A DNA stretch of 64,000 nt from Reichenbachiella agariperforans (GTDB taxonomy: Bacteria; Bacteroidota; Bacteroidia; Cytophagales; Cyclobacteriaceae), in the NCBI RefSeq assembly GCF_900142205.1, contig NZ_FRAA01000002.1, positions 618,282 through 682,281 of the forward strand. Reading direction: 5' to 3'. Positions 1 to 64,000 of this stretch are shown in pieces. The position numbers and the translations under genes are program-made. The stretch's first letter is position 1, and each line of letters opens with the position of its first letter. The notes under the pieces were generated by a model. It was not told the DNA's origin, ran no database searches, and saw only the letters and a list, made by a program, of their open reading frames with translations.

Positions 1-1
1 T

Positions 2-211
2 GGACACACAGATTCGATAGGTGATGATGAGTATAATCAACAATTATCTAAACGAAGAGCAAATTCTGTTTATCAATATTTCAAATCACAAAATATAGAC
101 CCAAGCCGAATGATTACAGTGGGTTATGGTGAAACCAAACCAAAATCATCTAACGATTCTTTAGAAAATCGAAGAAAGAATCGACGAGTCGAGTTCAAGA
201 TTCTCGAGTAA
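2..211 (+). CDS. OmpA-family C-terminal domain protein (5' partial)
   Basis: Only the last 69 residues are in the window. The readable protein begins GHTDSIGDDEYNQQLSKRRA and ends NRRKNRRVEFKILE. This is the second half of an OmpA-like peptidoglycan-binding domain, including the TD..G...N..LS..RA signature and the NRRVE ending. Such domains sit in the periplasm and anchor outer-membrane proteins or lipoproteins to the cell wall. The N-terminal part, which would tell whether it is a beta-barrel, TPR/PD40 or lipoprotein type, lies upstream of the window. A strong intrinsic terminator follows 14 bases after the stop. Confidence 0.85.
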   Translation, partial: GHTDSIGDDEYNQQLSKRRANSVYQYFKSQNIDPSRMITVGYGETKPKSSNDSLENRRKNRRVEFKILE

Positions 212-225
212 ATACATTAGAATTG

Positions 226-252
226 GAGACCCAAATATGGGTCTCTTTTTTT
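226..252 (+). terminator. Intrinsic terminator of the OmpA-domain gene
   Basis: A perfect 7-base stem GAGACCC/GGGTCTC (226-232 with 239-245) closes a 6-base loop and is followed by seven T residues. The first ATG of the downstream regulator reading frame (237) lies inside the loop, which argues against that ATG being the real start. Confidence 0.85.
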
Positions 253-269
253 ATCCTAAATTTCATCAT

Positions 270-1205
270 TTGACACTCGTTCAATTAGATTATATCATCT
301 CACTGGACAACTACAGGCACTTCGCTATTGCAGCAGAAAAGTGTTTTGTGACCCAGCCTACACTCAGTATGCAAATCCAAAAACTGGAGGACTCGCTAGG
401 TGTCATCATTTTTGACAGATCTAAACATCCTGTCCAGCCTACTGAAATTGGAAAAAAAATACTCGAACAAGCACGAGTCATCGTCAGTGAATCACAACGC
501 ATCCAAGAAATCATAGACGAAGAAAAGCATGACATCAAAGGAAATATACGAATCGGAGTTATTCCCACGCTAGCGCCATACCTAATCCCTTTGTTCATTT
601 CTAGTTTTGTAGAGAAATATCCATTTATCAACCTACAAATATCCGAGCACATGACTGATGAGCTCACAGACCTTCTCAAAAAAGACCAGATTGATATTGC
701 CATCATGGTCACCCCACTGGACAATGATGACCTCAAAGAAATTCCATTGTTCTATGAAGAGTTCTCGGTGTACGCATCGCATCATCACCCGCTTTACAAA
801 GCTGAAAACATTAATGCTAGTGATTTGAATGCTGAAGGCCTTTGGATACTCAATGAAGGACATTGCTTTAGAAATCAAACATTAACGATATGTCGCGCTG
901 ATAAAGCAGAAAGGTTCAACAACCGAGTACTCTACGAAAGCGGTTCATTAGAAGCACTCAAAAAACTCGTAGACAAGCGTGGAGGATATACTTTGATCCC
1001 TGAGCTGTTTACCTATGACCTCAACAAAGACGATAAAAGTAAGATTAGACATTTTTCTGAACCTGTACCTACGAGAGAGGTAGGCTTAGTCGTTAAAAAA
1101 AGCTTTGTCAAACACAAATTAATACACGCTCTCAAAGAAGAGATCAACAATACGCTACCTGCTACACTTCTCAGCAAGAAAAACATGAATGTAGTAAAAT
1201 TGTGA
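270..1205 (+). CDS. oxyR: LysR-family regulator, OxyR type
   Basis: The protein has an N-terminal winged helix (about residues 1-60, with FAIAAEKCFVTQPTLSMQIQ) followed by a LysR substrate-binding domain. The start of the frame (TLVQLDYIISLDNYRHF) and the CFVTQPTLSMQ helix are typical of Bacteroidota OxyR proteins, which sense peroxide through paired cysteines and activate catalase and Dps genes. A candidate redox cysteine pair is in NEGHCFRNQTLTICR, at the expected place. The TTG at 270 is preferred: the family aligns from TL.QL, and the earlier ATG at 237 is inside a terminator hairpin. OxyR function is inferred from sequence only; no target gene lies next to it. Confidence 0.8.
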   Translation: MTLVQLDYIISLDNYRHFAIAAEKCFVTQPTLSMQIQKLEDSLGVIIFDRSKHPVQPTEIGKKILEQARVIVSESQRIQEIIDEEKHDIKGNIRIGVIPTLAPYLIPLFISSFVEKYPFINLQISEHMTDELTDLLKKDQIDIAIMVTPLDNDDLKEIPLFYEEFSVYASHHHPLYKAENINASDLNAEGLWILNEGHCFRNQTLTICRADKAERFNNRVLYESGSLEALKKLVDKRGGYTLIPELFTYDLNKDDKSKIRHFSEPVPTREVGLVVKKSFVKHKLIHALKEEINNTLPATLLSKKNMNVVKL

Positions 1206-1234
1206 TAATAACGAAACTCGTAGGAATAGGGTGA

Positions 1235-1831
1235 CTACTTCTTGTTCAGGTCGGACTTAAGGTTCTCGATCAAACCAGAAAATTCACCGAGGGTGGCATT
1301 TTTGAAATCTACAACAGTTGTTTTTAATTTATCCACATCAATACTAAACCTATCCGTTTCTTGAGACAGCCTTAACTGTGCACGACTGAAAATCTGTCTA
1401 CAGTTGTCTGCCTTCTTCCCAAGAATAGAGGTTAACTCAGCATAATCAAAATTAAACAACTCCTTCAACACAAAAACCGCACGCTCAGCTGGTGCGAGTT
1501 TCTTAAAAACCTCAGAAAGAGCATGTGTCACCTCACACTTCAAATCCATGCTAGAAAAATCTGGGGTCATACTAAATGACGCCAATGATGGCTGTACAGT
1601 ATCGAGAAATTCCTCCTTCTTTTGACGAATAGACTTTAAATAATTCAGGGATTTATTAGTCACAATCCGTGTTAGGTACGATTTGACATCCTGAATCTTA
1701 TTGGTATCAACTTTCAACCAGCTGAAAAAAGTATCCTGCACGAGATCTTCTGCTGTAGATCTACAGCCTACTAGATTGGTCGCAACAGCGATCAAAAAAG
1801 GACGATATGCATATACTTCTGCCTGTGACAT
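1235..1831 (-). CDS. ECF sigma-70 factor, SigJ/ECF41-like, without SnoaL tail
   Basis: About 198 residues starting at MSQAEVYAYRPFLIAVA. Region 2 is clear (residues 8-40, AEDLVQDTFFSWL), and region 4 (about 95-150) contains LAPAERAVFVLKELFNFDYAEL, the form seen in ECF41/SigJ sigma factors. Those proteins normally carry a C-terminal SnoaL-like domain that controls them. Here region 4 is followed only by about 45 residues that show no SnoaL fold. An upstream extension to 1891 is open, but its hydrophobic start does not fit the family. It faces gldJ divergently with a 280-base gap. Target genes are unknown. Confidence 0.75.
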   Translation of the reverse strand: MSQAEVYAYRPFLIAVATNLVGCRSTAEDLVQDTFFSWLKVDTNKIQDVKSYLTRIVTNKSLNYLKSIRQKKEEFLDTVQPSLASFSMTPDFSSMDLKCEVTHALSEVFKKLAPAERAVFVLKELFNFDYAELTSILGKKADNCRQIFSRAQLRLSQETDRFSIDVDKLKTTVVDFKNATLGEFSGLIENLKSDLNKK

Positions 1832-2111
1832 TACAATTACAAAAGTAACTAAATAAATACAATGTTTTAAAACAAGTAGGGTTATAGGCACATTTTGTAA
1901 AAATTAATTATTCATCATTTATTGAAATATTGGTTTATCTAGACAATAAATTGAATACTTTTGAATTTAAATATTAGTAAAGTAGACTATAGCGACAAAG
2001 TAGATTCCAAGCCAGAATTATTGAATATAGATTTTCTTCAATTTTGCATGTGATTTGTTTTGTTAAATTTTGTAGCTATTTTAGGAGTTCGAATAAAATT
2101 TGATAATTGTT

Positions 2112-3341
2112 ATGAAGAAATTTATTCCTTTCTTGAACGCTTCGGCGTTTGCACTGGGATTAGGTTTTGCATTAAGCTCTTGTGGTGGAGGTGGCGGACA
2201 TGCGACTAGTCAGAGCCCTGGTGCGTATAGTTCAGCTACTGGACTAGAGTACAACGAAGAAGGTGCATTTGAAGTCAGTGATTTTAGAGGGCAGCCCGAA
2301 GGGCCTAACTTACGATTCATTGAAGGCGGACGTGTCATTCTCGGATCTTTCGAAGAAGATATTATGCATACCAACAACAACCTAGAAAGAACAGTTACTG
2401 TTGCTTCATTCTATATGGATGAAACAGAAGTAGCCAACATTCACTGGTTAGAGTATCTGCATTTTGTCAGATTAGACTCTTCGGTTGCGTTCTATAAGTC
2501 AGCTTTGCCAGACACTACAGTTTGGTCTAGAGATTTGGCTTATAACGATCCTTATGTAGATCATTACTTAAGATACCCAGGCTTTAGATTCTTCCCAGTC
2601 GTGGGTGTGACTTGGAAACAAGCACAAGACTATTGTAACTGGAGATCGATCGTCGTGAATCAAAAACTGGCTGAAGATGCTGGCTACTATGAAGACTATG
2701 ATGGAGGTGGAGCAGAAGCTGAAGCAGCATCGCCAAACCAAAGAATTCCACTTGAGACAGGCTTTGTATTGCCAAACTACCGACTACCGACAGAAGCGGA
2801 ATGGGAGTATGCGGCACAAGCTTTGATCGGCACACAATGGCTGGATGAAAACCACACGCACAGAAGACTTTATCCATGGGATGGTCATGCACTAAGAAAC
2901 CCTTACGGTAAGAAGATTGGTACTTTCATGGCCAACTTCAAAAGAGGTAGAGGTGATTATGCTGGTATCGCTGGTAAACTAAATGATGGTGCAATGATCA
3001 CTACATATATCTACGATTACCCTCCTAATGATTTCGGTCTATACAACATGGCTGGAAACGTAAACGAATGGGTACAAGATGTATACAGACCATTGTCTTA
3101 TCAAGATTTTGATGACCTAAACCCTGTCAGAAATGACGGATTCCTAGATGAAGAAGATGGCTATGATGCTGCAAACTTCAATTCTCTAATCAGTAACAGA
3201 GTTAGAGTATTTAAAGGAGGATCATGGGCAGATGTAGCTTACTGGATGTCTCCAGGAACAAGAAGATTCCTAGAAGAAGATTCGGCTACTTCTACGATCG
3301 GGTTTAGATGTGCAATGATACGGGCAGGTACTAACTACTAG
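2112..3341 (+). CDS. gldJ: Gliding-motility lipoprotein GldJ
   Basis: A 409-residue lipoprotein with a signal peptide and lipobox LSSC (Cys24), followed by a glycine-rich linker. The rest is a formylglycine-generating-enzyme-like (SUMF1) domain with FIEGGRVILGS, SFYMDETEVANIHWLEYLHF, ALPDTTVWSR, PVVGVTWKQAQDYCNWR, LPTEAEWEYAA, NMAGNVNEWVQDVYR and a GFRCA end. The SSATG motif near the N-terminus and the DETEV..YL.Y block match GldJ, an outer-membrane lipoprotein needed for gliding and for stability of GldK and the type IX secretion apparatus in Flavobacterium. It is not expected to be catalytic. Start at ATG 2112 (MKKFIP); an in-frame TTG at 2100 is less likely. GldK is a related alternative, but its N-terminal region differs. 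Confidence 0.85.
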   Translation: MKKFIPFLNASAFALGLGFALSSCGGGGGHATSQSPGAYSSATGLEYNEEGAFEVSDFRGQPEGPNLRFIEGGRVILGSFEEDIMHTNNNLERTVTVASFYMDETEVANIHWLEYLHFVRLDSSVAFYKSALPDTTVWSRDLAYNDPYVDHYLRYPGFRFFPVVGVTWKQAQDYCNWRSIVVNQKLAEDAGYYEDYDGGGAEAEAASPNQRIPLETGFVLPNYRLPTEAEWEYAAQALIGTQWLDENHTHRRLYPWDGHALRNPYGKKIGTFMANFKRGRGDYAGIAGKLNDGAMITTYIYDYPPNDFGLYNMAGNVNEWVQDVYRPLSYQDFDDLNPVRNDGFLDEEDGYDAANFNSLISNRVRVFKGGSWADVAYWMSPGTRRFLEEDSATSTIGFRCAMIRAGTNY

Positions 3342-3364
3342 TAGTCCTATAAAACGATACAATG

Positions 3365-3396
3365 AAAGGTCAGCTTAACAGTTGACCTTTTTATTT
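3365..3396 (+). terminator. Terminator between gldJ and comF
   Basis: Stem AAAGGTCA/TGACCTTT (3365-3372 with 3383-3390), 10-base loop, then TTATTT. It lies between the convergent ends of gldJ and comF and runs into the comF stop codon. On the - strand the trailing tract is weak, so it mainly serves gldJ. Confidence 0.7.
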
Positions 3397-4089
3397 GCCC
3401 GTAGCAAGACAAGCTATAGATAGTTTAGCTACTTCACCTACTAATAAAAGTTCACGTGAAACAGCACCAATCGTAGCACCAGTAGTGATCACATCATCCA
3501 CTAACAAAATGTGCTTTCCTTCTATCATAGCTTTATCTATCACCTTATATTCTGACTGATCGCTATTCAGCCTATCCAAACGGCTCTTTTGCGCCTGTGA
3601 CTTATACATTCTGATACGTTTAATCACTTCACTAGCTATAGGAATAGCAAGCGTCTCCGAGAGGCCTCTTGCTATTTCCATCGATTGATTGTAACCACGT
3701 TTTCGAGACCGTGTGCGATATAGTGGTACGGGAACTATATAATCGATCTGAGAAGCTTCTAGATCAGACTTAAGGTCTCTTGCCATCCATTTGCCTAATA
3801 TCAAGCCAACCTTCTTGGAACCACCATACTTCAGCTGATGCAATAGCTTCTGTGCTGTTCCTTTCTTATTGTATTTGAGGTAAGCATGTGCCCTACTTAT
3901 GGTTATATATCCTGACAGAGCCGTTTCTAAAGGGTTAGGATTAATTAGATGATAATTAGTCAATGGCAAATCCATTCTACAATGTAAACACAAAAACTCT
4001 TCCCCCTCTACAAGCGGCCGGTTGCAATCCGCACAAGTGATAGGGAAGACTAATGTTACAAATGCTCTCCAATATTTTGTAAAATCCAT
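3391..4089 (-). CDS. comF: ComF-family phosphoribosyltransferase-like protein
   Basis: The protein of about 232 residues has an N-terminal zinc-finger pair (CADC...CLHC) followed by a type I phosphoribosyltransferase fold. The PRPP-binding loop is clear in HILLVDDVITTGATIGAV, and PVPLYRTRSRKRGYNQS is the conserved ComF block. ComF proteins act in uptake of DNA during competence in Gram-positive bacteria; in Bacteroidota the role is less well established. The start at 4089 (MDFTKYW) fits the usual length. A 17-residue upstream extension to 4140 is open. Convergent with gldJ. A parS-like site lies within the 3' part at 3448. Confidence 0.85.
   Translation of the reverse strand: MDFTKYWRAFVTLVFPITCADCNRPLVEGEEFLCLHCRMDLPLTNYHLINPNPLETALSGYITISRAHAYLKYNKKGTAQKLLHQLKYGGSKKVGLILGKWMARDLKSDLEASQIDYIVPVPLYRTRSRKRGYNQSMEIARGLSETLAIPIASEVIKRIRMYKSQAQKSRLDRLNSDQSEYKVIDKAMIEGKHILLVDDVITTGATIGAVSRELLLVGEVAKLSIACLATGK
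3448..3463. promoter_or_regulatory. parS-like ParB site, inside comF
   Basis: The sequence AAGTTCACGTGAAACA matches the widely conserved 16-base parS consensus TGTTTCACGTGAAACA at 13 positions, including the whole CACGTG core. It is one of four better matches clustered within 11 kb of the proposed origin. Assignment rests on motif similarity and clustering only. Confidence 0.45.
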
Positions 4090-4167
4090 GTCTATTGATG
4101 CTTTCTTCAAGATAAAAATAGATTCCTGTATTGCTGTCAATTATATTTGAAAATAGAAATTTGATTT

Positions 4168-4524
4168 ATGAAAAGAGATCTAGATTTAGATAGAAAGTGG
4201 CTCAAATTAAGGGAAGAACTCAAAATAGTAATTGGTAAAAAACCTTCTGATCTCAATGGTATTCTCTTTCTCATCGGCGTACAAGAATTAGGAAAAGGTC
4301 AACTTAATTTCTCCAAAGAAGAAAAGCAAGACCTCATACACCTAGGCATATGCAAAGTTCTTAGTTTGTCTGGATATTATAAACTAGATGGCATTGATCA
4401 AGATGGTTGGCCTCACTGGAAAGCAGGAGAGAACCTACCTAACCTGAATCTAATGGAACAAGAAAAACTGTTGAAAATAAATACAATTGATTATTTCGAG
4501 CAAGAAATCGGGCTGACTTTTTAA
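4168..4524 (+). CDS. Conserved Bacteroidota protein of unknown function
   Basis: A 118-residue, probably cytosolic and helical protein (MKRDLDLDRKWLKLREELKI). No signal peptide or membrane segment is visible. The block GILFLIGVQELGKG followed by FSKEEKQDLIHLGICKVLS is reminiscent of small uncharacterised Bacteroidota proteins, but no named domain is recognised. It is the first gene of a tight + strand run: the next gene starts two bases after its stop and the one after overlaps by four bases. Co-transcription with the lipoprotein and the DUF4175 gene is likely. Its promoter would be in the 78 bases between it and the divergent comF. Confidence 0.7.
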   Translation: MKRDLDLDRKWLKLREELKIVIGKKPSDLNGILFLIGVQELGKGQLNFSKEEKQDLIHLGICKVLSLSGYYKLDGIDQDGWPHWKAGENLPNLNLMEQEKLLKINTIDYFEQEIGLTF

Positions 4525-4526
4525 AT

Positions 4527-5453
4527 ATGAAAGCTCCCTTAGCATATATCGTCATATTGCTCTCTCTCTGCTGCTGCAAACAACAAAGCACTCCACGTGA
4601 AACCAACATACTTGATTCACGTGAAACGCTCACGATAAATTTTAATACTAACCTGTTAAGCCTAGATTCCTCCAAAGTAAATAGCCCCGCCGAAAAATTC
4701 GTCTATGATTTAGTATTTCATAAGCCAAAGTACACAATTAGTTCTACTAATGATGATATACTATACAGTCTAACTTCGATAGATAGTTTAGCCATAAAAA
4801 ACATAAATATCCGGTTTTTAAAAAATGAAGAAGCCATTTTAGGCGAATTTGTCGAAGGAAACCTTGATTTGTTCATGACTGATTTTTCTAGCAGAAATAG
4901 CCCTAAAATGGATGTATTCGTACAAAATGTACGAAAAAATCCATACAGTAAGTACAATTTAACGCCATCTAACGCTGGATCTGTGGCATATTACGAGTTT
5001 TATAATTTTAAGTCACGTATAAGCCTTAGAAATAGCCTTAAAATAGTGGACAATTTGTCATACATCAGACATTTTGACTCGACTCATGAGGAACGTGATA
5101 CAACACTAATCGAATTTTCCATTTCTTACTTTTTTGATGAAACAAAAGTTTCAAATCATGACACCTTGAAAAATGAATACCATCAGGTAGTTCAGGTAGA
5201 AAATATAGATGATGTATTGTCAAAACCACACATCATATACCGAAAACAAATTGTTCCATTTCTTAGTAATGATTTTGAACAACTAACGAATCGTTTGCAA
5301 GCACAGCAAAATCCTATTAGCGATACACTTCTCATCAAACAAATTAACCCTGAGTATTACATAACTAAAACTCGAATAAAGGGTTTAAAAGACTATAGTA
5401 AGTTATCGGATCAAATGATGCACATCTACTTCGACACCATACAACGCTATTGA
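4527..5453 (+). CDS. Lipoprotein of unknown function
   Basis: A 308-residue protein with a short signal peptide ending in a cysteine cluster (LSLCCCKQQ, Cys15-17), so it is probably lipidated and periplasm-facing. The body has charged and aromatic blocks (NINIRFLKNEEAILGEFVEG) that faintly recall a solute-binding fold of the oligopeptide type, but the match is too weak to name. It starts two bases after the upstream gene and ends with a four-base overlap with the DUF4175 gene, suggesting translational coupling and a shared membrane-associated role. A parS-like site lies within codons 30-34. Confidence 0.65.
   Translation: MKAPLAYIVILLSLCCCKQQSTPRETNILDSRETLTINFNTNLLSLDSSKVNSPAEKFVYDLVFHKPKYTISSTNDDILYSLTSIDSLAIKNINIRFLKNEEAILGEFVEGNLDLFMTDFSSRNSPKMDVFVQNVRKNPYSKYNLTPSNAGSVAYYEFYNFKSRISLRNSLKIVDNLSYIRHFDSTHEERDTTLIEFSISYFFDETKVSNHDTLKNEYHQVVQVENIDDVLSKPHIIYRKQIVPFLSNDFEQLTNRLQAQQNPISDTLLIKQINPEYYITKTRIKGLKDYSKLSDQMMHIYFDTIQRY
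4613..4628. promoter_or_regulatory. parS-like ParB site, inside the lipoprotein gene
   Basis: TGATTCACGTGAAACG matches 14 of 16 positions of the parS consensus TGTTTCACGTGAAACA. A second, poorer CACGTG site lies 24 bases upstream at 4589. Confidence 0.5.
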
Positions 5454-8400
5454 ATAAGCACACGCAACATACCGACCCTAAGTTATCGAGTAACCTACTC
5501 GCCTACAAACGCAAGCTATTTCTTAATCATCTGATAAGAAAAACACTAATATTGGCAGGTATATCACTATCTATATACCTGTTTATCAATAGTTTAGAGT
5601 ACACTTTTAGATTTGATGGTTTAGGGAGAACTTCACTATTCTTTGTACTGATTCTTAGCCTATTGGTGCTGTTGTATTTCTTTTTTATACTCCCGTTGTT
5701 ACAATTTATTAATCCCAATAAATATCTGAGTAATGAGCTCGCGGCTAAACAACTCGGTACACTATTTCCAGAATTGGGGGATAAAATACTTAATACACTT
5801 CAGTTACAACAAAATCAAGGAGACAACGCACTGATAAATGCGAGCCTAATACAACGGACACAAGAAATATCACCCTTTTCATTTGACACCAGTATTGACC
5901 TCAAACAGAACAGCAAGCATCTCAAATACTTTTTAATTCCATCCATCATTATTGTTGCGCTGTTGCTTCTTATCCCTAGTTTCTTAACAGAGAGTACAAC
6001 TCGTATTGTTAATTATGACAAAGAATACAATCGGTCTTTGTTTCAAATCGAAGTGATTAGTGAGCTCATAGCATTTAGAAATGAGACATACAATTTACAA
6101 CTAAATGTAATGGGAGAGGCTATACCCGATCATGCCTTCATACATAGTCAAGGGCAGCAAATCAAAATAGCGACAGACCAACATACACTTAACTATCAAT
6201 TTGCTAAAGCACAAAACGATTTTAGTTTTTATATCACAGCTGGTAATTATCATAGTAGCACCTACCAAGTAAAAGTCATCTCAAGGCCAGAAATCAAGCA
6301 TTTAACCATTGATTTGGATTATCCTAACTATACTGGACTAGCGAATGTCACAGTGATTAACAACGGTAACTTGACCGTACCTGAAGGAACTCATGGCTCC
6401 TGGAATATAAACTCCGTGAGCGCTGAAAAAGTAGAATTTCTATCCTCACAGGATACGACAAACTTTAGCTCTAAAACACCGAACCAATTCAACCTATCAA
6501 GGTCTATTCACAAAGAAGGTGATTATCAAATACGATTAACAAATACCCACAGTCAAAATAAAGAACCCATTGTATATCACATAGATATCATAGAGGATCA
6601 ATATCCATCATTAAAACTGATAACCGTAACAGACACTACTTTGTATCAATATTTGATCTTAGACGGTCAAATCGCTGACGATTATGGTTTTCACAAGATG
6701 CAAGTCACTTATGAATGGAACGGAAACAAAACGCGAGAAAAAATATCCATTAATCCATCCGTCACCAATCAAAAATTCTATCATCAAATCAATATCGATT
6801 CTCTTCATCTAAATCAAGGAGATGAATTGACCTACTATGTGAGTATATGGGACAATGATGAAATTCATGGGTTCAAAGCCACTAGATCATCTACTTTCAC
6901 CTTTAAAATTCCTGAAAAATCAGAAATCAATGCTGATATAGAGAAAACTGCAGCACAGGCCAAAGGAGACATGCATAAGGCACTGGATAAAGCACAAGAC
7001 ATTAGAAAGCAAATAGATGATATCCAGGAAGGTATCAAGAAGAAAAACAACAACTGGCAAGAGAAGAAAAAACTCAACTCACTGATCAAAGACAAAGAGT
7101 CTTTAGAAAAAGAAATGCAGCAATTGGCTGAAAAACACAAAGAGCTCACTAATAAACAAAACAAATTTCATCAGCCTAATCCTGAACTACAGAAAAAAGC
7201 GGCTCAGCTACAAAAAATCATGGAAGACGTTCTCGATGAAGAGACTAAAAAACTCTATGACGAACTTAAAAAGCTGTTGCAAGAACAAGAAACAGATAAG
7301 AACCTTGATGAGCTAATGGAACAAGTAGCACATAAAGAGCAAAACTTGGAAGATGAAATAGAACGTGCGTTGGAAATGTTCAAACGAATGCAGTTCGAAT
7401 TCAAAATGGATGAAGTAATTCAAGACCTCAACGAACTAGAAAAAGAACAATCTAAACTAGCTAAAGAAAACCTAAACAAGGAAAAGAACTTAGACCAAGT
7501 AAAAGAAGAACAATCAGCGCTTGACAAAGAATTTGAACAAATCAAAGAGGAGATGAAAGCCATGGAGGAGCTCAACGAAGAACTAAAACAACCAGAAAAC
7601 TTAGAGAATCTCTCGCAACAACAAGAATCCATAGATCAGTCGCAAAAAGAAGCACAAGAAGAACTAGACAAAAACAACCGCAAACAATCTAGTGGCAAGC
7701 AACAAGATGCTGCAGAACAGATGAAAGAACTCCGTGATAAGATGCTAGGTATGCAAGCCAACATGGAGATGAAAATGATGCAAGAGAACATCGACAACCT
7801 ACGCAACATCCTAGACAACCTAATTACGCTCTCCTTCGACCAAGAAAGAGTCATGGACAATTTTAGAGAAGTTGACCAAAGTGACCCTCGATTTGTTAGC
7901 CTCTCTCAAGAACAACTAAAACTACGTGATGATGCTGTGATCATCGAAGACAGTCTCAAATCACTGGCCAGTCGCGTGTTTCAGATACAAAGTTTTGTCA
8001 CCCGAGAGCTTAATGAAATGAACAAAAACATTGAATCCAGTCTACAAGGACTCAAGGATCGTAAAAAACCACAAGCACTTTCTAGCCAACAGTACACCAT
8101 GACTGCTATTAATAACCTGTCTCTACTACTGACAGATGTACTCCAGCAGATGCAGGATCAAATGGCTCAGTCCATGGGCATGCCACAGAAAGGTCAGAAA
8201 GGAAAAAAGAAGAACACTCCAGATATGTCTCAGCTACAAGGAGAACTTAACAAAAAGATAGAACAACTAAAAAAGAGTGGGAAGTCTGGTCGTCAGTTAT
8301 CCCAAGAACTAGCAGAACTCGCTGCTGAACAAGAAATGCTCCGTCAACAACTACAGCAAATGCAAAACGGACTCAACCAAGGGGAGGAGGGTCTATCTGA

Positions 8401-8725
8401 CAACTTGGAAGAGATCATCAAAAAAATGGAACAAACGGAAACAGATCTCGTCAACAAGAACATCAAACAAGAGACAATCCGTAGACAACAAGATATACTT
8501 ACTCGCATGTTACAGTCCGAAGATGCACTGAGAGAAAGAGAACTCGATCAAAAGCGGGAAGCAGAATCCGCAAAAGAGCAAGATCAACTATCTCAAAAGA
8601 AATTCGAAGAGTATATCAAAGCGAAAGAATCAGAACTAGAACTATTACAGACCTTACCACCTAAGATGAACCCTTACTATAAGGAAGAAGTAAATAAATA
8701 TTTCCAAAGCTTGAATCAACAATAA
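5450..8725 (+). CDS. DUF4175-family large membrane protein with coiled coils
   Basis: The 1091-residue protein has two N-terminal membrane segments (about 30-50 and 58-85) and a third near 160-180. A beta-rich extracytoplasmic region follows (about 190-480), then a very long Gln/Glu/Lys-rich coiled coil (about 490-800) and further helical stretches to the C-terminus. This order and the opening NPNKYLSNELAAKQLGTLFP are typical of DUF4175 proteins, which are widespread in Bacteroidota with no settled function. Translation probably starts at TTG 5450, which overlaps the stop of the preceding lipoprotein gene (TTGA); no nearby ATG is in frame. The last gene of a three-gene unit. Confidence 0.8.
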   Translation: MNKHTQHTDPKLSSNLLAYKRKLFLNHLIRKTLILAGISLSIYLFINSLEYTFRFDGLGRTSLFFVLILSLLVLLYFFFILPLLQFINPNKYLSNELAAKQLGTLFPELGDKILNTLQLQQNQGDNALINASLIQRTQEISPFSFDTSIDLKQNSKHLKYFLIPSIIIVALLLLIPSFLTESTTRIVNYDKEYNRSLFQIEVISELIAFRNETYNLQLNVMGEAIPDHAFIHSQGQQIKIATDQHTLNYQFAKAQNDFSFYITAGNYHSSTYQVKVISRPEIKHLTIDLDYPNYTGLANVTVINNGNLTVPEGTHGSWNINSVSAEKVEFLSSQDTTNFSSKTPNQFNLSRSIHKEGDYQIRLTNTHSQNKEPIVYHIDIIEDQYPSLKLITVTDTTLYQYLILDGQIADDYGFHKMQVTYEWNGNKTREKISINPSVTNQKFYHQINIDSLHLNQGDELTYYVSIWDNDEIHGFKATRSSTFTFKIPEKSEINADIEKTAAQAKGDMHKALDKAQDIRKQIDDIQEGIKKKNNNWQEKKKLNSLIKDKESLEKEMQQLAEKHKELTNKQNKFHQPNPELQKKAAQLQKIMEDVLDEETKKLYDELKKLLQEQETDKNLDELMEQVAHKEQNLEDEIERALEMFKRMQFEFKMDEVIQDLNELEKEQSKLAKENLNKEKNLDQVKEEQSALDKEFEQIKEEMKAMEELNEELKQPENLENLSQQQESIDQSQKEAQEELDKNNRKQSSGKQQDAAEQMKELRDKMLGMQANMEMKMMQENIDNLRNILDNLITLSFDQERVMDNFREVDQSDPRFVSLSQEQLKLRDDAVIIEDSLKSLASRVFQIQSFVTRELNEMNKNIESSLQGLKDRKKPQALSSQQYTMTAINNLSLLLTDVLQQMQDQMAQSMGMPQKGQKGKKKNTPDMSQLQGELNKKIEQLKKSGKSGRQLSQELAELAAEQEMLRQQLQQMQNGLNQGEEGLSDNLEEIIKKMEQTETDLVNKNIKQETIRRQQDILTRMLQSEDALRERELDQKREAESAKEQDQLSQKKFEEYIKAKESELELLQTLPPKMNPYYKEEVNKYFQSLNQQ

Positions 8726-8733
8726 TATATTTG
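8726..8733 (+). promoter_or_regulatory. Candidate -7 element upstream of the RsbW-like gene
   Basis: TATATTTG matches the Bacteroidota -7 consensus TAnnTTTG and lies 22 bases before the ATG at 8756. No convincing -33 TTG at the usual spacing was found, so this is weak. Confidence 0.25.
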
Positions 8734-8755
8734 TGAACGATAAACACAACACACT

Positions 8756-9157
8756 ATGGATGCCATAAAAATTCAAATCCCTTCTCTATCGGAAAACATT
8801 CGCATAATCGAAAGTTTCATAGACAATGCCAAAGAGAAATTTCAGTTTGATGATGACATCTATGGTAACATTATGATCGCCGTGACCGAGTCTGTCAACA
8901 ACGCAATAGTCCATGGCAATCAATCCGACAAGGACAAAAACGTAGACCTATCCCTAACACTCGAAGAAAGTCTCATACGTTTCACCATACAAGATGAGGG
9001 TAAGGGCTTCAACTACGACAGTCTACCCGATCCTACAGCTCCTGAGAACATAGAAAAGCCCGGTGGTCGCGGCATCTTCCTGATGAAGAATCTTTGTGAT
9101 GAAGTCAAATTCGAAGATGATGGCAGACGTGTCGAACTTAGCTTTTATCTCGCCTGA
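8756..9157 (+). CDS. RsbW-like serine kinase / anti-sigma-type ATPase
   Basis: A 133-residue GHKL-type ATPase domain standing alone. The N box is VTESVNNAIVHGNQ, the G1 box DEGKGFNY and the G2 region GGRGIFLMKNLCDEV. This is the arrangement of anti-sigma-factor kinases such as RsbW and SpoIIAB, which bind sigma factors or phosphorylate STAS-domain partners. No STAS antagonist or sigma factor gene is adjacent, so the partner is unknown. Its stop overlaps the ybeY start (TGATG), so the two are co-translated. Confidence 0.85.
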   Translation: MDAIKIQIPSLSENIRIIESFIDNAKEKFQFDDDIYGNIMIAVTESVNNAIVHGNQSDKDKNVDLSLTLEESLIRFTIQDEGKGFNYDSLPDPTAPENIEKPGGRGIFLMKNLCDEVKFEDDGRRVELSFYLA

Positions 9158-9585
9158 TGAGTGAAATACAATTCTTCTACGAGGACATAGACTTTGAACT
9201 CACAAACGTTCAAAACATTGAGCAATGGATTACTCATACCATAACAGCCGAAGGGTATAGTTTGGAAGGTATCAATTACATCTTTTGCTCTGATGAATAT
9301 CTACTTCAAGTCAATATCGACTACCTCAATCACGACTACTACACAGACATCATTACATTTGACAACTCAGAAGAAGAGGGTAAAATAGAGGCCGATATAT
9401 TCGTGAGCATAGACAGGTGTCGCGACAATGCCCAGATACAGGATATCCCTTTCGTAGACGAACTGAGGCGAGTTATTATTCATGGCATCCTTCATTTGGT
9501 AGGGTACAAAGACAAAAGCGATGAAGACAAAAGCCTCATGAGACAAAAAGAGAATGCTTACTTATCTTTGCCGCAATTTCAATAA
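9157..9585 (+). CDS. ybeY: Endoribonuclease YbeY, rRNA maturation factor
   Basis: A 142-residue YbeY/UPF0054 protein. It shows YLLQVNIDYLNHDYYTDIITF and the metal-binding motif HGILHLVGYKD. The usual third histidine (GYDH in E. coli) is replaced by GYKDK; from memory this is common in Bacteroidota YbeY proteins, so it does not indicate decay. YbeY is a single-strand RNase needed for 16S rRNA 3' processing and ribosome quality control. It overlaps the upstream ATPase gene by one base and precedes mnmG. Confidence 0.92.
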   Translation: MSEIQFFYEDIDFELTNVQNIEQWITHTITAEGYSLEGINYIFCSDEYLLQVNIDYLNHDYYTDIITFDNSEEEGKIEADIFVSIDRCRDNAQIQDIPFVDELRRVIIHGILHLVGYKDKSDEDKSLMRQKENAYLSLPQFQ

Positions 9586-9598
9586 CTAAGAAATAGAA

Positions 9599-9614
9599 TG
9601 CTCCACGTGGAACA
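9599..9614. promoter_or_regulatory. parS-like site between ybeY and mnmG (first)
   Basis: TGCTCCACGTGGAACA is a near-perfect palindrome matching the parS form with C/G flanking the CACGTG core. A second copy lies 46 bases away in the same 89-base intergenic gap. Confidence 0.55.
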
Positions 9615-9644
9615 CTTTACAAACCCTTAGGGTTACAGATGTAA

Positions 9645-9660
9645 CGTTCCACGTGGAACA
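9645..9660. promoter_or_regulatory. parS-like site between ybeY and mnmG (second)
   Basis: CGTTCCACGTGGAACA differs from the neighbouring site at two positions and contains the perfect 14-base palindrome GTTCCACGTGGAAC. Two such palindromes in one short intergenic gap next to mnmG make a chance occurrence unlikely. An E-box-like operator for a regulator of mnmG is the main alternative. Confidence 0.55.
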
Positions 9661-9674
9661 CAATATAGAATACT

Positions 9675-11537
9675 ATGTTTCCAGAATACGATGTAATAGT
9701 AGTAGGTGCAGGTCATGCAGGTTGTGAAGCAGCAGCAGCGGCAGCCAATATGGGTTCGAAAGTCATGCTCATCACGATGAACATGAATACCATAGCACAG
9801 ATGTCATGCAACCCCGCTATGGGCGGAGTTGCCAAAGGTCAGATTGTTCGTGAAATTGATGCATTGGGTGGCTACTCTGGTATCATCTCAGATAAATCAA
9901 TGATACAATTCCGCATGCTCAACAAATCCAAAGGGCCAGCTATGTGGAGTCCACGTACTCAAAACGATCGAATGAGATTCGCAGAAGAATGGAGACTCGC
10001 ACTAGAACGTACACCCAACGTAGACTTCTGGCAAGAAATGGTTACAGGTTTGCTTGTCAAGGATAACAGAATCCAAGGCGTCAGGACTTCCATGGGAATA
10101 GAAATCAAAGGAAAATCAGTCGTGCTTACCAATGGGACATTCCTCAATGGTATCATACACATAGGAGAAAAACGCTTCGGTGGTGGACGAACAGGGGAGA
10201 AGGCTGCAACAGGAATTACTGAACAACTCATAGAACTAGGGTTCGAATCAGGTAGAATGAAAACAGGAACTCCACCACGCGTAGACGGTAGATCACTGAA
10301 CTGGAAAGTCATGGAAGAACAACCCGGTGATGAAGTACCTGGTAAATTCTCCTACTCAGATACTAAACCGCTCAAAGAACAACGACCCTGTCACATCACC
10401 TATACCAACAGTGAGGTACATGAAATCCTGAAGACAGGCTTTGAACAATCACCTATGTTCACTGGTAGAATCAAAGGACTAGGGCCAAGATACTGTCCAT
10501 CCATAGAGGATAAAATTAACCGGTTTGCTGACAGAGAACGTCATCAAATATTCGTAGAACCAGAAGGATGGGATACGGTAGAAATATATGTTAATGGATT
10601 CTCCACCAGTTTACCTGAGGATGTACAGTACAAAGCCATCACCAAAATACCAGGGTTCGAAACGGTAAAGATGTTCAGACCCGGCTATGCCATCGAGTAT
10701 GATTACTTCCCACCTACTCAATTAGACGCTACACTGGAGACTAGACTAATATCAGGACTATACTTCGCTGGGCAGATCAATGGTACCACTGGCTATGAAG
10801 AAGCAGCTAGTCAAGGATTAATGGCAGGAATCAATGCGCATAATAAGATCCACGAAAAAGACGCTTTCATACTTAATCGATCAGATGCCTATATCGGGGT
10901 ACTCATTGATGACCTAATTAACAAAGGTACAAATGAACCCTATCGAATGTTTACCTCCAGAGCAGAGTTTAGAATTCTGCTCAGACAAGACAATGCTGAT
11001 GTAAGGCTTACCCCTTTAGGACATCAGCTCGGTTTAGCATCACAGGATCGATTAGATAAAGTGCATGAAAAGCTATCGCAAACTGAAACTCTTATCAAAG
11101 ACTTGCAAAATCTAAAGGTCAAACCTGAAGAAGTAAATGGTCTACTCGAAGAAAAGAACTCCGCTAAGATCAAAGAGAAAGCGCCCCTGATCAATTTCAT
11201 ACGAAGACCAGAAATGGAAATCGAAGATCTCATTGATCTCAGTGATGAATTGAAAGATAAAACCAAAGGTCTATCATCAGAAATACTCCAACAAGCATCC
11301 ATCCTGATCAAGTATGAAACTTATATAGAGAAAGAAAAAAGTCTTGCTGATAGAATGGGAGATCTGGATAACAAAAAGATTCCCGCAGGTTTCAACTACA
11401 AAGAAATACCCGCCCTCTCAGCAGAAGCCAAAGAAAAACTATCAAACATACAACCCGCCAACTTAGGCCAAGCATCACGCATCAGTGGAGTCAATCCCGC
11501 AGATATATCCGTGCTCATGGTCTACATGGCTAGATAA
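9675..11537 (+). CDS. mnmG: tRNA uridine-5-carboxymethylaminomethyl(34) synthesis enzyme MnmG
   Basis: The 620-residue protein has the usual family length. The FAD dinucleotide-binding motif is at the N-terminus (VVGAGHAGCEAAAAAA), followed by CNPAMGGVAKGQIVREIDAL and PRVDGRS, with the MnmG C-terminal helical domain (NPADISVLMVYM). With MnmE it installs the cmnm5 group on the wobble uridine of certain tRNAs, using FAD, methylene-THF and glycine. mnmG (gidA) is often near the replication origin, and here a likely origin lies about 2.6 kb downstream. The next gene starts two bases after the stop, so it heads a three-gene operon. Confidence 0.97.
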   Translation: MFPEYDVIVVGAGHAGCEAAAAAANMGSKVMLITMNMNTIAQMSCNPAMGGVAKGQIVREIDALGGYSGIISDKSMIQFRMLNKSKGPAMWSPRTQNDRMRFAEEWRLALERTPNVDFWQEMVTGLLVKDNRIQGVRTSMGIEIKGKSVVLTNGTFLNGIIHIGEKRFGGGRTGEKAATGITEQLIELGFESGRMKTGTPPRVDGRSLNWKVMEEQPGDEVPGKFSYSDTKPLKEQRPCHITYTNSEVHEILKTGFEQSPMFTGRIKGLGPRYCPSIEDKINRFADRERHQIFVEPEGWDTVEIYVNGFSTSLPEDVQYKAITKIPGFETVKMFRPGYAIEYDYFPPTQLDATLETRLISGLYFAGQINGTTGYEEAASQGLMAGINAHNKIHEKDAFILNRSDAYIGVLIDDLINKGTNEPYRMFTSRAEFRILLRQDNADVRLTPLGHQLGLASQDRLDKVHEKLSQTETLIKDLQNLKVKPEEVNGLLEEKNSAKIKEKAPLINFIRRPEMEIEDLIDLSDELKDKTKGLSSEILQQASILIKYETYIEKEKSLADRMGDLDNKKIPAGFNYKEIPALSAEAKEKLSNIQPANLGQASRISGVNPADISVLMVYMAR

Positions 11538-11539
11538 CT

Positions 11540-12421
11540 ATGTACGAAAAAATTGATTCATGTCCGTCATGTAACTATCAGGAATTTACCAACCACATCA
11601 TCTGTGACGACCACTCATTGACACACGAGAGTTTCGCCATCATGAAGTGTAAAAACTGTGAACTTTTAATAACAAGTCCACGACCTAGCAAGGGAGCAAT
11701 TGGCAAATACTACCAGTTTGAAGATTATATATCACACACCAACAAAGCAACCAACCCTGTAAACTGGATTTATAAACTAGTTCGTAACCATACCATCAAG
11801 ACAAAGTTCAAACTAATACAAAGCCTATCTGATAAGGAAACAATACTGGACTATGGATGCGGTACCGCCCAACTGCTCAAATATATCAAAGAGCAGGGCT
11901 GGAAAGTAACAGGAATAGAACCGGATCAGAATGCCAGAACTATAGCACAGAAGAATATAGGAGATACAGTATTCGAAAATATCGATAAACTACCTGCTAA
12001 AAAATATGGTATCATCTCACTATGGCATGTATTAGAACACGTACATGACATCAATGAAACACTGCAAGCACTCAAACAACATCTATCCAAAAAGAGCCGT
12101 TTAATAGTCGCAGTACCAAACTCCGCATCTTATGATCAACGCTTCTATAAGAAGCACTGGGCTGCTTACGATGTACCAAGACATCTCTATCATTTCAATC
12201 AAGAGACGATAACGGCACTGATGAAATATAACGGCTATAAGCTCGAAGCAACCCATCCTATGAAATTCGATTCTTTCTATGTGAGCCTTCTGAGTGAAAA
12301 GTACAAAACAGGTCAATCAAATTATTTTAAAGCTTTTTGTATCGGATTGTTATCAAACCGATGGGCCAAAAAGAATAACCACAACTACTCCAGTATTATT
12401 TACATATTCAAAAAAGTATGA
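11540..12421 (+). CDS. Class I SAM-dependent methyltransferase with N-terminal zinc finger
   Basis: A 293-residue protein. Two CxxC pairs near the N-terminus (CPSC at 8-11 and CKNC near 38) look like a zinc ribbon. The SAM-binding motif ILDYGCGTAQLLKYI is near residue 103, with the acidic loop VTGIEPDQ and the post-motif SLWHVLEHVHD. The layout is that of the Methyltransf_23 proteins common in polysaccharide or small-molecule clusters. The substrate is unknown. It sits between mnmG (2-base gap) and the Big_5 lipoprotein (4-base ATGA overlap), so it is in one operon with them, although no functional link is evident. Confidence 0.82.
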   Translation: MYEKIDSCPSCNYQEFTNHIICDDHSLTHESFAIMKCKNCELLITSPRPSKGAIGKYYQFEDYISHTNKATNPVNWIYKLVRNHTIKTKFKLIQSLSDKETILDYGCGTAQLLKYIKEQGWKVTGIEPDQNARTIAQKNIGDTVFENIDKLPAKKYGIISLWHVLEHVHDINETLQALKQHLSKKSRLIVAVPNSASYDQRFYKKHWAAYDVPRHLYHFNQETITALMKYNGYKLEATHPMKFDSFYVSLLSEKYKTGQSNYFKAFCIGLLSNRWAKKNNHNYSSIIYIFKKV

Positions 12422-14160
12422 AACATATATTTCCCTTCGTCATTATCCTCATCGCCATATTCGTATATGCCTGTGCTAATCAAGGTACGCCTTCAGGAGG
12501 ACCTAGGGATACCATACCACCGCTACTTTTAGAAAGTAATCCCACAGACAAGACAATCAATTTCGATGGAAAAGAATTCTCCTTTGAATTCAACGAAAGA
12601 ATCAATGCGGATAAACTGAAACAAAAATTAATCATCACACCATTCACTGAGAACCCCTACAAATTCAAAGTGAAAAAGAACGACTTGTATATTGAATTCG
12701 AAGAAAAATTCGAAGACAGTACTACTTATACTTTCAATTTCGCCGATGGGGTAGTGGATGTAACAGAAAAAAATCCTGTAGAAAACTTTAGCATAGCATT
12801 CTCAACTGGTCCATTCTTGGATTCTATTAGTATTTCAGGACGTATTACCAACCTGTACACCAATGAGAACATAGACAAAGCCACCATTGCTGTTTACTCA
12901 ATCAAAGACACGCTGGACATACTTACAGGAAAGCCTCGATACTTTGCACAAACAGACACTTCAGGAACCTACCGAATCGAAAACATCAAAAATGGCTATT
13001 ATAAAATTTACGCATTCGAAGATGCCAACAACAATCTCAAATGCGAACCAGATGAAGAGTCACATGGATTTATACAAGATTCTGTAAACCTCAATACGAG
13101 CCAGGAGAATTTAGATATCAAAATACAGCTACTCAACATTACTCCCCTCAAAATGGTCAGATCCAAAAAAACAGGCCAGTACTTCGATGTACTCTACAAC
13201 AAATACATTGAGAATTATAAAATCAAAAAAGCCGATTCTACTAACCAATTAGATATTCCAATCAATAACATAATAAAAGGCAGAACGACACTACGCTTCT
13301 ACTACGACTCTCTCTATACCTATGATACAGATAGTTTGCAGCTCATCATATCTGCACAGGATACAGTGTACAATCAGATTCAAGACACAGTCTATATACA
13401 GTTCTCTGAGAGCAAAAGAAAACCTGAAAAACTAAACAGCAGTCTATTACCAACAGACAAATCCAATATTGATCCAACCTTCAATATGACTTTTAGCTTC
13501 ACTAAACCTATCACTCAATTCACAATAGATAGTATGACGTATCAATATGATACACTGTATAAATATACATTCGTAGATAGTGTTGCCACATGGAATGAAA
13601 ACAGAACAGAACTAACCCTAATCAACACGCTAGACAAATACTTCCTACAGCAGCAAGTAGATAGTCTCAGAAATACACTCATTGATACGACACAGCTCGT
13701 ATCAGACAGCATCGCATTAGACTCTATCACACAGTTCAAAGTCAACTATCTGAATAAGATTAAGACCGAGCAAGTCTACATGAATTTTCCACATGGAACA
13801 TTCATCACCATAGATCAAGATACCGTCGAACAATTCACCAGATTCTATTCCTTCAAAGATTCAGAAAACTTCGGAAAAGTATCTGGACAAGTCACAACAC
13901 AAGTGCCACAATACATACTGCAACTAGTCAATGACAAATACAAGGTTATTTCTGAACTACAGAATGCCAAGACTTTCACATTTAGCTATATAAAACCAGG
14001 CAAGTACACCTTTCGCATTCTGATAGATGACAATCAGGATGGAGCATGGGAACACGGCAGTATGTTGCAAAATCAACAGGAAGAATCCATTTATTTCTAT
14101 CCTGAACTATTCGATATACGTGCCAACTGGGAGATTGAAAATATAGAGATCACCTTCTAA
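12418..14160 (+). CDS. Lipoprotein with N-terminal Ig-like (Big_5) domain
   Basis: A 580-residue protein with signal peptide and lipobox YAC (Cys19). PPLLLESNPTDKTINFDGK followed by FSFEFNERI is the typical start of a Big_5 bacterial Ig-like domain, and a carboxypeptidase-regulatory-like beta domain follows (SGTYRIENIKNGYYKIYAFED). The C-terminal part has a second copy of the latter type (KPGKYTFRILIDDNQDGAWEHG). Proteins with this layout are very common in Bacteroidota, usually one per genome, with no known function. It overlaps the methyltransferase gene by four bases and is the last gene before the proposed origin. Confidence 0.82.
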   Translation: MKHIFPFVIILIAIFVYACANQGTPSGGPRDTIPPLLLESNPTDKTINFDGKEFSFEFNERINADKLKQKLIITPFTENPYKFKVKKNDLYIEFEEKFEDSTTYTFNFADGVVDVTEKNPVENFSIAFSTGPFLDSISISGRITNLYTNENIDKATIAVYSIKDTLDILTGKPRYFAQTDTSGTYRIENIKNGYYKIYAFEDANNNLKCEPDEESHGFIQDSVNLNTSQENLDIKIQLLNITPLKMVRSKKTGQYFDVLYNKYIENYKIKKADSTNQLDIPINNIIKGRTTLRFYYDSLYTYDTDSLQLIISAQDTVYNQIQDTVYIQFSESKRKPEKLNSSLLPTDKSNIDPTFNMTFSFTKPITQFTIDSMTYQYDTLYKYTFVDSVATWNENRTELTLINTLDKYFLQQQVDSLRNTLIDTTQLVSDSIALDSITQFKVNYLNKIKTEQVYMNFPHGTFITIDQDTVEQFTRFYSFKDSENFGKVSGQVTTQVPQYILQLVNDKYKVISELQNAKTFTFSYIKPGKYTFRILIDDNQDGAWEHGSMLQNQQEESIYFYPELFDIRANWEIENIEITF

Positions 14161-14542
14161 AACCTGTGGATAACTCGTGAAACCAGATGATAAAACCTGT
14201 GTACAAAAACCAATTAATCTTTGACACTTATGACAGGGTAACAATCCACATGAAACATTGAAAGTTCACTTGATCATATCCACAAAAGTCATCAAACGAT
14301 CAACATCACAATAAAGTAATCAACAAACTAACCAAAACTGTGGAAAACGTTATGAAAGACTAAACCTCAATGACTTACGATGTAGATAACATGTCGCTTA
14401 ACAATGAATATTAAACCAACAATAAACAACACATTCAAAAACGAGCACTTATCCACATATCCACGGAGGTAATAAATAATAATAGTTTATTTATAATCTA
14501 TTTATATATTGTAAGAGCGCAGAAAAGTGTGGACAAACGCAT
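14161..14542. other. Proposed chromosomal replication origin (oriC)
   Basis: This 382-base gene-free stretch contains two perfect DnaA boxes TTATCCACA, at 14165-14173 (- strand) and 14449-14457 (+ strand). Three boxes have one mismatch: 14276-14284 (+), 14339-14347 (-) and 14528-14536 (-). Weaker ones lie at 14198, 14242 and 14457. A 43-base tract of almost pure A/T (14471-14513) sits between the last two strong boxes and is a candidate unwinding element. mnmG and parS-like palindromes are close by, and G/C bias of the + strand appears to differ on the two sides. The absence of dnaA nearby is normal in many Bacteroidota. Confidence 0.75.
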
Positions 14543-16354
14543 ATGAAAAAATTCTTATCCATATTAGCCTTGATCATTCCGCTCACACTGGTGGCCCAGG
14601 ATGATCAGAATATCCAACTTGCCAATGAGTATTATCTCAATGGCGATTATGAGAAAGCAAAAGATCTATACGATGAGCTGGCCAAGTCATCGCAGAATAT
14701 TCCTAATATTCACAACAACTATCTGGATGTACTCCTATCACTCAATGATTACAAGGCTGCAGAGAAATATCTAAAAGTTGCGCTCAAGAGTTACCCATCG
14801 AACGTCTACTACCAAATCGATGAAGGAATCCTCTATACCACTACCGATCGCAACGATCAGGCTGATAAGAAGTACAAGATGTTGATAACTGAGATAAAAG
14901 AAAACGGATTTTTGGTGCGGACTGCTGCGCAGTATTTTATCAGCAAACAACTGGCCAATTATGCACTCGATACCTATATCGCTGGGAGACAGAGTTCTCG
15001 AAACAAACAGGATTATGCACTAGAGCTGGCCAACACCTATCGTGTGCTTGGCAAAAAAGAAGAGATGCTAAATGAATATCTCGTCTTCGCTTCGCTCAGA
15101 CCACAAAACCTAAGGTACGTCAAGAACATCCTTCAAAACTTACTACAAAGCGAAGAAGATATTCAGTATTTTCAAAATACTCTACTCGACAACATTCAGA
15201 AAAATCCAAGTGACAAAATGTATGCGGATCTTTTGATTTGGGCACATGTGCAACAAAAAGATTTTCATGGTGCGTTCATTCAAGCACGAGCAATCAATAA
15301 GCGGATGAACGAAAATGGCTATCGACTCATCAACATCGGTGAGATCGCATTGAAAAATGAAAGCTATGCGGATGCCGAAGAGATATTCACATACATCGTG
15401 GATAAGTTACCAGAGAGTCAGTACAACCTCCAAGCCCAAAAAGAACTCATACTTGCTCGACAAGAAAAAGTGAAACGAACTTTCCCTGTTGACAAAACAG
15501 CAATCCGTCAGTTAACCCATGACTATCATCATTTAATGACGAGAGTGGGTTTGAATCAAGAAACAATAGAGGCATATCGCCAAAAAGCATTGTTACATGC
15601 TTTTTATCTTGATGAAAAAGATTCAGCCATTCAAATCCTCAATGAAATCATAAGTATTCCACGTGTAAACGAAAAAATCAAATCATTGAGTAAGTTGGAT
15701 TTGGGAGATATTTACCTACTGATAGATCAACCATGGGAGTCTACACTACTCTACGCACAAGTCGAAAAAGCCAACAAATCAAGCAAAATAGGATATGAAG
15801 CAAAATTCAAAAATGCTAGGCTAAACTACTATATGGGAAATTTTGAATTGGCGAAGAGTCATTTGGATATTCTCAAAACCGCTACGACCAAAGAAATCGC
15901 TAACGATGCGATAGCGTTGAGTTTGCTCATTCAAAACAACACAGCGCTGGATACCTCTGACTTTGTCTTGAAGAAATATGCAGATATTGATCTGCTCATG
16001 TTCCAACACAAAACCGCTCAGGCCAAAAGGGCCTATCAACAAATGCTCGAGGATTATCCAGCACATTCGCTAGTCGATGAGATTCACTGGCAGCTTGCAC
16101 AGATTTATTTGAGTTCAGGAGAGTTTGACAATTCCATTTTGCAACTCGAAGTGATTCAGCTCAATTATGCTACTGATTTGTTCGGTGATGATGCGTCCTT
16201 CTTGGAGGGAAAAATTTTAGAAGAATATCTGATGGATAAGGAAGGGGCTATGGAAGTCTACAAAAATTTCTTGAGCGACTATCCCGGTAGTATCTATGTA
16301 TCAGATGCACGAAAGCGTTTTCGAAAGTTGCGCGGCGATAGCGTCTACCAATAA
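14543..16354 (+). CDS. Secreted tetratricopeptide-repeat protein
   Basis: A 603-residue protein with signal peptide MKKFLSILALIIPLTLVAQ and no lipobox. The mature part is all helical, with recognisable TPR units at both ends: AEYYLNGDYEKAKDLYDEL-like near residue 30, DYKAAEKYLKVALKSYP near 75, and HWQLAQIYLSSGEFDNSILQLEVI near 510. It ends in a YfiO/BamD-like stretch (FLEGKILEEYLMDKEGAMEVY). TPR proteins of this type act as periplasmic scaffolds; the partner is unknown. It begins next to the proposed origin, the most distal DnaA box being 7 bases before its ATG. Confidence 0.82.
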   Translation: MKKFLSILALIIPLTLVAQDDQNIQLANEYYLNGDYEKAKDLYDELAKSSQNIPNIHNNYLDVLLSLNDYKAAEKYLKVALKSYPSNVYYQIDEGILYTTTDRNDQADKKYKMLITEIKENGFLVRTAAQYFISKQLANYALDTYIAGRQSSRNKQDYALELANTYRVLGKKEEMLNEYLVFASLRPQNLRYVKNILQNLLQSEEDIQYFQNTLLDNIQKNPSDKMYADLLIWAHVQQKDFHGAFIQARAINKRMNENGYRLINIGEIALKNESYADAEEIFTYIVDKLPESQYNLQAQKELILARQEKVKRTFPVDKTAIRQLTHDYHHLMTRVGLNQETIEAYRQKALLHAFYLDEKDSAIQILNEIISIPRVNEKIKSLSKLDLGDIYLLIDQPWESTLLYAQVEKANKSSKIGYEAKFKNARLNYYMGNFELAKSHLDILKTATTKEIANDAIALSLLIQNNTALDTSDFVLKKYADIDLLMFQHKTAQAKRAYQQMLEDYPAHSLVDEIHWQLAQIYLSSGEFDNSILQLEVIQLNYATDLFGDDASFLEGKILEEYLMDKEGAMEVYKNFLSDYPGSIYVSDARKRFRKLRGDSVYQ

Positions 16355-16386
16355 CATTTCTTCTTGACAACTAATACCTTAACTAG

Positions 16387-16398
16387 TATGCGCGCATA
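16387..16398. promoter_or_regulatory. Palindrome TATGCGCGCATA, candidate MarR operator
   Basis: A perfect 12-base palindrome that is GC-rich in an AT-rich spacer, 46 bases before the MarR-family start codon. It overlaps the expected -33 region of the candidate promoter (TATCTTTA at 16411-16418). MarR-type repressors usually bind such palindromes near their own promoter, so autoregulation of the fad operon is a reasonable inference. Confidence 0.35.
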
Positions 16399-16443
16399 AC
16401 ATATTTTATATATCTTTAACATTGTTAGGTAGAAGTGTAAGAT

Positions 16444-16908
16444 ATGAAAAAGGAAGAAACGGTTGATTATCACATCAAAGTTGTTTGGCATGCGATTTCA
16501 AGAATGTATAATCAAGGAGGACTCGAAAAAGGAATTACAGCCTCATCTGGTTTTGTATTACTCAACATCGATATAGAAGAAGGCACGCCAGCGACCAAAA
16601 TCGCACCGTTACTCGGGATGGAAGCGCGCAGTCTCACACGTATGTTGAAAAACATGGAACAGACTGGGCTCATCTACCGAGAGAAGGACCCTAACGACAA
16701 ACGTTCCGTTAGAATCATGCTGACAGAAGAGGGAAAGAAAAAAAGGAGCTTTTCCAAAAAGGCCGTTTTGTATTTCAACGACAGTGTCCGCAAAAAAGTC
16801 TCGGACGAAAAACTCTCCGCATTTTTTGACGTGATGTCATCTATAGAAGAAGTCATAGAAGAAAACAGAAACATAGAACAACAAATAATTTTGATCGAAA
16901 ATGAATAG
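16444..16908 (+). CDS. MarR-family transcriptional regulator of the fad operon
   Basis: The 154-residue winged-helix protein has the MarR core: SSGFVLLNIDIEEGTPATKI, then LLGMEARSLTRMLKNMEQTG as recognition helix and IYREKDPNDKRSVRIMLT as the beta wing. It is the first gene of the beta-oxidation operon: its stop overlaps fadN by eight bases. By analogy with other operon-leading MarR proteins in Bacteroidota, it probably represses the operon and responds to an acyl-CoA or fatty acid, but the ligand is not shown by the sequence. Confidence 0.87.
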   Translation: MKKEETVDYHIKVVWHAISRMYNQGGLEKGITASSGFVLLNIDIEEGTPATKIAPLLGMEARSLTRMLKNMEQTGLIYREKDPNDKRSVRIMLTEEGKKKRSFSKKAVLYFNDSVRKKVSDEKLSAFFDVMSSIEEVIEENRNIEQQIILIENE

Positions 16909-19303
16909 AGCCATCAAAAAAGTTGCTGTGCTGGGTTCCGGTATCATGGGATCAAGAATAGCATGCCACTTCGCCAACATCGGAGTGGAAGTGCTGCTGC
17001 TCGATATAGTTCCACGTGAACTAGACGATGCAGAAAAAGCCAAAGGACTGACACTCGCCGACACGCCTGTCAGAAACCGAATTGTAAACCAAGCGTTTGA
17101 ATCCACCCTCAAAGCCAAACCTGCCGCGCTGTATGATAGCACCAAAGCAGCACTGGTCCAGTTGGGAAATTTTGACGATGATATGTCCAAGATCGCCAAC
17201 TACGATTGGATCATCGAAGTAGTCGTCGAAAATCTGGATATCAAAAAACAAGTCTTCGAGACGGTAGAGAAATTTAGAAAGCCAGGAACACTCATCACCT
17301 CCAATACCTCAGGGATTCCGATACACCTGATGACGGATGGACGTAGTGAGGATTTTAAAAAGCATTTTTGTGGCACACACTTTTTTAACCCGCCACGTTA
17401 CCTGAGATTGCTCGAGATCATCCCGACCAAAGATACAGATTCAGAAATCGTCAAATTTTTGATGAACTATGGCGACTTGTTTTTGGGAAAAGAAACTGTG
17501 CTTTGCAAAGACACTCCGGCCTTCATCGCCAATCGGATTGGGATCTACGCCATCATGTCGGGCATGCACACGGTCGAAAAAATGGGACTTACCGTCGGCG
17601 AAGTGGATCGCATGACAGGACCGATCATCGGTCGTGCCAAATCGGCGACCTTTCGTACGATGGATGTGGTCGGCCTAGATACTACGGTCAAGGTAGCGAC
17701 TAATCTCTACCAAGGTTTGCCAAAAGACGAATCGCGTGACACATTTCAGCTGCCGCGCATCGTCCAAGAACTCTACGACAAAAAATGGTGGGGAGACAAA
17801 ACCAAACAGGGTTATTTCAAGAAAACCGTGGATGAAAATGGAAAAAAGGAGATCTTAGAACTGAATCTCAAGACCATGGAATATGGTGAGCGAACCAAAG
17901 CACACTATGAGAGCCTCTCTAAGGTCAAAGACATCGAAAATGTCAAAGAACGTCTCCCGATCCTCGTTAACGCTGAGGACAAAGCAGGAGAGTTTTACAG
18001 AGCGACGTTCTACGATATGTTCAAGTACTGTTCCTACCGAATCCCTGAGATCGCCGATGAGCTATATAGGATCGATCAGGCGGTTGCCGCAGGCTTTGCT
18101 TGGGAGATTGGTCCATTCGAGACCTGGGATGTCTTAGGCGTCAAGGAAACGGCTCAAAAAATGGAGGCCGCTGGAATGAAACCCGCCGACTGGGTAGGAG
18201 AGATGATCGCTGCAGGGCATGATCGATTCTACAAATTCGAAAACGGCAAAAAACTCTACTACGATATACCGACCCAATCCTATAAGGTAGTACCTGGTAC
18301 TGAGGGATTTGTAATACTGGAAGCCTACAAGGAGAACAACATTGTCTTCCAAAACCCAGGTGCGACAGTCTACGATATCGGGGATGGTATCCTAAATGTC
18401 GAGTTCCATACGAAAATGAATGCCATCGGTGGCGAAGTGATCGAGGGTATCAACACGGCCATCTCTATGGCTGAAGAAAATTTCCGCGGCGTGGTGATCG
18501 GTAACGAAGCACAGCAGTTTTCGGCAGGAGCCAATCTCGCGATGCTGTTCATGTTTGCGTCGGATCAGGAGTATGACGAGATCGATTTGATGATCCGTCA
18601 GTTTCAGCAGACGATGACACGTGCACGATTCTCGGACATACCGGTGATCTCTGCGCCATCAGGCTTGGCCTTGGGTGGGGGTTGTGAATTGTCGTTGCAT
18701 TGTGATGCGATCCAAGCACATGCCGAGACCTACATCGGGTTGGTGGAAGTAGGTGTGGGCCTCATCCCAGGTGGGGGAGGTACCAAAGAGTTTACACTCC
18801 GTGCCTCAGACCAGTACGCTACGGGAGATCCAGAGCTCAACGTCCTACAGGAGTATTTCATGAATATCGCTACAGCGAAAGTTGCCACGTCGGCAGCTGA
18901 AGCAGCTGGCATGCATATCCTCAAGGATTCGGATCGAATCACCCTCAATCGTTCTCGACTTTTGGCGGATGCCAAAGCACGAGCCATCGAGATGGCCGAA
19001 GCAGGCTATACTCGCCCGATTGAGCGCCAAGATATCAAAGTACACGGACGCAGTTCGATGGCGATGTTCGAGGCAGGTGTGACAGGCATGCTCTATGGCA
19101 ATTATATCTCAGAACATGACGCGAAAATAGCCAAAAAATTGGCTTACGTCATGAGCGGTGGAGATTTGACTTCCAGCACTTTGGTGTCAGAGCAATACTT
19201 GCTGGATTTAGAAAGAGAAGCATTCCTCAGTTTGACGGGAGAACCCAAAACTCTGGAACGTATCCACAGCATCTTGTTTAAAGGAAAACCGCTTAGAAAC
19301 TAG
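16901..19303 (+). CDS. fadN: 3-hydroxyacyl-CoA dehydrogenase / enoyl-CoA hydratase, FadN type
   Basis: An 800-residue bifunctional enzyme. The N-terminal half is a 3-hydroxyacyl-CoA dehydrogenase with NAD-binding motif VLGSGIMGSRIACHFANIGV and GTHFFNPPRYLRLLEIIP. The C-terminal half is a crotonase-fold enoyl-CoA hydratase with the oxyanion-hole block FSAGANLAMLFMFA and LALGGGCELSLHCD. This dehydrogenase-first order is that of Bacillus FadN, not of E. coli FadB. Two successive steps of fatty-acid beta-oxidation are carried out in one chain, and the thiolase FadA is encoded 420 bases downstream, with only a small S23-type gene between. Start ATG 16901 overlaps the MarR stop. Confidence 0.93.
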   Translation: MNRAIKKVAVLGSGIMGSRIACHFANIGVEVLLLDIVPRELDDAEKAKGLTLADTPVRNRIVNQAFESTLKAKPAALYDSTKAALVQLGNFDDDMSKIANYDWIIEVVVENLDIKKQVFETVEKFRKPGTLITSNTSGIPIHLMTDGRSEDFKKHFCGTHFFNPPRYLRLLEIIPTKDTDSEIVKFLMNYGDLFLGKETVLCKDTPAFIANRIGIYAIMSGMHTVEKMGLTVGEVDRMTGPIIGRAKSATFRTMDVVGLDTTVKVATNLYQGLPKDESRDTFQLPRIVQELYDKKWWGDKTKQGYFKKTVDENGKKEILELNLKTMEYGERTKAHYESLSKVKDIENVKERLPILVNAEDKAGEFYRATFYDMFKYCSYRIPEIADELYRIDQAVAAGFAWEIGPFETWDVLGVKETAQKMEAAGMKPADWVGEMIAAGHDRFYKFENGKKLYYDIPTQSYKVVPGTEGFVILEAYKENNIVFQNPGATVYDIGDGILNVEFHTKMNAIGGEVIEGINTAISMAEENFRGVVIGNEAQQFSAGANLAMLFMFASDQEYDEIDLMIRQFQQTMTRARFSDIPVISAPSGLALGGGCELSLHCDAIQAHAETYIGLVEVGVGLIPGGGGTKEFTLRASDQYATGDPELNVLQEYFMNIATAKVATSAAEAAGMHILKDSDRITLNRSRLLADAKARAIEMAEAGYTRPIERQDIKVHGRSSMAMFEAGVTGMLYGNYISEHDAKIAKKLAYVMSGGDLTSSTLVSEQYLLDLEREAFLSLTGEPKTLERIHSILFKGKPLRN

Positions 19304-19343
19304 TATTTAGATCTAAGAGCCAAGATTATAGAATTAAGACAAC

Positions 19344-19697
19344 ATGCATAACTACAAAGAATTGAAGATATGGAAAGAGTCGATCCAATTGGTGAAAGAC
19401 TTGTATCCTGTACTCAATTCTTTTCCAGAAGACGAAAAGTACAATTTGATTTCGCAGATAAAAAGATGCTCCGTATCGGTACCTTCCAATATCGCGGAAG
19501 GAACCTCACGCAAATCGAATGTAGATTTCAAACGCTTTTTACAAATCAGTTTGGGGTCACTTTTTGAGATGGAAACGCAGTTATACTTGTCTTGTGAACT
19601 AGGTTTTATGGCTAGTCAGGATTTTAAGTTGTTTGAAACGAGAATTAATGAATTGCAAAAAATGATCTACGGGTTTTCTAAGAGTCTTGACTCTTGA
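19344..19697 (+). CDS. Four-helix-bundle protein (S23/IVS family) inserted in the fad operon
   Basis: A 117-residue helical protein with the S23 family signature: ELKIWKESIQLVKDLYPVL, FPEDEKYNLISQIKRCSVSV, PSNIAEGTSRKSNVDFKRFL and LGSLFEMETQLYLS. The family was first seen in intervening sequences of 23S rRNA genes but is common as free-standing genes in Bacteroidota, where it seems to spread between operons. Here it separates fadN from fadA. The bases after it (19676-19715) are a run of GTCTTGA/CTCTTGATTCTTGAG-like micro-repeats. The function is unknown; a beta-oxidation role is not expected. Confidence 0.85.
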   Translation: MHNYKELKIWKESIQLVKDLYPVLNSFPEDEKYNLISQIKRCSVSVPSNIAEGTSRKSNVDFKRFLQISLGSLFEMETQLYLSCELGFMASQDFKLFETRINELQKMIYGFSKSLDS

Positions 19698-19723
19698 TTC
19701 TTGAGATCTCAAAATCTAAACAA

Positions 19724-20899
19724 ATGGAAGCATACATAGTCAAAGGATATAGAACAGCAGTTGGGAAATCAAAAAAAGGTGGATTCAGATTCACCAGACC
19801 TGATGATCTCGCTGCAGATGTGATCAAGCACCTCACGGCACAAGTGCCCGAGCTCGATCCGAAAAGAATCGACGATCTCATCGTCGGCAATGCCATTCCC
19901 GAAGCGGAGCAAGGCATGCAAATGGGTAGGATGATTTCGCTGCTGGCTTTGCCAGTCGAAGTGCCAGGGTTGATTGTCAACAGATACTGTGGTTCGGGAT
20001 TGGAAACTATCGCGATGGCTACCGCCAAAATCAAAGCGGGAATGGCCGAGTGTATCATCGCAGGTGGTACCGAGTCCATGTCACTCGTCCCGATGATGGG
20101 ATACAAAACCGCCCTCAATTGGGAAATTGCCAAGAATAACCCGGAGTACTATTTGTCCATGGGTATGACAGCCGAAGAAATTGCCAAGGATTTCGGGATC
20201 ACACGTGAAGCAGCTGATCAGTTTGCAGTCAATTCGCACGACAAAGCTCTTGCTGCGATCAAGGACGGAAAATTCAAAGACGAGATCGTACCGATCACCG
20301 TCAAAGAAACCTACATCAATGATGAGGGCAAAAAAGCCGAACGTGAATATGTGGTGGATACTGATGAAGGCCCAAGAGCTGGCACTTCTATGGACGGTCT
20401 GGCCAAACTCCGCCCTGCTTTCAAAATGGGTGGTCAAGTCACAGCAGGTAATTCGTCGCAGACCTCTGATGGAGCAGCTTTCGTCATGGTGATGTCTGAG
20501 AAAATGGTGAAGGAACTCAAGCTCGAGCCGATTGCGAGATTGGTGACCTATGCCGCGGCAGGGGTGAACCCACGCATCATGGGTATCGGACCAGTCGAGG
20601 CAATTCCGAAGGCATTGAGACAGGCAGGCTTGAAACTAAACGATATCGAGCAAATCGAACTCAACGAAGCATTCGCTGCACAATCACTCGCTGTGATCCA
20701 AGAGGCAGGCTTGAACCCAGACATCGTCAATCCGAATGGAGGAGCAGTGGCACTCGGTCACCCGCTCGGGTGTACAGGAGCGAAACTATCGATCCAATTG
20801 CTCAACGAAATGCGCCGTAGAAAACAAAAATACGGAATGGTCTCCGCCTGCGTCGGCGGTGGACAAGGTGTCGCTGGCATCTACGAGTTTTTGAGCTAA
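19724..20899 (+). CDS. fadA: Acetyl-CoA C-acyltransferase (thiolase)
   Basis: The 391-residue thiolase has the nucleophilic cysteine in NRYCGSGLETIA, the histidine in ALGHPLGCTGAKL, and the second cysteine in VSACVGGGQG. It cleaves 3-ketoacyl-CoA to acetyl-CoA and a shortened acyl-CoA, the last step of beta-oxidation, and pairs with FadN. The start at 19724 (MEAYIVKGYRTAVG) matches the family; the frame is open further upstream, across the end of the S23 gene. A bidirectional terminator follows. Confidence 0.95.
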   Translation: MEAYIVKGYRTAVGKSKKGGFRFTRPDDLAADVIKHLTAQVPELDPKRIDDLIVGNAIPEAEQGMQMGRMISLLALPVEVPGLIVNRYCGSGLETIAMATAKIKAGMAECIIAGGTESMSLVPMMGYKTALNWEIAKNNPEYYLSMGMTAEEIAKDFGITREAADQFAVNSHDKALAAIKDGKFKDEIVPITVKETYINDEGKKAEREYVVDTDEGPRAGTSMDGLAKLRPAFKMGGQVTAGNSSQTSDGAAFVMVMSEKMVKELKLEPIARLVTYAAAGVNPRIMGIGPVEAIPKALRQAGLKLNDIEQIELNEAFAAQSLAVIQEAGLNPDIVNPNGGAVALGHPLGCTGAKLSIQLLNEMRRRKQKYGMVSACVGGGQGVAGIYEFLS

Positions 20900-20924
20900 A
20901 CGAAGATTTCAGCGAAAAACAACA

Positions 20925-20953
20925 AAGGCTTCTCAATATTGGGAAGCCTTTTT
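20925..20953. terminator. Bidirectional terminator between fadA and the DUF3857 gene
   Basis: A ten-base stem AAGGCTTCTC/GGGAAGCCTT (20925-20934 with 20941-20950, one wobble pair) with loop AATATT and T-runs on both strands. It separates the convergent fadA and DUF3857 genes. Confidence 0.85.
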
Positions 20954-20980
20954 CTTTACCAAATCACTCCAGTGGAAAAC

Positions 20981-22906
20981 TCAGGTTTTATCCACAAATA
21001 CCACCTTGCCTTTGTCGGCTTGGATGATGTCTTTGCAGAATTGGCGGTACTCCTCGTATGCTTCTTTGGAGAATCGACCTTTGTTCTTTTCTAGTCTCCG
21101 TGTGTAGATCAGTTGGTGGTTTTCGAACTGATAGCTATTCTGATAGGTGCCAAACTGTGTCTCAATGCTTATGCCCTCTGGCAAGTACTCGATGTGGTAT
21201 TTTTCGGGTAACTGATAGACGATGCTGTCTGTGTCCGTGTACTCGAAGGTCAATACCATGTCGGTCTGGCGGTTGGTGACACGCTTTGGTTTGGTTTTCC
21301 ATTGGTTCATCAGGTTGGGGGAGAGGAAGAGCCGTTTGCCCTGATCTGCAGCCAATGAACGTATGTTGAGCTGTGCGGTCTCCATGATCGTAGGGATTTT
21401 GTCTTTGGTTTCGACAAAATCAAAATCAACGATTTGAAATTCAGAAATATCCGTGTTTTTATATATCCATTTTTCAAGTTTTTCATCACCATCATTGATG
21501 ATCCAGTTTAGGTTGCCGTTTTCGTATTGCAAACCCGAATATTTGATTTGAAGGTTTGCCGTTGCATTTCCGTCTTCTAGTATCTGGACTGTGGCATAGC
21601 TCTCTTGGCGATTGACAGTTTTGTCATAGATGGTGGTATGTGCAATTTTTCCCCCTTCGGGGGTGATCAGTAGTACATCACGATCCCCGGTGAATTCGCC
21701 TTGGTAGCCAAAGGGGTTGGTTTGACTCGTGCATTCGAGCCAGATCGTGTCCTGTTGATTGGGGACACACAGAATGATGTGGTTGAAAACATCTACAGGG
21801 AAATCAAAATCTAATTGTCTAACAGGAGGACGATCTCCACCATAGACCAGCGTATAGTAGGATTCTATCCCGATGCTTTGCAATAGTGCGTGCGTATAAT
21901 TGGAAAGTGCTTTGCAGTCACCATAGCCCAATTCATCTACCGTGCTGGCAGGGAACGGCTGCATACCACCTATACCGAGTTGGATGCTGACGTAGCGTGT
22001 TTTGTTTTGGACGTATTGGTAGACTGCTTTGATTTTTTCTTCGTCAGTACTGAGATTGGTGGTGAGTGCTTTGACCTCTTGAATCGTCGTTTGGCTTAGG
22101 TCCCCTCTTCCTTGGTTGAGTCTAAGCTGCCACAGTCCCATGTTGTGCCACGAATTGAAATCACCGCTGTATCCATCATAATGGAACGCCGAAGGAGAAG
22201 CGTAAATCACGGGGGTAAAATCCGAGACAGGTGGCCCATAGGGTTCGTGTTCCACAGCTTTGACATGAGCAAAAGAAATGCTCGACGTGGTGATTCCGTC
22301 CTGACTGACTATGTTGAGTGTTTTGTTTGTATTCACGAGTTTGAAATTTGGTTGTAGTTCATCTGGTGCGATGACTGTATAGTTTGACTCTACAACTGCT
22401 AGATTTGAAGTGGGGCTAATGTACCAATCCGGTATCGAATAGGTGTATGCACGTTCTTCTTCATATTCGAACTCTACAATGTATGGGTATTGATTTTGAG
22501 TCAGATCCAAATGTTGATAGCGGCTGTCGTCGAAGATCGTGCCTCCCGATGTAGCACTTCTGTCGTAGATATCGGATTTTTTGGATTTGGCGACCAATTT
22601 GCCAAATTGGTTGTAGCGCTTTCCTGTAAACGAGTTGATTTTGGTGAGTTTGTCATAGCCTATGGTTTCGGACGCCAGTCTTTTGGCTTTGGCATTTAGG
22701 ATTGCTATCACCTGATGGCTGTGGTAGATTGCTTTCTTCTCGTCGATGATTTCGAAGGTCACTTCGTCAAGGAGATATACTGCATTTGCATTTTCTTTGA
22801 GGCTATCTGGGATTTGATCGATTCGATAGGTTTGGGCTTGTGCCAAAGAAAATGAGCTGAGTGCTACATAGCACCAGCTCATCCATTTTTTATATTTCCA
22901 ATTCAT
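20981..22906 (-). CDS. DUF3857 / transglutaminase-like secreted protein
   Basis: A 641-residue protein with a signal peptide (MSWCYVALSSFSLAQAQ region). A DUF3857 beta domain occupies about residues 40-260. A transglutaminase-like core follows: ELGYGDCKALSNYTHALLQ gives the cysteine (about 327), DVFNHIILCVP the histidine and IWLECTSQTNPFGY the acidic residue. The catalytic triad therefore looks complete. Such proteins are common in Bacteroidota and are predicted to be periplasmic proteases or cross-linking enzymes, but none is well characterised. It follows a paralogue after only three bases and is probably co-transcribed with it. Confidence 0.82.
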   Translation of the reverse strand: MNWKYKKWMSWCYVALSSFSLAQAQTYRIDQIPDSLKENANAVYLLDEVTFEIIDEKKAIYHSHQVIAILNAKAKRLASETIGYDKLTKINSFTGKRYNQFGKLVAKSKKSDIYDRSATSGGTIFDDSRYQHLDLTQNQYPYIVEFEYEEERAYTYSIPDWYISPTSNLAVVESNYTVIAPDELQPNFKLVNTNKTLNIVSQDGITTSSISFAHVKAVEHEPYGPPVSDFTPVIYASPSAFHYDGYSGDFNSWHNMGLWQLRLNQGRGDLSQTTIQEVKALTTNLSTDEEKIKAVYQYVQNKTRYVSIQLGIGGMQPFPASTVDELGYGDCKALSNYTHALLQSIGIESYYTLVYGGDRPPVRQLDFDFPVDVFNHIILCVPNQQDTIWLECTSQTNPFGYQGEFTGDRDVLLITPEGGKIAHTTIYDKTVNRQESYATVQILEDGNATANLQIKYSGLQYENGNLNWIINDGDEKLEKWIYKNTDISEFQIVDFDFVETKDKIPTIMETAQLNIRSLAADQGKRLFLSPNLMNQWKTKPKRVTNRQTDMVLTFEYTDTDSIVYQLPEKYHIEYLPEGISIETQFGTYQNSYQFENHQLIYTRRLEKNKGRFSKEAYEEYRQFCKDIIQADKGKVVFVDKT

Positions 22907-22909
22907 CGT

Positions 22910-24940
22910 TTAGGCTTTTTTCAATACGATTTGTTCGTTGAGTTTGGCGATCATCTGTGCATAAAACTCTTTGAGGTACGGGTATTCATCTTGTACAAAT
23001 AGTGTCTTATTGATTTTGAATCGTGTAAATACGACAAATTTTTGTCCTTGAGGAATGATTTTGTAGGTAAAAGAAGCTGCCCTATTAGGCATCATGAGAT
23101 TAAAAGATTCAGGGATTTCTTCCATAGTATAGCCTTGGGGAATTTCAAAAGAGACATAGTAATCTTCTTGAACCAAGCTAGGATAACTTACAGGATAAGT
23201 TCGTTCTTGTAAGTGATAAATATTTTTTTCTAACCGGCCTGTGATTATTGGGTTGAAATAGATCATGTTGCCCATGGCATCTGCCTCTGCCTTTTTATTG
23301 AATTGAATCACTTCAATAAAATCTTGTGAAATGTCATTCGTATTGGAGATGCTTAAGCTATCGATTTCCCAATTTGACTTTTCGATAATGTCAGTTTTGA
23401 ATTTTTCATCTCCATCATAAAAGTATGATTTGCGCTTCGACAAAGCATTGTATCCGCCATAGGCTTTGTTGAGTCGCCCTTCGATCATACCATCCTCACG
23501 GAGTATGATATTGCCAGTGATTTTCGATGCATCACTTTCCTCGCTGTGGAGATCTATCCAGCCAGGGTTGTCTTTGGATATGGTGTAGCCACGCCCATTG
23601 ATACAGCGTGTGGGGAGTACCCCTATGGGGAGGTATTTTTCGGTAGCATCTAGCAAAATATATTTATCATCCACCAAAGCTTTGCAAATTACATAGTTGA
23701 ACTGGCTCGTAGTGGCGTTGTATTCTTTGACCATGCCATGTGACCGTGTACTCACCAGTACTGGCTCAGCTTTTATATCAGCACGGTTTAGGAAATTGAT
23801 CAATAAGAAATTGATATCAGCTGAAGAGCCCTTTCCTGATTCAAATATATTCTGTTCACTTTCTCTAGCATATTTAGAGGATATACCATTCCAAGTCATT
23901 TGGTTGGTGATGAGTCTGTAGATTTTTGCTAACTTTTCTGAGTCAGAGTCTGTTTCATTTGTGTTTTCTGTGACGACACGTTTGCTCAATAGTATCGCTC
24001 CTTTGGTTCGATCACCGAAATAGTCGTGTTCTAACATCTCATTGTTGAGAGACTCCCAGGTGCCACGATACCTTTTGGCTATCGAACCAGGAAAATCTAC
24101 GAGCTCCAGCTCATAGTTGATCATCGATATGAAATCATTTGGTGTAGTTAGGTTGGGTTCTTTGATAAATGCAGGGACATCTTTCATGACGATACGTTCT
24201 TCATTGTATCTCACATCATAGGATTTAGTACTGCTAGAAGTACGTCCACCATTGACCCCTGGCGTTAGTTTTGAATCTATTCTAACACTGAAAGTTTGAT
24301 TGCCACTAGAGGATTCATTGATGTATGCTGGTAGGTATCCTTGAAAGTCTTTTTGGTATTTATAGTAATCAATGAATTTGGCTCTATACTCACTCCAAGC
24401 CACGGGTATAAAATATTGGAATTGCCACCCTTGGAAATTGAACAAAAAGTCTGAAGTAATCCGGTAGGTAAACTCAATCACCGAACCGACCTTGACGGCA
24501 GGCATGGTTATCTTGATTTTGTCATGGTTTTCGTCGATTTCTTCTTCGAAGATAGATTCCTTCTCCAGTTTGGTTTTGACGATGCTGCCATCTTCTAGGT
24601 TGTAGGTATAGCCTTTGAGCTGGCTGTACGTTTCTTTTGCACTGGATTGCTTGTACAACTGAAACGAGTGGTTGGCATAATCATATCCGTCCTTGGTCAA
24701 AATCTTGATGCGCGTCGTGCGTTCGTGGATTACCTGAAACTGATCCGTACCATAGTCCATGTACGATTGACCATAGTCGCAGAGTACTACGGCACTGGCC
24801 GAAGAGTCTAGCGCATAGTGCGTCATGGCTAGTTCTTCTTCGCTGATCTTCCCGAATTTGACGGGCGTTTTTTGAGCGAAAGAAGGGTTGAAAATAAAGA
24901 ATGTCGAAATTAGCAAAAGGATCGAAATGTAGTTGGCCAT
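22910..24940 (-). CDS. DUF3857 / transglutaminase-fold protein lacking the catalytic cysteine
   Basis: About 676 residues from MANYISILLLISTFFIFNPS, a clear signal peptide. DUF3857 domain at about 50-300, then a transglutaminase-like domain. The position of the nucleophile reads GKGSSADINFLLINFLNRAD (near residue 370), with Ser-Ala instead of Cys, so ordinary transglutaminase or protease activity is unlikely; later ILLDATEKYLPIG supplies the acidic region. Probably a structural or binding paralogue of the following gene, with which it forms an operon. The open frame extends to 24997, but the upstream part does not resemble a signal peptide. Confidence 0.8.
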   Translation of the reverse strand: MANYISILLLISTFFIFNPSFAQKTPVKFGKISEEELAMTHYALDSSASAVVLCDYGQSYMDYGTDQFQVIHERTTRIKILTKDGYDYANHSFQLYKQSSAKETYSQLKGYTYNLEDGSIVKTKLEKESIFEEEIDENHDKIKITMPAVKVGSVIEFTYRITSDFLFNFQGWQFQYFIPVAWSEYRAKFIDYYKYQKDFQGYLPAYINESSSGNQTFSVRIDSKLTPGVNGGRTSSSTKSYDVRYNEERIVMKDVPAFIKEPNLTTPNDFISMINYELELVDFPGSIAKRYRGTWESLNNEMLEHDYFGDRTKGAILLSKRVVTENTNETDSDSEKLAKIYRLITNQMTWNGISSKYARESEQNIFESGKGSSADINFLLINFLNRADIKAEPVLVSTRSHGMVKEYNATTSQFNYVICKALVDDKYILLDATEKYLPIGVLPTRCINGRGYTISKDNPGWIDLHSEESDASKITGNIILREDGMIEGRLNKAYGGYNALSKRKSYFYDGDEKFKTDIIEKSNWEIDSLSISNTNDISQDFIEVIQFNKKAEADAMGNMIYFNPIITGRLEKNIYHLQERTYPVSYPSLVQEDYYVSFEIPQGYTMEEIPESFNLMMPNRAASFTYKIIPQGQKFVVFTRFKINKTLFVQDEYPYLKEFYAQMIAKLNEQIVLKKA

Positions 24941-25095
24941 GGTATGAAAAGCGTTGTTTGTAATCTGCAATAAAATAATTCCACTAACGATTTCCAAATA
25001 AGGACTTGTTTCGTAACGTTAAAATAATCTCGATTTCTTTAGGTGCTTCTGCATTACGTTTTGTCTACTGGGTATTGTAAGATACCTTTATGCAT

Positions 25096-25572
25096 ATGAA
25101 AAAATGGGTAGCGATTTTACTTCTAGTGCAAGTTTTGTATTCCTGTTCGTCTGAGCGCAAAGAGAGTCAAAGCGAAAAAGAGGACATCAAACGTGAACAA
25201 AACCTCATTGGTACATGGACCAATGTCTCTTTACTGGTAACCATGAAGCGACTGGAGAAGCAAGACTCTGTCCTGCGTGCCAATGAAGGCGAGTGGGAGC
25301 AAGTACTGAAAATAAAACCGATAGAGACGACTTTCCATGCCGATAGCACTTTTGAGTCCGAGTATTATACATTAGATGGTCAGAAGATGAACACTACCTA
25401 TGGCCAGTGGTGGATTCAAAACGACTCGCTTGTTATGCTGACCGAATCTGGAAAGACATTTTATGATTTCGAATACAATGGAGACAGAGTGCGTTTTCGC
25501 TCTACTCTTGATTGGGATGGAGACGGTATTGCCGATGACGAGTATGATGGTGTTCAGATCAGAATGGACTAA
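25096..25572 (+). CDS. Small lipoprotein, lipocalin-like
   Basis: About 158 residues beginning MKKWVAILLLVQVLYSCSSE, with lipobox YSC (Cys17). After a charged linker, the mature part reads LIGTWTNVSLLVTM and later YTLDGQKMNTTYGQWWIQND and YDFEYNGDRVRFRS. This short beta-rich pattern (GTW at the first strand) is typical of lipocalin-like Bacteroidota lipoproteins. The C-terminus DWDGDGIADDEYDG looks like a calcium-binding loop (D.DGDG..D), which is unusual here. The function is unknown. Single gene, divergent from the DUF3857 pair. Confidence 0.7.
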   Translation: MKKWVAILLLVQVLYSCSSERKESQSEKEDIKREQNLIGTWTNVSLLVTMKRLEKQDSVLRANEGEWEQVLKIKPIETTFHADSTFESEYYTLDGQKMNTTYGQWWIQNDSLVMLTESGKTFYDFEYNGDRVRFRSTLDWDGDGIADDEYDGVQIRMD

Positions 25573-25678
25573 TCGCCGGGCGATAGTTTCTTGCATCGAG
25601 GAACTGACCGATTAGAAAAGTAATACCTTGTTGGATTGCCCAAAGGATCATTTATTATTGCCGATAAATTTTTGAACT

Positions 25679-26086
25679 ATGCTGAAAGTAGGAGACCAAT
25701 ACACGACAGATTTTACGATTACTCAAGATCAGATCGCGGCATTCGCCGAATTGTCTGGTGATAAAAACCCACTGCACCTAGATGCAGAATATGCCGCAGA
25801 GACACCTTTCAAAAAACCGATCGCACACGGGATATTCTCGGCTTCATTTATTTCCAAAGTACTGGGTATGGATTTTCCCGGAGAAGGCACACTATACTTG
25901 TCACAAAACTTGTCGTTCAAACGCCCAGTCTATCCAGACCAAGCCTATGAGGTACGCCTAGAAATCACCGAAACCGTAGAAGGCAAACACACGGGTACGA
26001 TCAAAACGCAGATTTTCGACAAGGAGAAAAACAAGCTCGTAGTAGATGGCGAAGCACAAGTTCGCCACTTGGATAAGTTGCCTTAG
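25679..26086 (+). CDS. MaoC-family (R)-enoyl-CoA hydratase
   Basis: A 135-residue single hot-dog domain with the hydratase motif FAELSGDKNPLHLDAEYA followed by KKPIAHGIFSASFISKVLG. The conserved Asp and His of R-specific enoyl-CoA hydratases are both present. It would hydrate trans-2-enoyl-CoA to the (R)-3-hydroxy form. It stands alone, so whether it feeds beta-oxidation, storage-polymer or lipid synthesis cannot be told. A dispersed-repeat-like element follows 46 bases after the stop. Confidence 0.85.
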   Translation: MLKVGDQYTTDFTITQDQIAAFAELSGDKNPLHLDAEYAAETPFKKPIAHGIFSASFISKVLGMDFPGEGTLYLSQNLSFKRPVYPDQAYEVRLEITETVEGKHTGTIKTQIFDKEKNKLVVDGEAQVRHLDKLP

Positions 26087-26131
26087 GACTAGTTTAATCG
26101 AGATACTTTTTCTCATGCTCCTCTATTCATC

Positions 26132-26227
26132 ACCGTCATTTACCAAAGTGACGAAGGAGCTATTAGATAATTCGATCAGTCTGCATAACACTAGGGATAC
26201 CCCGATCTTACGTCGGGGTATGACGGT
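26132..26227. repeat. MITE/REP-like palindromic element
   Basis: A 96-base segment bounded by the exact inverted repeats ACCGTCAT (26132-26139) and ATGACGGT (26220-26227). Near its right end it also holds a hairpin TACCCCGA/TCGGGGTA. It lies in the non-coding gap between convergent genes, a common home for small non-autonomous elements in Bacteroidota. There is only one copy in this window, so its repeat status is inferred from form. Confidence 0.4.
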
Positions 26228-26306
26228 AGAAATGAAGATCGGGTGTGGCGCAGAATCGAGAGCATGAGGTCTAGTATTGTGTACAGGCTCTGATTAATTA
26301 GAATTG

Positions 26307-27491
26307 TTAACTGACCGAGTCCTGTTTCTTTTCCTTCCAGAAATAAACCACAGCAAAAACCACCAACGCCACCGCATAGTAGCTAGCCCAGCCATAGACA
26401 TACTCAAGGTTAGCATAGTCTACCGCCCAGCGATAATCGATCGCTAAGTGATCTAGCCGCAAAGAAACCAAACTCAGTAGCAGTCCACTGCCTAGTATCC
26501 ATCGAGATACCCGTGATAGTTCTATGAGTGTCAAAGTCATGATGAAGGGAAACCCCAAAAATAGGATGCGGGTCATGTCCTCACCCGCCAACATCCCAAA
26601 GGCACAGTAGCACAGACTCAAAAGAATCAATGTACCGTACTGCTGGTTCTTCAATCTCGAAAACCGAAAACGAAAAAGCACCACGAAAGGCAAAAGCCCA
26701 AAAGCAGACCCAAAGGCTGCAAACCAACGAATGATTCGGCTGGGATCGTCCACGACCAATCGACCATGGTAGAGTAGCGCCATCAGTGAGGATCGTTGAT
26801 CCGACTGATCTGGCATCAGTGCCAGCAGGGATTTTTGGATAGCAATCCCGAGGACGAGCGATAGGAGTAAGTGTTTTCCTTCAGGCCAACGGTCGTCTCT
26901 TTCCGCGAAAATAAAATGAACGACCGTCAGCAAAACCATCACCGCCAAGAACGATTCCTTTTGCAGTAGCGCTAGAGGAATCAGCCAATAGAAGTGTTTG
27001 AACTTACCCTGAAAGAAAAAGAGGAGTGCCATACTCTGAAAAAAATACAGCGGTACATCGACCGTGATGTTGTCGTAATGATTGTAGCGGATGATACCTG
27101 TCCAGTGCAAAATCAGCCAGCCAAAACCCACATACTGATACAGTGGACGAATCTTCAAATAAGTCCATAACTGAACCAGCATATAAATACTGCCTACGAA
27201 AAACAGAAAGTTGACTAAATCAAAAGCAAGCCCCATCTGATCTCCTGGTACAAGGCTCGCTAAGAGAGGAACCAGGGGTCGGTTGTAGAATGGATGATTG
27301 ATCACACTGACACGCCCCGTTTCAAAATACGAATATAACTTCTCGTACTGATGTGCATCACACAGTTTACAAGATGTATAATCGAGTGAGACATTGACCA
27401 CATAGAAAAACGTATAAGCTAGAACTGCCGTGACTAGAATGATCCAAACGGCAGGTTGATTTTTTCTATCTAAGTCAGTGGTTGCTGTCAC
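26307..27491 (-). CDS. Polytopic membrane protein of unknown function
   Basis: A 394-residue protein with about ten hydrophobic helices, starting after a short cytosolic N-terminus (WIILVTAVLAYTFFYVVNVS). A loop after the first helix contains DYTSCKLCDAHQYEKLYSYF and HPFYNRPLVPLLASL. The layout, with an acidic-aromatic first loop and helices following, recalls GT-C glycosyltransferases or EpsG-like proteins, but no sure family motif is seen. It follows mfd on the same strand at 25 bases and may be co-transcribed. Confidence 0.6.
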   Translation of the reverse strand: MTATTDLDRKNQPAVWIILVTAVLAYTFFYVVNVSLDYTSCKLCDAHQYEKLYSYFETGRVSVINHPFYNRPLVPLLASLVPGDQMGLAFDLVNFLFFVGSIYMLVQLWTYLKIRPLYQYVGFGWLILHWTGIIRYNHYDNITVDVPLYFFQSMALLFFFQGKFKHFYWLIPLALLQKESFLAVMVLLTVVHFIFAERDDRWPEGKHLLLSLVLGIAIQKSLLALMPDQSDQRSSLMALLYHGRLVVDDPSRIIRWFAAFGSAFGLLPFVVLFRFRFSRLKNQQYGTLILLSLCYCAFGMLAGEDMTRILFLGFPFIMTLTLIELSRVSRWILGSGLLLSLVSLRLDHLAIDYRWAVDYANLEYVYGWASYYAVALVVFAVVYFWKEKKQDSVS

Positions 27492-27516
27492 GCGGCTACT
27501 TTTGGGTTTTCAAGCA

Positions 27517-30500
27517 TCAAAATGAACTTCGAATATTGTCAAGCTGTCGAATAGCTACTTCTATTTCCTCTACATCTTTGATGATTAGCATCAATTTACC
27601 TTTCATTTCCTTGATTTGGTAATCCTTCGGGTGTTGCTGTATGTAGCCCATCACCAGTCCAAATACAGGAGACGAATAGTATTTTTCATTTTCTTGGGGA
27701 GGGAAATAGCACCGCATGCGACCGTTTTTGATCACGATCTTTTCGAAACCAAGATCGATAGCAAGCCAGCGCAGTTTCACTGTTTCGAAGAGTTGAAGTA
27801 CAGACGTAGGGATTTTGCCAAAACGATCCTCGACTGATTGACCGAATACTGCTAGTTCGCTGTTGGACTCGATGTTGTCGAGCTGTGTGTAGAGGCTGAG
27901 TCGCTCGGTGATGTTTTTGACATAGTCTTCTGGGATCAAAATCTCCAAATCCGTTTCGATGACACAGTCATTGATCAGCGCTTTCATCAAATCGTCTTTT
28001 TGATCAGCAAAGAGTTCTTTGAACTCGTTTTCTTTCAAGTCCTGAACCGCCTCATCCAGTATTTTGTGATACATATCAAAACCTATATCGGTGATGAACC
28101 CGCTCTGTTCTCCCCCTAGCAGATTGCCCGCACCACGGATATCGAGATCACGCATCGCAACTTTGAATCCATCGCCCAGATCGCTGAATTCTTCCAGTGC
28201 ACTGAGTCGTTTGCGTGCATCGGACGATAGTTTGGAAGTAGGTGGGGTAAACATGTAACAAAACGCTTTTTTGTTGGAGCGACCGACACGACCTCTCATC
28301 TGGTGTAGATCGGATAGGCCGAAGTTTTGCGCTGAGTTAATGATGATGGTGTTGGCATTGGGGATATCTAGTCCCGATTCGATGATGTTGGTAGAGACGA
28401 GGACGTCATATTCTCCTTCGATGAATTTGAGCATGACTTTTTCCAATTTAGGCCCTTCCATCTGGCCATGGGCTACACCGACACGTGCATCGGGTACGAG
28501 TCGATGGATCAGGTTGGCGATGCTCTCGATATCACTGACTTTGTTGTGCACGAAAAATACTTGACCACCACGGCGTAGCTCGTAGCTGATAGAGTCACGT
28601 GTGACCTCCTCGCTAAATACATGCAGCTCAGTTGTCACGGGCTGGCGGTTAGGTGGTGGGGTAGCGATGATGCTCAGGTCTCGTGCACCCATCAGCGAAA
28701 AGTGAAGTGTACGCGGAATAGGTGTCGCACTGAGTGTGAGCGTATCCACATTGACTTTCATCTCTTTGAGTTTGTCTTTGATCTTCACGCCGAATTTTTG
28801 TTCTTCGTCGATCACGAGTAGCCCGAGATCTTGGAACTGTACGTCTTTGTTGACGATGCGGTGGGTGCCGATCAGGATATTGACTTTACCTTCTTTGACA
28901 CGCTGTAGTACGTTTTTGATTTCTTTGGTCGTCCGAAAACGGTTGATGTATTCTACCTCTACTGCGAACCCTTCCAATCTAGACTTGAATGTGTGATAGT
29001 GCTGCATCGCGAGTATCGTCGTGGGGACGAGTACTGCGACTTGCTTTCCTTCGATGGCTGCTTTGAACGCAGCGCGTATCGCTACCTCTGTTTTTCCAAA
29101 CCCAACATCACCACACACGAGCCTGTCCATCGGATGGGCTTTTTGCATGTCGATTTTTAGATCTTCGGTGGCTTTGGCTTGATCTGGGGTGTCTTCGTAG
29201 ATGAAGGACGTCTCCATCTCTGCCTGATGGTAGGTATCTTCTGAAAACGCAAAACCGGGTGCGGCTTTTCGTTTGGCATAGAGTGCGATTAGCTCCTTGG
29301 CGATGTCTTTGACCTTGCTGCGGACTTTTTTCTTTTTGTTTTCCCACTCAGGCGAACCTAGTTTGCTCACTTGGGGCGGGGCACTTTCTTTGCCGCTATA
29401 TTTGGATATTTTGTGTAGGGAGTGAATACTCAGGTAGAGCAAGTCATCGTCGCGATAGATGATGCGGACGGATTCTTGTTTGTTGCCATTGACCTCTACG
29501 ATATCTAGTCCTGCGAATCGCCCGATTCCATGGTCGACGTGTACGATGTAGTCTCCAGGATTTAGGGTTCGGAGTTCTTTCAGGGTAAGGGCTTTGGACT
29601 TAGAGTGCTTTTGGCGCACCGCGTATTTGTGAAAGCGCTCGAAAAGCTGGTGATCTGTGAAGATGGCTACCTGCTGATTGTTGTCTATAAAGCCTTGGCG
29701 AAGACTCAGGATCAAACTATCAAATTTGATAAACGGGTTGATCTCTTCGAAGATGGACTGAAGTTGTTGAACGGGTTTTTCTGATTCTGAAGCGATGACA
29801 GTCGAGTAGCCTTTTTCTTGATAGCTCTCAAAACTGTCTGCCATGAGTTCGAAGTTCTTCTGAAACGAAGGTTGTCCTGATATCTCAAACTGGAACTCAT
29901 GACCGCCCTTGCTGTAGTAGCGATTGCCAAATTCGATTTTGGCGTACTTTTCGATCGCGGTACTAAAACTCTCGCTCGTTTCGAACAGCTGATCAGGTTT
30001 GAGTACGATGCTCGATTGGTCACTGGCCTCCATGATCGCACCGAAACTGTCGTTGGCTTTTTCGAAATACTTGTCAATGATATCCAGTGTTTGCTGTCCA
30101 TCTTTCATCCAGATTTTCGAATTTTTGGGGACATAGTCCATGAAGGACTGCCGCTGCTCTTCGAGCAGTTTGGTCTGGATGTTTGGGATGATGTTGACGG
30201 TTTTGAGCTTGTCTTTGGAGAGCTGACTCTCGGGATCAAAAGTTCGGATACTTTCTATTTCGTCTCCGAACAATTCGATTCGGTAGGGAAGTTCGCCTGC
30301 ATAAGAGTACACATCGATGATACCACCACGTATCGCAAACTGTCCTGGTTCGTAGACAAAGTCATCTTTTTCAAATCCATAGGTAATGAGCAGCTCACTC
30401 AAAAAATCCGCATCGATAGATTCACCCACCTTGGCAGTCCAAGTGTTTTCTACCAGTGATTTTTTGTTGATTACTTTTTCGGTGAGCGCTTCGGGATAGG

Positions 30501-30873
30501 TGACGATCAGTTCACCAGTCGATGCTTTGTTGTTGATTCGATTGAGAATTTCGGCACGCATAAGGATGTTTGCGTTCTCCGTTTCTTCGAACTGGTATGG
30601 TCTTTTGTAGGAGGATGGAAAAAGCAGAACCTCTTTGTCACCGAGTATATTTTGTAGGTCGTTGTGAAAATAGGCGGCCTCTTCTTTTTCGTGCAGGACG
30701 AAAATGTGATTTTGGTGATTGGTCTGGAAAACTGCCGCTGCGACGACTGCATCCATACTGCCGACCAAACCTTTGATTCTCACATGAACGTTTTCGTTTG
30801 GCTTGATGCTTTCAGCGATGGCTTTTACCTGGCTGTCAGCTTTATAGATGGTAAGTAGATCTTTGCTCTTCAC
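27517..30873 (-). CDS. mfd: Transcription-repair coupling factor Mfd
   Basis: The 1118-residue protein has an N-terminal UvrB-like region (about 1-350) and a CarD-like RNA polymerase interaction domain with PGDYIVHVDHGIGRFAGLD (about 470). A superfamily 2 translocase follows, with Walker A DVGFGKTEVAIRAAFKAA, DEEQ box VIDEEQKFGV and motif VI QMRGRVGRSN, then the TRCF C-terminal domain. Mfd frees stalled RNA polymerase at DNA lesions and recruits UvrA. Length and order are standard; the ATG at 30873 (MKSKDLLTIYKADS) is the natural start. Confidence 0.96.
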   Translation of the reverse strand: MKSKDLLTIYKADSQVKAIAESIKPNENVHVRIKGLVGSMDAVVAAAVFQTNHQNHIFVLHEKEEAAYFHNDLQNILGDKEVLLFPSSYKRPYQFEETENANILMRAEILNRINNKASTGELIVTYPEALTEKVINKKSLVENTWTAKVGESIDADFLSELLITYGFEKDDFVYEPGQFAIRGGIIDVYSYAGELPYRIELFGDEIESIRTFDPESQLSKDKLKTVNIIPNIQTKLLEEQRQSFMDYVPKNSKIWMKDGQQTLDIIDKYFEKANDSFGAIMEASDQSSIVLKPDQLFETSESFSTAIEKYAKIEFGNRYYSKGGHEFQFEISGQPSFQKNFELMADSFESYQEKGYSTVIASESEKPVQQLQSIFEEINPFIKFDSLILSLRQGFIDNNQQVAIFTDHQLFERFHKYAVRQKHSKSKALTLKELRTLNPGDYIVHVDHGIGRFAGLDIVEVNGNKQESVRIIYRDDDLLYLSIHSLHKISKYSGKESAPPQVSKLGSPEWENKKKKVRSKVKDIAKELIALYAKRKAAPGFAFSEDTYHQAEMETSFIYEDTPDQAKATEDLKIDMQKAHPMDRLVCGDVGFGKTEVAIRAAFKAAIEGKQVAVLVPTTILAMQHYHTFKSRLEGFAVEVEYINRFRTTKEIKNVLQRVKEGKVNILIGTHRIVNKDVQFQDLGLLVIDEEQKFGVKIKDKLKEMKVNVDTLTLSATPIPRTLHFSLMGARDLSIIATPPPNRQPVTTELHVFSEEVTRDSISYELRRGGQVFFVHNKVSDIESIANLIHRLVPDARVGVAHGQMEGPKLEKVMLKFIEGEYDVLVSTNIIESGLDIPNANTIIINSAQNFGLSDLHQMRGRVGRSNKKAFCYMFTPPTSKLSSDARKRLSALEEFSDLGDGFKVAMRDLDIRGAGNLLGGEQSGFITDIGFDMYHKILDEAVQDLKENEFKELFADQKDDLMKALINDCVIETDLEILIPEDYVKNITERLSLYTQLDNIESNSELAVFGQSVEDRFGKIPTSVLQLFETVKLRWLAIDLGFEKIVIKNGRMRCYFPPQENEKYYSSPVFGLVMGYIQQHPKDYQIKEMKGKLMLIIKDVEEIEVAIRQLDNIRSSF

Positions 30874-31027
30874 TCGAAAAAATTTGGGACAAAGGTATGT
30901 CCATTTGACGACTAATATGTTTCATTAAACGACCCTTTGGCGATTAATGTCATGTATCTCGAAACCTTATACGCTCAAATACATATAAGAAGTTAAGTAA
31001 TAAGTTCTAGTTAGTATTATTGATTTT
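30874..31027. other. Non-coding gap upstream of mfd
   Basis: This AT-rich stretch should hold the mfd promoter (- strand). No convincing TAnnTTTG element, gene or repeat was identified in it. The hairpins that follow to the right are listed separately. Confidence 0.4.
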
Positions 31028-31103
31028 GTGAGTCAAAAGAGACTCACTGATTAAGGTTAGGTTAGTATAATCAGCACGCTCGCTAGGGCGTGCTGATTTC
31101 ATT
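31028..31103 (+). ncRNA. Candidate structured small RNA upstream of the BCCT gene
   Basis: Two consecutive hairpins: GTGAGTC/GACTCAC (31028-31034 with 31041-31047) and an 11-base stem AATCAGCACGC/GCGTGCTGATT with a TCGCTAGG loop (about 31069-31099). Between them is AAGGTTAGGTTAG, a motif that recurs beside hairpins near 33.7 and 52.4 kb. The second stem ends in TTTCATTT, a weak termination tract. It could be a short transcript of its own or the leader of the transporter mRNA; no known RNA family is recognised. Confidence 0.3.
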
Positions 31104-31164
31104 TACGGCTATAAATGATATAGTTTTAGATTTTGGTCATTATTCTTCCATCAATTCCATTCTT

Positions 31165-32676
31165 TTGAAGCGCCTCAACCGAACTGTATTTTTTCCTCCC
31201 ATCATTTTGTTAGTGTTCACGGTGCTGCTGAGTCAGCTGTATGGAGACGAATTTGTCTCGACGCTACAGGTCGCTAATCAGTGGATACTCGATCATTTTA
31301 GTGGATTATTTTCTTGGACGGCATTATTGATTCTTGGATTGGTCATCGTGGTTTACTTTTCTAAGTTGGGACGCTGGCGTATAGGCGGTTCTGATGCCAG
31401 ACCAATTTTGAGCAAATGGAAGTGGTTTGCTGTGACTATTTGTACGACGATCGCTACGGGCATTTTGTTTTGGGGAGTTGCTGAACCGATTTTTCATTTT
31501 TCAACTCCACCTCCGAATTTGGGCATAACCGCTGGATCGAAAGAAGCCATGACCTTTGCTATGTCTTCATTGATGATGCACTGGACACTCACGCCTTATG
31601 CGATTTATACTTTGGCAGGTTTAGTTTTCGCAGTGAGCTTTTATAATCTCCGACAGCCATTCAGCTTGGGTTCGATGGTCAGCCCATTGTTTGCTGATCA
31701 GATGAACCCAAATGTTTCGAATTTCATTGATATCGTATGTCTATATGGGCTCGTAGCTGGTATGGCAGCTTCATTGGGGGCAGGTTTGCTGAGTGTGATG
31801 GGTGGCTTGGATCACTTGTTAGGCTGGAGCAAAACGAGTTGGGGTCTTGCACTGATCACTGGGGCTATCGTGGTAACGTTCATAGTCTCGGCTGTGTCGG
31901 GCTTGATGAAGGGGATTCGTATACTATCAGATATCAATATTCGCTTGTTCATTCTATTGGCGCTTTTTGTGTTTTTGGCAGGCCCGACTTGGGCTTTGTT
32001 AGAGCTGGGTCTATCTGGTGTGAGCGAATATGCGGCGCATATGGTTTCACGAAGTTTGAATCTAGACAATGTCTTGGGTCAAAAATGGTTTAACAGCTGG
32101 ACGGTTTTCAACTGGGCCAACTGGCTCGCATGGACGCCCATTACAGCGGTGTTTTTGGGTCGCATTGCTAGAGGATACACAGTGCGGACATTCATCATTT
32201 TCAATCTCGTGATTCCGTCCATCTTTGGTGCGGTATGGATGATGATTTTTGGTGGGAGTGCACTGCTCATGGATTTTAATCAAGGAGGGGTGCTGAGTGA
32301 GTCGCTTCGTGCCAATGGCCCTGAAAGTTTGGTGTATTTAGTATTGGGAGATTTACCATTTGCTATCGTCGTGAGTACGGTTTTCGTCTTGTTAATTTTT
32401 CTCTCCTATGTTACCGCAGCGGATTCTAATACTTCGGCGATGAGCGCATTGAGCACGTCTGGGATTTCTCTGGATCAGATAGAGGCACCTGTTCGTATAA
32501 AAGTCATCTGGGGTGTTTTGATTGGTTTGGTTGCTTGGGTGATGGTTAGTTCTGTCGGCATAGAGGGTATCAAAATGACCTCTATTTTGGGAGGTTTCCC
32601 AATCTTATTTTTCATGATTGCGGTGAGTATGTCAGCAGTCGTATTGATGATCAGATCTAGAAAAGTAAAGAACTGA
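31165..32676 (+). CDS. BCCT-family betaine/choline/carnitine transporter
   Basis: About 503 residues with 12 predicted membrane helices. Family marks are RTVFFPPIILLVFTVLLSQL at the start, CTTIATGILFWGVAEPIFHF, MTFAMSSLMMHWTLTPYAIY and FNWANWLAWTPITAVFLGRI, the last containing the tryptophan-rich region of helix 8. Members take up glycine betaine, choline or carnitine, driven by sodium or protons, often for osmoprotection. The start is uncertain: the frame is open from GTG 31090, but that codon lies in a hairpin. TTG 31165 (MKRLNRTVFFPP) agrees with the family, so the shorter form is given. The gene stands alone. Confidence 0.88.
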   Translation: MKRLNRTVFFPPIILLVFTVLLSQLYGDEFVSTLQVANQWILDHFSGLFSWTALLILGLVIVVYFSKLGRWRIGGSDARPILSKWKWFAVTICTTIATGILFWGVAEPIFHFSTPPPNLGITAGSKEAMTFAMSSLMMHWTLTPYAIYTLAGLVFAVSFYNLRQPFSLGSMVSPLFADQMNPNVSNFIDIVCLYGLVAGMAASLGAGLLSVMGGLDHLLGWSKTSWGLALITGAIVVTFIVSAVSGLMKGIRILSDINIRLFILLALFVFLAGPTWALLELGLSGVSEYAAHMVSRSLNLDNVLGQKWFNSWTVFNWANWLAWTPITAVFLGRIARGYTVRTFIIFNLVIPSIFGAVWMMIFGGSALLMDFNQGGVLSESLRANGPESLVYLVLGDLPFAIVVSTVFVLLIFLSYVTAADSNTSAMSALSTSGISLDQIEAPVRIKVIWGVLIGLVAWVMVSSVGIEGIKMTSILGGFPILFFMIAVSMSAVVLMIRSRKVKN

Positions 32677-32756
32677 CTTAAGTATTTATTAATTTCGCTG
32701 GACCGCTTGATCGACCCGTGTAATATTCGAATCTTTATCAAAAAATTATTAACAAC

Positions 32757-33518
32757 ATGAAATTTAAAAGCTTCTTAGTAATCGCGCTAATTTTCTCAAA
32801 CTTGATGGCTTTTGGCTGGGGGAAAACGGGTCACCGTGTCGTGGGCGATATTGCTTACTGGCATCTAGACAGAAAGGCGAAGGGAAAGATACACGAGATA
32901 CTCAAACATGAGCACCTCAATATGGTGGGTAACTATATGGATTTTGTCCGGTCGGACAAAGACATGGGTTATATGTCGCCATGGCACTATTGTACTGTTC
33001 CTGATGGCGAAACCTATAGCGAAGCGCCAGAAGAAGGAGATGCTGTAGAAACCATCAATCGTTTGATTGAGGAACTGAAAACCAAGAAATTCACCTACGG
33101 TACCGAGTTAGAAAACTTGAAATACCTTGTACACTTGGTGGCTGACATTCACCAGCCGCTACATGTAGGAAACGGTGAAGACAAAGGAGGCAATGATGTC
33201 AAGGTGACTTTCATGTGGGAGGAGTCTAACCTGCACCGCGTGTGGGACAGTGGGTTGATTGACTATCAGCAGCTCAGTTTTACAGAATACTCTAAGTGGG
33301 TCAACCACATCAGTGAACAAGAACTGGAAAAAACACAATCTCAAGGGATCGATGTATGGATCGAGGAGTCAATGAATCTTCGCCCAGTGATATATGACAT
33401 TCCTGAAAACGGCAAACTGTCTTATGAATACAACTACAAGCACATCGCGACGATCAATGATCGACTGTTGAAAGCTGGGGTTCGTTTAGCAGGCATTCTC
33501 AATGAGATTTATGGCTAA
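32757..33518 (+). CDS. S1/P1-type zinc-dependent nuclease
   Basis: The 253-residue protein has a signal peptide ending before Trp21 (FGWGKTGHRVVGDIAYWH). In this family, the N-terminal tryptophan of the mature enzyme binds a zinc ion. The other ligands are visible: His26, SPWHYCTV, LVHLVADIHQPLHVG with its H..D....H pattern, and NLHRVWDSGL. S1/P1 nucleases cut single-stranded DNA and RNA and act as 3'-nucleotidases, probably for extracellular nucleic-acid use. A very long terminator hairpin follows. Confidence 0.92.
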   Translation: MKFKSFLVIALIFSNLMAFGWGKTGHRVVGDIAYWHLDRKAKGKIHEILKHEHLNMVGNYMDFVRSDKDMGYMSPWHYCTVPDGETYSEAPEEGDAVETINRLIEELKTKKFTYGTELENLKYLVHLVADIHQPLHVGNGEDKGGNDVKVTFMWEESNLHRVWDSGLIDYQQLSFTEYSKWVNHISEQELEKTQSQGIDVWIEESMNLRPVIYDIPENGKLSYEYNYKHIATINDRLLKAGVRLAGILNEIYG

Positions 33519-33543
33519 GCTATAATAGCGTTTATTATATCTG

Positions 33544-33598
33544 AAGCTGTTCTATAAGTATGGGTATTACCCATACTTATAGAACAGCTTTTTTGTTT
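33544..33598 (+). terminator. Terminator with a 23-base perfect stem after the S1/P1 nuclease
   Basis: The arms 33544-33566 and 33568-33590 are fully complementary over 23 bases, reading AAGCTGTTCTATAAG... on the left, followed by TTTTGTTT. The stem is unusually long for an intrinsic terminator and could act on both strands. Confidence 0.85.
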
Positions 33599-33718
33599 CT
33601 AAGCGCTAGAGAAGATACGCACTAATAGGTATTGATCACTATGAGTAGCTGTACTACCTTGTAGAACGTAATTGACATACGGTATCAAGTAGTCAAGCCC
33701 TTTATTAACCTAACCTGA
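33599..33718 (+). other. Gap between two terminators, possible small transcript
   Basis: No open frame of note is seen in these 120 bases. They lie between the nuclease terminator and a second complete terminator in the same direction, so a short + strand transcript may start here. TAACCTAACCT occurs at 33706-33716, just before the hairpin. Confidence 0.25.
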
Positions 33719-33752
33719 AAAGGAATCCAATATCGGATTCCTTTATTTTTTT
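33719..33752 (+). terminator. Second + strand terminator downstream of the nuclease gene
   Basis: Ten-base stem AAAGGAATCC/GGATTCCTTT (33719-33728 with 33735-33744), six-base loop, then A and seven T. No + strand gene precedes it apart from the nuclease, which already has its own terminator. Confidence 0.8.
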
Positions 33753-33775
33753 AAGGAACGTAGAACCGTATGGGC

Positions 33776-33802
33776 AAAAAAATAGCAGGGTTAATCTGCT
33801 AT
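33776..33802 (-). terminator. Terminator of the threonine dehydratase-like gene
   Basis: On the - strand, ATAGCAG/CTGCTAT (33796-33802 with 33782-33788) is followed by a run of T. It lies 25 bases beyond the stop of the dehydratase gene. Confidence 0.75.
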
Positions 33803-33826
33803 CACTGTGTTTATGATTTCTTACTT

Positions 33827-34771
33827 CTAAAAAGGCAACTCATTGAGTTGGACATTACCTCCTGTGATGATGATACCTGTCTTCTTCCCAGCGAAAACTT
33901 CTTTGTGCTTGATTAAAGCAGCTACTGCTACAGCACTAGATGGCTCAATTACGATTTTCATTCGCTCCCACACCAGTCTCATCGCATCAACGATTTCTTG
34001 TTCACTGACACAGTAGATATCGTGTACATATTCTTTGATGATGGCGAAGTTGAGTTCGCCGACAGATACTAATAGTCCATCTGCAATGGATTTAGGATCT
34101 TTGACTCCTTCTAGTTTTCCAGATTTGAAGGATTTGTAGGTGTCGTTGACAGCTTCTGGTTCTGCCAAGATCATTTTAGTAGTAGGGCTGACATGACCAA
34201 GTGTCAAGGCTGACCCGGCAGCTAATCCACCACCACCCACAGGGGTGATCATGAAATCTAGCTCAGGTTGCTCTTCTATGAACTCCTTGGCAGCTGTGGC
34301 CTGACCTGCGATGATTCGTGTATCGTGATAGGGGTGTACCTGGATCGCTCCAGTACGTTCGATTACTTTTTTACACGCCTCTGCTCTGGCTTCCTCTGTA
34401 GGTTCGCACATGGTGACTTCTGCGCCGTATCCTTTTACTGCATCGACTTTGACTTGCGGTGCGTTGGAGGGCATGACGATGTAGGCTTTGACCCCAGCGT
34501 CTGCTGCTGCTTTGGCTACAGCCTGCGCATGATTACCTGAGGAGTGCGTCGCAAAACCATTGAGTCGCTCTTCTGGACGGTAAGACATGATCACGTTCGT
34601 CGCACCTCTCATCTTGAATGCGCCTACTTTTTGAAAATTCTCACATTTGAAAAACACCTCACCGCCGACAATTTCATTGATCGTACTAGAGGTCATGATT
34701 TGCGTATTGTATATATACTTGCTGATTCGGGTGTGTGCCCTTTTGATGTCACTTAAGCTTGGAAATTCCAT
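33827..34771 (-). CDS. PLP-dependent threonine/serine dehydratase-like enzyme
   Basis: A 314-residue fold-type II PLP enzyme. The lysine for the Schiff base is in FFKCENFQKVGAFKMRGATN and the cofactor-phosphate loop is VGGGGLAAGSA; ATHSSGNHAQAVAKAA is the substrate (Asn/Ser-Gly-Asn-His) loop. The length, without the C-terminal ACT domains of IlvA, fits catabolic threonine dehydratase, serine racemase or threo-3-hydroxyaspartate ammonia-lyase. Sequence alone does not separate these. It precedes a - strand cluster of unrelated genes and has its own terminator. Confidence 0.85.
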   Translation of the reverse strand: MEFPSLSDIKRAHTRISKYIYNTQIMTSSTINEIVGGEVFFKCENFQKVGAFKMRGATNVIMSYRPEERLNGFATHSSGNHAQAVAKAAADAGVKAYIVMPSNAPQVKVDAVKGYGAEVTMCEPTEEARAEACKKVIERTGAIQVHPYHDTRIIAGQATAAKEFIEEQPELDFMITPVGGGGLAAGSALTLGHVSPTTKMILAEPEAVNDTYKSFKSGKLEGVKDPKSIADGLLVSVGELNFAIIKEYVHDIYCVSEQEIVDAMRLVWERMKIVIEPSSAVAVAALIKHKEVFAGKKTGIIITGGNVQLNELPF

Positions 34772-34803
34772 AGTTATTGTATTCTCGTTTTCTCGGCGGC
34801 AAT

Positions 34804-35718
34804 TTAGTTAGCAATTACATTTAACACTCTATCTGGGTAGTCAGAAATAATCCCATCTACTCCCCAATGGATTAATTTTTTCATATCCTCTTCTTCATTT
34901 ACCGTCCATGGGATTACTTTCATTTTCATATCATGAAGCTTATTGATTTTCTCCTGATCCAAAAATGGATGATAGCAGCTGTAGATCTGTGGGGTAAAGC
35001 CTAGTTCTTCTAAGTTTTTGTCAATCGATTCGGTGTTTTCTATCAACACTGCTAGCTCAATTTCGGGATAGGTTTCGTGGAAGTAGCGCAGTACTCGAAA
35101 ATCAAAAGACTGTACATTGACATGCTTAGTGTTCATGTTTTGGATGATGAAATCATAAACCAGTTTGGAAAAGACCTCTGGTGTTGGATGAAATACGTTG
35201 TCTCCCATCGGTAGGCATTTGATCTCGATGTTGTACCGGATGACCTTGTTTGGATTTTCGGACTCAAACTGGTTGACAAGTGATACTAGTTCTTCGAGCA
35301 GTGGTTTGTGCACCACCATTTTCTGTTGATCAGGAAATCGTTTGACGAATTTGGATCCCACATCGTATTTTTTGATTTGCGTATAGCTCATCTGGTAGAT
35401 GTTGTGCTTTTGCTCACCTTCTTTAGGTATGCTCTCGCCCAGAGAGTCCAGTGCGATGTAGTGGTTCATGTAGGGCTCGTGTGAAATCAGCAACTGCTGA
35501 TCCCGCGTCACTGCTAGATCAAGCTCTAGTGTGGTGATGCCTAGCTCCAGCGCTTTCCTAAAAGCGGGTAGCGTATTCTCTGGCATCAGCCCCCTTGCTC
35601 CGCGATGACCTTGTATGTCTATCGGTCGATGAGATGTTTCTTCTGGTTTTTCCACTCGGCAGGCTGTTATACTAGTTATAAGAATAAATATAAGGAAGCA
35701 ATAGTTAACACGAGTCAT
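34804..35718 (-). CDS. Glycerophosphodiester phosphodiesterase, lipoprotein
   Basis: About 304 residues with signal peptide and lipobox TAC (Cys20, MTRVNYCFLIFILITSITAC). The GDPD motif is IQGHRGARGLMPENTLPAF, with ELDLAVTRDQQLLISHEPYM providing Glu, Asp and His of the metal and general-base sites. It hydrolyses glycerophosphodiesters to glycerol 3-phosphate and an alcohol. The glycerol-3-phosphate dehydrogenase gene glpD lies 2.6 kb upstream on the same strand, so a shared role in glycerol-3-phosphate use is plausible. The 21-residue upstream extension in the frame is rejected in favour of the signal peptide. Confidence 0.9.
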   Translation of the reverse strand: MTRVNYCFLIFILITSITACRVEKPEETSHRPIDIQGHRGARGLMPENTLPAFRKALELGITTLELDLAVTRDQQLLISHEPYMNHYIALDSLGESIPKEGEQKHNIYQMSYTQIKKYDVGSKFVKRFPDQQKMVVHKPLLEELVSLVNQFESENPNKVIRYNIEIKCLPMGDNVFHPTPEVFSKLVYDFIIQNMNTKHVNVQSFDFRVLRYFHETYPEIELAVLIENTESIDKNLEELGFTPQIYSCYHPFLDQEKINKLHDMKMKVIPWTVNEEEDMKKLIHWGVDGIISDYPDRVLNVIAN

Positions 35719-35820
35719 GGTTTTGAGGTTTAGACAAAGGTGTCGATATCTAATGTCAGTGCCAAAAAAATTGAGCATCAAGGGATTAAGCTTAGGTTAA
35801 GTCTGATCTTCCTAGGCGTC

Positions 35821-36588
35821 TCATTGTAGTGTGATACTCACAGGACAATGGTCTGATTCCATGTAGCTCGGGTGAATTTCTGCTGCTGCCAGCTGAGGGA
35901 GCATCGACTCGCTTAGTAAGAAGTAGTCAATTCTCCAGCCAACATTTCGCTCGCGAGCTCCACCTCGATAGCTCCACCATGTATAGGCATCTACGGTGTC
36001 TGGGTAGAGATGCCTGAACGAATCTATTAGTCCTGCCCCGACGAAGTTGTCCATACCGTCTATCTCGGTCTGAGTAAAGCCAGCGGATTTGTTATAGTTG
36101 GCTTTGGGTCTAGCTAGGTCGACATCTTTGTGCGCGACGTTAAAGTCACCGCAGACAATCACGGGTTTGGTTTTTTCTAAGTTTTTGAGGTAATCTCTGA
36201 AGTCTGCGTCCCAGCCTTTGCGGTAGTCCAGACGACTTAGGTCATTTTTGGAGTTGGGTACGTAGACATTCGTCAAGTAATAGTTGTCATACTCCAGTGT
36301 CAGGATTCGTCCCTCTTGGTCATGGATATCTATTCCAAATCCTCTTGAGACAGAAATAGGTTCTTTTTTGGAAAGGATGGATGTGCCGCTGTAACCTTTT
36401 TTGATAGCGCTGTTGGAGTAGACATGGTAGGGAATCTCACCGAGTGCCTCTAGGATTTGATCGTCTTGGGCTTTGGTTTCTTGTAGACAGATGATGTCTG
36501 CGGCCATGGTATCTATGGACTGATGAAAGCCTTTTTTGATGGCGGCTCGGATGCCATTGACATTCCAGGATACGATTTTTTCACTCAT
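35821..36588 (-). CDS. xth: Exodeoxyribonuclease III / AP endonuclease
   Basis: The 255-residue endonuclease/exonuclease/phosphatase-fold protein begins IVSWNVNGIRAAIKKGF and contains IICLQETKAQDD, VPNSKNDLSRLDYRKGWD, VICGDFNVAHKDVDLARP and the C-terminal IDYFLLSESMLP and ESDHCPVSITL. All catalytic residues of the ExoIII family (Asn, Glu, Tyr, Asp, Asn, Asp, His) are in place. It cleaves DNA at abasic sites in base-excision repair and removes 3' blocking groups. Single gene in a - strand series. Confidence 0.94.
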   Translation of the reverse strand: MSEKIVSWNVNGIRAAIKKGFHQSIDTMAADIICLQETKAQDDQILEALGEIPYHVYSNSAIKKGYSGTSILSKKEPISVSRGFGIDIHDQEGRILTLEYDNYYLTNVYVPNSKNDLSRLDYRKGWDADFRDYLKNLEKTKPVIVCGDFNVAHKDVDLARPKANYNKSAGFTQTEIDGMDNFVGAGLIDSFRHLYPDTVDAYTWWSYRGGARERNVGWRIDYFLLSESMLPQLAAAEIHPSYMESDHCPVSITLQ

Positions 36589-36636
36589 ATGAATTTTTAT
36601 TTATCTAGATCAAAAATAAGCAATGTCTTTGGTATG

Positions 36637-37443
36637 TTATCGATTCTGACGAAAGTGATCCATGATGATCCATTGAAACAAACGTTGGGGTAGAATAGGT
36701 TTTAGTTTGGCTGCCAGTAGATCTAGTGGTTTGCCTATGGCGTAGCGTAGTTTGAGTTTTGGTTTTTGGATGATACGGTGGATGAGCTTGGCAACTTTGA
36801 TGGGGTTGTTACCATTTCGTTCTCCCTTGACGATGACCTCTAGGGCACGGTTGTACCCTAGCTGATATTCGGTACTGTCGTCTGCGATAGACAAAATTCT
36901 ATTTTGGGATATTTCGGTCATGAAATCTCCTGGCTGGATCAGTGCCACTTGAATGTTAGTCGGGTGCAGTTCCATGCGGAGTGCTTCAGCATAGCCTTCG
37001 AGTGCATGTTTGCTTGCAGCATAGTAGGCCTGATTTGGGATAGCAAATAAGCCCATGACAGAACTAATGTGGATGATTTTTCCAGACTTCTGCTGCCTCA
37101 TGTGAGGCAGTATGGCGTTGTTTGTATTAACTACACCCCAAAAATTGGTTTCCAATTGTTGACGTGCATCATCGGGATGTGTCAGTTCTGCAGGACCGAT
37201 GACAGATATACCAGCATTGTTGATCAGGACGTCTATTCGGCCTTCTTTATCAATGACTGTTTGTACAGCCGCAGCGATGCTTTTAGGTTTGGTGACATCC
37301 ATTTTCAACAGAAAGGGGTTGTCACCACTAGGCCTTCTGCTGGTGCCATAGACACGGTGACCTTTGCCAAAGAGATAGTCAAAGCATGACTGGCCTATGC
37401 CTGACGATGCGCCCGTGATGAAAATGACCTGCTGTTGATTCAT
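36637..37443 (-). CDS. Short-chain dehydrogenase/reductase
   Basis: A 268-residue classical SDR. The nucleotide-binding motif is FITGASSGIGQSC (residues 8-20), the structural NNAG is LINNAGISVIG, and the catalytic Ser, Tyr and Lys are in HISSVMG and YYAASKHALEGYAEALRMEL. The C-terminus carries an extra basic helix (AKLKPILPQRLFQWI), as in oxidoreductases acting on lipids or steroids, so an NADP-dependent role on a lipophilic substrate is possible. The next gene upstream (ROK kinase) ends two bases before, so they are probably co-transcribed. Confidence 0.86.
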   Translation of the reverse strand: MNQQQVIFITGASSGIGQSCFDYLFGKGHRVYGTSRRPSGDNPFLLKMDVTKPKSIAAAVQTVIDKEGRIDVLINNAGISVIGPAELTHPDDARQQLETNFWGVVNTNNAILPHMRQQKSGKIIHISSVMGLFAIPNQAYYAASKHALEGYAEALRMELHPTNIQVALIQPGDFMTEISQNRILSIADDSTEYQLGYNRALEVIVKGERNGNNPIKVAKLIHRIIQKPKLKLRYAIGKPLDLLAAKLKPILPQRLFQWIIMDHFRQNR

Positions 37444-37445
37444 GA

Positions 37446-38336
37446 CTATAGATATGCAGCGCCAAACACACCTGCCGAATCACCCAATTTGGGTTTTAGG
37501 ATTTTGGTATGGCATTCGGTGTTGAAGATGTGACGTTTGACAGACTCCAGTCCTTCGGTATATAGTGCGTCAATATTGCCAACACCTCCACCGATCACGA
37601 TCACGTCGGGATCTATCATGTTGATGATTGTGGAGATGGCTTGACCGTAGTATTGGATCAATCGATTGTAAGTTTGCTCTGCGACGGGGTCTGAGGATCG
37701 ATTTTGGATAATGTCAGCTAGACCTAATTTCTTTCCGCATTGTTCGTAGTAGTAGCGTTCTAGGTGTGGTCCCGCGATGACGGTTTCTACACAACCTGTT
37801 TTGCCACAGTAGCAGGGACCACCGCTCTCGTGGAGGAAGTTGTGACCCCATTCGCCTCCGATTCCGTTGGCACCATTGATGATCTGGCCGTTGACGACTA
37901 GTCCGCCACCGACACCTGAGCCCATGATCACCCCGAATACGACTTGTGCATCGGGAGCGGTATCAGGTACACAACCCATTTGCGTCTCTGCCAGTGCAAA
38001 GCAGTTGGCATCATTGGCCATGTTGACAGGGATACCCAAAATCTTTTGGAGATCAGCATGGACAGGCTGGCCATTGAGATGGACGGAATTACAATTTTTG
38101 AGTAGGCCAGAACTGGGGTCTGTAGATCCAGGGGTACCGATACCGATTTTTTCGGGAGAGAGGCCAGACGTGTCTTGGAGTATGTTGACGAGTTTTTGGA
38201 CTTGGTTCAAAACATGGGGATAGCCCTTGGCTCCCTCAGTAGGAATTCTCTCCCGATACAGTACTTCTTTTGTTTCCGAATCTAGAATAACCCCTTCTAT
38301 TTTCGTTCCTCCTAAATCTATTCCCCAAAGTTTCAT
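37446..38336 (-). CDS. ROK-family sugar kinase
   Basis: The 296-residue protein starts with the ATP-binding motif LWGIDLGGTKIEGVIL. It has the ROK zinc-binding signature GPCYCGKTGCVETVIAG (C.CG..GC.E) and the catalytic region MANDANCFALAE. These proteins phosphorylate glucose, N-acetylmannosamine or related sugars; the repressor type has an additional N-terminal HTH, which is absent here. Glucokinase or fructokinase is the most probable activity. The gene directly follows the SDR gene on the - strand. Confidence 0.87.
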   Translation of the reverse strand: MKLWGIDLGGTKIEGVILDSETKEVLYRERIPTEGAKGYPHVLNQVQKLVNILQDTSGLSPEKIGIGTPGSTDPSSGLLKNCNSVHLNGQPVHADLQKILGIPVNMANDANCFALAETQMGCVPDTAPDAQVVFGVIMGSGVGGGLVVNGQIINGANGIGGEWGHNFLHESGGPCYCGKTGCVETVIAGPHLERYYYEQCGKKLGLADIIQNRSSDPVAEQTYNRLIQYYGQAISTIINMIDPDVIVIGGGVGNIDALYTEGLESVKRHIFNTECHTKILKPKLGDSAGVFGAAYL

Positions 38337-38371
38337 CTATACGTATTGATTTGATCATGAAGACTCCAGTA

Positions 38372-39997
38372 TTATTCGAATACTGTCGCTTCTTTTATTT
38401 TTTGATTCAAAACTAATACTTCTTGCTCTTTCTGCGAATCAGACCACCCGAGCAAATTTTGCATTTGATCTGCGACGATTAGATGACTGCTGCGGACACT
38501 CTCCAAGTCAAAGAACAAACGTCCAGTTCTGTAGATATAAAAATCAGCGAGGTGATAGACCCATTCATTTGTGATACAGAATGCTACTTCGGCTTCTATA
38601 ATATTCGTTCCATTATGGGTCGCCTCTATGATGGCGTCTGTCTGTGTCCCGTAGAGATCGACCAAATAGGAAATCTCTATTTTGCTCAGGTGTGAGTTGG
38701 TTTTAGCGAGAGACTTTTTGTATTTGGTAATCGCCTTTGGGGATTTGAAGCCATTGCCAGGTAGTTTGTATTTCTTGGTTTTGCATTTGGGGATTTTCTT
38801 GCCTGTGTCGTCATGCCGTCTGTCGAGTAGTGTCTCGACAGCCCGTTTTGCCATTTTTCGATAGCCGGTTAGTTTGCCTCCAGCGATGGTGATGAGGCCC
38901 TGTTCGGAGATGAAGATTTCGTCTTTTCTCGAAATTTCAGAAGCGGATTTTCCCTCTTCTGCTATCAAAGGTCTAACACCAACCCAAGAAGAAATCACAT
39001 CTTCAGTTTTCAATCCCAAAGCAGGAAAGTAGCTGTTGGCCGAGTCGATGAGGTAATGCACATCGTCCATGGTGGTACGTAGGTCTTTGAGGTCCTGATC
39101 GTAGAAAGTATCTGTCGTACCGAGATAGGTGATGTCTTTTCGTGGGATCGCAAAAATCATTCGACCATCTGGTACGTCAAAGTAAAGCGACTGCTGGATG
39201 GGAAACTTCTCATAAGGAAGTACGAGATGAACGCCTTTGGTCAAATGCAGCTTTTTGCCCGTGACTTCCTCTTGATATTTTCGGATATCATCGGACCAAG
39301 GACCCGCTGCGTTGATGACGTAGTCTGCATATATTTTGTATTCGGTACCGAGTAGTTCGTCTTTCACTTCTACGCCAGCGATGACCCCTGCTTTTTGGAT
39401 GAACCGTGTACAGGCAGTATAGTTGATGACCTTGGCACCTTCGCTTTGTGCTGCTTTGAGTAGTTCGATGACCAAACGAAAATCATCTGTTTGGTATTCG
39501 GAGTATAGACCACCCCCCTCGATGTTGTTGTCTGCAAGTAGGGGTTCTAGTACTTTGGTATCTGCTGCGGACAGCATTTTGCGTTGGTCGGCTTTTTCGA
39601 CATCTGCGAGCACATCGTAGACCATCAGTCCTACCGAGGCGATGATCTTGCCATAGTTGCCATCTTTGGTTAGAGGCAACAGCATTTTTTCGGGACGGAC
39701 GAGATGTGTGGCTAGTTTGTGGAGAATGGCTCTTTCCTTGCCAACTTCTCGAACCAGCCCAAATTCGAACTGCTTGAGGTAGCGGAGGCCACCGTGGATT
39801 AGTTTGGTGGATTTGCTGCTGGTACCAGAGGCAAAATCGTTTTTCTCCACGAGTGCAACTTTGAGCCCTCGTGTCACCGCATCTAGTGCGATACCTGCTC
39901 CAGTGATACCCCCTCCGACAATGACCAAGTCAAAGTATTCGTTTTCAAGTGCACTGACAGTTTCGTGCCTTTTCTCCATCTGTAGGGATGCTGACAT
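38372..39997 (-). CDS. glpD: Glycerol-3-phosphate dehydrogenase/oxidase
   Basis: A 541-residue FAD enzyme of the DAO family. The Rossmann motif DLVIVGGGITGAGIALDAVT is followed by FASGTSSKSTKLIHGGLRYL, the typical GlpD substrate-binding block. ISSWVGVRPLIAEEG and ITIAGGKLTGYRKMA are the conserved second half, and the C-terminal helical DAO_C domain is present. It oxidises glycerol 3-phosphate to dihydroxyacetone phosphate and feeds electrons to quinones at the inner membrane. No glpF or glpK is adjacent. Confidence 0.93.
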   Translation of the reverse strand: MSASLQMEKRHETVSALENEYFDLVIVGGGITGAGIALDAVTRGLKVALVEKNDFASGTSSKSTKLIHGGLRYLKQFEFGLVREVGKERAILHKLATHLVRPEKMLLPLTKDGNYGKIIASVGLMVYDVLADVEKADQRKMLSAADTKVLEPLLADNNIEGGGLYSEYQTDDFRLVIELLKAAQSEGAKVINYTACTRFIQKAGVIAGVEVKDELLGTEYKIYADYVINAAGPWSDDIRKYQEEVTGKKLHLTKGVHLVLPYEKFPIQQSLYFDVPDGRMIFAIPRKDITYLGTTDTFYDQDLKDLRTTMDDVHYLIDSANSYFPALGLKTEDVISSWVGVRPLIAEEGKSASEISRKDEIFISEQGLITIAGGKLTGYRKMAKRAVETLLDRRHDDTGKKIPKCKTKKYKLPGNGFKSPKAITKYKKSLAKTNSHLSKIEISYLVDLYGTQTDAIIEATHNGTNIIEAEVAFCITNEWVYHLADFYIYRTGRLFFDLESVRSSHLIVADQMQNLLGWSDSQKEQEVLVLNQKIKEATVFE

Positions 39998-40153
39998 AGT
40001 TAGATAGTTTGGCTGAAATTAATCAATTCTGCGAGTTTGTAATTCGTCGCACGAAATTCTTAACCTAGCGATAATATGATTCAACAATTTAGGGTTAAAT
40101 CTGATTTGGATGAAATATCGGATGTGTTAAAATCATGTGTATTTTACAGCGTG

Positions 40154-40723
40154 ATGACCGAATTAGAATTATATATACAATCCAGTTTTGATCTGGAACC
40201 TGTGCATACTGCGGAGGTGGGAGAGTTATTCGAATCAGAGATGATCGACAAAGGTTCTTTTTTTACCAAAGAAGGTGCCCTCTGTGGCAAACTCAGTTTT
40301 GTCAAGTCTGGGTATTTGCGAGTTTTTAAATACCTGGATGGGAAAGAGGTAACACAGTGGATCTCCTCTCAGGGAGAGTTCGTGGCGGAGCTATCGAGTC
40401 TAATGTACGGGACACCGTCTCGGTGGAACATCGAGGCACTGACAGATTGCGAACTGTACACGATCTCTCAATCTAATTATCAGAAGATCGGTCAGATCGT
40501 TCCTCATTGGGAAGCGCTTGAAAAACAAATTATTGCTAAATGCTTTGTCAGTCTCGAGGATCGTGTGTTTTCTTTTCTGTCCATGTCAGCGGAGCAGCGG
40601 TACCTCAAGCTTTTTGATCAAAACAAGGAATTGATGAACCAGATACCTCTACAGTATCTCGCCTCTATGCTAGGGATGTCTCCCGAAACGATGAGCCGAA
40701 TCAGAAAAAAACTGAGTTCTTGA
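40154..40723 (+). CDS. Crp/Fnr-family regulator
   Basis: About 189 residues from MTELELYIQSSFDLEP. The cyclic-nucleotide-binding beta roll occupies residues 20-120 (FFTKEGALCGKLSFVKSGYLRVF, EFVAELSSLM) and the C-terminal part QYLASMLGMSPETMSRIRKKL is the helix-turn-helix. This is the short Bacteroidota type with a degenerate effector site, so cAMP binding is doubtful. A 26-residue upstream extension to 40076 is open; the shorter form fits family length. Divergent from glpD, with no clear target. Confidence 0.82.
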   Translation: MTELELYIQSSFDLEPVHTAEVGELFESEMIDKGSFFTKEGALCGKLSFVKSGYLRVFKYLDGKEVTQWISSQGEFVAELSSLMYGTPSRWNIEALTDCELYTISQSNYQKIGQIVPHWEALEKQIIAKCFVSLEDRVFSFLSMSAEQRYLKLFDQNKELMNQIPLQYLASMLGMSPETMSRIRKKLSS

Positions 40724-40785
40724 TTTATGTCAAGCGTCCGCAACGATATAACCACAACTTTTGCCTAACACTAAATAATATAACA

Positions 40786-41205
40786 ATGAAACTAGAAATT
40801 AAATCTCAAATTGACATTCATGCCTCTGCAGATAAAATTTGGGAAGTACTCATGGATTTTGATAGTTATCCTGAATGGAACCCATTGGTCAGGGAAATAT
40901 CGGGAAAAGCTGAAGAGGGACAACGGATCAAGGTTGTGCTGCCCGAGATGACTTTCAAGCCTGATGTATTGGCTGTATCAGAGAAGCGCGAGTTTAGATG
41001 GAGAGGAAAACTGGGCGTTCGTGGGCTGTTCGACGGAGAGCATTATTTCGTTTTGGAACCAACGGATAAAAATAATACTCGCCTGATACATGGCGAATCA
41101 TTCAGTGGCCTGTTGGTCGCTGTGCTCAAGAAAAAACTGGAAACAGGGACCCTTGATGGGTTTAAAGCCATGAATGAAAGTCTCAAAAAACGTGTAGAAG
41201 GCTGA
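40786..41205 (+). CDS. SRPBCC (Bet v 1-like) ligand-binding protein
   Basis: A 139-residue START/SRPBCC-type protein with the characteristic IDIHASADKIWEVLMDFDSY followed by PEWNPLVREISGKAEEGQRI, and a C-terminal amphipathic helix. This fold binds hydrophobic ligands. No catalytic motif is present. The start at 40786 (MKLEIKSQIDI) agrees with the family; the upstream part of the frame overlaps the Crp/Fnr stop and is not needed. The ligand is unknown. Confidence 0.8.
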   Translation: MKLEIKSQIDIHASADKIWEVLMDFDSYPEWNPLVREISGKAEEGQRIKVVLPEMTFKPDVLAVSEKREFRWRGKLGVRGLFDGEHYFVLEPTDKNNTRLIHGESFSGLLVAVLKKKLETGTLDGFKAMNESLKKRVEG

Positions 41206-41274
41206 TGTAATATGAATGGTTAAGCGCAGCTTTTACACTGGCTAATGAGGCATGGTCTGTCTGTCAGGCTTTGT

Positions 41275-41282
41275 TATCTTTG
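41275..41282 (+). promoter_or_regulatory. Candidate -7 promoter element of the following hypothetical gene
   Basis: TATCTTTG is a full match to the Bacteroidota -7 consensus TAnnTTTG and lies 26 bases before the ATG at 41309. It supports that start over the upstream one at 41252. No good -33 TTG was found. Confidence 0.35.
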
Positions 41283-41308
41283 TGGTTTCGATCATCAACA
41301 TATACCCT

Positions 41309-41950
41309 ATGAAATCAATTGTCCCATTTGCAAATGTCACAGATGCGCTAACCTCCTTGGATAACGGTGGACGTTTTTACAACTGGGTCTCAAAGGCTAA
41401 TGATGGAAAGATATCAACCTCTGAGCTGGCCAAGGCAGCAGGTGTATTCACCGACAAGGAACGCATGATGCTGTTCCTAGAGATGTCGCTGATGCAATTG
41501 TCTGATGATGAAAAACAACAGATTTGGGAGCGGCTTTCTACGGATTTGGTCCAGTCGTTTCAAAAGCATGCGCCACAGCAGATGTTGCCTTCCGAAGCGA
41601 GACTTCATGCAAAACCTTCGTCCATGGTCGTGGTGAAGGGCTTCACACGTTGGGTAGAATCTAAAGATCAATTTTCGGGTTTTATCATGGTGCCGATCAT
41701 GATAGACAAGGTGACATCTTTTACCATGATACCGATCGTCGAACAGTATGACCTCTATGAGCTCCGCGATCATGAGAGTGACGAGTATTTTTTGATTGCT
41801 CAGGCCAAGGGATCCGAACGTTTGCCAGACCAAACCATGCAGTTTGGTGGAGTGATCCGTGAGTTGCGCAGCAGGCAGGACAAGAAATCCGAGAGGGGAG
41901 TATTCTTAGAAGCGATCTACTATGCGCCCGTTAGTCAGGTTGGCGAGTAG
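41309..41950 (+). CDS. Conserved protein of unknown function
   Basis: About 213 residues from MKSIVPFANVTDALTSLDNG. A helical first half (NDGKISTSELAKAAGVFTDK, then ERMMLFLEMSLMQLSDDEKQ) is followed by a beta-rich half (FSGFIMVPIMIDKVTSFTMI, VEQYDLYELRD). The first half resembles an EF-hand-like helical pair without the calcium loop. No signal peptide, membrane segment or named domain is seen. It is preceded by a plausible promoter and followed by the hydrolase-OsmC gene. Confidence 0.65.
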   Translation: MKSIVPFANVTDALTSLDNGGRFYNWVSKANDGKISTSELAKAAGVFTDKERMMLFLEMSLMQLSDDEKQQIWERLSTDLVQSFQKHAPQQMLPSEARLHAKPSSMVVVKGFTRWVESKDQFSGFIMVPIMIDKVTSFTMIPIVEQYDLYELRDHESDEYFLIAQAKGSERLPDQTMQFGGVIRELRSRQDKKSERGVFLEAIYYAPVSQVGE

Positions 41951-42045
41951 AATGATAGGAACCAAAACCTATAGTTAGGTGTTTCGTCTCAATAGGGAGT
42001 AAAGTTATTTTACAGAAATTAGAAACCTGAAAACACCTCACAACT

Positions 42046-43254
42046 ATGCCTACCAAAAAATTAACCTTTCAAAATACTGAAGGTCATGAGCTGTCTGCTC
42101 ATCTCGAATTGCCGATCGATGCGCACCCGATCGCTTATGCGATTTTTGCCCATTGTTTCACTTGTAACAAGAACTTTCATGCCGTACGACATATCAGTGA
42201 AGCCTTGACGCATCAGGGCATAGCTGTACTTAGTTTTGATTTTACGGGATTGGGTCAGAGTGAAGGAGATTTTTCGGATACCAATTTTAGCTCCAATGTT
42301 GAGGACTTAGTGGCTGCAGCCAAAGCCTTGACGGATGCGTACGAAGCACCGAGATTGCTGATCGGCCACTCACTCGGCGGAGCAGCGGTGATTTTCGCTG
42401 GGCGACAGATCAAGAGTGTGGAAGCGGTCGCGACTGTAGGAGCCCCCTCTTCGCCAGCGCATGTGAGTCACCTGATACAGGGAGATATCGAAAAAATCAA
42501 AAACCAAGATGCCGCGGAGGTATCCATAGGCGGCAGAACCTTCAATGTCAAAAAACAATTTCTCGAAGATATAAGTAGTCAAAACATGCCAGAGATAGTG
42601 CGTGAGCTCAAAGAGGCGCTCTTGATTATGCATTCTCCTCAGGATGAGATCGTAGACATTAATCATGCGGCTAAGCTGTACGAGTATGCCATGCACCCGA
42701 AGAGCTTTGTGTCTCTCGATGGAGCGGATCACTTGCTTACGAGCGAAGGAGACTCACGCTATGCTGGAGATGTGATTGCCACATGGGCCAAGCGCTATCT
42801 CCCTAAAGTTGCTCCGATACAGCTCAAAACCAAACAACAGGTTGTAGTACAGATCGGGAGTGAGGGTTATGTATCAGAGATATTGGCAGGCAAGCACAGG
42901 TTGAGAGCGGATGAGCCACAAGATGTCGGGGGCAATGATTTTGGGCCGTCTCCTTACGAGCTGCTATTGTCAGGGCTGGGAGCTTGTACTGCGATGACGA
43001 TTCGTATGTACGCGGACCGAAAGGGTTGGGGTCTAGACAATGTCCATGTGCACCTTAGTCATAAGAAAGACTATGCGAAAGACTGTCAAGAATGTGATGA
43101 CAAATCCAAAATAGATGTAATTGACCGAACCATCAAGATAGAAGGGGATTTGGACGATGCGCAGAAGAAACGATTGCTAGAGATAGCAAACAAGTGTCCA
43201 GTGCACCGAACACTCCATAGCCAAGTGGAGGTCAATACCTCGCTGACCGACTGA
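42046..43254 (+). CDS. Alpha/beta hydrolase fused to OsmC domain
   Basis: A 402-residue bifunctional protein. Residues 1-260 are an alpha/beta hydrolase with nucleophile elbow LLIGHSLGGAAVIF and C-terminal catalytic His in SLDGADHLL. Residues 270-400 are an OsmC-like peroxiredoxin domain with redox cysteines in LLSGLGACTAMTIRMYADR and IANKCPVHRTLHS. Both active sites are complete. This fusion occurs in several bacteria and may detoxify organic or lipid hydroperoxides, with the hydrolase releasing the substrate; this is inference. A 3' fragment homologous to this gene lies 7.5 kb away, at 50.7 kb. Confidence 0.88.
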   Translation: MPTKKLTFQNTEGHELSAHLELPIDAHPIAYAIFAHCFTCNKNFHAVRHISEALTHQGIAVLSFDFTGLGQSEGDFSDTNFSSNVEDLVAAAKALTDAYEAPRLLIGHSLGGAAVIFAGRQIKSVEAVATVGAPSSPAHVSHLIQGDIEKIKNQDAAEVSIGGRTFNVKKQFLEDISSQNMPEIVRELKEALLIMHSPQDEIVDINHAAKLYEYAMHPKSFVSLDGADHLLTSEGDSRYAGDVIATWAKRYLPKVAPIQLKTKQQVVVQIGSEGYVSEILAGKHRLRADEPQDVGGNDFGPSPYELLLSGLGACTAMTIRMYADRKGWGLDNVHVHLSHKKDYAKDCQECDDKSKIDVIDRTIKIEGDLDDAQKKRLLEIANKCPVHRTLHSQVEVNTSLTD

Positions 43255-43266
43255 TTAGTCAGCGAG
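43239..43266. repeat. Inverted repeat at the osmC-fusion stop codon
   Basis: CTCGCTGAC (43239-43247) and GTCAGCGAG (43258-43266) form a stem whose loop contains the TGA stop. No T-run follows. The corresponding place in the remnant at 50.8 kb has a longer, complete terminator. Confidence 0.55.
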
Positions 43267-43358
43267 AGATAAAAAAAGCTATAGATTTGGATAGAGCATA
43301 TAAGATATAAAGTGCACTGTGTATTTTGCATGTACGCTATGGGTAAGAGAATTATAAT

Positions 43359-43670
43359 ATGAAGAAAACCGCTTATGGAACACCATACCTTCTTAACAGC
43401 CAGAACGAAAGAGTTCCATTGGAAAAAGAAGCCGCAATTGATGAGCTGTCAATTCAAAGTTTGATCTTCGAAGAACCCGACTGTCTTCCAATTAGTGATA
43501 TTGACGAGTCCTATAATCCGGTCATTCCAGTTTGCACGGAATTAAACACTCCTGTTGGTCCCTTGGATGTGCTTTTAGTATCTCGCCAATGGCGAGATAT
43601 GATCATACCCCAACTTTTAAACAAAGTAAATACGACTTTTAAACAAAATTGTGCGTTTTGTTTCTCCTGA
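43359..43670 (+). pseudogene. Truncated N-terminus of a PD-(D/E)XK nuclease-like protein
   Basis: The 103-residue frame contains LSIQSLIFEEPDCLPISDID followed by PVCTELNTPVGPLDVLLVS. That is the usual start of a family of restriction-like nucleases in which LDVLLV is followed within about 10 residues by LVECKLW. Here similarity stops after LDVLLVS, and the remaining 28 residues are unrelated and cysteine-rich. The break coincides with a perfect inverted repeat (43579-43599). It is therefore read as a gene cut by an insertion or deletion. The family assignment comes from memory of the sequence pattern. Confidence 0.55.
43579..43599. repeat. Perfect inverted repeat at the break of the truncated nuclease gene
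   Basis: TATCTCGCC (43579-43587), AAT loop, GGCGAGATA (43591-43599). It lies exactly where the nuclease-like similarity ends, so it may mark the end of an inserted element or a transcription stop. Confidence 0.4.
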
Positions 43671-43704
43671 TCTTTGTATCACATAAATTGAAAGAAGAAC
43701 AGAG

Positions 43705-44658
43705 ATGAACAATAACAATCAATTCGGAAAAAGAGGATGGACACCAGAGAGAATCGGCAACCTCAGTGGTAAAACATTCCTCATTACTGGTACAACAAGC
43801 GGAACGGGGTTTGAAGCAGCAAGAATATTACTCTCCAAGGGTGCGAAAGTTGTGATGCTCAATCGCAACCCTGTAAAATCAGAGGATGTCATAACTACCT
43901 ATAAAAACGAGCTAGGTAATGACATTGAAGTTTCGTATATCACGGTTGATTTAGGTAAAAAAGCTTCTGTACGAAAAGCCGCTGAAGAAGTACGGCAAAC
44001 GGTAACGCGCATTGATGCTTTAATGCTCAATGCAGCTATAGCCCAAGTGCCTAAACAAGTGCTTACAGAGGATGGATTTGAGAGCCAATTAGGAACGAAC
44101 CACTATGGCAATTTTCTTTTACAAGCCTTGCTGTTTCCACTAATTGAAAAATCCAAAGGGCGTATTGTAACGGTGGGAAGTATGGGATACAACTTAGGCC
44201 TTAAAACCATCAAGTTTGACGACATGAATTGGGACAAAGACTATAACGGTAATGCTGCCTATAGCCAAAGTAAATTGGCGCAGATCATGACTGTCTATGA
44301 ACTACAGAATCGATTGGAAAAAGCAGGTAAATCGGATGTGAAGACTTATGCATGTCATCCAGGGGCGTCCCGAACGTCTTTGATCAGGACAAGTGGTGGG
44401 TGGATGACCCGGTTCATCTGGCAACTCATGAAGTTGTCTCCACTAGTACAGTCGGCTGAAAAAGGAGCATTTCCCGAACTGATGTGTGCTACAGAAGAAG
44501 ATTTAGATCAAAAAGGATTTTATGGCCCCACAGGTCGAGGCAATTGGACAGGACCAGTTGGTGCTCATAAAATAGAACCCCACGCAAAAGATAAAGAAGT
44601 TGCAACTAGACTATGGGACGTTTCTGAAAATACTATTGGGCAAAAATTCAAAGTGTAA
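43705..44658 (+). CDS. Short-chain dehydrogenase/reductase (retinol dehydrogenase-like)
   Basis: A 317-residue SDR. The cofactor motif is FLITGTTSGTGFEAARILL, where the usual GxG is GTTSGTG; the catalytic tyrosine and lysine are in AAYSQSKLAQIM, and the LMLNAAIAQVP block is in the NNAG place. The extended C-terminus (VQSAEKGAFPELMCATEEDL) is characteristic of the retinol dehydrogenase/protochlorophyllide-like subgroup. It starts a set with an AraC-type regulator (seven bases after its stop) and a small membrane protein. The substrate is unknown. Confidence 0.85.
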   Translation: MNNNNQFGKRGWTPERIGNLSGKTFLITGTTSGTGFEAARILLSKGAKVVMLNRNPVKSEDVITTYKNELGNDIEVSYITVDLGKKASVRKAAEEVRQTVTRIDALMLNAAIAQVPKQVLTEDGFESQLGTNHYGNFLLQALLFPLIEKSKGRIVTVGSMGYNLGLKTIKFDDMNWDKDYNGNAAYSQSKLAQIMTVYELQNRLEKAGKSDVKTYACHPGASRTSLIRTSGGWMTRFIWQLMKLSPLVQSAEKGAFPELMCATEEDLDQKGFYGPTGRGNWTGPVGAHKIEPHAKDKEVATRLWDVSENTIGQKFKV

Positions 44659-44665
44659 ATAATCT

Positions 44666-45472
44666 ATGGAACCATCTACAACCCATATAGGCAGGGTATT
44701 TTTATCTGGATCGCTAGAGGAAGACTATACGTGGGAACATATTTCGCCACAGCATATCATCGTATTTCTATACTCGGGAGAGATGACTCTAACCTATGGG
44801 AAAAGTACGCTGACATTTGTAGCTGGAGACACTGTTTTAGTCCCTAAAAACCAATTATTACGGGTCATTAAAAAACCGATAGATGATCAGCCTTTTAAAG
44901 CTGTATCCATGCTTCTTTCCGATGAGGAATTGCGCAGGTTTTATCAAAGTCGTTCTATTTTGGAAAATCGGGATGATAACATAATCAAGCAAAGACCCAT
45001 AAAAGCACACCCTTTATTGGAGAGCTTTTTTCAATCCTTGTTTTCCTACTTTGATATGCAAGACGAACTTCCAGAATCGCTTGTACCCATCAAAGTACAG
45101 GAGGCACTTACCATCATTGATGAAGTAGATAAAAGAGCAAGTTCTATCCTCGGTACATTTAGCGAGATTGGTAAAATAGATTTGGAAAAGTATATGGAAG
45201 AGCATTTTATGTATAACCTTCCATTGGAGCGGTTTGCTTTTCTGACAGGCAGAAGCCTCACAACTTTCAAGTCAGACTTTAAAAAGATATTTAAGAAAAC
45301 GCCTGGAAAATGGCTTACAGAGAAAAGATTGAATTTGGCACATTTCAAACTCACCAACGAAAAACAAAAAGCAACTGAAGTATACCTTATCGCAGGTTTC
45401 GAGAATTTATCTCACTTTTCGTTTGCCTTCAAAAAAGCATTTGGTGTTAGTCCAAGAAATATAAATCAATAG
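44666..45472 (+). CDS. AraC-family transcriptional regulator
   Basis: The 268-residue protein has a cupin-like N-terminal sensor domain (about 10-100, MTLTYGKSTLTFVAGDTVLV). The C-terminal AraC double helix-turn-helix (about 170-268) contains LERFAFLTGRSLTTFKSDFK followed by TPGKWLTEKRLNLA and the second helix IAGFENLSHFSFAFKKAFGV, then SPRNI. It directly follows the SDR gene and is probably its regulator. The inducing ligand is unknown. Confidence 0.9.
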   Translation: MEPSTTHIGRVFLSGSLEEDYTWEHISPQHIIVFLYSGEMTLTYGKSTLTFVAGDTVLVPKNQLLRVIKKPIDDQPFKAVSMLLSDEELRRFYQSRSILENRDDNIIKQRPIKAHPLLESFFQSLFSYFDMQDELPESLVPIKVQEALTIIDEVDKRASSILGTFSEIGKIDLEKYMEEHFMYNLPLERFAFLTGRSLTTFKSDFKKIFKKTPGKWLTEKRLNLAHFKLTNEKQKATEVYLIAGFENLSHFSFAFKKAFGVSPRNINQ

Positions 45473-45498
45473 TCAACAGAACGCTAAAATATAAACCA

Positions 45499-46017
45499 AT
45501 GGAAATATTAAAAGTCGCCCAAGAATGGGCCAGAGCAGAGGTTTTCTCCACTCGATTCTTCATCATTTTTGCCATTCTATTTTTTGCAGCAAGCGCAGGT
45601 TTTTGGCAACTCGGCAAAACCGAATTAGCCAAGGCGTATGTAATTCCATTGCTGGTGGCGGGTGTTTTACTGATGACAATTGGACTTGGATTATTTTTCA
45701 CGAACAAGTCAAGAATCAATCAATTTGAGAAGGCGTATCAACGGGATGCGATAGCTTTTTCAACTTCGGAAATTGCTCGGACTGAAAGCACCTTGAAAGA
45801 ATACACGGTAGTTTTCAAGGTTGTTCCGGTGATTATTATTGTAGCAGCGTTATTGATTATTTTCATCAACACCCCGACTTGGCGAGCTATTGGTATAACA
45901 ACTATTGCCATGATGATAGTTATTTTATTAGTTGATGGTACTGCCCATGCCAGAATGGAAGCTTACGCTAAACAGTTAATAACTTTAGTAAATCAAGATG
46001 GTAACTCACAACTTTAA
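45499..46017 (+). CDS. Small integral membrane protein, unknown function
   Basis: A 172-residue protein with four likely membrane helices: about 20-38 (FFIIFAILFFAASAGFWQLG), 47-67 (VIPLLVAGVLLMTIGLGLFF), 105-125 and 130-147. Both ends and the central loop (QFEKAYQRDAIAFSTSEIAR) are polar. No family was recognised with certainty. It follows the AraC gene by 26 bases and may belong to the same operon. Confidence 0.7.
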   Translation: MEILKVAQEWARAEVFSTRFFIIFAILFFAASAGFWQLGKTELAKAYVIPLLVAGVLLMTIGLGLFFTNKSRINQFEKAYQRDAIAFSTSEIARTESTLKEYTVVFKVVPVIIIVAALLIIFINTPTWRAIGITTIAMMIVILLVDGTAHARMEAYAKQLITLVNQDGNSQL

Positions 46018-46267
46018 TCATAGAGCGATAAAACAATACAGCTAACATGCTGTGATCAAATCATGGCGGTTTTGCTGTGAATGTAAGTTCTCTGCTCTGC
46101 ACTTTGGAAACCCCGCCATATCTCAGATTAGCCACTATAGATTTACGGCCATTTTAGTATGCTATTCTTCAAACCCATCTGTTCTGTAGGGTAGGGATTG
46201 AGAACCTTTCTGCTTTTAACTAACTTGAAAGTGCCTCATGCTGAATGTAGAAAAGCGCATTGCAAAT
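46018..46267. other. Non-coding gap with an attC-like inverted repeat
   Basis: Between the small membrane protein and the dispersed repeat there is no open frame worth reporting. The main content is the imperfect inverted repeat listed at 46041-46132. Confidence 0.5.
46041..46132. repeat. attC-like imperfect inverted repeat
   Basis: Outer arms GCTAA (46041-46045) and TTAGC (46128-46132), and inner arms ATGGCGGTTT (46063-46072) and AAACCCCGCCAT (46108-46119) with two unpaired bases, give a long bulged stem of about 92 bases. Size and bulges resemble integron attC sites, but the 7-base core motifs are not convincing and no integrase gene is present. A non-autonomous element is the alternative. 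Confidence 0.3.
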
Positions 46268-46357
46268 GCTTAAAAAAAGCGTCCTCGTTACAAACGAGGA
46301 CGAGTTGGGCACTGGCGGTCATTTGACCGTCAACCGTCTACTCGATTGTGCATTCGT
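46268..46357. repeat. Palindromic dispersed repeat, copy 1
   Basis: The 42-base left part contains a perfect hairpin (GCGTCCTCGTT, ACA, AACGAGGACG) and on the - strand ends in a T-run, so it acts as a terminator. The right part contains GGCGGTCATTTGACCGTC. It is almost identical to copy 2 at 47726-47835, which has a 20-base insertion between the two parts. The right part supplies the last codons of the DUF4386 gene. The structure recalls REP elements linked to RAYT transposases. Confidence 0.75.
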
Positions 46358-47023
46358 TTTTATTATTAACCCTTTTGTCAGTAGCCATATTGCTAACACG
46401 ATCTCTTGCACTACAAGTGGAATTGATATCAATCCATATTCCGTTGAAATTACTTCAATTAATTGAAATATGATTAAGAAACTGGCTAGCATTATAATTA
46501 TGTTTCCTAAAAACCCCCAAATTGTAATCCACTTCGGAACGAGTTTTTCTTTGTATAAAATTATATAAAAAAGTATGTTACCTAATCCTGTTGCCAAGAT
46601 TACACCTAAATGATTAGTCAAATCACGAAACAATCTTAACATATCTCCTGCTGATTCATAAATGGCTATCTCTGAAGTAGAAGCAGAAGAGTGTTCTTGG
46701 CTTAGAAGAACAAATATTGGTAGTAATATTATTCCACTTAATTGAAATGTAGCTGCCATAAATCGGAAACCTACAAACCCTATCGAAAGAGTTTTGCTAT
46801 ACTGTTTAAGTATTGGGTAAAGTAAAAGCGAAAAGCCAACATAAATAGGCACTAAAAAGAACTGAAATATTCCACCGGTTAAAACTTGATTTTTATTTGG
46901 GTAAACTTCTTCAAGGAATTTATCGCTTTCAACAGTTGGCACAATGCTTAATATGCCAATAATTATTCCTAGAATGATTAAGCCTCCTGCGATTTTTATT
47001 TGATTTCTACTCTTATATGCCAT
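46319..47023 (-). CDS. DUF4386-family membrane protein
   Basis: A 234-residue protein with about six membrane helices (IAGGLIILGIIIGILSIVPT, FFLVPIYVGFSLLLYPIL, and so on). The block VGFRFMAATFQLSGIILLP and the NHLGVILATGLGNILFY region are typical of DUF4386, a family of unknown function. The last 12 residues (TNAQSSRRLTVK) and the stop are encoded by the dispersed repeat, so the original C-terminus was probably replaced. The Crp/Fnr-type gene just upstream on the same strand is probably its regulator. Confidence 0.8.
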   Translation of the reverse strand: MAYKSRNQIKIAGGLIILGIIIGILSIVPTVESDKFLEEVYPNKNQVLTGGIFQFFLVPIYVGFSLLLYPILKQYSKTLSIGFVGFRFMAATFQLSGIILLPIFVLLSQEHSSASTSEIAIYESAGDMLRLFRDLTNHLGVILATGLGNILFYIILYKEKLVPKWITIWGFLGNIIIMLASFLIIFQLIEVISTEYGLISIPLVVQEIVLAIWLLTKGLIIKTNAQSSRRLTVK

Positions 47024-47075
47024 ACATCAAAAGTAGAAACCATTAAATTCAGCTCCATTGACTTTAGTTAAGTAA

Positions 47076-47651
47076 TCACTTTTTACTTATTATTCTTTTT
47101 CTAATTCGACTTAATGATTCTGGTTTGATTCCCAAATAACTGGCTATTTGATGTTGAGGAGCTCTTTGGTGCAGGTCAGGTCTAGCTTTCATCATATTCA
47201 AGTATCTTTCTTCGGGAGTTGATGTCCTAAATTCAGTAAATGAAACCTGTTGTTTAAGAATTATAGTTTCAGCGATTATTCGTGATAACGATTCTAACTG
47301 AGGATACTTTTGAAATGTTTCTTTTTCTAATTTCGGATTTCCCACACTAACAATTGTATCTTCTAAACATTCTAAATAGGATTCTGATGGTTTAAAAGTT
47401 TCATAATTTGCAGGTATAACGGATTGCTCTTCCGTATAGAACTCTATTGTTTTTTCTTCACCATCTTTTAGAAAGTAACTCCTAACGCATCCTTTTATTA
47501 TGAAATAGCACTCATTAGAAATACCTCCTTCTTTGAGTATAACACTCCCTTTTCTGAAAGTTTTTATAAAAGTACTTTCAGAAATAGCGTTTTCTAATTC
47601 TTTAGTTATTACAGTGTATTTTGACAGGTATTTTAATATCTCATTTTTCAC
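47076..47651 (-). CDS. Crp/Fnr-family regulator
   Basis: The 191-residue protein has a cyclic-nucleotide-binding-like beta roll (FRKGSVILKEGGISNECYFI, KGCVRSYFLKDGEEKTIEFY). A C-terminal helix-turn-helix follows in HQIASYLGIKPESLSRIRKR. The motif FRTSTPEERYLNMM before it is usual in Bacteroidota Crp-like proteins of about 190 residues. It lies 52 bases upstream of the DUF4386 gene. The AT-rich coding sequence differs from neighbours outside the accessory region. Confidence 0.87.
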   Translation of the reverse strand: MKNEILKYLSKYTVITKELENAISESTFIKTFRKGSVILKEGGISNECYFIIKGCVRSYFLKDGEEKTIEFYTEEQSVIPANYETFKPSESYLECLEDTIVSVGNPKLEKETFQKYPQLESLSRIIAETIILKQQVSFTEFRTSTPEERYLNMMKARPDLHQRAPQHQIASYLGIKPESLSRIRKRIISKK

Positions 47652-47725
47652 AATTCAACTCTGTCTATTCGGTTTGTTTTTTGTAATACTGACTAACGTC
47701 AAAATCTAATTCTGATTATCAGTTA

Positions 47726-47835
47726 GCTTAAAAAAAGCGTCCTCGTTACAAACGAGGACGAGTTGGGATCTGGTGGTGTGAGAAGCGCACTGGCGGTCAT
47801 TTGACCGTCAGCCGTCTACTCGATTGTGCTTTCGT
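47726..47835. repeat. Palindromic dispersed repeat, copy 2
   Basis: Same orientation and almost the same sequence as copy 1 (46268-46357). The left 42 bases are identical; 20 extra bases (47768-47787) follow; the right part differs at only a few positions. It lies directly after the HerA-like gene on the - strand, where its hairpin plus T-run would end transcription. Confidence 0.75.
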
Positions 47836-47843
47836 GCTTTATT

Positions 47844-49829
47844 TTATTCAATTTCTCTTTCTAAATTTACAATCATCGGCAAATTTGACCGTATAGCTTT
47901 GCCTGTCACTATTGCATGATAGGTTTTCAAATTAGGCAATGTTTGAACCAAGTCTTTTCCTACGTAGTTACCTAAGAAGTTAAAGCTAGTCTCGTCATAA
48001 GCTTGGTAACATATGATAGTATTACATTGAGTAAGGACTGTTTTAGAAACGTTTGCAGTTCTCTGGGCAATAACTAGGAGTCCAACACCATATTTGCGAC
48101 CTTGCAAGGCTACTTGCCCCATTTTATTGACCACTGCTTTGCTGTTAAAATCATTTACACCAAGAAAATTTCCTTCAGGAACTATTGTATGTGCTTCTTC
48201 AAGTACTAGGCATATCCTCATAGGAGAATCTGCTTCATACGCTTCTTTTGCCTTAGAAAAAATAAGACTAATAAAGTTTTCTGTAGATTGAATTACACTA
48301 ACTGTATTACTTACAGTTGGAAGTTCAACTAGTCCAATTGAATCATCTTGGGCGGCTAAAAATGCATCTAGATTATCACTGGTTAGTGAGGTTAATTGCT
48401 GTTTCTTTTTCCACTCTCCTGTGAAATCAATACAAATGACTTTGGTGTCAGATTTTAATTGTTCTATTATCTCTCTTGCGAGAAATGATTTGCCTGAACC
48501 TGTAACACCTATTAAAGCGGTATGATGGCTAATAGCGTCATGTAAATTTATTACTGATGGAAGTTGCGTGTTGGGAATTGAACCTAATTTAAAATCAGGA
48601 TAGGTATATTGTTCTACCTGAATATCACTTGTGTCTGCTTTGAAGATTGGTGTATTAATAGATGGAACCCATCCAAACTTTTGGAAAGACAGGAGGTCAT
48701 TTTTCCAAACTCCTAATTGAATCGCTTCTCCCTCAATGAATCCCGTCTCATTTTTACGTTCTAATTTTTCAAGTTCTGTCGTTCCACTGATTACCTGATA
48801 AAACAGCCTATGACTACTTACTTTAAGTTCTAATAAATCGCCTTCCTGAATGTCGTCTGTTTGTTTTGAATATTCAAATTTTATAGAACCAATAGATGAT
48901 TTTTCAATTACAACACCAACAAAATCTTTTATTCTAAGCGAATTAGATAATTCTAGTATTTGGTCCGTCTCGGTTACTTTATAAACGATATTTCGCTTTA
49001 AAGCTGCTAAATCATTATTGGTTGTTCCTAATTGTAGTACTTTAACCCACTTTTCTTGATTTAGTAGATAGGTATCGAATACGATTCCTGCTATTGCATA
49101 AGCATCTGAATCCTGCATTGTATACTTAAAGTTTAGAATATCAAATCGTTTAATACTCTTACTTCTGTCTTCGTAAAGTTTAACTAAGAATATTTTCTTT
49201 GATTGAACTCCGAAAATTTCTCCAATTGCATTTGACTGGATTTTATTGCGTTCCTTCGTAAATGAATTGTGAAGAGACTTAGGGTCGATGATTAATATTA
49301 AACCCCATAGAATTACCATTGTAAATAGATAAGTATCGCTTACTTCTGATACAATTTCAGCCTTGTAAAGGATGAGAACAGAGATAAAAACAAATGAGTA
49401 AATAACTTTACCTCGCCCTAAAAAAACTGCAATATTCTTAATGCTATTGGATAATTTGTTTCTAACTGAATCAGGACTTTCATTATCAGAAGTGAGCGCA
49501 ATAGCGGTGATAGAGAGTATGATTAAAATCCCGATTAACAAAATTGTAGAGCCCCAAAGTGTGTTGTTGGTAAATGTCCCTTTTATAGAGACATATACGA
49601 GCAATAAAGGAATTGAATTTGTTATTACATTTTTTGGAGATGAATAGTAAGGTTCTATGAACAGGATTGAAAAAAACAACATAAATAGACCTGAATAAAA
49701 CCAAATATTCTTGGTTGAAGTGTCAGGTAAAATAGAATCTGTGAGTAGATAATGAATTCCTATGAATAATACTGAACTGACTAAAAGAAGAATGAATCTA
49801 TTTGTTATGTAAAACTTTAGTTTGTCCAT
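47844..49829 (-). CDS. Membrane-anchored HerA/DUF87-type ATPase
   Basis: The 661-residue protein starts with about six membrane helices (residues 8-190). A beta-rich HAS-barrel-like stretch follows (about 210-340), then a RecA-fold ATPase of the HerA/FtsK class: Walker A HTALIGVTGSGKSFLAREII (about 440), Walker B RICLVLEEAHTIV (about 543) and LQGRKYGVGLLVIAQRTANV (sensor and arginine region). HerA ATPases are DNA translocases that work with nucleases such as NurA, and several anti-phage systems pair them with Sir2, DUF4297 or other effectors. No partner nuclease is adjacent. Membrane anchoring suggests DNA transport or surveillance at the membrane. Function is inferred. Confidence 0.75.
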   Translation of the reverse strand: MDKLKFYITNRFILLLVSSVLFIGIHYLLTDSILPDTSTKNIWFYSGLFMLFFSILFIEPYYSSPKNVITNSIPLLLVYVSIKGTFTNNTLWGSTILLIGILIILSITAIALTSDNESPDSVRNKLSNSIKNIAVFLGRGKVIYSFVFISVLILYKAEIVSEVSDTYLFTMVILWGLILIIDPKSLHNSFTKERNKIQSNAIGEIFGVQSKKIFLVKLYEDRSKSIKRFDILNFKYTMQDSDAYAIAGIVFDTYLLNQEKWVKVLQLGTTNNDLAALKRNIVYKVTETDQILELSNSLRIKDFVGVVIEKSSIGSIKFEYSKQTDDIQEGDLLELKVSSHRLFYQVISGTTELEKLERKNETGFIEGEAIQLGVWKNDLLSFQKFGWVPSINTPIFKADTSDIQVEQYTYPDFKLGSIPNTQLPSVINLHDAISHHTALIGVTGSGKSFLAREIIEQLKSDTKVICIDFTGEWKKKQQLTSLTSDNLDAFLAAQDDSIGLVELPTVSNTVSVIQSTENFISLIFSKAKEAYEADSPMRICLVLEEAHTIVPEGNFLGVNDFNSKAVVNKMGQVALQGRKYGVGLLVIAQRTANVSKTVLTQCNTIICYQAYDETSFNFLGNYVGKDLVQTLPNLKTYHAIVTGKAIRSNLPMIVNLEREIE

Positions 49830-49905
49830 GTGATTTTATTAGTCTATTCAATTCAATGATTTTTATATTGCAGATGGCTTTTCTGCATGTATCCCAACAT
49901 TTCGC

Positions 49906-49923
49906 TATACGCAATTGCGTATA
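49906..49923. promoter_or_regulatory. 18-base perfect palindrome upstream of the HerA-like gene
   Basis: TATACGCAATTGCGTATA is fully self-complementary and lies 77 bases before the HerA-like start on the - strand. An operator for a dimeric regulator is likely. No regulator gene is adjacent. Confidence 0.5.
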
Positions 49924-50168
49924 TATATTATTGGTATCAACACTATGTCAGTCATTGATATCCCCAAGAATACCCCTTAGCCCTGATAGATACAAGCAAG
50001 CGGGGCTCTAAGATCAAAGTACAGCCTGTATATACCTAGATACAGGGGGTTTTCAGTGAAGTGTATCAGGATTTGCCCCTGACGCCATCGGGAAGGAAAC
50101 CGTGATGCTAAATACTGCCCTGTAGGCTGCAGAAAGGGGCTGTTTTTGTCTTTTCAAAAACCCGTGCA
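49924..50168. other. Non-coding spacer, no gene found
   Basis: Only short frames occur. Small inverted repeats are present (for example GCCCCTGACG..., 50076 on), but none has a clear terminator form. The 22-base array begins at its right edge. Confidence 0.4.
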
Positions 50169-50410
50169 GGTTCGTCTCAAAGTCTGCACGGGTTTGACCT
50201 AAAGTCTGCGCAGATTCGGAGCAAAGTCTGCGCAGGTTTGATCTAAAGTCTGCGCGGGTTCGGAGCAAAATCTGCGCAGGTTCAGAGCAAAGTCTGCGCG
50301 GGTTTTCTAGCAAACCTGTACAGGTTTAGCGTAAAGTCACAGCAGGTTTGTGGCAAAGTATCAGTAGGTTTTTGGTAAAGCCTCAGTAGGTTTGGGACAA
50401 AGTCTGCGCA
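50169..50410. repeat. Tandem array of eleven 22-base units
   Basis: Exactly 11 units of 22 bases fill 242 bases with no length change. Units share the 16-base frame AAAGTCTGCGCRGGTT; the remaining 6 bases vary (for example CGTCTC, TGACCT, CGGAGC, TGATCT). Units 7-10 are more diverged, and unit 11 returns to the consensus. The period of 22 is not a multiple of 3, so the array is not coding. Sites of about two helical turns suggest an iteron-like protein-binding array on one DNA face. Confidence 0.9.
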
Positions 50411-50490
50411 GACGGATCAAAATAAGGCGTATCTATAAAAATCGGAGATAATATTAAACGCTTAGGTAGTCAATGCGATTGGGGAAAACC

Positions 50491-50657
50491 CATACTTTGA
50501 TTTCCCGAGAGCGTACTTTATCCACCCATGAACACGCTTCATGTTCCCCAACGCATAATTGCATTGAAAAACCCATACTACAGTTGCCCCAGAGCATACT
50601 TCAACTTCCCGAGACCGTACTTTGTCTGCCCCAGAGCATACTTCGGAATCGTCCCGA
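50491..50657. repeat. Degenerate tandem array of eight 21-base units
   Basis: Units start at 50491, 50512, 50533, 50554, 50574, 50595, 50616 and 50637; the fourth is 20 bases. A typical unit is CATACTTCAACTTCCCGAGA plus one base; the CATACTT and CCCGAGA/CCCCAGAG parts are the most constant. It lies 80 bases beyond the 22-base array with an unrelated unit sequence, so the two arrays arose separately. Confidence 0.75.
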
Positions 50658-50682
50658 AATAAGTTGACAGGTTATAGATAAA

Positions 50683-50820
50683 TACATACAGATACGGGGA
50701 GGTGTGGGTGCAGTACAAAAACACAGACTGCTGTTGATAGCTAGCAAGTGCCCTGTGCATAGAACACTTCATAGCCCTGTGGAGGTTAACCCCTCGCTGA
50801 CTGGTCAGTCAGCGAGGGGT
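50683..50820 (+). pseudogene. 3' remnant of a second hydrolase-OsmC gene
   Basis: Translation from 50717 gives QKHRLLLIASKCPVHRTLHS followed by PVEVNPSLTG. The intact gene at 42-43 kb reads QKKRLLEIANKCPVHRTLHS, then QVEVNTSLTD. Many third-position differences between the two show long separate descent. The similarity fades upstream of about 50683, and a frameshift near 50715 and loss of the stop codon show that it is not functional. The first ~370 codons are gone. Confidence 0.8.
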
Positions 50821-50828
50821 TGTTTTTT
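50788..50828 (+). terminator. Terminator at the end of the OsmC remnant
   Basis: A 16-base perfect stem (50788-50803 with 50806-50821, arm AACCCCTCGCTGACTG), loop GT, then TGTTTTTT. It is a stronger version of the hairpin seen at the end of the intact osmC-fusion gene. Confidence 0.85.
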
Positions 50829-50837
50829 AATCTTGTA

Positions 50838-52058
50838 TTAAGACTGACTTGCTTGTTTTCTTTGCCAGAAAAATATGAATAAGAACACCCCGATCAGGAG
50901 CATAGGGATGATGGCGATATTCGCCAGTGTGGCTTGACCAGCTGCGAGCTCTAATGCTTCGCCCGTGAGCCCCTCTGCTGCTTTGGTGGCACGGTGTCCT
51001 TCGATCCACCCACCGATGATGGGCTGAAAGATCGATAACCCGAGCATACCCACTCCACCAATTAGCGACATGCCGAGCGCACCTGTTTTGGGCTGGTACT
51101 CCGCGATGAAGGAGATCATCGTAGGCCAGAAGTAGCACACGCCGATGGCGAACAAGATCGCTGCGAAATAGACCATACCACCCGTGGCGATACTCATTAG
51201 ATAGATGGCTACTGATGCGATCACTGCTGATGACAACAGGACGCCCGTGATGTTGAGTCTGTGAATCAGTGGTCCAGCGAAGAACCTACCGACAGCCATC
51301 AGTACTGTTACCATGGCTAGCACTAGGAGCGGTTGTGCGCCAGAGTTGGCGAGGATTCTTTCTACCCAAGACTGTGTCCCGAGTTCTGTCGTGGCAGTCA
51401 GTGCCATACAGATCAGCATCACCCAGTAGATCGGTGACTTCAGGATGGCTTTGAAATTTTCGGCAGTCGAGCTGCTAGATTCGCTGCGTGTCTCAGGGAA
51501 TTTTTGTCCACGGAACATCACGAAATAAATGATAGCAGGGATATACATGATCGATAGCTTCAGTTGCCATCCCCAGCCGATGTTGGCAACCAATAGTGCC
51601 AAGATAGACCCTATAGCGATCCCGCCAGGAAACCAAACGTGGAATCGGTTGAGCATCGTTGCGCGTTTTTCGGTGTACATCGAGGCGATCATCGGGTTGT
51701 AAGCTGCCTCGACCATACCGTTGGCAAAACTGATGAAGAATGTAGAAAAGAATAGTGTGTAGAAGCTATTGGATAGAATCGAAAAGGTGATCCCGATAAA
51801 GTGACAGATGAATGCCACATTACCTATTTTTCTTGGCCCGAGCGTGTTGTAGAGCGGCCCGCCGATTAGTGTGGCGATCGGAAAACCGAAGATACCCATG
51901 AAGTTGATCCAGCCGAGCTGGCGATCCGTCAGGCTCATGTCAGCGACTAGGTCGTTCATGATCCCAGCGCGAATACCAAAGGCAAAGGCAGTCGTCAGCA
52001 GCGCAAAGCAACTGGCTATAAATAATCTGTTCTTGTTTAATTGTGATTGCATAGTCAT
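50838..52058 (-). CDS. MFS transporter
   Basis: A 406-residue protein with twelve membrane helices. Helix 1 begins LFIASCFALLTTAFAFGIRA, and the loop 2-3 motif is GGPLYNTLGPRKIGNV, the usual MFS signature G..(Y)...G.R. FFSTFFISFANGMVEAAYNP resembles the nucleoside/sugar-type group of Bacteroidota. The substrate cannot be told. It stands alone, with a long upstream gap that should hold its promoter and a convergent terminator of another unit beyond its stop. Confidence 0.88.
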   Translation of the reverse strand: MTMQSQLNKNRLFIASCFALLTTAFAFGIRAGIMNDLVADMSLTDRQLGWINFMGIFGFPIATLIGGPLYNTLGPRKIGNVAFICHFIGITFSILSNSFYTLFFSTFFISFANGMVEAAYNPMIASMYTEKRATMLNRFHVWFPGGIAIGSILALLVANIGWGWQLKLSIMYIPAIIYFVMFRGQKFPETRSESSSSTAENFKAILKSPIYWVMLICMALTATTELGTQSWVERILANSGAQPLLVLAMVTVLMAVGRFFAGPLIHRLNITGVLLSSAVIASVAIYLMSIATGGMVYFAAILFAIGVCYFWPTMISFIAEYQPKTGALGMSLIGGVGMLGLSIFQPIIGGWIEGHRATKAAEGLTGEALELAAGQATLANIAIIPMLLIGVFLFIFFWQRKQASQS

Positions 52059-52329
52059 TTAGTCATGTTTCAATCTTTAATATTATTCAAAATGAATGGG
52101 AAATTCATTACGTCTGGATACATGTAGTAGAAATGACGTGCTAAAAAGGAACAATTGCCCCCTTACCGTTGTGTTTTATGCAGCGCTTTTTTCAATGGAT
52201 TGGTCATTTGTAAGTGTTGGTATATGCCAAGTTTGTTTTCTTATGGACTGTTTTGCGGGGTGCTGGACGTGGTGAATTTCGATGAGTAGCCCTATGGCCC
52301 ATGAGATTGGGGACTTTTTTGTTCAAAAT
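52059..52329. other. Upstream region of the MFS gene, no gene found
   Basis: This stretch must hold the MFS promoter on the - strand; no clear motif was seen. No coding frame or repeat is supported in it. Confidence 0.4.
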
Positions 52330-52430
52330 TTTAAACAAAAAAAAACGGGTCGGAAGCAAACTCTCCCAACCCGAATAGAACTTAGGGCGTCTCCCTAAGC
52401 TAACCTATTTAACCTAACCTTATCTTTCGT
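52330..52430 (-). ncRNA. Candidate structured small RNA on the - strand
   Basis: Reading the - strand, AAGGTTAGGTTA (ending 52410) is followed by a hairpin CTTAGGG/CCCTAAG. A terminator comes next (CGGGTTGGG and CCGACCCG arms, about 52343-52370) with a run of nine T. A terminator with no gene upstream on that strand points to a small transcript. No known family is recognised. Confidence 0.4.
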
Positions 52431-52732
52431 CGATCAGTGACCTGATTCGATATGTTTTATATTTTAGAGCCTGCAATATATATGTCGTTACATCTATTTT
52501 GAAAGACTAGTTCTGGATAATCATTCCGGTTTTTACCTTCTCACAGATACTTCATTACTAAGTCCAATATTTCAGTAGAAACATCATATTTGGATGTTGG
52601 GCTTTATAACCTAATCTGACGATGATACTAGACTGGATATGTTTCTCTAGTCACGATTCGTACATAAAACGAGAACCCTATTGAATACCCTACCCAGGAT
52701 TTTAAATTTATTACTAGGATATAAAACGTGAT
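52431..52732. other. Non-coding stretch upstream of the ECF sigma gene
   Basis: AT-rich, with no open frame or repeat of note. It separates the candidate - strand RNA from the candidate promoter of the fecI-like gene. Confidence 0.4.
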
Positions 52733-52740
52733 TATATTTG
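52733..52740 (+). promoter_or_regulatory. Candidate -7 promoter element of the ECF sigma gene
   Basis: TATATTTG fits the Bacteroidota -7 consensus TAnnTTTG and lies 28 bases before the ATG at 52769. The -33 region has no clear TTG. Confidence 0.35.
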
Positions 52741-52768
52741 AACTTTGAATTATTGGATAAATCACGTT

Positions 52769-53296
52769 ATGAAGGACAAATCCGTCTGTGAAGAACAAGT
52801 GTTCATACACATACATCAGGAGCAATCTGTACCCTTACGCAATTTTCTATACTACAGATTCGGTAGTTTGGAAAAGGCACAAGACTGTGCACAAGAATCT
52901 TTTGTTCGGCTATGGGAAAACTGTAGTAAGGTGGCTTTTGAGAAGGCCAAGAGCTATTTGTTTACCATCGCCAACCGCATCTTTCTTGATGATGTAAGCC
53001 ATCAAAAGGTCGTGCTCAAGTTCGAAAAACATGAATCTATGTCCTCCATTCAGATGGAACATAACCCAGAGTATGTCTACCGCGAATCGGAGTTCAAGAG
53101 CCAGCTGGAGACAGCTGTGTCTTCGCTGCCTGACAAACAAAGGACAGTATTCCTCATGAGTCGCATTGACAAGATACCCAACAAGGAAATCGCCGAAACG
53201 CTTGATATTTCTATCAAGACCGTAGAAAAACACATGACCTCTGCTTTGAAATCACTCAAGGAGCAACTCGACGAACTAAAAGATTTTAAAATATAG
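52769..53296 (+). CDS. FecI-type ECF sigma factor
   Basis: A 175-residue sigma-70 factor of the ECF type. Region 2 is LRNFLYYRFGSLEKAQDCAQ followed by ESFVRLWENC, and region 4 SSLPDKQRTVFLMSRIDKIP, then NKEIAETLDISIKTVEKHMT. It is followed 48 bases later by a FecR-type anti-sigma gene and then a TonB-dependent receptor, the classic cell-surface signalling set. The start at ATG 52769 (MKDKSVCEEQ) is preferred to TTG 52745. Confidence 0.9.
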   Translation: MKDKSVCEEQVFIHIHQEQSVPLRNFLYYRFGSLEKAQDCAQESFVRLWENCSKVAFEKAKSYLFTIANRIFLDDVSHQKVVLKFEKHESMSSIQMEHNPEYVYRESEFKSQLETAVSSLPDKQRTVFLMSRIDKIPNKEIAETLDISIKTVEKHMTSALKSLKEQLDELKDFKI

Positions 53297-53344
53297 CGGT
53301 AGGGTATTCGCGCCACTTTCCGTTATAACCATAGAAGGAAAAAA

Positions 53345-54262
53345 ATGTCAACACACAACAACGATACGGACCCCCTGATCCAAGAATGGATGCAAGGCAA
53401 CTTGACAGATGATGATTTGGAACAGCGGATAGGCCGAGAGGAATTACGCAAGTACCAACAAATCCTCTCCGAAGTAGACCAATGGACGCCTAGTTTGTCG
53501 GACGAAGTATTTGATCCCAGAGAAATCTTGGACAGAAAATCTGCAAAGGTGGTGCCGATGATTAACTGGCGTACTATCTCAGTCGCAGCGTCGGTGGCAG
53601 TGATATTGACACTAGGGTTTTTGTTTTTCCGAGATACAGGTACTGAATATTATGCCGCCTATGGTGAGCAATTAGAGTTCGAATTACCCGATGGGTCAGA
53701 TGTGGTACTGGCAGCCAACTCTACGGTGAGATGGGAGGATGAGGATTGGTCTGGAGAGACGCGTCGCTTGGTTTTGGACGGAAAGGCTTTTTTTAAAGTG
53801 ATCCCTGGTAGCAAATTTAGCGTGATGACTGACCAAGGAAGTGTGGAGGTGCTCGGAACGGCATTTGATGTTAGCACTTTTGGTGTAGGCATGTGGGTCA
53901 ACTGCTACGAGGGTAGAGTACTGGCCAGAGATGTATCTAAGGCCAAGGCACAAATCATCAAAGCGGGGCAGTCATCGCTATTGGTGGATGGATCGTGGGA
54001 GCGTATCGTGCCGATCAAAGATGAATCTCCACTTTGGTTGGGCAAAAAACCGACATTTAAGAACACGCCTATTCTTCTCGTGATCAAAGAAATCGAGTCG
54101 CTATACCATGTGAAAGTGATCACCGGTGAGGTGGATATGAATAGGCGTTTTACAGGGTCTATTCCTACCGATGATTTGAGTCTAGCACTCAAAATTGTGT
54201 TCGGGACATTGGGTATTCAGTTTGAGATTGATGAAGATCAAGTCTTGTTATCACAAGACTAA
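53345..54262 (+). CDS. FecR-type anti-sigma regulator
   Basis: The 305-residue single-pass protein has a cytosolic N-terminal part (WMQGNLTDDDLEQRIGREE) and one membrane helix near residue 80 (AASVAVILTLGFLFF). The periplasmic FecR domain (EQLEFELPDGSDVVLAANST, VRWEDEDWSG, FSVMTDQGSVEVLGTAFDVS) is followed by the DUF4974-like C-terminal region (FTGSIPTDDLSLALKIVFG). It senses the receptor signal and releases or activates the FecI-type sigma factor. It is 15 bases before the receptor gene. Confidence 0.92.
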   Translation: MSTHNNDTDPLIQEWMQGNLTDDDLEQRIGREELRKYQQILSEVDQWTPSLSDEVFDPREILDRKSAKVVPMINWRTISVAASVAVILTLGFLFFRDTGTEYYAAYGEQLEFELPDGSDVVLAANSTVRWEDEDWSGETRRLVLDGKAFFKVIPGSKFSVMTDQGSVEVLGTAFDVSTFGVGMWVNCYEGRVLARDVSKAKAQIIKAGQSSLLVDGSWERIVPIKDESPLWLGKKPTFKNTPILLVIKEIESLYHVKVITGEVDMNRRFTGSIPTDDLSLALKIVFGTLGIQFEIDEDQVLLSQD

Positions 54263-54277
54263 TCATAAAACAGCAGC

Positions 54278-56872
54278 ATGTATAGGAGAGGAATTTGGGG
54301 AGTTCTATTGGGTGCCCTGATCTATTTTAATTCAGGGGCACAGACAGCCAAACAGCGTTTGGAGGAGATCATAGATCGCTACGAGTCGGATTTGGAGATT
54401 AAATTCTCGTATGACCCTGAACTCGTTTCCTTGGTGAGTAAGCAGTATGCATACCAAGAAGATTTAGAATCTTTTATTACGAAGGTCGAGCAGCAGTTGC
54501 CATTCGAGTTCGTGGCATTGGATTCAGGTTATTATGCCTTCCGACCTGTCACTTCTAGCTTTGTTTTGTATCCCTACGATTCAGTGGAGCAGGAGTCGAT
54601 AGCACCATCAGATGTCATGGTTTTGCTCAACGGAGAGCCTATTCCGGTATCCTACTTGCCCAACGGTGTGCGGTTTGAGTATAGACCGAATTTGTCAGAT
54701 TCTTTAATGCTATATGTTTTGGGATATGATAAAAAGGCGCTTTCAGTTGCTGGTTTGATCAACCAACGGGAACAACGCCTCAGTATGTTCTATGTGGCGG
54801 TAGAGTTAGATGGGTTGGTGATTCAGGACTACATCACGACAGGCATAGATGTGAATCCGTCATCGCAGCGTATTGCGATTGCTGTAGACGACCTGCCATT
54901 GCTGCCTGGCGAAACAGATGGAGATATCTTTGCCTCCATAGCCGCATTGCCTGGGGTAACCTCACCGGATAAACGTGCCGGTAATTTGTTTATACGAGGC
55001 AGTTTCACGGATCAGTCCTTATTCTTATTTGATGACATTCCGATATATCACCGTGGGCATTACTATGGTACGATTTCGCCATATAACCCTAAGGTCGTCT
55101 CTGAGGTAGAGGTCTATCGATCAGGTCTGCACCCTAGACTCGGGGATAGAGTAGGTGGGGCTGTGGTGATTCGGTCTGATGATGAGCTGCCCAATCAAGC
55201 GCATGCAGGACTAGGAGCGAATACCCTCTATGCAACAGCTTATGGTCGAGCAGAAGTGATTGAGAACAAATTAGGAATCAGCGTAGGGGCACGTCGGTCA
55301 TACCCTCGCGAGTTTCAGTCTCCAAAACTATATGCTATATCAAAATCGGTGTTTTCAGGTACTGGCGTAGTAGGAGCAGATGGAGAATTGGTCACGGATG
55401 TGGATGTCATTTTTGAGGATTATCACTCGAAACTTAACTATCAAATCAATGAAAAGAACAGCTTATCTACAGCACTAATTTATACAAATACAGATGTTTA
55501 TTATAAGAGTGATGGGACAGATGGCATTCGAAGGAATGCAGACGAAAACCAGTTTCAGAACTATGGCGTTAATTTTAAGTGGCGTAGAAAACTATCTAAC
55601 AAGTGGAAGCTAGAGCTGTCAACGACCTATTCGGACTATGCGTTTAAATACATCGTAGACCCTAATCAATCGGGGGACTCGACTTTTTATGCCAAAAATA
55701 CTTTGAAGGATTACCACGCACGGTATGAGATGAATCGAAAGTCAAGATTGTACAACCTTGATGTAGGCCTGGACTACAAATATCAAACCGTCGGTATAGA
55801 CTATGCAGACCTCACGAGGTTTACCCAAAAGCTGCTGAAAATCGATAAAACGGTGACGGCACATTCTGTCTCTCCATACGCTAATTTGGATTGGCATGCC
55901 TGGGAGCGGTGGTATGTACAGGTAGGAATGCGAGCGACCTACTACCAGCCGCTAGAGACTGTCTACTGGGAACCTCGATTGTTTGTCAACTATGATTTGA
56001 CCTCATCCCTAGTACTCAAAGGCTCTGTCGGTTGGTATCACCAGTACCTCAGCCAAATGAAGAACTTGGAATATGGAGGGGGCGGTTTTGACAATGAGCT
56101 ATGGGTATTGGCCGATGGAGATCAGGGATATACGATTACAGGGATTCAGTCTTCTGTAGGCGGTGTACTACATCAGAATGGATGGGTTGTAGATGTAGAA
56201 GGCTACTACAAACAGACCGACGGTGTATCAGTCTATCAAGATAGGCGCTTGGACTTTGGTATTACGCCTACTCAAGCAGGGCAAAGTATTGCTGGAATTG
56301 ATTTTTTGATCAAAAAGGCTGTAACCAATGACTTGACTATATGGGCATCCTATACCTATAGTCAGTCCAAGGTGGTAATGGATACAGCTCGTGAGATAGA
56401 GTATACCTCTAAGTATGTCCAACCGCATGTTGTCTATTTGGGTGGGGCTTATACACATGACCGTTGGAAGTTTTCTGGATCTTGGACTTGGTCCTCGGGT
56501 TTGTTTGCCAAATCCTTAGATATGGTTTATGCAGAAAATGTTTATTTCAACAATACTGGAAACCTACCCCCTCCTGGGTCTGGGTCTGGAGGAGCTGGAC
56601 AAGGTCAGAAGCCACCGCCACGTCCTCCCAATCCATTTGCAGATATAGAGGGGCGTTATGATCCGATGCACAGTTTGGACCTTTCGGCATCTTATCATAT
56701 ACCAAGGACACAAGAGCATCGATGGGCTGCTAGTTTTGGCTTGTCCCTCGTCAATGTTTACAATCAGGTCAACTTGATTGACAAAGTGTACAGAGGAGCT
56801 CCTCAACCATCATTTTTGGATCGTTATGCTATTGGCTTTGCACCTAACTTGATGGTGATGGTGGAGTGGTAG
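54278..56872 (+). CDS. TonB-dependent receptor with STN signalling domain
   Basis: An 864-residue outer-membrane receptor. After the signal peptide comes a secretin/TonB short N-terminal (STN) domain (FSYDPELVSLVSKQYAYQED) that contacts FecR. A plug domain follows (LPGVTSPDKRAGNLFIRGSF, LYLFDDIPIYHRGHYYG-type) and then a 22-strand barrel. Near the C-terminus is an unusual low-complexity loop, LPPPGSGSGGAGQGQKPPPR, rich in Pro and Gly. No TonB box was located with certainty, and the ligand (siderophore, haem, glycan or vitamin) cannot be told. The C-terminus ends in a tryptophan after VMVE. Confidence 0.9.
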   Translation: MYRRGIWGVLLGALIYFNSGAQTAKQRLEEIIDRYESDLEIKFSYDPELVSLVSKQYAYQEDLESFITKVEQQLPFEFVALDSGYYAFRPVTSSFVLYPYDSVEQESIAPSDVMVLLNGEPIPVSYLPNGVRFEYRPNLSDSLMLYVLGYDKKALSVAGLINQREQRLSMFYVAVELDGLVIQDYITTGIDVNPSSQRIAIAVDDLPLLPGETDGDIFASIAALPGVTSPDKRAGNLFIRGSFTDQSLFLFDDIPIYHRGHYYGTISPYNPKVVSEVEVYRSGLHPRLGDRVGGAVVIRSDDELPNQAHAGLGANTLYATAYGRAEVIENKLGISVGARRSYPREFQSPKLYAISKSVFSGTGVVGADGELVTDVDVIFEDYHSKLNYQINEKNSLSTALIYTNTDVYYKSDGTDGIRRNADENQFQNYGVNFKWRRKLSNKWKLELSTTYSDYAFKYIVDPNQSGDSTFYAKNTLKDYHARYEMNRKSRLYNLDVGLDYKYQTVGIDYADLTRFTQKLLKIDKTVTAHSVSPYANLDWHAWERWYVQVGMRATYYQPLETVYWEPRLFVNYDLTSSLVLKGSVGWYHQYLSQMKNLEYGGGGFDNELWVLADGDQGYTITGIQSSVGGVLHQNGWVVDVEGYYKQTDGVSVYQDRRLDFGITPTQAGQSIAGIDFLIKKAVTNDLTIWASYTYSQSKVVMDTAREIEYTSKYVQPHVVYLGGAYTHDRWKFSGSWTWSSGLFAKSLDMVYAENVYFNNTGNLPPPGSGSGGAGQGQKPPPRPPNPFADIEGRYDPMHSLDLSASYHIPRTQEHRWAASFGLSLVNVYNQVNLIDKVYRGAPQPSFLDRYAIGFAPNLMVMVEW

Positions 56873-56966
56873 CTCATTTTTTTTCAGTGGTGAGGTAGGG
56901 TTTGAACTACCTCTTCTCGTTTCATTATTGAGCCACACCTGGTGGCAAATACGAAACGAGAAAATT

Positions 56967-57602
56967 ATGAAAACAGTCATCTTAATAGCAGCAGCAGTAT
57001 TTGGTCTATCCTTTGGACTGATGGCAAATAGTGATCATGTTAATACCTTCACACTATGGCCGGATCAAGAAATCACAGTTTTAGAAACTAGTGTCCCACG
57101 AGAGGCTCTGTTTGAAATCCTACCAAAATCTATCTTGGACGGAAATCCTACGCCTACCGAGCAAGAATGGGTAGCACTAATTAAGAAATATACTGTCAGT
57201 CATACCACGATTATCCACATGGACGGAAGGGATGTTCCTTTTGGCGAATGTCAAGTAAGAATGATCGATGGTCAAGTAGACATCAGTTTGGAGTTGATAG
57301 AAAAGAATCTAAACGTTAATGACCTGATTATTTCTTTGAGTTTTATGAACGAAAGAGCAAACCAAAAGAATGTCATTTACTTATCAGAACAACAGCGTTC
57401 GTTCGAACTCAGTGCTGCTAACAATTATACACTTGTACCTGTGATACACCAAAGCGGAGCATACGACGTGGCGGGAATAGAACTATCAACATTGCTTTGG
57501 GTACTCATACCTGGTATAATGGTCATTCTATTGGTCACCGTAGGGTTCAGGTGGTACGAAGGGTATTTGGTCAAGGAACATAAGTTTAGCGGCCAATTCT
57601 AA
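56967..57602 (+). CDS. Single-pass membrane protein of unknown function
   Basis: About 211 residues from MKTVILIAAAVFGLSFGLMA, a signal peptide. The body (HVNTFTLWPDQEITVLETSV, IHMDGRDVPFGECQVRMIDG) is soluble, and near the C-terminus is one membrane helix (STLLWVLIPGIMVILLVTVG) with a short basic tail. No family was recognised. It follows the receptor gene by 94 bases and has its own terminator downstream, so it may be part of the fec-type operon and act in the same system, possibly as an envelope partner. This is speculative. Confidence 0.6.
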   Translation: MKTVILIAAAVFGLSFGLMANSDHVNTFTLWPDQEITVLETSVPREALFEILPKSILDGNPTPTEQEWVALIKKYTVSHTTIIHMDGRDVPFGECQVRMIDGQVDISLELIEKNLNVNDLIISLSFMNERANQKNVIYLSEQQRSFELSAANNYTLVPVIHQSGAYDVAGIELSTLLWVLIPGIMVILLVTVGFRWYEGYLVKEHKFSGQF

Positions 57603-57654
57603 GTAGTTAGGTAAGAAATTTACAATCATCATCACGCTTCAAACGTAGGTTACG

Positions 57655-57691
57655 CCTGATCATGCTTTCCATAGTAGGGTCAGGTTTTTTT
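57655..57691 (+). terminator. Terminator after the single-pass membrane protein gene
   Basis: Stem CCTGATC/GGTCAGG (57655-57661 with 57678-57684, one wobble pair), 16-base loop, then seven T. Confidence 0.6.
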
Positions 57692-57744
57692 GTGCCTTAT
57701 GGATTTTCGGGTATCGAATATTATGGCGTATTTTTATTCTCGAT

Positions 57745-58938
57745 ATGTATACAATGACTCTACTTCTCACCGCCTTAGCTACTGAGCTCAATATTATGCT
57801 GGGCGTATTTGGTTTAATTCTGATTTTGAGCCTGCTGCTCAAAAGGGCCAATCAACCCTACATTATAGCCTACATCCTGACTGGAATAGTCGTAGGTCCG
57901 TCTGGGACGCAGTTGGTGCCGGATACAGAGACTGCAGAGTTCATGGGTGAGTTGGGTTTGATTATCCTGATGTTTTTTATCGGGATGGAAATCTCCCTGC
58001 ATGATTTTGTGAAGAAGTGGCGTATTGCTGTGTTTGGGACTGGACTGCAGGTGTTTATTAGCGTGATGGCGATGATGACTGTTGGTTTTTTTCTCGGTTG
58101 GGATTTTAAACGCATGTTGCTTTTGGGCTTCATTATTTCCTTGAGCAGTTCGGCTGTGGTTATTCGCCTTTTGGAAGATAATAAAATATTCAAAACCAAG
58201 ATTGGGCAAAATGTGATTAGTATCCTCATCACTCAGGATATCTTGATCGTACCAATGATCATCGTGATGAGTTTGTTCGAGGCAGGGGGACTAGATATGG
58301 AAAAAATAGGCCTTCAATTAGTCGGAGGAATCCTCATCGCTGCTTTACTATTATATCTTTTTAAGCGAAGGACGGTGAGGTTGCCCTTTATCAAGCAGCT
58401 CAAAAATGATCAGGAGCTTCAGGTCTTTGCTGGTTTGATTGTCTGTTTTGGTATGGCACTGATTACTTCATTGTTTGGGTTGTCGGCGGGTCTGGGCGCA
58501 TTCGTCGCAGGTCTGCTTGTGCATGCTACGCCAGCCACGACATGGTTGCACGATAGTTTACGCTCGTTTCGTATTGTACTGGTCTCGGTGTTTTTTCTGT
58601 CCGTGGGTATGTTGATCGATACGAGCTTTATCCTCGAACATTGGCTGGCTATTGGCAGTTTGGTTTTGGCGGTCTATATCAGTAACATGCTGATCAATGC
58701 TTTTCTTTTGAAGTTATTGGGCAACAGTTGGCATGAAAGTTTGTATGGCGGTTCGTTGTTAGCACAGATTGGCGAGTTCAGTTTTGTATTAGCCTCTATC
58801 GGTCAGCAGGCCGATATAATAACGACGTTTAGTTATCAGATGACTGTGATCGTGATCTCAGTGACGATATTTATCAGTCCCATTACGGTGATGTTCGTTC
58901 GAAAGGTGCTTAACCTGGACGTATCCTTACTCCGGTAG
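57745..58938 (+). CDS. CPA2-family cation:proton antiporter
   Basis: The 397-residue protein has about twelve membrane helices with the CPA2 marks: LGVFGLILILSLLLKRANQP, IAYILTGIVVGPSGTQ, MGELGLIILMFFIGMEISLH and LGAFVAGLLVHATPA. Members such as KefB and NapA exchange K+ or Na+ for protons. The C-terminal RCK/TrkA domain found in many Kef proteins is absent; the protein ends shortly after the last helix (VMFVRKVLNLDVSLLR). It overlaps the convergent aspartoacylase-like gene by 12 bases. Confidence 0.86.
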   Translation: MYTMTLLLTALATELNIMLGVFGLILILSLLLKRANQPYIIAYILTGIVVGPSGTQLVPDTETAEFMGELGLIILMFFIGMEISLHDFVKKWRIAVFGTGLQVFISVMAMMTVGFFLGWDFKRMLLLGFIISLSSSAVVIRLLEDNKIFKTKIGQNVISILITQDILIVPMIIVMSLFEAGGLDMEKIGLQLVGGILIAALLLYLFKRRTVRLPFIKQLKNDQELQVFAGLIVCFGMALITSLFGLSAGLGAFVAGLLVHATPATTWLHDSLRSFRIVLVSVFFLSVGMLIDTSFILEHWLAIGSLVLAVYISNMLINAFLLKLLGNSWHESLYGGSLLAQIGEFSFVLASIGQQADIITTFSYQMTVIVISVTIFISPITVMFVRKVLNLDVSLLR

Positions 58939-59883
58939 TACGTTTTTAATCACACCGATATGCATGACTGCATCGCCTTGGTGGAGGATCGGGTTGTTGT
59001 TGAGCCCGATGACATATCCTGTGGCGCTAGATTTCACGGTGACTTTGAACTCTCCGAATGGGTCAGCAATGTACCCTACAACTTGATTTTTCTTCACCTT
59101 CTGTCCACTTTTCACCTCAGTGAGGAAAAGCCCTGAGGCCTTGGCGCGTATCCATGAGGAGGATTTGATGAATACGCTTTCGTATTCTTTTAGGGGAGCT
59201 TCTTTTTTATCTCGCATGCCCAAATGTGCTAAAAACCGAATGGTGCCTTTGACTCCTTGTTCGATGGCATACTGATCGAACCGTGACGATTCGCCTCCTT
59301 CATATACCAAAATCTTTTTGCCCATTTTGGCTGCTGCCCAGCGGAGTGATTTGGATCTAAAGGGAGAGTGCAGATTAAATGGTGCAGCGAATACTCCTGC
59401 TAACTCTGCATTTTTAGGATCTGACATCACACATCTGACCTGTGGGTAGTTGGTTCTATCTGCGCCTCCTGTATGAAAATCTAAACCATAGTCGATTTTC
59501 GGTATGATTTCTTTCATCAGAAAATAGGCTACCCTAGCTGCGAGTGATCCGTTCTTATTGCCAGGGAAAGACCGGTTGACATCTTTTCCATCGGGCACAT
59601 AGCGAGAGAAATGTATGAAACCGTATACGTTGATAATCGGGATACAAATCGTAGTGCCTTTGATTGGGAGATGTTGATCGTGCTCGATGAGTCGACGTAC
59701 GATTTCTATTCCGTTGATTTCGTCACCATGAAGTCCACCCATCAAGAGGACGGTCGGTCCATTCTCTAGCGCGCGTGATACCGTGATCGTAATCTCTATC
59801 GGCGAGTGCGAGGGCAGTCGCGCGATATTGACGATTACGTTTTTGGTTTCCCCGGGTAGTATTTCCTGATTATGGATTTGCAT
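58927..59883 (-). CDS. Succinylglutamate desuccinylase/aspartoacylase-family enzyme
   Basis: A 318-residue zinc carboxypeptidase-type hydrolase. GGLHGDEINGIEIVRRLIE supplies His and Glu ligands and GLDFHTGGADRTN the other histidine. The C-terminal beta domain (SGQKVKKNQVVGYIADPFGE) is lipoyl-like, as in AstE/AspA relatives. The enzyme probably removes an acyl or amino-acid group from a small molecule. It follows the RimK-like ligase and the retropepsin-like protein on the same strand, an order often seen in bacteria; a function in the same amino-acid ligation/cleavage pathway is inferred. Confidence 0.87.
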   Translation of the reverse strand: MQIHNQEILPGETKNVIVNIARLPSHSPIEITITVSRALENGPTVLLMGGLHGDEINGIEIVRRLIEHDQHLPIKGTTICIPIINVYGFIHFSRYVPDGKDVNRSFPGNKNGSLAARVAYFLMKEIIPKIDYGLDFHTGGADRTNYPQVRCVMSDPKNAELAGVFAAPFNLHSPFRSKSLRWAAAKMGKKILVYEGGESSRFDQYAIEQGVKGTIRFLAHLGMRDKKEAPLKEYESVFIKSSSWIRAKASGLFLTEVKSGQKVKKNQVVGYIADPFGEFKVTVKSSATGYVIGLNNNPILHQGDAVMHIGVIKNVLPE

Positions 59884-59903
59884 GGGTTGTTACCTCTCGA
59901 GGT

Positions 59904-60809
59904 TTAGGCGTTTTTCTTCTTGTTGACGCGCTTTTTACTCATCGAGTTTTCGATGTATTCAACTATTTTTTCGGCGACATCTATGCCCGTTGCTTTCTCG
60001 ATTCCTTCTAGCCCTGGAGAGGAGTTTACTTCTAGTACGAGTGGCCCATTTTTAGACTGTAGCATATCTACACCAGCGACTGCTAGTCCCATGCTTTTGG
60101 CAGCTTTAAGGGCAGTTGATTTTTCGGCACGGCTCAGTTTGATGACGTTGGCTTGTCCTCCGCGATGTAGATTAGACCTGAATTCTCCTTCTTTACCTTG
60201 GCGCTTCATTGCGCCGACCACTTCGCCGTTGACGATGAAGGCGCGGATGTCTGCTCCGCCTGCCTCTTCGATGAATTCCTGTAGGATGACACGGGTTTTC
60301 AGGCTTTCGAATGCCTCGATGACCGAAGTAGCTGCTTTGTTGGTTTCGGCCAGTACCACACCGAGACCTTGAGTCCCTTCGAGGAGCTTGATGACTACCG
60401 GTGCTTGACCGATGTGCTTGAGTACTTTGTTTTCTTTCTTGTTGAAGTTCGTGAAGGCAGTTTTGGGCATGCCGACTCCAGAGCTAGAGAGGATTTGTAA
60501 GCTGCGGAGTTTGTCTCGTGATCGTGTGATGGCAATAGAATCGACCACACAGAATACATTCATCATCTCGAATTGTCGTACGACAGCAGTACCGTAGAAT
60601 GTCACCGAGGCACCGATCCTCGGTATGATCGCGTCGATATCGTTGATTACTTCACCTTCATAATTTATATAAGGCCCTTTATTATCCATGATGATATCAC
60701 ACTTCATGTGATCCAGTACCACTGCTTGATGTCCACGCTTTTGGATAGCTTCTACTAGCCTACTGGTGGAGTATAGCTTAGGGTTTCGGGATAATACTGC
60801 AATTTTCAT
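59904..60809 (-). CDS. rimK: RimK-family alpha-L-glutamate ligase
   Basis: The 301-residue ATP-grasp enzyme shows [20 protein letters not shown] (the start of the central domain), [20 protein letters not shown] (ATP lid), [20 protein letters not shown] and [20 protein letters not shown] (metal site). In E. coli RimK adds glutamates to ribosomal protein S6; other members act on small molecules. It overlaps the retropepsin-like gene by four bases and precedes the aspartoacylase-like gene by 20 bases, so the three form one transcript. The substrate in this organism is open. Confidence 0.9.
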
Positions 60810-61240
60810 GATATGGGTTTCTTTTTAAAAGATAAGTTTTTTAGTTGTACATCTACCAGGTAGTTACCCGACAGAAAGGTGCGACCGAGCAAGATGGGGT
60901 TTCTCATGTTGCTGCGATCTGTGAGTGAAAATTCTATTTCGGTCGTTTCGCCAAAAAGGACAATCTCTGTCTTGATCAAGAACCGATGTTCAAGCTCACC
61001 GTTTGAGCTTTTAACAGATTTCTCACTGAATTTGCTCGTATAAAATACCTGACCTTCATAGTCAGGATGATCAGGGTCTAAGATTTGAAACGAAAGGGTG
61101 TCTACTCCGTTTCGCTTTTCGATTTTGGTATGATGGCAATGAAGTGCATTGCCATAGGCTCCAGTGTCTATTTTAGCATCGATCTCGAATAGTTGAAATT
61201 CAGGCAAGTCGATTTTGTCCTTTCGACCAATAGTTTTCAT
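60806..61240 (-). CDS. Retropepsin-like ATP-dependent zinc protease family protein (RimB-type)
   Basis: A 144-residue protein of the DUF785/RimB group. The active-site motif is [20 protein letters not shown], with Asp-Thr-Gly as in retroviral proteases, and [20 protein letters not shown] is the conserved second half. In gene clusters with RimK, these small proteases are thought to remove glutamate tails or regulate the ligase. Short, with no signal peptide. The gene starts the three-gene unit; a promoter should lie in the 168-base gap upstream. Confidence 0.85.
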
Positions 61241-61408
61241 AAGAGTTTGTTCGTAATAATATTAAGGAAGGTCATACATCCTGCTGGTAAAACAAAGCAG
61301 GCGCGAATTTATATTCATGTCTGCCATAAATAATCACTTGTGCCCATCTTAATTTATCGATAAAGAGAACTTGAGGATGATGAGAGATAAATAATAGCCA
61401 GTTCGCGA

Positions 61409-62311
61409 CTATAGAACCGATTGGTCATTGTTGATGTTTTCGTCGAATGTCGAGACGAAATCCTTGAAGTGATCTTTGGTCATGTCATTGTTGCGCACGA
61501 CGATATAGAGTTTTCGCTGGAGGCCGTTTTGGCTGATTGGTTTAAAAATCAGGTCTTTGGGTAGGTCAAAAGATTTGAGACACCATTTGGGCACGCACAT
61601 CACGCCCATATTGGCATGGACCATCTCGATGGCGACCTCTGTCAGTGGGATGTCGGATATTTTGTTTGGGAGGACGTGGTTGGGTTTGAGGAAGTGCTCG
61701 TATACAGATACCGTCTCCAGTGGATAGGAATGTATCAGTAGGTGCAAGTCTGCAAAATCCTCTGCTTCTATATAAGATTTTTCGGCCAGGCGGTGTTCTT
61801 TGTGCATCAGCATCATCACTTCGTCCTGCATCACTTCTACACAGGACAAACTTTGGACAGAAGACGGAGAGGTCACGATCGCCAAGTCGATTTCCAAAGA
61901 TAGTAGCTTAGTAATGGGTTGATGGGTCGCATCGAATACGAGTTCGATATCAATGTTGGGATAGACCAAAGACATGTCCTGTAGAAACAGTGGAAACAAA
62001 CGATAAAACGAATAGCATTCGCAACTCACACGTACTTTTCCTCCTGTCTTTTGTTGGATTTTCTTGATGTGGGTGAGCTTTTCATCGATGGAGGTCAGCA
62101 CATTGGTGGCGAGTTGATAGAGTTCGGCCCCCTCTTCGGTTAGTTTCCATTCGTTTCGCTTTCGCGAAAAAATTTTGAATCCTAGACGTTCTTCGACCTC
62201 TTTGAGCTGATGACTGAGTGCAGATTGGGTCAAAAACAGCTTCTGTGATGAGTTAGCAATGTTGCCTTCATCAGCGATTGTTTTGATCAAACGTAGGTGT
62301 TTCAATTCCAT
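61409..62311 (-). CDS. LysR-family regulator, MetR-like
   Basis: A 300-residue LysR protein. The N-terminal HTH contains LIKTIADEGNIANSSQKLFL followed by TQSALSHQLKEVEERLGFKI. The binding domain opens VRVSCECYSFYRLFPLFLQD and contains MGVMCVPKWCLKSFDLP. The overall pattern resembles MetR, which responds to homocysteine, but no methionine gene is adjacent, so the target is unknown. It is divergent from the HPP-type gene with a 135-base gap, which is the expected operator region. Confidence 0.85.
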   Translation of the reverse strand: MELKHLRLIKTIADEGNIANSSQKLFLTQSALSHQLKEVEERLGFKIFSRKRNEWKLTEEGAELYQLATNVLTSIDEKLTHIKKIQQKTGGKVRVSCECYSFYRLFPLFLQDMSLVYPNIDIELVFDATHQPITKLLSLEIDLAIVTSPSSVQSLSCVEVMQDEVMMLMHKEHRLAEKSYIEAEDFADLHLLIHSYPLETVSVYEHFLKPNHVLPNKISDIPLTEVAIEMVHANMGVMCVPKWCLKSFDLPKDLIFKPISQNGLQRKLYIVVRNNDMTKDHFKDFVSTFDENINNDQSVL

Positions 62312-62446
62312 GGTCGCAAGTTACAGCAAAGCGGAGTTTTGTTGATTGAAAAAAATTAAGCTTCAAGTCAAATTTATCTCAATCAAGCCTCGGCGTTGAG
62401 GCATGCCAACTACGTAGTTTTGCGACTGCAAATAATCAATAAAGCA

Positions 62447-63025
62447 GTGAAGAAACGCATACATAGGAAAATCCGACTCGTCAAGTACATTCTATATAGA
62501 GAGACTCTGATAGATTTTCGAGAGTATGCCTGTTCGTTTTTGGGGTCATTCATAGGGATAGGCTTGATAGGGTTGCTACAGCATACTTTTCTCAATGTCA
62601 ACGATAATTTGTTTTTGATCGGGTCATTCGGAGCATCGAGTGTGCTGATCTATGGAGCCATCCAGAGCCCCCTGTCTCAGCCTCGCAATTTGGTCGGAGG
62701 TCATGTGGTATCGGCGATAGTAGGTGTGACCGTTCAGTTAGTTTTCCCTCATACGCCCCTGATCGCCGCACCACTCGCTGTGTCTCTGTCCATTATCGGG
62801 ATGCAAATGACCAAAACGCTACATCCGCCTGGAGGTGCTACTGCATTGATAGCAGTGTTGGGCTCGGCACAGATCAAAGCCATGGGCTATATGTATGTGC
62901 TGTCGCCAGTCCTCTCGGGTGTATTGATCCTGCTACTCGTGGCGATCGTGGCAAATAACCTAACCCCTCACCGCCAGTACCCTACGACGCGTGCTTTTAC
63001 CCGTGTGATCGTCCGTCGAAAATAA
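62447..63025 (+). CDS. HPP-family membrane protein
   Basis: About 192 residues with four membrane helices. The signature HPPGGATALIAVLGSAQIKA gives the family its name, and LIGSFGASSVLIYGAIQSPL followed by SQPRNLVGGHVVSAIVG is the other conserved block. The family has been linked to nitrite transport in chloroplasts and cyanobacteria; in other bacteria the role is unknown. The first in-frame start is TTG 62396, but GTG 62447 (MKKRIHRKIRLVKY) matches the usual start and length. Confidence 0.88.
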   Translation: MKKRIHRKIRLVKYILYRETLIDFREYACSFLGSFIGIGLIGLLQHTFLNVNDNLFLIGSFGASSVLIYGAIQSPLSQPRNLVGGHVVSAIVGVTVQLVFPHTPLIAAPLAVSLSIIGMQMTKTLHPPGGATALIAVLGSAQIKAMGYMYVLSPVLSGVLILLLVAIVANNLTPHRQYPTTRAFTRVIVRRK

Positions 63026-63149
63026 GGCGGTTTAGTACAAAACAAATGCATCAATCTTGTTTTGGTTTTTCTCGCTAGGTATAGAATATCCTTTACTTTT
63101 ATAGGGACGAAAAATTAGAACTGTCCCAGAGGACTAGACCAAACGATAG

Positions 63150-64000
63150 ATGAAAGATTTTGATATCACCAGACCTGACAAACTACTATTTACAGGACTG
63201 AAAACCCTAGTGAGCCTACCACTTACACTATATACGGATCAAAAAACCAAGGCGAAGGAAACAGGTAAGGTGGCCTTCATCGGGAAGAAAAAAGTAGAAG
63301 AAGTCACCGTACAGCTCTATCAGTATGATGCCAAAATGGTAGACAAAAGAGATGTCGAAGGCTCGATGGATTATGCTGCTGCGTTTTCGAATCAGAAAGT
63401 CAGCTGGGTCAATGTTTACGGTCTCCATGATGTTGATATTATCGAAAAGATAGGCAAGAACCTCAAACTCGACCGGATCACACAGCGTCAGATTCTGGAT
63501 ACTACGTTGCGGCCAAAGGTGGATGAGTATGATACTTACTTGTTTTTTAGCATCAAGTCTATCCTAAAGGATGGGGAAGAAAGCCTGAAAGTAGAGCAGT
63601 TGTCTTTCGTGCTGGGAAGAGATTATGTCGTTTCGTTTCAGGAGGAAGAGGGAGACCACTTTGATCACATCAGAAATAAAATCGTGGAGAAGTTAGGTCT
63701 GATTCGTACCCGAAAGGCAGATTTTCTAGTTTGTCAGTTGCTCGATGCGATTTTGGACAACTACTACGAGACCATCGAGTGGATCAATACCAAGGTAGAG
63801 CGCCTCGAAAAACGGGTCTTTGATAATCCCACGCAGGACATTATCGTAGAGATGGAGCATCTCAAACAGCTCTCCCAAACCATCAAAAAATCATTGACAC
63901 CATTCAAAGACGCACTTCGTGCAATATCTAGCCGTGAGTCTGTATTCATCGCTAAATCTACGCACAAGTATTACATGGACTTGATGAGTAGCTGTGAAGG
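63150..64000 (+). CDS. corA: Magnesium/cobalt transporter CorA (3' partial)
   Basis: The first 283 residues are in the window. The frame begins MKDFDITRPDKLLFTGLKTL and shows the CorA cytoplasmic domain: SWVNVYGLHDVDIIEKIGKN, QRQILDTTLRPKVDEYDTYL, FSIKSIL and VSFQEEEGDHFDHIR. A long stalk helix follows (LLDAILDNYYETIEWINTKV). The two C-terminal membrane helices and the GMN motif lie beyond the window end. CorA is a pentameric Mg2+ channel. The start at ATG 63150 follows from the alignment to the family; no stop occurs before 64000. Confidence 0.92.
   Translation, partial: MKDFDITRPDKLLFTGLKTLVSLPLTLYTDQKTKAKETGKVAFIGKKKVEEVTVQLYQYDAKMVDKRDVEGSMDYAAAFSNQKVSWVNVYGLHDVDIIEKIGKNLKLDRITQRQILDTTLRPKVDEYDTYLFFSIKSILKDGEESLKVEQLSFVLGRDYVVSFQEEEGDHFDHIRNKIVEKLGLIRTRKADFLVCQLLDAILDNYYETIEWINTKVERLEKRVFDNPTQDIIVEMEHLKQLSQTIKKSLTPFKDALRAISSRESVFIAKSTHKYYMDLMSSCE

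Follow-up and report, generated by a model that had tools for sequence, protein, structure and literature searches.

A probable chromosomal replication origin beside a TPR protein gene in Reichenbachiella agariperforans

A gene-free gap with clustered DnaA boxes

The window, a stretch of 64,000 nucleotides (G000:C11:618282-682281) from the 5,034,103-base, 21-contig genome of Reichenbachiella agariperforans, contains a 382-base gap between the gene of an Ig-like-domain protein, which ends at 14160, and that of a TPR protein (Table 1). A sequence-only reading of this DNA had described the gap as gene-free and as a replication origin with the TPR gene at its edge. The arrangement of the locus agreed with this description: the TPR gene starts at 14543, directly after the gap, and the longest stop-free stretch within the gap, on either strand, was 42 codons. 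The same reading had counted two perfect DnaA boxes and three with a single mismatch. Both perfect boxes were recovered; the boxes with one mismatch numbered four. The tract at 14471-14513, reported as nearly pure A/T, was found to be so, and it is the most A/T-rich 43-mer of the window, tied only by the two 43-mers shifted by a single base in either direction.

Table 1 Features of the putative origin region, in window coordinates
Feature	Position	Strand	Remark
parS-like site	9599..9614		one mismatch to TGTTCCACGTGGAACA
parS-like site	9645..9660		one mismatch to TGTTCCACGTGGAACA
mnmG (gidA)	9675..11537	+	just downstream of the parS-like pair
Ig-like-domain protein gene	12418..14160	+	left neighbour
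Probable oriC region, gene-free	14161..14542		32% G+C, against 42% in the window
DnaA box, perfect (TTATCCACA)	14165..14173	-	9/9 columns invariant in 8 genus genomes
DnaA box, one mismatch (ATATCCACA)	14276..14284	+	retained, to within one mismatch, in only part of the genus
DnaA box, one mismatch	14339..14347	-	matched in 7/8 genus genomes
DnaA box, one mismatch	14381..14389	-	matched in 8/8 genus genomes
DnaA box, perfect (TTATCCACA), beside A/T tract	14449..14457	+	8/8 genus genomes; first box of the putative unwinding module
Weaker second DnaA box (ATATCCACG)	14457..14465	+	two mismatches; one-base overlap with the first box
Putative DnaA-trios AAT AAA TAA TAA TAG	14471..14485	+	12/15 columns invariant in genus
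A/T tract, putative DNA unwinding element	14471..14513		40/43 A/T
DnaA box, one mismatch	14528..14536	-	6 bases before TPR start; 8/9 columns invariant in genus
TPR protein gene	14543..16354	+	right neighbour; anchor for orthologous gaps

The 382 bases contained six DnaA boxes when one mismatch was tolerated (the two perfect and the four imperfect ones), against 0.109 expected from shuffles of the window, which averaged 18.25 such boxes per 64 kb; the Poisson probability was about 2e-9 for this stretch taken singly. The whole window held 26 boxes against the 18.25 expected, a small excess that was reached in 4 of 100 shuffles. It is the cluster at 14161-14542, not the window-wide number of boxes, that stands out. 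The pattern used is the E. coli box, which may differ from that of the Reichenbachiella DnaA. At least four such boxes in 382 bases occurred only in this gap among the 324 kb scanned of the 5.03-Mb genome; an equal density at other places, proposed beforehand as a check on the origin claim, was absent from the rest of the scanned sequence. Perfect boxes were not enriched genome-wide (38, compared with 67 for the reversed pattern), and the only other group among these 38 with two or more inside 400 bases lies at C21:50853-50955.

Beside the A/T tract, the rule for a basal unwinding system (BUS) given in PMC8287927 (a box with at most two mismatches, a spacer of at most 16 bases and at least three NAN trios) was applied by eye, and the segment 14449-14485 was found to hold a perfect box, a 13-base spacer containing the weaker box, five NAN trios and then the A/T tract. 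According to the cited passages of that paper, a BUS composed of DnaA boxes, a spacer and DnaA-trios has been shown in B. subtilis and is predicted for most bacterial origins, 13 bases being the commonest spacer length. The putative Reichenbachiella module is like the system described in those passages in all of these parts and differs from it in not adjoining dnaA. Because the BUS rule is permissive in A/T-rich DNA, the reading of this segment as a module rests on conservation in place. The best conserved 30-base segments of the gap start at 14455, 14459 and 14470, each having 20 of its 30 columns identical in all eight genomes, against a mean of 27% across the gap. Candidate modules on the plus strand of the last 600 bases, each headed by a box with no more than one mismatch, were also ranked by trio number, a simpler procedure than the PMC8287927 program. 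The box equivalent to 14449 ranked first in all seven congeners, five with a 13-base spacer and five trios and two with a 16-base spacer and four trios; in the window's own sequence, the box at 14276, with seven trios, came first, not the one at 14449.

Conservation in relatives, parS-like sites and the location of dnaA

Orthologous gaps were located using the TPR orthologue as an anchor. In every one of the eight genus genomes, our own included, between 5 and 8 boxes lay within 700 bases upstream of the TPR gene. Four box positions, about 376-389, 162, 94 and 15 bases ahead of the start of that gene, were common to all eight, and a fifth at about 204 was found in seven; those of G007 are shifted by about 10, its TPR match beginning at residue 7. 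In a wider search, 38 of 39 genomes gave a match to the TPR protein, and the best 30 loci were retained. One was cut by a contig end, and the other 29 had at least three boxes in 25 cases, two in one and none in three. A larger set comprised 78 loci, namely the best 80 of at least 539 matching loci minus two with too little upstream sequence; it shares some genomes with the 30-locus set (L017 and L154, for example). At 61 of these 78 loci, three or more boxes stood within 600 bases upstream of the TPR orthologue; of 1704 control windows taken from these loci, a single one had as many.

Fewer than three boxes were found at 17 of the 78 loci (again within the best 80 of at least 539), 13 of them from Hymenobacteraceae and the others being L193, L208, L211 and L216. 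In the Hymenobacteraceae (Adhaeribacter, Pontibacter and Botryobacter; loci L202, L203, L209, L217, L218, L220, L222, L224, L225, L226, L231, L232 and L233), the box cluster before the TPR gene was absent from 13 of 13 loci, each with 0 or 1 box, and the upstream sequence examined at these 13 contained no parS-like site. This family has either a relocated origin or an altered box.

In a class-wide search, the TPR protein was matched in 107 of 119 genomes and the best 30 loci were taken, of which the 29 besides our own were scanned. L237, from the same order, had no boxes and L238, from the same family, had three; the remaining 27 gaps, all from other orders within the class, never had three or more boxes before the TPR match. 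The place beside the TPR gene is therefore not class-wide. Box counts across the genus, order and class loci suggest that an origin on the TPR side is ancient in much of the Cytophagales, and is not a feature of the class.

In the Cytophagales metagenome-assembled genome (MAG) UBA2561 (L197, positions 1-810; DDLX01000031.1), 20 perfect boxes on both strands occupy the 600 bases before the TPR gene, an extreme, origin-like cluster. A MAG labelled Chitinophaga (L230), a label that may be wrong, had 3 boxes and three parS-like sites.

The genome was searched with the 16-base palindrome TGTTCCACGTGGAACA, which we take to be the parS consensus. With one mismatch allowed, four palindromic parS-like sites were found in the whole genome and none with the control pattern. 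Two of the four (9599 and 9645) lie between ybeY and mnmG; the third is at window position 42154, with three mismatches to the second pattern form used, and the fourth is on C18. When 20 stretches were searched in each of G001, G002 and G006, parS-like sites with at most one mismatch occurred only in the stretch beside the gap, and G028 and G033 gave the same result, again over 20 stretches each, when up to two mismatches were tolerated. Among the 68 loci with about 8 kb of upstream sequence (from the best 80 of at least 539), a parS-like site lay 2.5-8 kb ahead of the TPR gene at 45, and 23 had none in this zone. The site stood at 4.8-5.1 kb upstream in 35 of the 68, 32 had two or more, and the downstream zone held one at a single locus. 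A single ParB_N match was present in the genome, at C8:98745. An ori-proximal parS is recognised by 16-base palindromes close to the consensus in the vicinity of the origin, together with a gene for ParB; both features were found, and the 9599/9645 pair represents likely partition sites beside the origin and putative ParB targets. This evidence is independent of the DnaA boxes and is an addition to the original finding. A weaker parS-like palindrome (13785-13800, two mismatches) near the end of the Ig-like-domain gene overlaps a one-mismatch DnaA box (13785-13793).

An origin away from dnaA had been anticipated, and this was borne out: the single Bac_DnaA match in the genome lies on contig C20, and the window is part of C11. 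In all eight relatives checked (by hand, treating contigs as circles), a distance of 0.76 to 2.8 Mb separated the best dnaA match from the orthologous gap. The cited passage of PMC4755523 likewise describes the oriC of Bacteroidetes as commonly distant from dnaA. Three extra matches to the Bac_DnaA model in G019 (C1:2591131, 3013256 and 4580529; 27.2 bits each, cut-off 23; 243-codon frames) are perhaps a repeated mobile-element ATPase.

GC skew and the placement of the origin

The cumulative GC skew, the minimum of which had been set beforehand as a refutation test for the origin claim, dropped over C11:478282-703057 to a point close by, at window position 16068, and then climbed. This minimum is 1.5 kb inside the TPR gene and outside the gap. 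All nine samples to the left of the window on its own contig, including two from the far left of C11, were negative (-0.07 to -0.14). Within the window, the two 8-kb pieces up to 16 kb were negative; the six pieces that follow, and L047, were positive.

In the one-contig congener G002 (20 samples), the first 7 samples, to 1,228,000, were negative, the next 9 positive (+0.05 to +0.11) and the last 3 negative. The flip from -0.076 at 1,208,001-1,228,000 to +0.056 at 1,228,001-1,248,000 occurs at the site of the orthologous gap, which starts at 1,228,230, and the local minimum was at 1,226,696. A second sign change was found near the antipode (3.63 Mb), the value falling from +0.021 at 3.61 Mb to -0.024 at 4.01 Mb. 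When two neighbouring 20-kb stretches were joined, the minimum of G001 (1,323,449) and that of G006 (311,021) both lay in the TPR gene, at under 1 kb from the gap. The wider skew of G001 was untidy, turning negative again in samples about 75 kb (1.40 Mb) and 250 kb (1.58 Mb) rightward; that of G006 stayed within about 0.03 of zero over 260-510 kb and was mixed further left. In G028 and G033, which belong to other families, the sampled skew was uninformative or locally reversed. Based on these patterns, support from skew over the six genomes was strong in two, local in two and absent in two.

The boxes might instead form a DnaA-regulated promoter or a DnaA-titrating cluster before the TPR gene, the origin lying elsewhere, an explanation that we regard as very improbable. 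The skew switch is located at the 14161-14542 region and a parS-like pair was found near it, both of which argue against such a role, even though 6 bases separate the last box from the TPR start codon and DnaA may for that reason affect expression of this gene. Clusters away from the origin do exist in this genome, as illustrated by C21:50853-50955, with three perfect boxes in 103 bases; however, the skew has the same sign in both halves of the 20-kb stretch around that cluster (-0.14 and -0.13), and also on both sides of a looser pair of perfect boxes 1 kb apart at C14:107619 and 108646 (+0.16 and +0.14). Because each of these groups lies in a 20-kb stretch of a single skew sign, both were rejected as rival origins. 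An origin close by but at another spot, either the parS-bearing gap at 9586-9674 or the interior of the TPR gene at the skew minimum, is less credible still: the cumulative minimum at 16068 and a single-kilobase skew that is uneven from 8 to 16 kb would accommodate it, whereas four boxes in 382 bases were seen nowhere else in the 324 kb scanned, and the boxes of the gap hold their position across the genus while the intervening sequence has changed.

Collectively, the skew, the box cluster, the A/T tract and conservation in relatives support the original claim, and the gap at 14161-14542 is very probably the chromosomal replication origin (oriC) of this Reichenbachiella, a member of the Cytophagales. 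The boxes, the A/T tract, the skew switch, the conservation, the parS-like pair and the single DnaA and ParB_N matches were all directly seen; we infer each of the steps of DnaA and ParB binding, melting and loading that would make the gap work. According to this proposal, the six boxes would be bound by DnaA, which would be guided from the perfect box at 14449 and the overlapping weaker box onto the single-stranded trios at 14471-14485 and would melt the adjoining A/T tract. Helicases could then be loaded at the melted tract, and two forks would depart in opposite directions. ParB loaded onto the parS-like pair, 4.5 kb leftward, would serve to separate the newly copied origins.

A site at which chromosome copying begins is required in every bacterium, and the gap, as oriC, is a further example of an already known type of site. 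The oriC of E. coli does not adjoin dnaA, and Cytophaga is a genus of the Cytophagales. Plasmids bearing oriC are in use in Cytophaga hutchinsonii (PMC7906972, PMC5288383); the cited passages give no locus, and the likeness is one of order and plasmid use only. The Y. pestis oriC lies between gidA and mioC, like that of E. coli, in the cited passage of PMC10225481. The Reichenbachiella gap shares with this E. coli-type origin its closeness to mnmG (gidA), and differs in that mnmG ends 2.6 kb off, with two genes between, and in its flanking genes. The predicted oriC of Prevotella intermedia OMA14, as presented in the cited part of PMC4755523, is similar in belonging to the Bacteroidota, in having multiple DnaA boxes at a skew transition and in the absence of dnaA nearby; in contrast, other orders of the class were without a cluster before the TPR match in 27 of 27 sampled genomes. 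The passages cited from PMC2768785 and PMC3534657 report, respectively, a Blattabacterium without an origin recognisable by DnaA boxes and a Melioribacter origin between dnaA and dnaN. A search of titles and abstract openings found no literature on this locus, and none was found on Reichenbachiella together with 'origin of replication'; DoriC, which was outside the search, may hold predictions for the genus.

A three-box element away from the origin

The C21:50853-50955 cluster (L049 9853-9955), outside the window, has its three perfect boxes in the order +, -, -, with a TlpA-like gene downstream and a ClC-type channel gene upstream (named by eye from the translations). Genomes of the genus and of other families preserve the spacing of boxes of this type. 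Judged by sequence comparison, the cluster is not a chance grouping. Upstream of the TlpA-like gene, the 20 best loci from 29 genomes searched had at least three boxes in 500 bases in 13 cases, two in one and none in six. A degenerate pattern of the layout matched in 32 of 194 genomes of the order, some of the matches being dense, origin-like clusters, and its reversed control gave 0.

The +, -, - triple was found by script in 45 of 52 loci, at spacings slightly wider than the pattern. These 45 yielded 29 spacers after removal of 4 duplicates, of 9 of the 10 with boxes inside the spacer (L297 was kept), and of L302, L304 and L305. The last three are probably origins, since TPR-like and Ig-like genes (identified by eye) stand at L302 and L305, and L304 resembles L302. 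The best IHF-consensus match on the plus strand fell 18-21 bases before the second box in 11.5 of the 29 spacers with ties shared, or 19 of 29 with ties counted in full, compared with an average of 1.1 and a maximum of 3.95 at the same position in 300 shuffles; this figure overstates the case, because the motif was noticed before the test, the range of positions was chosen after viewing and the sequences are related. Over the 29 pooled spacers, the layout is one of boxes flanking an IHF-like site. The IHF match is weak in the window's genus, at 6 or 7 of 9 positions (6 of 9 in our own spacer). In the six measurable genomes, the element was 184 to 883 kb from the origin.

The E. coli datA locus depends on two DnaA boxes, an IHF site and their spacing (cited passages of PMC4585315). 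The C21 element resembles it in layout, with boxes on either side of a putative IHF-like site that is a weak match in our own genome; a datA-type element would in addition promote the hydrolysis of ATP carried by DnaA. No paper on datA/DARS-type control of DnaA in Bacteroidetes was found in the literature searched, and the main text of PMC12371093, on DnaA titration in E. coli, contains no word beginning with Bacteroid-. By analogy with E. coli, we tentatively suggest, with rather less than even confidence, that the origin may be half of a Cytophagales initiation-control circuit, in which the off-origin element (one box, a 65-72-base spacer with an IHF-like site at a preferred position, and two opposite boxes) would act like datA/DARS, switching or titrating DnaA after each initiation.

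The clear anatomy of the origin, the parS-like pair, the lack of a cluster in Hymenobacteraceae and the off-origin element add to the interest of the locus. With its position backed by skew, genus-fixed boxes and parS-like sites, the origin would provide a small, clonable piece of DNA for replicating plasmids, and the cloned piece would allow the box-spacer-trio melting model to be tested outside the usual model organisms. The C21 element, if active, would be a lead to datA/DARS-type control in Bacteroidota.
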